IMG/VR virus record: IMGVR_UViG_3300011253_000289
Span: 1-24,290 of that record
DNA length: 24,290 nt
Direction: 5' to 3' (one strand)
Source of the DNA: a virus
Notes under the pieces: model-generated
Databases searched by the model: none
What the model saw: only the letters and a program-made list of their open reading frames with translations
Told to the model about the DNA's origin: nothing
Position numbers and translations under genes: made by a program
Shown here: positions 1 to 24,290 of the stretch, in pieces
Numbering within the stretch: the first letter of the stretch is position 1
Layout of the letters: the number at the start of each line of letters is the position of its first letter

Positions 1-974
1 ATTTTTTCTTTACGATCTGACTTTTTAGCAATTAGTTCTTTTTCTTTTTGCTTTTCTTCGTCGGACTTTTCATCATCATCGTCAGCATTTTTTGCCATCG
101 CTTTCTTATTATCGTCCTTGTCGTCAACGTCAACATCTTTTTCTGCCTTCGCTTTCTTTTCTACTTCTTTATCATCGACCTCTTCTTCTTTGTCGATTGC
201 TTTAGAAACTGCTTTACGTCTCTTATGTAGATACTCATCTGAATCATCTGTATCTCCATCATTGTCGATGTCTTTGTCTTTACGATTTGCAAACTTCTTC
301 TTTAATGCTTTTGGTTGTACCTTATCCATCTCATCGCCATCGTCAGATACATCATTGGTGTTGTCAGCATTTAATACACCTTTGACTGCATCGAGCAATG
401 ATTGAGTCAGACCATATGTTTTACCTTCTCCGATTGACATTTTCAATTCCTCTTTTGTTAGATCTTTATGAAGAACAGCAAACATGTTGCCATCCATTGC
501 TCGTTTTAATTCTAATACTTTACCGCCAATTTCTTTTGCTTTCTTTTGTGCTTCTGCTTTCGTTGTGAACATGAAAAGTTTTTGTGCCTCGTCAAGGACT
601 GCCTTTTCTAAATCATCTGCTTGACCAGCATGAGCTTTACTTGCACCCTTTAACTTTTTAATTATCTCTTTAACTTTGGGTTCGTCTTTTTTATCTAATG
701 CCTCGTCAAGTTCAACTTCTTCATTTATCCCCTCACTATCATCTTTGCCTAATTTATAACCATAGACAGACTTTAGATAGTCAGTTGCCTTTGTAAGTTT
801 ATTCTGTACCCATTCCTCGACATCACCGTCTTTTGCAACTCTCTCTTCAATACCATCGAGATAGTGTCGCATCTGTTTCACTTGACCCATAATCATAGAT
901 GTTTCTTCAGCACCGCCAGTGTCTTGAGGATCAACCTTTTCGTATAGATTTTTAATTGTGTTTAGTAAATTCAT
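1..974 (-). CDS. Acidic/charged phage protein with EF-hand-like loop (3' end outside window)
   Basis: Open for about 324 codons from ATG at 974, with no stop before the window edge, so the C-terminus is missing. The start follows an AAAGGA ribosome site and lies 11 bp after the preceding stop. Residues 1-75 look like a helical domain (DPQDTGGAEETSMIMG, then EEWVQNKLTKATDYLKSVYGYKLG), which I recall as a common N-terminal block in marine T4-like phage proteins. From about residue 200 the chain is strongly charged. Residues 232-243 form a DxDxDGDxDxxD loop of EF-hand/dockerin type, followed by a Lys/Asp/Glu-rich low-complexity tail. No enzyme signature is seen. Position in the late transcription unit suggests a virion, core or internal protein; that is inference. 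Confidence 0.8.
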   Translation of the reverse strand, partial: MNLLNTIKNLYEKVDPQDTGGAEETSMIMGQVKQMRHYLDGIEERVAKDGDVEEWVQNKLTKATDYLKSVYGYKLGKDDSEGINEEVELDEALDKKDEPKVKEIIKKLKGASKAHAGQADDLEKAVLDEAQKLFMFTTKAEAQKKAKEIGGKVLELKRAMDGNMFAVLHKDLTKEELKMSIGEGKTYGLTQSLLDAVKGVLNADNTNDVSDDGDEMDKVQPKALKKKFANRKDKDIDNDGDTDDSDEYLHKRRKAVSKAIDKEEEVDDKEVEKKAKAEKDVDVDDKDDNKKAMAKNADDDDEKSDEEKQKEKELIAKKSDRKEK

Positions 975-985
975 TTCAGTTTCCT

Positions 986-2989
986 TTAGTTGTCTACTTT
1001 TGCACTAGCACGCCATTGGTAACACGACCAATATCCTGGAGTAGTTTTATCTGTTTTGTTTGCGCAATCATGTCTTGCTCTAAATGACTTTCTTCTTGCT
1101 GGATCATCGCGTTTGATTTCCATATTAGGATCACCAAATGTAACCTTTATGATATTTCCTTTAGCATTCTTCACATACACACCAAACTTCTTTTTATTTC
1201 CACTTGGTAATCTGAATGGATCATTTAGTTTTACCGATCTCCCTTGATATTCTGCCTCAGTAATTACAACATCGCTATAATCACAATCGCAGTCTTCAGC
1301 AACTTGGCCAGGTGTATCTTTTTTGTATTTGTTAGCAAGTTCTGTGCTACCAAACTCACCAGCACCTGATTTGTTCATCATTTCCTTAAACTTTTTCTTC
1401 TTAGAAATAGCGATTGCTGCCTGTTGAGCAGGTGATACTGCCTCTTTCACACAATTAGGAACAACTTTATCACCCTTCTTTTTCATACCCTGTTGATGAT
1501 ATCCATCCCAACAATCTTCACTCTTCGATTTCGATCCTCTAACTTTTGCTGCAAGATCAGCATCTGCTTTGCCCCATGTTCCTTTACCTTTAGTGATAAA
1601 AGAATTAACACGAGCAAAACCCCATTGTTGTTGATTAGCACCTGGACGATGCCCTGTACGCCATGCTGCAAGTCCTCTATCATATACCTTCTTTAATATG
1701 CCGTATGATATACCAGACTTGTCTGCTTTTTTCATTAATGCTGCTTTGGCGTTTTCAGTTATGTCTTCTTGTTCAACTTTCTCACCGAACATCTGATGAT
1801 ATTTTTTAGTATGTTTTGACATTTTAGTTTTAGCAGTGCTATCTCCAGGATGTGACTTTGGATATGCTGAAGGATCACTTGGATCTTTATCAGCACCTTT
1901 TTGGAATGCTCTATCACGAGCAACCTTAGTTGACTTTTTTAGACCAGAGTGATACTTAGCAGGTTGAGTTCCCTCTCGATCTTTTATATCTGAGTCTTGT
2001 CTTGCTTCGTCAAGTAATTCAGTCATGAACTCCTCCGCATCGGATTCGTACAACTCAAACACGAGATCTTCGTTTTCCAACCAATCGTATTCCTCGTTCT
2101 TTGGTCCACTTCTTGCTGCTTTAACTCTTGCCATTTCTGCTTTACGAACTTTAGGCAAAAGTCTTTTCGCTAGTTTATCAATTACACCAGAACGTTTATC
2201 AACCAACTTATCTACAGACATCTTGCCTGAGAATGAGAGTTGTTTGTAATTCTCTCCACGCGAACCAGCAAGTTTCTTTCTTAGTATGTTCTTTGCTGCC
2301 TTTCGCGCTCTCTGTAGTAAACGACTCGCATCGGCAAATCGTTTCTTTCTAATCTTTCGTTTCATCGCAAGTTTCTTAGCAATACGTTTCATCGTTCTTG
2401 CTCGTTTCATGCGCTGTTGTAACGTCATTACTGCTTCGTCTAACTCTTCGGTCTCCATTATATCACGGAGCATATCATATATCTTTTGAGCAGAGGACTG
2501 TAGAGGTTTAGGTAGACCAGACTTGAATGCCTTAAGATCGCCTTCCTTTGCTGCAGCACGCATCTTACTGGCACTCATACCTGATACACCTTCAGCGTCA
2601 GGATCTCTTTGACCAGCAGATTGATATTTAATAGATTCGAAGTTATAATCTTTGCCGTTATACTTGTCTAGCAAAGTTTTGAATTCTTTTATACGATCTG
2701 AACCTACAACTAACACCACGTCGGTGTACTTTTGCGCAGTAAGTTCTTTCATAACATCAATGATAGTTCTTGCTCTAGACTTAGTTACGGTTGAACCAAA
2801 TGCCTTCTTAGCAAGATTAATCTTTGTGTCGTAATCTAAGGGATCTTTTTTATTGTTTTGAGAGTGTGACAAATACACTCTAGCGTCTGCCTTTTGTGCT
2901 TTGGCAACGGACTTGACCTTATCAACGAGTTTTTGATGACCCACAGTTGGTGGGTTCATTCTTCCAAATGTAAATACTATTTTTTTCAT
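986..2989 (-). CDS. Modular protein: N-terminal nucleotidyltransferase plus basic and phage-specific modules
   Basis: 667 aa. Residues 1-175 resemble the HxGH cytidylyltransferase/adenylyltransferase fold: FTFGRMNPPTVGHQKL has TVGH at 15-18 in place of HxGH, VVGSDR lies near 95-99, and SGMSASKMR (136-144) matches the ISxTxxR-type C-terminal motif. Residues 190-300 are very Lys/Arg-rich and helical. Residues about 340-400 (KYHSGLKKSTKVARDR onward) and 425-485 (AAWRTGHRPGANQQQW) are modules I recall from many marine phages, the second resembling DUF5824. A CWDGYHQQGMKKKG...VPNCV motif follows at 493-514. The last ~90 residues form another mobile phage domain (FGDPNMEIKRDDPARRKSF). The role is unknown; a late internal or core protein with NTP-binding ability is a guess. 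The start follows a weak ribosome site. A late promoter lies about 90 bp upstream. Confidence 0.85.
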   Translation of the reverse strand: MKKIVFTFGRMNPPTVGHQKLVDKVKSVAKAQKADARVYLSHSQNNKKDPLDYDTKINLAKKAFGSTVTKSRARTIIDVMKELTAQKYTDVVLVVGSDRIKEFKTLLDKYNGKDYNFESIKYQSAGQRDPDAEGVSGMSASKMRAAAKEGDLKAFKSGLPKPLQSSAQKIYDMLRDIMETEELDEAVMTLQQRMKRARTMKRIAKKLAMKRKIRKKRFADASRLLQRARKAAKNILRKKLAGSRGENYKQLSFSGKMSVDKLVDKRSGVIDKLAKRLLPKVRKAEMARVKAARSGPKNEEYDWLENEDLVFELYESDAEEFMTELLDEARQDSDIKDREGTQPAKYHSGLKKSTKVARDRAFQKGADKDPSDPSAYPKSHPGDSTAKTKMSKHTKKYHQMFGEKVEQEDITENAKAALMKKADKSGISYGILKKVYDRGLAAWRTGHRPGANQQQWGFARVNSFITKGKGTWGKADADLAAKVRGSKSKSEDCWDGYHQQGMKKKGDKVVPNCVKEAVSPAQQAAIAISKKKKFKEMMNKSGAGEFGSTELANKYKKDTPGQVAEDCDCDYSDVVITEAEYQGRSVKLNDPFRLPSGNKKKFGVYVKNAKGNIIKVTFGDPNMEIKRDDPARRKSFRARHDCANKTDKTTPGYWSCYQWRASAKVDN

Positions 2990-3017
2990 ACTAGCATGTT
3001 TTCCGTAGACTTAATGC

Positions 3018-3046
3018 TTGACTAAAACCTAATAAAGCGTTATAAT
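3018..3046 (+). promoter_or_regulatory. Sigma70-like promoter on the opposite strand
   Basis: TTGACT at 3018-3023, exactly 17 bp, then TATAAT at 3041-3046, read on the plus strand. It matches the box sequences and spacing of the minus-strand promoters in this window. Nothing on the plus strand downstream looks like a real gene (only a 16-codon ORF starting near 3096), so a transcript would be antisense to the late genes at 3088-5856. Confidence 0.55.
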
Positions 3047-3076
3047 AGAGTGTCGCTTATAAGGACTAATAACAGT

Positions 3077-3084
3077 TATTTATA
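3077..3084 (-). promoter_or_regulatory. T4-type late promoter
   Basis: Reads TATAAATA on the minus strand, identical to the T4 late promoter core recognised by the gp55-type sigma factor with the sliding clamp. It lies in a noncoding gap, directly after the stop of the 37-codon ORF and about 90 bp before the start of the 667-aa gene. Confidence 0.7.
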
Positions 3085-3087
3085 CTT

Positions 3088-3201
3088 TTAGAAAAATGCA
3101 TGTAATACTGAGTGCAGTAAATGCAATGGTATCAAACATAGCATAATACATATCAACCACATAAATCCATATCCCACATATTCCATCATCACTTCTTTCA
3201 T
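3088..3201 (-). CDS. 37-aa hydrophobic peptide, probable single-pass membrane protein
   Basis: ATG at 3199-3201 overlaps the TGA stop of the preceding gene (ATGA). AAAGGATGGG lies about 8 nt upstream. The product starts MKEVMMEYVGYGFMWLICIM and continues with a Leu/Ile/Cys-rich stretch, giving one transmembrane segment at about residues 10-33. It ends with TAA four bases before the late promoter. I recognise no family. Overlap coupling, ribosome site and hydrophobicity support a real gene, but length alone would not. Confidence 0.55.
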   Translation of the reverse strand: MKEVMMEYVGYGFMWLICIMLCLIPLHLLHSVLHAFF

Positions 3202-4427
3202 TTTTCCCATCCTTTAATCACATCACTTGAGAAGTTCGCTCTTGAGAACTCCATACGATTAACCAACTTCAAAGCACTTCCTTTTCGATCAATACCTACA
3301 TATCCTTCAGGAGCAGTTACTTCAAATCCTTTTGCTGTTCGTAGGAATGTACCTATATTACTTGCTTGGTCTAATTTGTCAACAATTATTTCTTTTGCAA
3401 CTATTATATAGTTCATCATCGTGAAGATGGTTTCTAAATTCTTTTTATTTGAATTAGAAAAGAAACTTAGTATCTCATCACGCTTGTCTGTTTGTTTTGC
3501 TTTGCCTTGTGGCGTCTTCCTTTTTTCTGCTTCTTTTCCATAGAATTCAGTAATGTAATTAACGAGATCCCTGACATGAGCAGAAACATTAGTAATTCGT
3601 TCACCTTTACGCACCTTTGTGTTGTAGTGAGTCTTTACTTTCTGAAGCAGTTCGGGATTGTCAGATATTCCATTAAGTGTTTTAGCATCAAGTTTTCTAA
3701 AAATTTTCCCAGCGTCGGAAAGCAACTTGGTGATTCGTGTAGTCTCTTTCTTTGTAAATGTAGCATTGCCTGATACATCTTGGAACATAGCATCTACAGA
3801 CCAAACATTCTTGCTATTTTTAAATTTAGAAGCAATGTTCTTACCAAATGATGCACTCATGTTCTCAAAAGAGTCGCCTGTATAGGTTGTATGCCAAACA
3901 ATACCAATTTGTGATTGGCGTATAGTTCTACCCAACTCTGATGCGAGTGGGACTGCATACATGATAGTGTTAGGATGGAATGTGACCATCTTCTCACCAT
4001 CAACCGTTTGTTTTTTTAAATCAGATCTAGAGTATAGTAGATCTCCTTGATACACACCTTGAGTGATACCAAGTTCTGGCAAATACTTTAATGTCAGTGA
4101 TAGTTTCTTTGCTAGATCGCCAGAGGTATCTGCCTTAACCTCTGCTTCGGTCTTGTATATTTTAGGATTCTTATTGAAGATACCCTTCTTAGCAACAAAG
4201 AACTTTCCATCTGTTGGGTCAATACCTGCAAAAATAGCAGGTGCACCGTCCCACTTTACGGTGACGTCCACAGCAGAATCACTGCTGCCAGCGAGCATAT
4301 CACGTAAATTTCTGAGGAGATTAATTGCATCTCTTGCTCCTTTCACACCTGCGTTGAGAACAGCGTCCTCTAGGTGTTCCATGTGAGTGTTTTTTTCTTC
4401 AGTTATGTATGTCGAAAACTTTTTCAT
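3198..4427 (-). CDS. Putative ligase/nucleotidyltransferase-like phage protein
   Basis: 409 aa, starting one base after the preceding stop. Four short motifs appear in the order expected of covalent nucleotidyltransferases (ATP-dependent DNA/RNA ligases, capping enzymes): VKWDGAPAIFAG with Lys58 and DG at 60-61 (motif I, KxDG); GVYQGDLLY at 124-132 (motif III-like, Asp in place of the usual Glu); EGYVGI at 374-379 (motif IV-like); and KLVNR at 387-391 (motif V-like). The gap between the motif III-like and IV-like segments is long and holds a charged helical insert (about 295-335), so the assignment is tentative. I recall this as a conserved uncharacterised family in marine T4-like phages (possibly DUF6267). 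An alternative start is Met16. It shares a late unit with its neighbours. Confidence 0.85.
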   Translation of the reverse strand: MKKFSTYITEEKNTHMEHLEDAVLNAGVKGARDAINLLRNLRDMLAGSSDSAVDVTVKWDGAPAIFAGIDPTDGKFFVAKKGIFNKNPKIYKTEAEVKADTSGDLAKKLSLTLKYLPELGITQGVYQGDLLYSRSDLKKQTVDGEKMVTFHPNTIMYAVPLASELGRTIRQSQIGIVWHTTYTGDSFENMSASFGKNIASKFKNSKNVWSVDAMFQDVSGNATFTKKETTRITKLLSDAGKIFRKLDAKTLNGISDNPELLQKVKTHYNTKVRKGERITNVSAHVRDLVNYITEFYGKEAEKRKTPQGKAKQTDKRDEILSFFSNSNKKNLETIFTMMNYIIVAKEIIVDKLDQASNIGTFLRTAKGFEVTAPEGYVGIDRKGSALKLVNRMEFSRANFSSDVIKGWEK

Positions 4428-4428
4428 T

Positions 4429-5856
4429 TTACCAAACCACAGTTGGGTTATTTGCTGTCATTTTAATTCCTAATATTGATTGCACATATTCTAAACTACT
4501 AGCAAGCAATGTCTTTACTTTATTCCATATAAATTTTAACATTTTTACTAATAGCATTTTAACAGCATTGACTCCTTTTTTCAAAGCATTTCCAACATTC
4601 GAAAGTATGCCCTCTTGAAGTAATTCTTCCGAACAAACTTTATATGCTTCGTTTATAATTTCGTCTAGTAATGGAGTTTCAACTTGTTCATTAAATATTC
4701 CTTTTAATGCAGTCCATGATTGTCCACCTGCGCCTGAAGATTTAAATGAAATGTTAAACTTAGTTCTTGCCGCATAAAAGTTTACAAGTTTGTCATTGAT
4801 AGGTTTATATGCACCACGACCGTCTGCACCAAATATCATCATATGCGTAGCAATAGGCAATTTTTCTGAAAATTTACTTCTGCCAGTCATTGCTTCTCTG
4901 CATACTTCTATCTTTGCTTCGGGAGTAGAAAGAATGTCTCGAATAGCATTTGTCATTTCGCTTTGTTTTGTTAGCGATTCTTTGACTAATTTTACAAGTT
5001 TATCTTTTGTGCCAGTTTCTGCCTTTTTCTTCAAACCACCGATTGTTTCGCCTGAAGGCAAATTAATTTTAGTGAAATCTTTTTCTATTTGTTTTGTTAG
5101 TTTACTCCACGCTCGGTCGAGTGCCTTCGTTTTCGTTTCCGGAGAAAGGTTTTCATAAGCGAACGCAAGAGTTGCTAATGTTTCTGCCTTACCACCTGAC
5201 ATAAGTTGAGAACCACCATGCTTTTTCAAACTTATATGTTGTGCTCCAATATACATGTCAGTCTTTGGTGTTTTAGTTGACGCTTGAGCAGGTTTACCAG
5301 TGGTTTGCACAAACCACTTGTCCCATTGTTTATTAAGATTCGCTGTTCCTGCCCCATAGTGTTCCATAGTTCCTTTTGGATTACCAAAAGCGTTTTTAAC
5401 TATCTCTGATCCTACAGGTATGAATCCTTCTAATTTTTCTTTAAGATTAGAAATCCCTGCAGATGACATCGCCTTGTCTTTAGTCATACCTTTTGCCATA
5501 TTATAGGCAATACATATAACCTCTTCCCACTCTGCTCCACTTGGTTCTGATCCTGCGCCACGTCCACTACTTGGCGAAAATCCATTTAATTGTTTATCTA
5601 TTTTAAGAGCAGTGAAAGATTTACCATATGAATCAAGAAACGCTTTGTTCATTTCTGGTGATGGCGAATCATTATCTTTCATATATTTAATGATTTCAGA
5701 AGATGATGAGACTTTAGGAATTTTATTTCCTTTGGTATCTACCAATTCGCCTTTTTGCGCTTTATCTATGAATGTTTTTCTGTTATCCCTTTTGAAGAGA
5801 TCTTTATTACTAGCAGCACCTTCAGTTAGCATTTCCTTAAATGTTTTAATCGTCAT
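4429..5856 (-). CDS. Late phage protein with possible PD-(D/E)XK nuclease core
   Basis: 475 aa, first gene after the late promoter at 5888-5895. After a polar N-terminal ~95 residues comes SGRGAGSEPSGAEWEEVI with acidic residues at 109, 111 and 112. Then TPKTDMYIGAQHISLKKHGG follows, with Asp200 and Lys211/Lys212, and a Gly-rich SQLMSGGKAETLATL helix. Helical Glu, then Asp, then a strand ending in xLKK is the order seen in PD-(D/E)XK nucleases, but I cannot confirm the fold. The last ~60 residues (from about 415) form amphipathic Lys-rich helices. No named family is recognised. Late placement could mean a virion-associated or DNA-processing protein. Confidence 0.82.
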   Translation of the reverse strand: MTIKTFKEMLTEGAASNKDLFKRDNRKTFIDKAQKGELVDTKGNKIPKVSSSSEIIKYMKDNDSPSPEMNKAFLDSYGKSFTALKIDKQLNGFSPSSGRGAGSEPSGAEWEEVICIAYNMAKGMTKDKAMSSAGISNLKEKLEGFIPVGSEIVKNAFGNPKGTMEHYGAGTANLNKQWDKWFVQTTGKPAQASTKTPKTDMYIGAQHISLKKHGGSQLMSGGKAETLATLAFAYENLSPETKTKALDRAWSKLTKQIEKDFTKINLPSGETIGGLKKKAETGTKDKLVKLVKESLTKQSEMTNAIRDILSTPEAKIEVCREAMTGRSKFSEKLPIATHMMIFGADGRGAYKPINDKLVNFYAARTKFNISFKSSGAGGQSWTALKGIFNEQVETPLLDEIINEAYKVCSEELLQEGILSNVGNALKKGVNAVKMLLVKMLKFIWNKVKTLLASSLEYVQSILGIKMTANNPTVVW

Positions 5857-5887
5857 ATCAGATCTCTACAATTATTAGTTTATCAAC

Positions 5888-5895
5888 TATTTATA
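5888..5895 (-). promoter_or_regulatory. T4-type late promoter
   Basis: TATAAATA on the minus strand, placed between the terminator at 5897-5922 and the start of the 475-aa gene 32 bp away. Terminator followed at once by a late promoter is what a switch from the early block to the late block would need. Confidence 0.78.
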
Positions 5896-5896
5896 C

Positions 5897-5922
5897 AAAA
5901 AAATGCCCCAACGAAGTGGGGC
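5897..5922 (-). terminator. Rho-independent terminator
   Basis: On the minus strand GCCCCA pairs with TGGGGC around a CTTCGT loop, followed by ATTTTTTT. It lies 83 bp past the stop of the HExxH gene and closes the small-gene operon. The rest of 5923-6004 holds no gene; it has a short GA repeat near 5989-6002. Confidence 0.85.
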
Positions 5923-6004
5923 GAGGAGGAGATAAGGTGGGGGTCGATAATTTTGCATTACCGTTTTATCACATGACAAATTGATTTTGAGAGAGAGAGA
6001 GTTG

Positions 6005-6634
6005 TCAATGCGCCCCAGAAGTCGTTTCGTTAACCATACATATATTATCGCTTAAATCCTCTCCGAAGTCAAGCTTTTTCTGTCTTGGTTCGGTTTTATC
6101 TTGCGACCATATCTTTTCCCAGTATCCAGTAGGATATTCGTCCAAATATGCCCAGTTGTTATTTCTTTCGTCATCAAAGATTCCTAGATCAGTTGCCCAC
6201 ATCTCAAACATTCCACGTTCCAAACCATTTGCTTCGACTTCCCATGGTTGTTCCCAGTAGGGAGTTTGTTCATGCGGATAATACTTTCCCTTGAACCGAG
6301 TGCACATCTCACCTTTTATAGTTACCTCGCGCATCTCATTCTTAGCATACTGCGAAACATGAACCAGTTCATGACATAGACTTTGTAACAACGGTCTCAA
6401 TCTAAGAGAGTTATCAATGCGAACCGTAAAAAACTTTGGTCTTGCTTCTCCCCAGTCATCTGGTTGCGCATCGCCATATAATCCCTCTTTGTGAAACAAG
6501 TCTTTTCTCATTTCTACAGTAACTTCGAGCAAATTATACATCCGAGTGGAGACTAGTTTCTTCAAGCAAAACTGAGTTATATCATTCACCCATATTCGCT
6601 GATACTTTTTCCCACCTTTAACGATTACATGCAC
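6005..6634 (-). CDS. Putative zinc metallopeptidase-like protein (HExxH)
   Basis: 209 aa with a GTG start (6632-6634), three bases after the preceding stop. The core is LQSLCHELVHVSQYAK with HELVH at 88-92, the zinc-binding and catalytic HExxH motif. About 40 residues on, WEQPWEVEANGLERGM (Glu132/Glu134) could supply the third zinc ligand, as in SprT-like or gluzincin-type folds. The family is not identified. It is last in an operon of small genes and followed by a terminator, so probably early or middle. It could modify host proteins or be a structural relic of a peptidase. The HExxH is clear; activity is inference. Confidence 0.85.
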   Translation of the reverse strand: MHVIVKGGKKYQRIWVNDITQFCLKKLVSTRMYNLLEVTVEMRKDLFHKEGLYGDAQPDDWGEARPKFFTVRIDNSLRLRPLLQSLCHELVHVSQYAKNEMREVTIKGEMCTRFKGKYYPHEQTPYWEQPWEVEANGLERGMFEMWATDLGIFDDERNNNWAYLDEYPTGYWEKIWSQDKTEPRQKKLDFGEDLSDNICMVNETTSGAH

Positions 6635-6637
6635 CGA

Positions 6638-6841
6638 TCAGTCCAAAAGATTGATTGACTCAAGCATATCATTAGCGTGAGCGATCTTTTCCAATTCCTT
6701 CTCAACTGTTTCAGAAAAATCAATATGTTCAGCAACACCTTGTGGACTCGCTAGAAACAAATTGATGTTTGTTTTGGATATTTGGATTTGATTAATATAT
6801 TTTGCTTTTAGATTGTTAATTAATGTTTCTTTCATACTCAT
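6638..6841 (-). CDS. Small conserved phage protein, unknown function
   Basis: 67 aa. I chose ATG at 6839-6841 because AGAGAGG sits 7 nt upstream; a GTG two codons earlier also exists. The protein is mostly helical and polar: LKAKYINQIQISKTNINLF, then SPQGVAEHIDFSETVEKELE. The Gly-Val-Ala-Glu-His segment resembles small proteins I have seen in marine T4-like phages, without a known role. The start is two bases after the stop of the gene before it. Confidence 0.75.
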   Translation of the reverse strand: MSMKETLINNLKAKYINQIQISKTNINLFLASPQGVAEHIDFSETVEKELEKIAHANDMLESINLLD

Positions 6842-6843
6842 TT

Positions 6844-6987
6844 TCACACCTCTCTGTTTTTGTGTTTAGTTTTGCGAGTGTACTTTGTGCGATCCCTTTC
6901 CACTCGTTGTTTATATATTCCCTGACGATCTAATAGTGCCTTTGCGTAAGGATTACGACGCTTCAATCTGTTAACAACGGAGACCAT
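6844..6987 (-). CDS. 47-aa basic phage protein
   Basis: ATG at 6985-6987 overlaps the TAA of the previous small gene (TAATG). The product is strongly basic: MVSVVNRLKRRNPYAKALLD, then QRVERDRTKYTRKTKHKN. I recall short proteins with this NPxAKAL...QRVxxDxTKYxRK pattern from marine T4-like phages. Nucleic-acid or ribosome binding would fit the charge but is only inference. Two bases separate its stop from the next start. Confidence 0.7.
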   Translation of the reverse strand: MVSVVNRLKRRNPYAKALLDRQGIYKQRVERDRTKYTRKTKHKNREV

Positions 6988-7121
6988 TAAAAATTTCTAA
7001 TGAGTGCATTGGCAAACCAAACAGTACATTGAAATCCTGATGACTTAGCATTTTCAATTGCCTGTTCAAGAGTATCAAAATGTTTTGAATATCCAAAGTT
7101 ATAGAAATCAACTTTATACAT
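6987..7121 (-). CDS. 44-aa small phage protein
   Basis: ATG at 7119-7121 overlaps the stop of the ArdC-like gene (TAATG), with GAGGAG 8 nt upstream inside that gene. The product begins MYKVDFYNFGYSKHFDTLEQ and continues AIENAKSSGFQCTVWF, a beta-strand/helix/strand look seen in many tiny phage proteins. No function is recognised. The strong ribosome site and overlaps at both ends make it a likely real gene. Confidence 0.72.
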   Translation of the reverse strand: MYKVDFYNFGYSKHFDTLEQAIENAKSSGFQCTVWFANALIRNF

Positions 7122-7384
7122 TACGCCAACTCCTCAGTTTGAGTAAGATTAAAAACAGTAAAAAACTTTGGTACACGTTTCACTTTTTCTTTACCAGTTT
7201 TTTTATCAACCTTCTTAACAGTAACAATACGCTTCAGACCAATACCCTTCTCACCTTTTTTCACAACACGACCAGCATCAAGTGCCTGTTTGAATGTTAG
7301 AAAGTTTGGATCAGAAAATTCAGTCTGTAAAAGAACCACAAGGTTTTCGCCACTATAAGTATTACCAGTTACATAATTTTTCAT
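7121..7384 (-). CDS. ArdC-like N-terminal (ssDNA-binding antirestriction) domain protein
   Basis: 87 aa from ATG at 7382-7384, with GAGAGG 8 nt upstream. The sequence follows the pattern of the N-terminal domain of ArdC-type antirestriction proteins: YSGENLVVLL, then FLTFKQALDAGRVVKKGEKG, then a Lys-rich turn and KFFTVFNLTQTEEL. In full-length ArdC this domain binds single-stranded DNA and is followed by a metallopeptidase domain. Here only the domain is present, at about its natural size. Roles could be DNA protection on entry or ssDNA binding in replication. It sits in the small-gene operon behind the 7703-7731 promoter. Confidence 0.75.
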   Translation of the reverse strand: MKNYVTGNTYSGENLVVLLQTEFSDPNFLTFKQALDAGRVVKKGEKGIGLKRIVTVKKVDKKTGKEKVKRVPKFFTVFNLTQTEELA

Positions 7385-7402
7385 AATATAAACCTCTCTC
7401 AA

Positions 7403-7669
7403 TTATTTAAAGTCAATGGCAAATTCATTACTTCTGCCAATTCTACAAAACGTCATATCAGTAAACTTTTCGACGCTATCTTTAACCGTCATCATATCAG
7501 GAAAACTTACACCTTTGACAAACATAGTACCTGAGTGCCAATTAATATTGTATTCATTAGCGTTACACGAGTGGTACATTTTTGTCAAACCACGAGCAGT
7601 CAATACATCATCAACGATCTTGGTAGTTTTAGCGGTAAAAAGTTCAATGTCAGTAGTAGTAATTTTCAT
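7403..7669 (-). CDS. 88-aa phage protein, unknown function
   Basis: First gene after the promoter at 7703-7731; AGGAGAG lies 7 nt before the ATG. The protein has mixed alpha/beta character (MKITTTDIELFTAKTTKIVD, later SGTMFVKGVSFPDMMTVKDS) and two Cys residues, with no motif I recognise. It heads a tightly packed operon of five more small genes and the HExxH protein, typical of early phage takeover genes. Confidence 0.75.
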   Translation of the reverse strand: MKITTTDIELFTAKTTKIVDDVLTARGLTKMYHSCNANEYNINWHSGTMFVKGVSFPDMMTVKDSVEKFTDMTFCRIGRSNEFAIDFK

Positions 7670-7702
7670 AATTTTCTCTCCTTTTTCTCAATCAATACAT
7701 AC

Positions 7703-7731
7703 ATTATACGGGATCTTGAGAAGAAAGTAAA
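7703..7731 (-). promoter_or_regulatory. Sigma70-like early promoter
   Basis: TTTACT (7726-7731), 17-bp spacer, TATAAT (7703-7708) on the minus strand, about 34 bp before the first small gene. The -35 box differs by one base from the TTGACT used elsewhere in the window. Confidence 0.8.
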
Positions 7732-7745
7732 GCTTTTTTTCGAAC

Positions 7746-7812
7746 TAAATCCCCAGTAAAATCAACGACTTACAGAACGGATACGCAAGTTATTAATTTC
7801 AAAGGGGATTTA
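7746..7812. repeat. Nested inverted repeat in the gap after the helicase gene
   Basis: TAAATCCCC at 7746-7754 is complementary to GGGGATTTA at 7804-7812 (9 bp). Inside it ACTTAC (7768-7773) can pair with GCAAGT (7785-7790), including one G-U. No U-tract follows on either strand, so it is not a standard terminator. The 176-bp gap 7670-7845 holds only this and the promoter. Confidence 0.45.
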
Positions 7813-7845
7813 TTTTAAACTATTTTGGAATATAGACTTCGCTCT

Positions 7846-9240
7846 TTATACCTTTAGAGTATTAAACTTGCTCCTTCCTGAGTCCTTCAGAGGTCTTTCA
7901 CGGTCTCCGAATGTATTTACTGGACCATTATCGTCTACATTGATTAGATCCTCCTGAGCACTCTGCTCGACGTCGTAGAGACGCATTTTAGCACGATCTA
8001 TACCCAATACAAACCTTTTATGATTGTTTGGATCACCATAACGATTCTTCAACTGTTTCACAAGCACCTGATTGAGATTATTAAGCTCTTCGGTGGATAT
8101 GATAGCAAGCATGAAGTCTGCTGTAGCAGGAAGTCCAAACGATTCAGAGGTATCCTCTAGTCCGACATCGGAGTTACTGAAACCTGATCGAGTCGTTTGA
8201 GTAGCAGACCAAATCGGTACATTTTGTTCCACTGCTAGACCACGAAGTTCTTCAGCAATAGATTTGATATAAGTGTAGGTGTTAACCGAACCACCCATCT
8301 TAATACGACTTGAAGCACAGATGTTTAGATAATCAATATAGATCATATCAGGTTTGAACGATTTTTTCAAACGCAACTCATTGATCAGATGACGGAAGTG
8401 ACCAACATTTGCTGCGGCAGTTGGATACTCTTTGACGATTAGTTTGCCTGTTGTTTTGTTCTTTACGCGATTAATCTTTTTGTCGTAGATGTCTTTCGGA
8501 AGTTCGCTGAGTTCATCAAGTTTAACATTAAGAAGATTGGCGTCAACACGTTCAGCAATCTTTTCCTCTGCCATCTCTAATGTAATGTAAAGCACGTTCT
8601 TGCCATCAAGTAGATTAGCAGATGCCATATGACACATTGCTAGCGATTTACCAACACCAGTACCAGCGAGGATAATGTTTAATGACTTCTTTGGAACACC
8701 ACCTTTAGTGATCTTGTTGAGATATTCCAGATCGAAAGGAATACGCTCTTCAACACGATGATAAAAGTCAAACCGAGCGTCAGAGTTATCAAAAAGGTCG
8801 TGACCGACATTAGGATCAAAAGAGACAGCAAGTGCGTCACTAAGTAGAGAGGGGATTGCTCCTTTGTCTTGCTTTCCATCTCCGTCGATAATTTGTATTG
8901 ACTCCATAATCGCATTGTATATTGCCTTTTCTTGACAAAACTTCTCGGTTGTTTGTACCAACCAGTCTCTATCATCTTTTTCGTCAGATTTTAAATCGCT
9001 TACATACTTTGCTATCTCTGCGAATTGATTGTCGTTTAGATTTGCTCTGTTATCAAGTTCAATCGTCAATGCTTCACGTGAAGGAAGTGTGTTAAATTTT
9101 TCAATGAAGTTATCAATTTCTTCATAAACAACACGCTCATTGACATCTTGGAAGTATTCACTTTTCAAATATGGTAGAGTTCTTCTTGCGTAGTCCTCAT
9201 CCGTTATTAGATTCTTCAGTATTAGATGTTCCGTTCTCAT
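7846..9240 (-). CDS. 41: Replicative DNA helicase (T4 gp41, DnaB-type)
   Basis: 464 aa, the usual length for gp41. It would form the hexameric helicase that unwinds the fork and works with the primase. The N-terminal ~110 residues (LILKNLITDEDYARR onward) match the gp41 helical domain. A RecA-type core follows with Walker A AGTGVGKS at 192-199, a Walker B strand in PDMIYIDYLN, and QTTRSG then KNRYGDP motifs typical of DnaB-type helicases. The start ATG follows AAGGGAA and lies 44 bp inside the preceding gene, whose own sequence holds a promoter at 9297-9325. Confidence 0.95.
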   Translation of the reverse strand: MRTEHLILKNLITDEDYARRTLPYLKSEYFQDVNERVVYEEIDNFIEKFNTLPSREALTIELDNRANLNDNQFAEIAKYVSDLKSDEKDDRDWLVQTTEKFCQEKAIYNAIMESIQIIDGDGKQDKGAIPSLLSDALAVSFDPNVGHDLFDNSDARFDFYHRVEERIPFDLEYLNKITKGGVPKKSLNIILAGTGVGKSLAMCHMASANLLDGKNVLYITLEMAEEKIAERVDANLLNVKLDELSELPKDIYDKKINRVKNKTTGKLIVKEYPTAAANVGHFRHLINELRLKKSFKPDMIYIDYLNICASSRIKMGGSVNTYTYIKSIAEELRGLAVEQNVPIWSATQTTRSGFSNSDVGLEDTSESFGLPATADFMLAIISTEELNNLNQVLVKQLKNRYGDPNNHKRFVLGIDRAKMRLYDVEQSAQEDLINVDDNGPVNTFGDRERPLKDSGRSKFNTLKV

Positions 9241-9526
9241 CTGTTCCCTTTACATTTTCAAGTTGCTCATCAAGTATATTCACTAGAATAGCACCCATTA
9301 TACTACGATCTTTCTCATTAGTCAAGTTTAGATCATCTGGTTTTGATACAACTGCGGTCTTAAACTTTAGAACTGCACCGTCTTCGTCTTGTTCCTCAGT
9401 AATACTTACAGTTTGATATTGATAGATAAGTCCCTTATACTCGCCATCTTTTATCTTAATACACCAATGGTCATTATCGCCATCTTGATGATCAATCAAT
9501 TCAAACTCAGGTGCTGCCATTTCCAT
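9197..9526 (-). CDS. Acidic phage protein of unknown function
   Basis: About 109 aa. Three nearby ATGs are possible; I chose 9524-9526 because AAGGAG lies 6 nt upstream, while the ATG at 9529 is only 3 nt from it. The product is acidic, with a beta-rich centre (WCIKIKDGEYKGLIYQYQTV) and a Glu/Asn/Thr-rich tail overlapping the helicase start by 44 bp. I recall similar small acidic proteins in marine T4-like phages beside recombination genes, without function. It encloses the helicase promoter. Confidence 0.72.
   Translation of the reverse strand: MEMAAPEFELIDHQDGDNDHWCIKIKDGEYKGLIYQYQTVSITEEQDEDGAVLKFKTAVVSKPDDLNLTNEKDRSIMGAILVNILDEQLENVKGTDENGTSNTEESNNG
9297..9325 (-). promoter_or_regulatory. 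Sigma70-like promoter inside a coding region, upstream of gene 41
   Basis: TTGACT (9320-9325), 17 bp, TATAAT (9297-9302) on the minus strand, within the acidic-protein gene and about 55 bp before the gp41 start. Boxes and spacing are identical to the uvsX promoter. Confidence 0.7.
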
Positions 9527-10098
9527 CATAAACTCCTTTTTTCTAATACCCATCTTGGTGGTATCTTCCATAAGTTACAAACGAATGATCTTCTTACACC
9601 TTTTGTTACACTTGTAACTCTATGTATGCAAGAGGGATCAAAGATAATCAATCTGTTTGGAACAGGTTGTATTCTTTCTATCTCACCATGTTCTCGTTTC
9701 ACTTCTAGATACCCACCTTCAGGTAGTTCTTTGTGTGCGTAGTAAATAAATCCATGCTTTGAGACTTTTGCCTTTCCCTCAGCAATCCACTGTTGTTCAA
9801 TTTCCTCCGACATATCTCGTCCATAATTTATTATGTCAGAATCACTATGGAATCCTAGATCTTTATAATCACCTTCGGCATTCATTGAATGACTCCAGTA
9901 TTCCCAACCAACTATTTCTACTGGTTTGGGTGTGAAGAAATAATTATCCCAAACATGTTTACAAAATTCTTCTTTGTAATCTTGTATTTCTAGTCCACAC
10001 CTGTACCAAGATAGGGGTAAATTTTCTTCCCAAAGTTCTTCACTTTCCATTGAAGTCTTCAGATCACCCTCTGGTAATAAGTTATCGTATATAAACAT
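9526..10098 (-). CDS. 2OG-Fe(II) oxygenase-like protein (copy B)
   Basis: 190 aa. It shows the iron-binding facial triad of 2-oxoglutarate/Fe(II) dioxygenases: GFHSDSD with His84 and Asp86, then IFDPSCIHRVTSVTKGVRRS with His159 and an Arg at 169/170 that would bind 2OG. It is clearly a paralogue of the gene just upstream: both begin with a DNLLPEGD/DDFLPEGD block and share GWEYW, KELP.GGYL and HGEIERIQP/NGEIERIQP segments. The substrate is unknown; prolyl hydroxylase-like enzymes in phages may modify protein or DNA. The start overlaps the preceding stop (TAATG) with little ribosome-site signal, so it is probably coupled. Confidence 0.85.
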   Translation of the reverse strand: MFIYDNLLPEGDLKTSMESEELWEENLPLSWYRCGLEIQDYKEEFCKHVWDNYFFTPKPVEIVGWEYWSHSMNAEGDYKDLGFHSDSDIINYGRDMSEEIEQQWIAEGKAKVSKHGFIYYAHKELPEGGYLEVKREHGEIERIQPVPNRLIIFDPSCIHRVTSVTKGVRRSFVCNLWKIPPRWVLEKRSL

Positions 10099-10652
10099 TA
10101 TAGATATGGAGTGTTTTCAAATAAATTCATACCATCTTCTCCATAGTGCCAAGGTTTTTCATCCCATGCTACAGATATAAGAGAAGATCTAATTCCTTCG
10201 GTTATCAACGAAACAGTATGAAATGTTTCAGAATCAAATATCACCAATCTATTTGGTTTTGGTTGTATTCGTTCTATCTCACCGTTTTGTCTTTGTAACA
10301 ATAAATATCCACCTTTTGGTAATTCTTTTTGCGCTAGATATGAAAAACTAAATTTAGCAAATTTAAGCGGATGACCTTTTAAATCATCTGGATCAATGGT
10401 ATTATTATCTTGATGAAATCCCAACTGAGCACCAGTCTTCAAAGCTTTAGTCCAATATTCCCAACCAGTAATACCATCTATATGCTTTGAATATATTTGT
10501 TTCCAAACTAATGATGAGAACTCTTCAAATACATTTATGGGGTCATCGTCAATGTTTTGCCATCGCCAGTGACTGTTTTTTACCCATAGTGATTCATCCC
10601 AAAGTTTTTCTTTAAAATCACCCTCTGGTAAGAAGTCGTCAATCAGTAACAT
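10098..10652 (-). CDS. 2OG-Fe(II) oxygenase-like protein (copy A)
   Basis: 184 aa from ATG at 10650-10652. The triad is GFHQDN (His80, Asp82) and SETFHTVSLITEGIRSS (His145, with Arg155 for 2OG). Compared with copy B, the stretch between Asp and the distal His is shorter and the C-terminus differs (WHYGEDGMNLFENTPYL), so the two have diverged in what they contact. It overlaps the 3' end of uvsX by 14 bp in another frame. A longer in-frame start inside uvsX exists, but alignment with copy B favours the MLLIDDFLPEGD start. Confidence 0.85.
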   Translation of the reverse strand: MLLIDDFLPEGDFKEKLWDESLWVKNSHWRWQNIDDDPINVFEEFSSLVWKQIYSKHIDGITGWEYWTKALKTGAQLGFHQDNNTIDPDDLKGHPLKFAKFSFSYLAQKELPKGGYLLLQRQNGEIERIQPKPNRLVIFDSETFHTVSLITEGIRSSLISVAWDEKPWHYGEDGMNLFENTPYL

Positions 10653-11685
10653 CTTCTGTTTCGACTTCCTGTTCAACTTCCCGACCATACATAAACTCTT
10701 TTGCTGCACATTCTTCTAGTTGCTCAAGTAGTTCAGGTGTAAAGTATTTTTCAGGATCAGAGTTGATTGCCTTGCCGAATACTTTAGAACCATCAGGCAG
10801 TTCATATCGAGTTGATACTTTTTTGATAACGTTGTACTTTTCGGCAAGATCTAATAAACCATAATACCGATCAAGTCCTTTATCGTAGGAAAGTTTGATT
10901 TCAATCTTTTTGTTTTCTTTAGTGAAGCGAGACTTGTGAGTAGTTGCCTTGATAATATTACCGATCACCTCAGTGCCGTCTTTATCTTTCTTCTTGCCAA
11001 GCATGATAATAGAAGATGCGGCATACTTGAGACCAGATCCACCACTGATTTCTTTGGTGGGAATATAAGCACCAACCACATCATAGACATGATTGGTGAC
11101 GAGCAGCGGAACATTCGCTTTCGCTAACTTGAGCGAGAGAACACGGAACGTGCCACGCAATAACTGTGCTTTCGTCATGTCGCGTTTGTTCGCGCCTGAT
11201 TCAGTATCTTCCAACTCTTTCATGGAGGAAAGCATACCAAGCGAATCAAGAACCATTAGCATAGGTTTCCTAGACTCTTCAGGTGTGTCTATGTAGTTAG
11301 TTAGGATGCGTGTTGCGCTCGTGCGAAACTCTTCAATAGAAGTTGGTTCGGCAATGACGACACGTGTGGTATCAATACCACGATCTGCCATCATTCCCTT
11401 TGTAACTGCTGCTTCGGTATCAAAGTAGATTACACCACCTTCAGGATTCTTATCAAGAAATGTCTTTAGAACACTGAGTACAAAGAATGTTTTACCAGTT
11501 GCCGATTCACCAGCAAACGCAGTAATCTTATTGTTGGGAACACCGCCATAGATGCTACCAGACATAAGAGCATTCAACGCATACGATCCTGTATCAATCG
11601 ATCCACTGTACTCAGAACTATTACCACCTTCACTCAGGAGATTAGTATTGTCAATCCCCTTTACCATATCTTTCAAAAAATCCAT
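10639..11685 (-). CDS. uvsX: UvsX, RecA-like recombinase
   Basis: 348 aa from ATG at 11683-11685, with TGGAG 8 nt upstream. It would form filaments on ssDNA for strand exchange and recombination-dependent replication. The RecA core has Walker A GESATGKT at 59-66, a Walker B strand in PMLMVLDSLGML, and LLVTNHVYDVVGAY then SGGSGLKYAAS, the loop and binding region of UvsX. The C-terminus is acidic (EVEQEVETEDVTD), as in T4 UvsX, where an acidic tail affects partner binding. It has its own promoter at 11713-11741. Confidence 0.95.
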   Translation of the reverse strand: MDFLKDMVKGIDNTNLLSEGGNSSEYSGSIDTGSYALNALMSGSIYGGVPNNKITAFAGESATGKTFFVLSVLKTFLDKNPEGGVIYFDTEAAVTKGMMADRGIDTTRVVIAEPTSIEEFRTSATRILTNYIDTPEESRKPMLMVLDSLGMLSSMKELEDTESGANKRDMTKAQLLRGTFRVLSLKLAKANVPLLVTNHVYDVVGAYIPTKEISGGSGLKYAASSIIMLGKKKDKDGTEVIGNIIKATTHKSRFTKENKKIEIKLSYDKGLDRYYGLLDLAEKYNVIKKVSTRYELPDGSKVFGKAINSDPEKYFTPELLEQLEECAAKEFMYGREVEQEVETEDVTD

Positions 11686-11712
11686 ATTATATTCTCCAAT
11701 TGTCAAACATCT

Positions 11713-11741
11713 ATTATACTATATTATTCCCCACGAGTCAA
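11713..11741 (-). promoter_or_regulatory. Sigma70-like promoter for uvsX
   Basis: TTGACT (11736-11741), 17 bp, TATAAT (11713-11718). The -35 box lies in the last codons of the 136-aa gene; about 20 nt of leader precede the uvsX ATG. Confidence 0.85.
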
Positions 11742-12134
11742 GGAAAGCAGTTTAGTAATTTGCGTCTCAACTGCTTCTTGTCGATTTGGCCAATGTATGT
11801 AATCCTTATCTGAAGACTTGATTAGATTGACCAACAAAGGCATAATGAGTTTCTCAATCTCTACAAGCTTCTTTTGTACTTCTGCTTCTTTAGTAGATTT
11901 GATTACATCAAACTCATCATCAAGATTCATCATCTTAGCACTAAGTGAATTGATTGCGGTAACTGCTGCATCCATCTTCTGCTCAATGCGTAGGATGTTA
12001 TCATTGATGCCATCAACATCACCTGCTATTTCAGATGTGTCTACTTTAATTGGACCAGACGCAGGTGGTTCGTCAACTGCGTTAAATCCGAAATCGTATC
12101 CGCTTAGATATTCCTCTGGTATATTCGTTGCCAT
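11724..12134 (-). CDS. 136-aa coiled-coil phage protein, unknown function
   Basis: AAGGAG lies 7 nt before the ATG, 12 bp after the polymerase stop. The N-terminus (IPEEYLSGYDFGFNAVDE) looks like a short conserved motif. Residues 40-110 form heptad-like helices (NDNILRIEQKMDAAVTAINS, EAEVQKKLVEIEKL), likely coiled coil, and the end is helical. I recall relatives beside uvsX or gene 43 in marine T4-like phages without a named role. It could be a structural or replication accessory protein. Confidence 0.8.
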   Translation of the reverse strand: MATNIPEEYLSGYDFGFNAVDEPPASGPIKVDTSEIAGDVDGINDNILRIEQKMDAAVTAINSLSAKMMNLDDEFDVIKSTKEAEVQKKLVEIEKLIMPLLVNLIKSSDKDYIHWPNRQEAVETQITKLLSLTRGE

Positions 12135-12146
12135 TTTACTACTCCT

Positions 12147-13265
12147 TTATCCGAAGAAGTCCTCAAGTGTATTTGCTTTCTCAGGACTCCAACCAACACT
12201 GTTCAGTATGATTTTCAATGGTTCCAAAAACGACTTATCAAACTGCAAGTCATAGTCAATATATTGAGCAATACCAAACTTCTTTGGTAATGTACTCAAC
12301 ACACTAATAACATTTTGACGAGCAGGATTTGGTACTTTCAGATAACAAAATTTGATCTTCTCTCCGTCCTTGATCAATTCATACTGTTTGGTCAGTTTGT
12401 TTATCTTTAGTAAGTGATTGTATACAAGCGCACCTCTCGCGTGTATCGGTGTGCCTTTTGGTATAATCAAGTTCTTGTCTTTGATAGTATATTTATTAAG
12501 ATCAGATATTGATCGTGGGAATGCAACGTCCTCGAACGGCATTGATCTAAACTCTTCACGGAAACTGTTAATGTAATCTTGTGCAGTTTTCTCATCCTCA
12601 TTCATAATAATCGAGATTGCTTTCTTCAGCGCACCTCGACAGACAGCAGGTGTTGAGGACTTAACCGTTTCAATACCCATCATCTTGAGTTTGGGTTCAG
12701 CGTATCGCACACCCTCGTTATCATACACGTTTAGTATGTATCGTTTCTTAGCAGTCCATACACCTTTATCCGCAATTGCTTCTCGCTTCATAAACATCTT
12801 CTGCGAGTATGCATTCATATTCTCAGCAAGTAACTGGTAACATTTGTCAATATATGGTTCAATTTTCTTTTCAGCAACAGTGTCCAAGAAGGCAACGATT
12901 TTATCGACTGATGGTATTTCACGTCTCTCTTTATAGACCTTGCCCACAAGTTTATCAAAAGTAATGTATAGCGAGTCTGTATCCGATGCAATAACATAAT
13001 CTTTTCCCTTCGTGTCAAGTATTTTGTTTAGATATTCGTTCATCATACGTTCAATCCAACGTATAGACAACTGACCGCTCAATGTAATACCCTCTGCCAT
13101 ACGCACGTCAAAGTGTCGGAAGTATTTGTTACCCAACGCACCATAAGCAGAGTTCAACTGAACCTTCTTTGCTAACTGTAGATTCTTAAACTTAGAGATA
13201 TCCTTTTGTAGTTGCACTCGTTCAATAAGCAACTCTTGTTTTGTCATCTCATCAATTGATTTCAT
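12147..13265 (-). CDS. 43B: DNA polymerase gp43, C-terminal part (fingers, palm C, thumb)
   Basis: 372 aa carrying the second half of a family B polymerase. Motif B is LAKKVQLNSAYGALGNKYFR at 31-50; motif C is ASDTDSLY with the catalytic DTDS at 95-98; then WTAKKRYILNVYDNEGVRYAEP, MMGIETVKSSTP and the thumb. It ends TLEDFFG, like the clamp-binding tail of T4 gp43. The ATG overlaps the end of the N-terminal part by 14 bp in the +1 frame, with AGGA 6 nt upstream. It may be a real separate subunit reassembling with 43A, the product of a frameshift, or a sequencing indel. Confidence 0.93.
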   Translation of the reverse strand: MKSIDEMTKQELLIERVQLQKDISKFKNLQLAKKVQLNSAYGALGNKYFRHFDVRMAEGITLSGQLSIRWIERMMNEYLNKILDTKGKDYVIASDTDSLYITFDKLVGKVYKERREIPSVDKIVAFLDTVAEKKIEPYIDKCYQLLAENMNAYSQKMFMKREAIADKGVWTAKKRYILNVYDNEGVRYAEPKLKMMGIETVKSSTPAVCRGALKKAISIIMNEDEKTAQDYINSFREEFRSMPFEDVAFPRSISDLNKYTIKDKNLIIPKGTPIHARGALVYNHLLKINKLTKQYELIKDGEKIKFCYLKVPNPARQNVISVLSTLPKKFGIAQYIDYDLQFDKSFLEPLKIILNSVGWSPEKANTLEDFFG

Positions 13266-14688
13266 TTAGTTTCCTGTTCACTTGTTCAAGTCTATCCTGC
13301 GCTTCAAGCATAGACTTCTTTGCCTTCACTCGATCATTGTACATTCTATTCATCATTTCAGGCAGAAATCCCATCTTATCTTTACGATAACAAGTACCAT
13401 TCGCTGCCACTGAGTTTTCGGTTTTGTTAGTATAAGTCCCATTGATAGCATCTTCAATTGAAAAGGTTTCACGAGTATCCTCTATGAATGTGTCGGGAGA
13501 TATGTTGTATTGCATGATAAGGTGTGGATACAAACTGTTAAGATCAAAACTCACGACCCACTTATGCATACCGACCTTGGGATCCTTCACATAAGCACCA
13601 GCGAACTGAGAAAACTTATCTTTACGTTCTTTCGGTGGTATGGCAATCTTACGATCCGCCAACCAGTTATGTATCAACACGTCCCACATACGCACCTGAG
13701 TAAACACATCGCTGTAGTTTACCTTCGCGTCATACGCAATCGCAAGTGCCATCTCAATCAACTTCATCTTATCTTCGATCTTATCAATAAGTTCGACGTC
13801 TTTAATATTATAGTCGATAAACTTCTCATAGTCAAGTTTATAGAGTTGATGTAGCGTTTCTACTTCGGAGTAGTCAAGTTTCTTCTCACCGAGTTCAACG
13901 TGAGCAATGTGATCAAGTCTGTAACTCTCTTGCTGAGAATAGGTAAACTTTCTGTAAAGATCTAGATAGTCAAGAACTGTAATGCCTACAAACTCAACGT
14001 CGATTTGCTTACGATTGAATTTTTCGTATTCACGTTCGTTAATCAAACCAACAGGTGACAGTTTCTTTGATACTTGATCGCCAAGAAGTTTAGTCATACG
14101 ATTGTACAGATAAGGAACATCAAATCCTTGTACGTTCCAACCAGTAATGATATCCACATCCCACATACGCCAGTGCTTTAGGAAGTTCAGCAATAGTTCT
14201 CGCTCATCCTTACACTGCAGATAAGTTACATTGTCGGACTTTACCGTATAATCCTGACAACCAAACGTATAATACGCACCATCAAGCGATACGGTGATAG
14301 CAGTAACAGGTTGATTAGAAAGTTGAGGATCAGGGAAACCTTCTTCAGAACCCACCTCAATATCAATATTAAGAACTCGAATATAATCTGTGTCATAGTC
14401 TTGTGTGTAGTTTTCGTTTACGCAAACATAGTCGTATAATGTTGATCCATAGATCTTGAAGTTATCTACTTCAGTGTATTTCTTAACGAAATCCCTAGCA
14501 TCTCGAATACCTCCCATTTCAATTGCTTCAAGTGGTTCACCATCAATTGCCTGCCAATTAGAATTATTTCTAGCAGGGACATAGAGTGTAGGATTATATG
14601 GAATACGATCCGTGAATCTTTTGCCGTTATCATAACCACGCACGATAACGTAGTTGCCACGCATAAAAAAGTTTGTGTAAAATTTCAT
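13252..14688 (-). CDS. 43A: DNA polymerase gp43, N-terminal part (exonuclease, palm motif A)
   Basis: 478 aa from ATG at 14686-14688; MKFYTNFFMRGNYVIV matches the start of T4-type gp43, so the longer upstream reading is rejected. Exonuclease motifs: LNIDIEVGSE (Exo I, about 107-112), WNVQGFDVPYL (Exo II, 184-194), YNIKDVELID (Exo III, 293-302). Polymerase motif A is SFDLNSLYPHLIMQYNISPD at 380-399. It stops after a charged helix (KAKKSMLEAQDRLEQVNRKL) that in intact gp43 leads into the fingers. Together with 43B the length is about 850 aa, near the T4 size, so no large piece is lost. Confidence 0.95.
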   Translation of the reverse strand: MKFYTNFFMRGNYVIVRGYDNGKRFTDRIPYNPTLYVPARNNSNWQAIDGEPLEAIEMGGIRDARDFVKKYTEVDNFKIYGSTLYDYVCVNENYTQDYDTDYIRVLNIDIEVGSEEGFPDPQLSNQPVTAITVSLDGAYYTFGCQDYTVKSDNVTYLQCKDERELLLNFLKHWRMWDVDIITGWNVQGFDVPYLYNRMTKLLGDQVSKKLSPVGLINEREYEKFNRKQIDVEFVGITVLDYLDLYRKFTYSQQESYRLDHIAHVELGEKKLDYSEVETLHQLYKLDYEKFIDYNIKDVELIDKIEDKMKLIEMALAIAYDAKVNYSDVFTQVRMWDVLIHNWLADRKIAIPPKERKDKFSQFAGAYVKDPKVGMHKWVVSFDLNSLYPHLIMQYNISPDTFIEDTRETFSIEDAINGTYTNKTENSVAANGTCYRKDKMGFLPEMMNRMYNDRVKAKKSMLEAQDRLEQVNRKLNEIN

Positions 14689-14697
14689 AGTAGATCT

Positions 14698-14726
14698 ATT
14701 ATATAATAATTCACGGTTCAAGTCAA
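14698..14726 (-). promoter_or_regulatory. Sigma70-like promoter for DNA polymerase
   Basis: TTGACT (14721-14726), 17 bp, TATAAT (14698-14703). The T-tract of the hsp20 terminator ends one base before the -35 box. The expected transcription start is within a few bases of the polymerase ATG. Confidence 0.85.
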
Positions 14727-14727
14727 T

Positions 14728-14752
14728 AAAAAAGGGAAGCATTGCGCTTCCC
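14728..14752 (-). terminator. Rho-independent terminator after hsp20
   Basis: GGGAAGC pairs with GCTTCCC (7 bp, 5-nt loop), followed by TTTTTT on the minus strand. It lies 10 bp past the hsp20 stop. Confidence 0.9.
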
Positions 14753-14762
14753 TTCCCTGAGA

Positions 14763-15215
14763 TTACTTCCCAAGTAACATACTCTTATGGAGTTTGTCAA
14801 ACTCACCGAGTTTTATTTTCTTAGGTAGTTCTTCCTCTGGTATCACATTATGTAGTCCAACATATAACATACCATTTACTATATCAGCACCAACCACCTC
14901 TACAGTATCAGCAAGAGTAAACTGCCTGCGGAAACCTTTAGCAGAAATGCCTTTGTGAATATAGTGCGATTCATCTTGTAGTTTATTTCTCTTACCATCA
15001 ATCGTCAATTTGCCATTTTCAAGAGTAACCTCAATATCATCTTTAGTGAACCCAGCAACAGCAATCTCAATGAGATAGTGATGTGTTTCTTTTTGTATGA
15101 TATTGTATGGAGGATAGGATGGTTGTTTCGACTTCACTTCGTCAATACGATTGAGTGTATCAAAAAGTGGATCGAATCCGAGAAAGATATCTCGTGGAAA
15201 GTTTGTAATAGTCAT
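14763..15215 (-). CDS. Small heat-shock protein, Hsp20/alpha-crystallin family
   Basis: 150 aa from ATG at 15213-15215, with AAGGAG 7 nt upstream; a longer reading from a GTG near 15299 lacks such a site and is rejected. The N-terminus (FPRDIFLGFDPLFDTLNRI) is the usual one for phage Hsp20. The alpha-crystallin domain runs from about 40 to 130: HHYLIEIAVAGFTKDDIEVT, GKLTIDGKRN, KGISAKGFRRQFTLADTVEV, ADIVNGMLYVGL, then IPEEELPKKIKL as an IxI-type tail. It would be an ATP-independent holdase keeping proteins soluble during infection. It is co-transcribed behind pqqA and ends at a terminator. Confidence 0.93.
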   Translation of the reverse strand: MTITNFPRDIFLGFDPLFDTLNRIDEVKSKQPSYPPYNIIQKETHHYLIEIAVAGFTKDDIEVTLENGKLTIDGKRNKLQDESHYIHKGISAKGFRRQFTLADTVEVVGADIVNGMLYVGLHNVIPEEELPKKIKLGEFDKLHKSMLLGK

Positions 15216-15282
15216 ATAGTTCTCCTTTTTATAAAGCAAGATAAATGAGTCCCTTTCGGCAACTCGGATAATGTAAGACTTA

Positions 15283-15300
15283 GGTGGGAGTGCACCCACC
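15283..15300. other. Stem-loop between pqqA and hsp20
   Basis: GGTGGG and CCCACC form a 6-bp stem with a 6-nt loop, 29 bp after the pqqA stop and 67 bp before the hsp20 start. No T-tract follows. It could protect the 3' end of a short pqqA message or adjust the pqqA:hsp20 ratio. Confidence 0.5.
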
Positions 15301-15329
15301 GATGTAACTACACCCCCAATGAAACGTGA

Positions 15330-15401
15330 TTATCTGTTAGCGATATACATCGTAACTTCAAAACCAAATCTCATTTCGGTGTATGTAGGTTTAGTCCACA
15401 T
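15330..15401 (-). CDS. pqqA: PqqA, pyrroloquinoline quinone precursor peptide
   Basis: 23 codons, ATG at 15399-15401, TAA at 15330-15332. AAAGGAAG lies 5 nt before the start. The product begins MWTKPTYTEMRFGF and contains EVTMY at 15-19, ending IANR. Cellular PqqA peptides are 22-29 aa with the same W-x-K-P...R.G.EVT.Y layout; the radical SAM enzyme PqqE, helped by the chaperone PqqD, joins the Glu and Tyr of ExxxY side chains, and PqqB/F/G and PqqC finish PQQ. Glu15 and Tyr19 are both present. No other pqq gene is visible here, so host enzymes would be needed. It has a dedicated promoter region and shares a transcript with hsp20. A decoy or inhibitor role is an alternative to precursor. Confidence 0.92.
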   Translation of the reverse strand: MWTKPTYTEMRFGFEVTMYIANR

Positions 15402-15487
15402 AGTTCTTCCTTTCAATGTTTATTAAGTTAGAAAAATGCAAGACAAATCATCGGAGAGCAATAGCAAAGTCCAACTTGAGTCCTACG

Positions 15488-15505
15488 AGCGTTATTTATA
15501 ACGCT
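15488..15505. repeat. 18-bp palindrome upstream of pqqA
   Basis: Perfect 7-bp arms AGCGTTA (15488-15494) and TAACGCT (15499-15505) around 4 bp. As RNA from the promoter at 15512-15540 it would form a hairpin almost at the very 5' end. The remaining leader 15402-15487 shows no gene and no clear known riboswitch. Confidence 0.75.
15493..15500 (-). promoter_or_regulatory. T4-type late promoter upstream of pqqA
   Basis: TATAAATA on the minus strand, centred in the 18-bp palindrome, about 92 bp before the pqqA start. It is an exact match to the late core seen at 3077-3084 and 5888-5895. Confidence 0.6.
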
Positions 15506-15511
15506 ACAACC

Positions 15512-15540
15512 ATTGTACTACTAATCCCAAAATAAGTCAA
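15512..15540 (-). promoter_or_regulatory. Sigma70-like promoter for pqqA-hsp20
   Basis: TTGACT (15535-15540), 17 bp, TACAAT (15512-15517). The -35 box is read from the last codons of the methyltransferase gene (Leu-Asp-Leu). The predicted leader is about 100 nt. Confidence 0.82.
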
Positions 15541-16402
15541 GGTTTTTCTGTAAATTTCTTTGGTAATTAAGCAGGAGCAACTCTTTTCGGTTCTTTTCGT
15601 CGTCTCGATAGACTTTACTAGAATGCATGGTATAGGTTAAATCCCACTCTATTTGTTCCCAGTCAGAGTATGCTTCCTGTATAGTCTCATTAGAATTGTA
15701 TGTAATCATAACCATATTATCATCAGTGTCTACGCAATCATGAAACTCTTTATGATCGAACCCACTATGCATGTTCCCACTGGACCCATATATAAATGAC
15801 TTGATATCATAAGGTGGGTCACAAAATACAAAGGCATCCTTATCTCCGTCTAATAGATGTTTGTAATCATAGTTTGTAATTTGCCACTTTTGTATTAGTT
15901 TTTGAAAACGTGGAAGACGTGCTATGATATTATGATTGAAATTGCTGTTAATTGCGTCTTTACTGAACGACCCAGCAGTTTCTCCGAGTCCTGAAAATGA
16001 GCATCGATTCAGCATATAGAAACGCCATGCTCGTTCGAACTCATTAGTTTGATTGTTGATTTCTTCTCTCAGTATAGGAAACTGATCAAGATGTGCTTGT
16101 TGGACGTCAGACTGTTTAAGCAACCAGTCTTTCTTTTTGTGTAGAAAGTCTGCAAGCTTGTCGCCTTCTTTCTTTAGCGTAATCCAAAAGCAATATAGAT
16201 TGTAGTATTTGTCGTTGACCCAAACAGGGATGTTGGGATATCGTTTAGTAAACTCGATTGCGCAACTACCGCCACCAACGAATGGGTCGCGATATTCTCC
16301 GATGTTTTCCATCGGTGGTAGGTGATGTTCTTGAAACAAAAACTTTACTGCTCTTGTTTTTCCTCCAGGATATCTTAGAGGCGATTTCAAATCTTTATTC
16401 AT
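15521..16402 (-). CDS. dam: Dam-type adenine-N6 DNA methyltransferase
   Basis: About 293 aa; two adjacent ATGs (16405, 16402) are equally possible. This is a D12-class (alpha) N6-adenine methyltransferase: LRYPGGKTRAVKFL (SAM-binding motif X, near residue 10), YRDPFVGGGSCAIEF (motif I), and FCDPPYD (catalytic DPPY, 196-199 counted from the first ATG). NRCSFSGLGETAGSF matches the Dam family stretch before the DPPY. It would methylate adenine, probably in GATC-like sites, protecting phage DNA from restriction or marking it. No good ribosome site is seen; a GC-rich hairpin (16414-16432) sits just before the start. Confidence 0.92.
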   Translation of the reverse strand: MNKDLKSPLRYPGGKTRAVKFLFQEHHLPPMENIGEYRDPFVGGGSCAIEFTKRYPNIPVWVNDKYYNLYCFWITLKKEGDKLADFLHKKKDWLLKQSDVQQAHLDQFPILREEINNQTNEFERAWRFYMLNRCSFSGLGETAGSFSKDAINSNFNHNIIARLPRFQKLIQKWQITNYDYKHLLDGDKDAFVFCDPPYDIKSFIYGSSGNMHSGFDHKEFHDCVDTDDNMVMITYNSNETIQEAYSDWEQIEWDLTYTMHSSKVYRDDEKNRKELLLLNYQRNLQKNLDLFWD

Positions 16403-16413
16403 CATATATTGTT

Positions 16414-16432
16414 GGGGGAGTGTCGCTCCCCC
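16414..16432. other. GC-rich stem-loop before the methyltransferase start
   Basis: GGGGGAG/CTCCCCC, a 7-bp stem with a 5-nt loop, ends 9-12 nt before the start codons. No T-run follows on the minus strand, so it is not a normal terminator. It may reduce or time translation of the methyltransferase. Confidence 0.6.
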
Positions 16433-16449
16433 TCTCCATTATATTAGTA

Positions 16450-16683
16450 TCAGTCTTTCTTCGTAATGAATTTATAAAGTTCTTCTGCTTTCGCCATTAC
16501 TTCTTGTGGTTGATACATTTTTGGAATATACTTATTCATATCTTCCATAGTTTTTGCTGAGTCTTTTGTTTGCTTCATCATCGTTTGATAGTTTTCTTGT
16601 GCCATGTCATACTGCTTGTCTAACATTTCTTTTGCCATTGCTAGAATATCAAAACGGATTTCAAATGGATTTTTATTCGCCAT
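16450..16683 (-). CDS. 77-aa helical phage protein, unknown function
   Basis: AGGAGG lies 5 nt before the ATG, the strongest ribosome site in the window, so high expression is expected. The product begins MANKNPFEIRFDILAMAKEM and ends YQPQEVMAKAEELYKFITKKD, rich in Met, Lys and Gln and nearly all helical. I recall small proteins with this NPFEIRFD start and MYxPxEIMxKAxELY end as common in T4-like cyanophages and other marine phages, with no role assigned to my knowledge. Confidence 0.82.
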   Translation of the reverse strand: MANKNPFEIRFDILAMAKEMLDKQYDMAQENYQTMMKQTKDSAKTMEDMNKYIPKMYQPQEVMAKAEELYKFITKKD

Positions 16684-16716
16684 GTTACCTCCTGTGTGAT
16701 GTGTGTAATAATATAG

Positions 16717-16890
16717 TTAGTGTGACAAAAAGTTGCTTTTACTTGTGCTTCTTTGTTGCCAGTTTCTCATTCGTGTTTCTAGATCGGAAATATTTTGAGA
16801 CTTAGATAGATAGGACTCTAGTGCTTGTTGATCATTACCTTCGCACCATCGCTCAAACAAATCGCTGATTACTGCCATTATCTTTTTCAT
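16717..16890 (-). CDS. 57-aa DUF3563-like small protein
   Basis: ATG at 16888-16890 overlaps the stop of the gene before it (ATGA). The centre, ALESYLSKSQNISDLETRMR, resembles the DUF3563 signature (YLSxAxDLxDLExRMR) found in short proteobacterial proteins. The tail is Ser/Gln-rich. A Met at codon 5 is another possible start. The similarity suggests capture of a host-type small protein; its function is unknown in hosts as well. Confidence 0.68.
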   Translation of the reverse strand: MKKIMAVISDLFERWCEGNDQQALESYLSKSQNISDLETRMRNWQQRSTSKSNFLSH

Positions 16891-16991
16891 ACCCAATAAC
16901 CGCCATTATTTTTATATCTTTCTAACTTCTTTTTCGCACGGTATACTTGCATTTCTATTATTGCTCTCACTATCTTGCGTAGCGTTTCCAT
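16887..16991 (-). CDS. 34-aa basic small protein
   Basis: AAGGAG lies 9 nt before the ATG (16989-16991). The product is basic and helical, METLRKIVRAIIEMQVYRAK followed by KKLERYKNNGG. It is the first gene after the promoter at 17082-17110, with ATGA overlap to the next gene. No family is recognised with confidence; the Arg/Lys helix weakly recalls short DUF1127-type proteins. Confidence 0.62.
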   Translation of the reverse strand: METLRKIVRAIIEMQVYRAKKKLERYKNNGGYWV

Positions 16992-17081
16992 GTGTTGCTT
17001 CTCCTTTTGAGATGTGTTGTGTGTGATGGCGAGTGATTTTGGTGGAGTTCACATCGCCCAAACTCCGACTTTATTTATTCT

Positions 17082-17110
17082 ATTCTACCTCTTCTCAGAG
17101 ATATAGTCAA
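17082..17110 (-). promoter_or_regulatory. Sigma70-like promoter for the small-gene/dam operon
   Basis: TTGACT (17105-17110), 17 bp, TAGAAT (17082-17087). The TGA in the -35 box is the stop codon of the upstream gene. The ~85-nt leader contains complementary GGAGTT/AACTCC and GGCGA/TCGCC segments. Confidence 0.75.
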
Positions 17111-17529
17111 GGTTTTTGTGTCGCTTTCGCATCTTTTTTAACTTTTGGTTTCTGCTTCTTGGTCGTTGTAGACTTTTTGGTAGTAGTTGCCTTTTTCTTG
17201 GTGGTTGTCTTCTTTGTTTTCTTAGGTTTATCAGCAGGTGCCTTACCACCAACCCACGCTTCGTTCTCAGGCGTAGAAGGATCGTCTTTTACATAATGAC
17301 CTTTTTTAGTTCTTGCACGTTTTGGTTTCATATTTTCAGCAGTAGGAAATGGCCATGCTGCTGGTTCTTTATCTAAGATATCTTTGGCATTTTTCTTGAG
17401 CATCTTTTCAGTGTGAGTTTCTTCTGGTTTATCACATAGAACAGAATATGCCATCCAAACAAATACTACTATCAAAACAATCAGCAATCCAATATCTATC
17501 ATGTTCATGCTACCCATCATACCATTCAT
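17107..17529 (-). CDS. Membrane-anchored protein with histone-like Lys/Thr tail
   Basis: 140 aa, AGGAG before the ATG. A transmembrane helix spans about residues 11-30 (IDIGLLIVLIVVFVWMAYSV). A linker contains KRARTKKGHYVKDDPSTPEN and EAWVGGKAP, a block I recall from marine T4-like phages. The C-terminal ~45 residues are a KKTTTKK-type repeat tail like histone H1 or AlgP-like proteins, with a very high positive charge. A DNA- or RNA-binding tail tethered to the membrane is inferred. The start lies in the operon after the MazG gene. Confidence 0.8.
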   Translation of the reverse strand: MNGMMGSMNMIDIGLLIVLIVVFVWMAYSVLCDKPEETHTEKMLKKNAKDILDKEPAAWPFPTAENMKPKRARTKKGHYVKDDPSTPENEAWVGGKAPADKPKKTKKTTTKKKATTTKKSTTTKKQKPKVKKDAKATQKP

Positions 17530-17530
17530 A

Positions 17531-17911
17531 TTATTCTCCTAAATTCAAACATTCTTTAAGTTCTGGTTCTGAAAAGTTTGAACCTTTCATTACCTTTCCA
17601 TCGTCTCTATAAATGGGTTTGCCATCCTCACCCAACTTGCTCATATTTGAGCGTTGGACTTCAGCAAAACATTTGTCAAGATCAATACCGAACGCATGTC
17701 CAGCACCATAGACAACATAGAGAAGATCTGTCAACGCATCAGCGACTTCTACCAAGTCTTCCTTCTTCATTGCGTCAACAAATTCATTAAGTTCTTCTGC
17801 GATTAAAGCATATCGAAGAACTTGAGTTTGTTTATCAGGCATTTCAGTTTTAGTTTTCACCTCTTGCTCAAATGCGTTCATAAAATCACGAACCATATCA
17901 AAATTTGTCAT
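17531..17911 (-). CDS. MazG-like nucleotide pyrophosphohydrolase
   Basis: 126 aa. The all-alpha NTP pyrophosphatase core is visible: AEELNEFVDAMKK (Glu39, Glu40, Glu43) and EVADALTDLLYVVYGAGHAFG (Glu55, Asp58, Asp62), the ExxE...ExxD magnesium site. KLGEDGKPIYRDDGKVMKGSN near the C-terminus is typical of phage members. It would hydrolyse (d)NTPs or related nucleotides to monophosphates, as part of pool cleaning or alarmone control during infection. It lies after regA in the replication operon; one base separates it from the next gene. Confidence 0.9.
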   Translation of the reverse strand: MTNFDMVRDFMNAFEQEVKTKTEMPDKQTQVLRYALIAEELNEFVDAMKKEDLVEVADALTDLLYVVYGAGHAFGIDLDKCFAEVQRSNMSKLGEDGKPIYRDDGKVMKGSNFSEPELKECLNLGE

Positions 17912-17920
17912 AATATATTT

Positions 17921-18298
17921 TTACCTTTTTTTTCCTAAATTATATTTGGCCACCAATTCCCAATCATCTTTTTCTTTATATGGCAGAACTTTAATTTGAG
18001 ATAGTGGGGCGATTGGACTACTGCTACGGTCAGGAGCATCGAGAGTAACAAGACCCCATTCAGCAAGCAGATTAGCAATAGTATTACGACGTCCCATATC
18101 TTCATCGGCAAAGTTCGAAGGTTTTCCATCCAACGCAAAAAGTTCTTTGAAGTGAACAATGTAATACCTTCCCTGTTTATGTAAAATGTGGCAGGACTGA
18201 TAAATTGTTTTATTCTTTTTTGATGCGACGCCAATCCTAGTTAATGTTTCTCTAATCTTTAAGAAGTCATCCTCGTTGTTGAGTTTAACTTCAATCAT
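17921..18298 (-). CDS. regA: RegA translational repressor
   Basis: 125 aa from ATG at 18296-18298. MIEVKLNNEDDFLKIRETLT, GVASKKNKTIYQSCHILHKQ, GRYYIVHFKELFALDGK and the LLAEWGLV segment follow T4 RegA closely. RegA binds the start region of many early phage mRNAs and blocks translation. The start overlaps the gp62 stop by 8 bp; a longer reading from 18319 lies inside gene 62 and is rejected because T4 RegA starts at this Met. The order 44-62-regA is the same as in T4. Confidence 0.95.
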   Translation of the reverse strand: MIEVKLNNEDDFLKIRETLTRIGVASKKNKTIYQSCHILHKQGRYYIVHFKELFALDGKPSNFADEDMGRRNTIANLLAEWGLVTLDAPDRSSSPIAPLSQIKVLPYKEKDDWELVAKYNLGKKR

Positions 18299-18704
18299 GT
18301 TTTCTATCATCTCTTCCACCCTTAGTCAGTGTTGTTCTTATTATTGCAACTTGCTGAGGCGAGAGGATAGAAAGTGCTTGGCGTGCTTTAGAGTCATTAT
18401 AATTAAAATATTCTTTAACAATCAACAAGTCACTATCATTATCTTTTTTCGCCCATTTAGCAACTCGCTTTCTGGGTCTGACAATATTTAGTAAAAAGTC
18501 GAACTGTAAAAGATTATCTATATGACTCAAACGATTCATCTCATTAGCAAAATAAATTGTGTCACTATGATATGACAAAGCACGATTATTTAGAAACGCA
18601 TTGTAATCTTTTTCTGCCAGATCATCATTAGCAGTGCCACGCATGAGATCTTTTTTTGATTGCGTTATGGAATTTGTGTAGTCAAACGGATTTGATTTTG
18701 CCAT
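18291..18704 (-). CDS. 62: Clamp-loader small subunit gp62
   Basis: 137 aa, TAATG overlap with the gp44 stop. SNPFDYTNSITQSKKDLM, EKDYNAFLNNRALSYHSDTI and ANEMNRLSHIDNLLQFDFLL are characteristic of gp62. It joins four gp44 subunits to load the gp45 clamp at primer ends, as a non-ATPase partner. The length is shorter than T4 gp62 (about 187 aa), as I recall for other marine T4-like phages. Confidence 0.93.
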   Translation of the reverse strand: MAKSNPFDYTNSITQSKKDLMRGTANDDLAEKDYNAFLNNRALSYHSDTIYFANEMNRLSHIDNLLQFDFLLNIVRPRKRVAKWAKKDNDSDLLIVKEYFNYNDSKARQALSILSPQQVAIIRTTLTKGGRDDRKHD

Positions 18705-19645
18705 TATTGAAACTCCGCATCAACCATAATTTCAGTCAACATAGCAGTCGTATTGATTTCCTGATCAGCAACAAACGCAGACTTGTATTGATACTCGGCA
18801 AGTGTAACGACTATCTGAGGGATACTTGATGGTGCTACATGCTCATGTATAGACTCATAGAATCTACGAAAGAACGGAGTCATATCACCGTCTACATTTT
18901 GCCCAACCCACTTACGAACCACTGAAAACTCTTTGTTCTTCATTCCATTGATCAACGTCTTCATATCAGAGTCAACCTGATTCGCCAGTACACCTGCGTC
19001 AATCTTACCTGATACACTGTAACGCTGTAGTTCGTTCAGTATCCTACGATTGTCTGGGAAGTGCTTAGTGATCATCTCAGCAACTACCTTCTGATCAAAC
19101 TCAATTCCTTCTGTCTGAAGAATCTTACTGACACGTTTGAAGAACTGCCCAGCAAGTTTAGGTTTCTGTGCTGCAGGGATACGAAACTCAATCACCGAAC
19201 ACCGACTGTGTAGTGGCGCAATGATCCTGTTCACAAAGTTACACGTTAGAATGAAACCGCAGTTTGCTGAGTAAGTCTCCATAAAGTTGCGCAATGCAGG
19301 TTGAATCGATTGCGCATTCATGTAGTCCGCTTCATCAAGAATAATATACTTACGTCCACCTGCTAGTGATACTGAGGAAGCGAAGTTCTTTATCTTACCG
19401 TGTAGTGTATCAATGTAGCGACCTTCGTCGGAACCATTGATGATGATGTAGTCAGCACCGATCTCATCTAGCATTGCTTTAGCAACAGTTGTTTTACCAA
19501 CACCTCCCCCACCAGTCAATAATAGATTTGGTACAGTGCCATCTTCTACAAAATTCTGAAATGTTTCTTTTAGATTATCAGGAAGGATAGTGTCGCTGAT
19601 AGTTTTTGGTCGATACTTCTCGACCCACAAAAATTGTTCTCTCAT
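18704..19645 (-). CDS. 44: Clamp-loader ATPase subunit gp44
   Basis: 313 aa from ATG at 19643-19645, where MREQFLWVEKYRPKTI matches the family start; TGGAG lies upstream. AAA+ motifs: Walker A TGGGGVGKT at 44-52, Walker B YIILDEADYM at 100-109, sensor 1 in FILTCNFVNRI, and the arginine-finger SRC motif in PLHSRCSVIEF. It hydrolyses ATP to open and load gp45. Its own promoter sits at 19676-19704. Confidence 0.96.
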   Translation of the reverse strand: MREQFLWVEKYRPKTISDTILPDNLKETFQNFVEDGTVPNLLLTGGGGVGKTTVAKAMLDEIGADYIIINGSDEGRYIDTLHGKIKNFASSVSLAGGRKYIILDEADYMNAQSIQPALRNFMETYSANCGFILTCNFVNRIIAPLHSRCSVIEFRIPAAQKPKLAGQFFKRVSKILQTEGIEFDQKVVAEMITKHFPDNRRILNELQRYSVSGKIDAGVLANQVDSDMKTLINGMKNKEFSVVRKWVGQNVDGDMTPFFRRFYESIHEHVAPSSIPQIVVTLAEYQYKSAFVADQEINTTAMLTEIMVDAEFQ

Positions 19646-19675
19646 AATATAATACTCCATTCACATAATACATCT

Positions 19676-19704
19676 ATTGTACTACCAATCCGATGTGAAG
19701 TCAA
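19676..19704 (-). promoter_or_regulatory. Sigma70-like promoter for 44-62-regA
   Basis: TTGACT (19699-19704), 17 bp, TACAAT (19676-19681). The TGA of the -35 box is the stop of the upstream 72-aa gene. Confidence 0.83.
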
Positions 19705-19919
19705 CTACTCATTATTATCATCACAATGCTTTCGATAACAAAATCAACATCAGTATCTTCGGATTTCAGTACACCTGCTTCATCTAATATTTCTTGTAAT
19801 CCAGTCACACTTAGTGTTCCACCAAAAGCGGATGCCAAACAACTTGACAAAACTGCATGCGCTGTTGGATCGACTTGTTCGATTCTTGCCAATGCTTTTT
19901 GAGTTACTGTCATTCCCAT
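19701..19919 (-). CDS. 72-aa phage protein, unknown function
   Basis: TAATG overlap with the preceding nucleotidyltransferase gene; AAAGG lies 9 nt before the ATG, and Met3 is an alternative start. The protein is helical with a small-residue-rich centre (AHAVLSSCLASAFGGTLSV) and an acidic segment before a hydrophobic C-terminus (VDFVIESIVMIIMSS). No motif is recognised. Ends within the gp44 promoter. Confidence 0.72.
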   Translation of the reverse strand: MGMTVTQKALARIEQVDPTAHAVLSSCLASAFGGTLSVTGLQEILDEAGVLKSEDTDVDFVIESIVMIIMSS

Positions 19920-20329
19920 TATAGAATACCTTTATTTCTCATTTCTTCTCTGATTTTAGTTGCGCTGATATTATGCACTTCTTTACCAAGATCATGTTCA
20001 GTAAATGTATATCCAACACCACGACCATAACTGATATCAACGATGTTTGGTACTAGCATTACTATGTAGTCCTCGTTATGCGTGAACCCTGCTTCAAACA
20101 ATCCTGATATAATGCTTCGCTTTACATCTTTAAACACAAATGGATTATCGTCTTGTTTTGCCGTTCTACCGCCACCAGCGTCCTGTCCAACGACACCACC
20201 AACGTCACGCACCATAATACATACTTGCCCAGTGATTGATAGACATCGCCTGAACAACTCTGTATGTCCGTCATGCCACGGTTGCCACCTTCCCAACATT
20301 TCTACTGTTGGTTTTTGATTATCAAACAT
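19919..20329 (-). CDS. HxGH nucleotidyltransferase (cytidylyltransferase-like)
   Basis: 136 aa. VEMLGRWQPWHDGHTELFRR carries the HxGH motif as HDGH at 19-22, and HNISATKIREEM carries ISxTxxR at 121-127, the two nucleotide-binding signatures of this superfamily (NadM, RibF, ATP sulfurylase-like and glycerol-phosphate cytidylyltransferases). FVFKDVKRSIISGLF lies between. I recall the family as adenylyltransferase- or sulfurylase-like proteins in marine phages; the substrate cannot be read from sequence. It overlaps the DUF2061 gene by 8 bp. Confidence 0.88.
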   Translation of the reverse strand: MFDNQKPTVEMLGRWQPWHDGHTELFRRCLSITGQVCIMVRDVGGVVGQDAGGGRTAKQDDNPFVFKDVKRSIISGLFEAGFTHNEDYIVMLVPNIVDISYGRGVGYTFTEHDLGKEVHNISATKIREEMRNKGIL

Positions 20330-20549
20330 TATCTTTTACTCCAAATTTGACATGATTGTACCATACTCGTTCGTGAGCATAGTATAGAATCATTTTAGTT
20401 ACGACTTCAATACCGCCAATCATTGCTCCGACTTCCAGACTACCAGTTACAAACCAACCGATAAGCATCGTGTCGATTGTACCAGTTATACGCCAAGTGA
20501 TAGTCTTAGCAATGTGGCGTTTTCTTGTTACAGTTTTATTCGTATTCAT
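20322..20549 (-). CDS. DUF2061 membrane protein
   Basis: 75 aa. The pattern KRHIAKTITWRITGTIDTML, WFVTGSLEVGAMIGGIE and KMILYYAHERVWYNH is the DUF2061 signature, with two likely transmembrane helices. Such proteins also occur in bacteria, often beside sulfate-assimilation genes, and in marine phages. The function is unknown. It overlaps the oxygenase-like gene by 14 bp and the nucleotidyltransferase gene by 8 bp, so the three are translationally linked. Confidence 0.9.
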   Translation of the reverse strand: MNTNKTVTRKRHIAKTITWRITGTIDTMLIGWFVTGSLEVGAMIGGIEVVTKMILYYAHERVWYNHVKFGVKDNV

Positions 20550-21141
20550 ATTTAGAATTCACACTAATGACCATTCTATTAGAAGAATCATTTTTATGAT
20601 ATCCACTACCATGCTTCAACCAACTTGGAAATATGATTAGATCCCCAGCATTAACATTAAATTCATATCTAGTCCAGTTATATTCATTGTATTGTTCAAC
20701 TGTATTGTTAAACTCTGATGTAAGATTAGGGTTTTGAAAAACTATTGGACTGCTACCACTAGGTGTATTAACATACAATGCCATACTGGCAACAGATCCA
20801 TCGTGATTATGGTCGCGTAACAAACTACCCTCATTTTGAATATTAAACCAACTATTGCCTAGCTTTAGTTTTATTATTCCCATTGTTTTTGCATAATAAT
20901 CGAAGTAATAACTTATTACTTTTTTTATGTTAGGAACTACATTCGATTGCAACTCAGTTAGACAATCAAGGGTAGGATAATTCTCAAGAAAATGACTGCT
21001 GCTAGAATCACCATCTAAAGCTTTATGACGATCAGTATTCAAATTAATTAAATATTCATACATCAATTTTAGTTCTTCTTTAGAAAATACATTTTGTTTT
21101 CTAAAAACTGATGTTGGAAATAATTTATATACTTCTAACAT
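20536..21141 (-). CDS. Putative 2OG-Fe(II) oxygenase
   Basis: 201 aa, TAATG overlap with the dsbA stop. GSLLRDHNHDGSVASMALYV (His111/His113, Asp114), AGDLIIFPSWLKHGSGYH (His177) and SNRMVISVN (Arg189) fit the double-stranded beta-helix iron and 2OG site of the TIGR02466-type phage oxygenases. It is not closely similar to the tandem pair at 9526-10652. The coding region is notably AT-rich compared with gp45 and gp44, possibly a later acquisition. The substrate is unknown. Confidence 0.8.
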   Translation of the reverse strand: MLEVYKLFPTSVFRKQNVFSKEELKLMYEYLINLNTDRHKALDGDSSSSHFLENYPTLDCLTELQSNVVPNIKKVISYYFDYYAKTMGIIKLKLGNSWFNIQNEGSLLRDHNHDGSVASMALYVNTPSGSSPIVFQNPNLTSEFNNTVEQYNEYNWTRYEFNVNAGDLIIFPSWLKHGSGYHKNDSSNRMVISVNSKYEYE

Positions 21142-21401
21142 TAAGAATTTACTGCCTCATATAGCGTCTCAACGTCATCGTTTTCTGCTTTGACTTCGTT
21201 AAGATTTTGCTTATGAAAAATAGTTGCCATCTTACGAATGTATTTCTTTGGCACCTGAGTGTCATCCTCAACATCCTGTAGAATGTTTTTGATTAGATCA
21301 CGTTCAGCACCCATACGTGTCATGGAGTTAGAAATTTCTTCGAGCGCATTACGAATACGCTTCTTTGACTCATCATCACTAGGAATCACCACATTACTCA
21401 T
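21141..21401 (-). CDS. dsbA: DsbA-like dsDNA-binding late transcription factor
   Basis: 86 aa from ATG at 21399-21401, with AAGGT 8 nt upstream and an 8-bp overlap with the preceding gene; a Met two codons earlier is too close to the ribosome site. KKRIRNALEEISNSMTRMGA, KKYIRKMATIFHKQNLNEVK and VETLYEAV match T4 DsbA, a small protein that binds dsDNA and stimulates late promoters. Its presence fits the TATAAATA sites found at three places here. Confidence 0.85.
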   Translation of the reverse strand: MSNVVIPSDDESKKRIRNALEEISNSMTRMGAERDLIKNILQDVEDDTQVPKKYIRKMATIFHKQNLNEVKAENDDVETLYEAVNS

Positions 21402-21558
21402 TTTCATCTACCTTTTCTGATTCTTGTAACACTCTTTCAAGTTCACTTCTGACTTGTCCCGCAACAGTAATGTTAGATCCAACGAACACGCCTGCCTTTG
21501 CGCTCATATCAATTATTGATATCATCGCCTTTACCATATCCTCGTTGAGATTAACCAT
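21394..21558 (-). CDS. 54-aa phage protein between gp45 and DsbA genes
   Basis: ATG at 21556-21558 overlaps the gp45 stop by 8 bp, with AGGGAG upstream; its TAA overlaps the dsbA start by 8 bp. The product begins MVNLNEDMVKAMISIIDMSA and continues KAGVFVGSNITVAGQVRSEL, then an acidic end. A short amphipathic helix plus a Gly-rich turn is visible. I recall this as a conserved small gene in marine T4-like phages; no function is known to me. Confidence 0.8.
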   Translation of the reverse strand: MVNLNEDMVKAMISIIDMSAKAGVFVGSNITVAGQVRSELERVLQESEKVDENE

Positions 21559-22213
21559 TGTACTTGCTCCCTGCTTCAGTTGCTACCCAATACTCAACAG
21601 AGTTACCTTTGAAGTGAGAGATACCCCTTTGAGAGATTGATACGTTGTAGTCTTGCTGAATGAACTTGAAGTTCTCAACTTTGAATACGAAGTCAAACTC
21701 AGCATCAGTTGTTAGATCTAGATCTTGAGAGAACTTATTAGATGTTGGATTTTTGCTGTCAGTAGCAACAAGTGTTATCTTTCCGCCACTTCCCTTCACC
21801 ATAATCTCTGGTAGTCCCAACTGATTTGCTGCATTAATAATCTTCTTGAGATCATCCCAAGCAAGATCAAACGAAACATCTACTGATGGGAGTTCGATTG
21901 CCTTTTCAGGTGGCGCAGTTACCATAGACGCATCAGTGTAGGTGTAACTCGAGGAGTTCTTACCTTCACTAATAGTCAGCGCATTGTCACCAAAATCATA
22001 CTCACCATCTTCAAACAAAGTAGCAAGACCCAACAGTTGATTTAACTCATACACTGCAAAGTCTTTAGGAAACGACTCAGCAACAGTAACTTGTGCCAGA
22101 ATGTTTTTCTGTTCAGATACTGTGCGCAGTGTGTTACCTGCTTTGACTGAGATCGAAGGATTGATGCTAGAAAAGTTCTTCAACACGTTGAAGGTTTGTT
22201 CACTGATTTTCAT
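21551..22213 (-). CDS. 45: Sliding clamp gp45
   Basis: 220 aa, close to the 228 aa of T4 gp45. MKISEQTFNVLKNFSSINPS, FAVYELNQLLGLATLFEDGE, DASMVTAPPEKAIELPSVDV, then FKVENFKFIQQDYNVSIS and EYWVATEAGS align with the two clamp domains. As a trimer it encircles DNA, holds gp43 and, in T4, also activates late transcription. The start overlaps the DUF3310 gene by 14 bp. Confidence 0.94.
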   Translation of the reverse strand: MKISEQTFNVLKNFSSINPSISVKAGNTLRTVSEQKNILAQVTVAESFPKDFAVYELNQLLGLATLFEDGEYDFGDNALTISEGKNSSSYTYTDASMVTAPPEKAIELPSVDVSFDLAWDDLKKIINAANQLGLPEIMVKGSGGKITLVATDSKNPTSNKFSQDLDLTTDAEFDFVFKVENFKFIQQDYNVSISQRGISHFKGNSVEYWVATEAGSKYNG

Positions 22214-22496
22214 TATCTATTACTCCATGTTGTGCGTCATGATTATACAACGCCATAATTCCATAATGTAAGATCTTCATTAGATCCTTTCTTGCTTCTT
22301 CTTTACTACCTTTGTTGCCATACCTTTGAGCATACTTCATAATATTGCCAATGGTAAATCCTGCTCCATGACCAGCATCAAAAATAAACTCCGATGCTTG
22401 GAATTTATTCTTGCTGTAGTGTTGATCATAGGTATTGTCGATGTAATTCATCAACTGTTGTACTAGTTCTGCTTCATTATATTTGTATTCACTCAC
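22200..22496 (-). CDS. DUF3310 protein (T7 gp1.7-like)
   Basis: 98 aa, ATGA overlap with the glycosyltransferase stop. QHYSKNKFQASEFIFDAGHG, GFTIGNIMKYAQRYGNKGSK and DLMKILHYGIMAL show the DUF3310 pattern, whose T7 member gp1.7 is a nucleotide kinase. It would fit nucleotide supply for replication next to gp45, but kinase activity in this subfamily is an extrapolation. Confidence 0.85.
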   Translation of the reverse strand: MSEYKYNEAELVQQLMNYIDNTYDQHYSKNKFQASEFIFDAGHGAGFTIGNIMKYAQRYGNKGSKEEARKDLMKILHYGIMALYNHDAQHGVIDNENQ

Positions 22497-23350
22497 TTGC
22501 GTTTTTCCTTTCCTATCTTATCAGGATCAGCAGTAGCAGTAGCACCAATCTGTGCTAGGTCTGCCAAAGAACCGCCAAAGGTATATGAACCAGTATGATC
22601 TAGTTGCATCCAAGGGCATAACCATGTATCAACACCACACTCACGCATCCACTGGCAAAACATATAGTCCTCTGAGAGATATCGTTTAGTCTTAGGATCG
22701 ATAAGTGCTTGGAAGTACATCATGATCTCACGCGAACCATCAAAGTGTTTTGTTCTTACGTGATCAGGGAGATACGAATAGTCAGGATATGCTTCATCAA
22801 ACTTAGTGAAGGCATCCTTAGTGATCATCATAAATCCAGTGCCACCCTCAAGCACCTTAACAGGGTCGCTGAGTTTTACTGTAGTCTGACCCTCAGCAGG
22901 ATTGAACACATAGTCACCAACAAACTTCTGTAGATTGTTTGGATCTTTATCAGCGAATCCACGATCAACTGCCTGCTTGATCTTCTCCCATGCGATAGTC
23001 TTCTTGGGATATGGACCACAAACAATCTTCTTACCATCAGGATCATTTTCATCCATTAGTGCAGCAAGACTGAGTACATCATCTGGATTGAATCCAATGT
23101 CACTATCAATGAACATTAGATGTGTGAAATCTGAACGAACGAATTCATCTGCGCAGTAATTTCTAGCACGAGTGATGAGCGATTCATTGAACAGATAGAA
23201 GAAACGTACATCGATGTCATATGCCTGACTCATCTTGGCGAGGTCAGCAGTTGACTTAGTATACATTCCGTGGCATTGCCCACCATACATTGGTGTAGCA
23301 ACAAAGATTTTCTTTTTGCGAAGTTCGCTCAGTTCAATCGTCAGTTCCAT
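22493..23350 (-). CDS. GT-A-type glycosyltransferase
   Basis: 285 aa, GGAG 7 nt before the ATG. IFVATPMYGGQCHGMYTKS at the N-terminus, SLITRARNYCADEFVRSDFT, then LMFIDSDIGFNPDDVL with the metal-binding DxD at 82-84, and GGTGFMMITKDAF, are typical of family 2-like/Anp1-like transferases common in marine T4-like phages. It would transfer a sugar from a nucleotide sugar to an unknown acceptor: DNA, virion protein or host surface. It has its own promoter, at 23382-23410. Confidence 0.88.
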   Translation of the reverse strand: MELTIELSELRKKKIFVATPMYGGQCHGMYTKSTADLAKMSQAYDIDVRFFYLFNESLITRARNYCADEFVRSDFTHLMFIDSDIGFNPDDVLSLAALMDENDPDGKKIVCGPYPKKTIAWEKIKQAVDRGFADKDPNNLQKFVGDYVFNPAEGQTTVKLSDPVKVLEGGTGFMMITKDAFTKFDEAYPDYSYLPDHVRTKHFDGSREIMMYFQALIDPKTKRYLSEDYMFCQWMRECGVDTWLCPWMQLDHTGSYTFGGSLADLAQIGATATADPDKIGKEKRK

Positions 23351-23381
23351 AATATCTCCATAATAATAAATTCATAATACA

Positions 23382-23410
23382 AGTATAAAGCAAACTTCCT
23401 ATTTAGTCAA
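23382..23410 (-). promoter_or_regulatory. Sigma70-like promoter for the glycosyltransferase-gp45-DsbA operon
   Basis: TTGACT (23405-23410), 17 bp, TATACT (23382-23387). The -35 box is read from the last codons (Leu-Asp-stop) of the cobS-like gene. Confidence 0.83.
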
Positions 23411-24290
23411 GTTTTTGTTCAGGTTCAGAAGAAACTTCTTCAGAAGATTCCTCTACTATAACACCAGCGTCAATCTTAGAATAAAGATCAGCGAAGGAAA
23501 CTTTAGTGTCATCGTCGAAACGATTGATACACATTTGAATCGCCTTCATACGATCACCGAAGATCGAGTATGCTTTAGCAATATGAACCAAACGACGAGT
23601 AGAAATAATTTCATCAACACCACCATCATAAAAAGTCTTGCGAATGATATCTGCCCAGTCAATAAGTTTCTCAACAAACTCAGCATCATTTACTTTTAGA
23701 TCAGCAAACATATTTCCAAGAATCTTTTTCTCGATCGCTGGTGTTGGATAAGATTGCTCAACAGTAATAGGGAAACGCTCAAGGAATGCTTCGTTCATTA
23801 CGTTAGTGCCGATGAAGCGACCATCGTCAGATCCCTTACCCTTAGTGTTAGCAGTGGCGACTACGGTGAAACCAGATGCGGGAGTAACGTACTCCCCAGT
23901 CTTCTTGATGAAATATCCGCCACCCTCAAGGATGGACTGAAGACACATAACCTTTGCTGGATTAGCAAGATCAATCTCATCACAAAGCAGAACTGCACCA
24001 AGTTCCATTGCTTTGATAACTGGTCCTTTGAAGAACTTGGTCTCACCGTTTACCAAACGGAAACCGCCAATGAGGTCATCCTCATCAGTCTCAACCGTGA
24101 AGTTCACGCGAATCACTTCACGTTTGGTCACCGCACACGCTTGTTCTACACTCAATGTTTTACCATTACCTGATAGACCAGTAATGTATAGAGGGTAGAA
24201 CATTTTAGATTTGACAACATCTTTTACAAGATTGAAGTTGCCAAAGGGAGTGAATAATGGATCAGTCGCAGGAATAAGATTTTCCTGAAA
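23403..24290 (-). CDS. cobS: CobS-like AAA+ ATPase (5' end outside window)
   Basis: 295 codons are open to the window edge; the frame continues upstream of the first internal Met (24203) with PATDPLFTPFGNFNLVKDVV, so the true start lies outside. Walker A is GLSGNGKT, Walker B LLCDEID, followed by VVATANTKGKGSDDGRFIGT (sensor 1) and NEAFLERFP. This is the MoxR/CobS-type family annotated as cobS in T4-like cyanophages, after the ATPase of the cobaltochelatase. Cobalt insertion itself is unproven in phages; a general MoxR-like chaperone role is equally possible. The C-terminus is acidic and Ser-rich. Confidence 0.9.
   Translation of the reverse strand, partial: FQENLIPATDPLFTPFGNFNLVKDVVKSKMFYPLYITGLSGNGKTLSVEQACAVTKREVIRVNFTVETDEDDLIGGFRLVNGETKFFKGPVIKAMELGAVLLCDEIDLANPAKVMCLQSILEGGGYFIKKTGEYVTPASGFTVVATANTKGKGSDDGRFIGTNVMNEAFLERFPITVEQSYPTPAIEKKILGNMFADLKVNDAEFVEKLIDWADIIRKTFYDGGVDEIISTRRLVHIAKAYSIFGDRMKAIQMCINRFDDDTKVSFADLYSKIDAGVIVEESSEEVSSEPEQKLD

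Follow-up and report, generated by a model that had tools for sequence, protein, structure and literature searches.

The window, a stretch of 24,290 nt that makes up IMG/VR virus record IMGVR_UViG_3300011253_000289 from position 1, carries on its minus strand a 23-codon pqqA, the gene for the PQQ precursor peptide, at 15330–15401 with the stop codon included (product MWTKPTYTEMRFGFEVTMYIANR). The original prediction had placed a phage-borne pqqA at exactly these coordinates; the strand, which it left unstated, is minus, with the ATG at 15401–15399 and the stop at 15330–15332, and the plus strand of the same interval is not the pqqA frame. The prediction had proposed a comparison with the PqqA profiles, and both match above their cut-offs over their full length: TIGR02107, the NCBI equivalog model for PqqA, gives 49 bits (E = 3.7e-13, curated cut-off 20, profile positions 1–21 of 21), and PF08042 gives 43.2 bits (E = 3.6e-11, cut-off 21.1, positions 1–19 of 19). 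The high profile score, set against the 188 ATG frames of 20–40 codons in the window, excludes a chance match, and when all 24 kb were searched in six frames this interval was the sole PqqA match in the record (E = 1.4e-13). Glu15 and Tyr19, the residues converted to PQQ in known PqqA, are both present at the spacing of the PQQ cross-link. By these profile matches and by its conservation in syntenic relatives, we identify the frame as a real pqqA. PHROGs holds no family for the peptide, so PHROGs-based annotation will miss the gene.

Along the minus strand the order of elements is TATAAATA, a leader of ~85 nt, AAAGGAAG, pqqA, intergenic hairpins and hsp20. The ribosome-binding site AAAGGAAG (15406–15413) lies 4 nt before the ATG, as had been described, and a Shine-Dalgarno-like motif precedes 114 of the 120 copies listed from a second viral set and nearly all of those from the first. 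The octamer TATAAATA at 15493–15500, the late promoter consensus known from T4 biology, is found three times in the window against about two expected, and it is retained with the leader at the same place in the relatives described below, in line with the suggestion that pqqA has a promoter region of its own. Among the viral copies listed more widely, it falls within 200 nt upstream in only about a sixth (20 of 124), compared with 1.4% of random stretches from the same loci.

The leader itself contains a plausible hairpin (15438–15486; GUAGGAC ... GUCUUGC with an inner stem UUGGA ... UCCGA), the pairing of which is maintained in all eight distinct leaders. The changes are one-sided only, with no compensatory two-sided changes among these eight sequences, so that covariation support is weak and the hairpin unproven. 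A riboswitch was considered but set aside, the leader motif being restricted to this phage group among the loci compared, and Rfam has no match in the window, the leader included; nor was a tRNA found there. As a fixed sequence directly after the late promoter consensus, the leader hairpin could have a role in stabilising the pqqA message or in its regulation. Downstream, the conserved stretch between pqqA and hsp20 (15216–15329, including the hsp20 ribosome-binding site) has hairpins at about 15283–15300 and 15247–15265, and the region 15216–15420 folds better than its shuffles (z = −2.85). The hairpins between the two genes, GGTGGG...CCCACC and GAGTTGCC-GAAA-GGGACTC, are conserved.

The T4-type gene block that had been noted around pqqA is recovered with PHROGs, all of the genes located here being on the minus strand. 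A DNA methyltransferase gene (phrog_56, 15521–16405) lies upstream and hsp20 (phrog_432, 14763–15215), a T4-like core neighbour, downstream, followed by gp43, UvsX, a DnaB-like helicase and the clamp loader. The gp43 DNA polymerase is split into two overlapping genes (12147–13265 and 13252–14742), an arrangement conserved in the close relatives L004, L129–L133 and L138, while Melnitz has one gene. Three genes for 2OG-Fe(II) oxygenases are also present in the window (9526–10098, 10098–10658 and 20536–21141). The window copy thus resembles host pqqA of the TIGR02107/PF08042 type in its full-length sequence, its Glu15 and Tyr19 and its ribosome-binding site, and it resembles the orphan, scattered copies of methylotroph hosts, but it differs in sitting within a T4-like replication block, behind a late promoter consensus and with no pqq operon. 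As with other phage auxiliary metabolic genes, a host-type metabolic gene is flanked here by phage genes, and it is also found in complete genomes of isolated phages.

Relatives of the window were sought with Hsp20 rather than with PqqA, which avoids ascertainment bias, and this yielded 25 loci. The region upstream of hsp20 was then aligned for the window and its ten closest usable loci (L076, L129 and L131–L138). All ten have pqqA in place, the L131 sequence covering only from just before the start codon, and the changes are nearly all silent, so that the conservation proposed as a check on the prediction is seen in related phages. The peptide varies among the aligned relatives at residues 6 (T/E) and 23 (R/K) only, and several of them have the identical peptide although about 11 of 66 nucleotides differ. 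The five distinct sequences, pooled, give pS 0.55 and pN 0.05, part of the latter coming from two-step arginine codon changes that leave the residue unchanged. The same pattern is seen among the matches listed from the second IMG/VR set, in which 108 distinct coding sequences encode 27 peptides and codons 20, 22 and 23, left free by the search pattern, vary mostly at the third position. The overall selection count leaves out L028, L040, L086, L098, L100 and L114, IMG/VR loci of the type WKKP..LGLEVTLYISNR, which were excluded as enterobacterial-looking. From these substitution patterns we conclude that the window peptide is under selection.

To establish how widely the gene is distributed among phages, the peptide was searched with tblastn against 50,697 phage records, which gave 12 matches. 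Nine are methylophages (Venkman, MEP301, MEP401, MEP402, P19250A and four Melnitz isolates), and the other three are a metagenomic Manatee Spring phage and two contigs filed as Acinetobacter phage; an enterobacterial-type query returned the same 12 records. The contigs named Acinetobacter phage MD-2021a were rejected as instances of phage pqqA, as they look like bacterial DNA: in one of them (CAKLQF020000010.1) pqqA heads a bacterial-type operon with pqqB, C, D and a radical SAM gene, and with a polyphosphate kinase and other host-like genes also present it is likely not phage DNA. Apart from this mislabelled entry, pqqA in the collection is confined to methylophages and one spring phage. The methylophages concerned belong to unrelated lineages, namely a T4-like myovirus, small podo- or siphovirus-like genomes and a member of the Zobellviridae, and no pqqA match came from the phages of Vibrio, Lentibacter, Roseobacter or Pelagibacter that are structurally related to MEP402 and MEP301. 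Two sequence patterns run against IMG/VR gave at least 119 and at least 120 loci, hence at least 239 more viral contigs, and among the matches listed the proteins neighbouring pqqA resemble many different references.

The expectation that such a gene would escape gene callers also agrees with the records, since none of the methylophage entries has pqqA annotated and the papers on Melnitz, Venkman, MEP301 and MEP401 are silent on pqq genes. Hypothetical ORFs are called on the opposite strand in Melnitz (gp152, at 3961–4056 of the locus) and in the Manatee Spring phage (UOF77531, at 2067–2195), both probably spurious. Nine isolated methylophages of unrelated kinds and hundreds of environmental phage contigs have in common a gene that, at 23 codons, is too short for ordinary gene callers.

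Each of six complete phage genomes holds exactly one pqqA above the cut-off. PqqE above its cut-off was found in none of these six genomes, in none of 50 viral contigs and not in the window, and PQQ alcohol dehydrogenases were likewise absent from all three sets, whereas the same searches recovered one PqqE in each of three candidate hosts, which served as positive controls, and one or more PQQ alcohol dehydrogenases in each of the four hosts tested. The phages thus bring the substrate and not the enzymes. PqqC was not found in the phages either, but that search lacked a positive control and carries no weight here. One 102 kb viral contig with pqqA (L022, G023:C1:10281-11770) has two weak radical SAM matches to PqqE below the cut-off, which are probably other radical SAM proteins. 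The methylophages Melnitz, Venkman, P19250A, MEP301 and MEP401/402 share with the window a single orphan pqqA and no PqqE, although the gene occupies other genomic places in them and their peptides end in VMNK, VLNK or IMTR rather than in the IANR type.

Glu15 and Tyr19 are invariant in all viral copies listed. Scans covering most other codons at these two positions found no copy in which either residue is replaced, against at least 119 intact, but a control scan for Thr17 variants was equally empty, which indicates that the whole core is constrained and that the result is not specific to Glu15 and Tyr19. These data bear on the two functions that the original prediction had offered, a supply of extra precursor to the host enzymes or a decoy. 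Phages do encode decoys, and a short peptide in excess could saturate PqqD or PqqE, tie them up, lower host PQQ synthesis and so redirect metabolism. The intact Glu15 and Tyr19, read with the caveat of the core-wide constraint, speak against this, as does the methylophage P19250A, whose peptide (MWTTPAATEMRFGFEVTMYVMNK) matches a host-type peptide of a 1.3 Mb genome at every residue and should be a normal substrate. We regard the decoy as very unlikely and favour precursor supply. The P19250A gene is only 3 nt apart in sequence from its host-type counterpart, so capture from hosts does happen, and pqqA could be a non-functional, neutral passenger acquired in this way; with a bias to silent change maintained over deep divergence, a ribosome-binding site and promoter that are kept, and carriage by many unrelated lineages, this is scarcely credible. 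We instead consider it quite probable, from the evidence within the sequences themselves, that the window pqqA is a functional phage-borne gene supplying PqqA to a PQQ-making host.

A PQQ-making host, perhaps a marine methylotroph or other proteobacterium, had been predicted, and the confinement of the matches to methylophages and the pqqA genes of candidate hosts point the same way, to a host that is probably methylotroph-like. Nine pqqA copies each were found in Methylophaga muralis and in MAG-71, seven each in G378 and G406, larger genomes of the order that holds TMED22, and one to three in six genomes of 1.3–1.4 Mb that are, by size and peptide, putatively Methylophilaceae. Candidate hosts thus have up to nine scattered pqqA copies to one PqqE. 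In Methylophilaceae, 3–12 pqqA copies have been described, with pqqB–G single but for one exception (PMC4109929). For Methylovorus, PMC11317620, citing Ge 2015, reports that the rate is set by how much PqqA is available. As a point against the supply reading, one pqqA of M. extorquens AM1 is reported as dispensable, the other copies being untested there (PMC11317620).

One orphan host copy has neighbours of a different kind. In the marine betaproteobacterium TMED22, a candidate host (L167), the gene, at 1693–1749 on the minus strand, adjoins a response regulator, a histidine kinase and cytochrome b561, with neighbouring sequence at 1909–4314, also minus. This setting would suit a reading of PqqA as a transcriptional signal to the host and not as a precursor. 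The constraint on the phage peptides, however, spans the residues needed by the PqqA profile and by the chemistry, and the literature searched holds no such case, so that a regulatory peptide appears extremely unlikely.

Under the precursor reading, late phage transcription would make fresh PqqA, translated during infection of a PQQ-making host, which would be a methylotroph or a similar user of PQQ alcohol dehydrogenases. Host PqqD would present the phage peptide, host PqqE would cross-link Glu15 and Tyr19, and a host protease, PqqB and PqqC would complete PQQ. Each PQQ uses up one PqqA, while PqqB–E are catalysts that persist; with the peptide consumed mole for mole, PqqA would become limiting after host gene shut-off, the precursor running out first, and the phage would renew that part only. 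This resupply would keep PQQ dehydrogenases charged and may benefit the phage through PQQ-dependent oxidation. Cyanophages carry psbA for the fast-turning D1 protein, and the functional analogy, which goes no further, is that a phage supplies just that component of a host energy system which is consumed fast; PqqA differs in being a substrate, a peptide from which a cofactor is made, and not an enzyme subunit. Resupply of consumable PqqA is probably a common strategy of phages of methanol-oxidising bacteria. PQQ, or another product derived from PqqA, might instead serve a different role, for example in lanthanide handling or antioxidant protection, given that PQQ binds lanthanides and that orphan pqqA copies of M. 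extorquens respond to lanthanide supply (PMC11317620). This seems unlikely, as none of the identified window genes suggests a link to metals and the PQQ alcohol dehydrogenases of the candidate hosts are the obvious users.

Phage pqqA as such is already known. For population VP_266, a T4-like phage of Methylophilaceae in Lake Baikal, pqqA is reported alongside methanol dehydrogenase (PMC7678222), and the viral genes recorded from reservoir sediments include pqqA (PMC13188868). The Baikal phage is alike in its PqqA, in its T4-like character, in its presumed methylotroph host and in the auxiliary-gene interpretation given to it, and differs in its methanol dehydrogenase, as the window, the 50 contigs and the six complete genomes are all without a PQQ dehydrogenase; no description of a spread over cultured methylophages was found in the account of it. 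The breadth across methylophages appears to be unreported, and in the open-access literature we found no report of pqqA in isolated methylophages, of the precursor-only rule or of host-matched peptide types. On balance we favour the view that unrelated lineages of phages on PQQ-dependent methylotrophs have an orphan pqqA as a hallmark gene, by which a consumable peptide is supplied alone and matched to the host, with a late promoter and a structured leader in the T4-like group of the window. The prediction that follows is that after host shut-off PqqA becomes the limiting factor for PQQ-dependent oxidation in infected cells, and it is directly testable with the isolated phage–host pairs that exist (Melnitz, Venkman, P19250A and MEP).

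The peptides fall into types by host group. ICNR termini are mostly from Methylophaga and IYNR from Methylococcales, while IANR occurs in TMED22-type and other betaproteobacteria and VMNK in the small-genome group. The gene can serve as a sequence tag for phages of PQQ-dependent bacteria, with the C-terminus of the peptide as a hint at the host group. A single residue separates the window peptide from the IANR type, a type found for example in marine TMED22, the genome of which has two pqqA copies, one PqqE, a pqqB adjoining a pqqA, and PQQ dehydrogenases. In the UvsX comparison Melnitz ranks first (421 bits) and cyanophages follow closely (415), both at about 60% identity, so the host is not settled by UvsX. 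Judging from the peptide type, a PQQ-producing marine betaproteobacterium with the IANR peptide is a more likely host than OM43 itself. A similar correspondence is seen on the viral contig L078, whose core peptide equals that of Methylophaga muralis (L218) and of L262.
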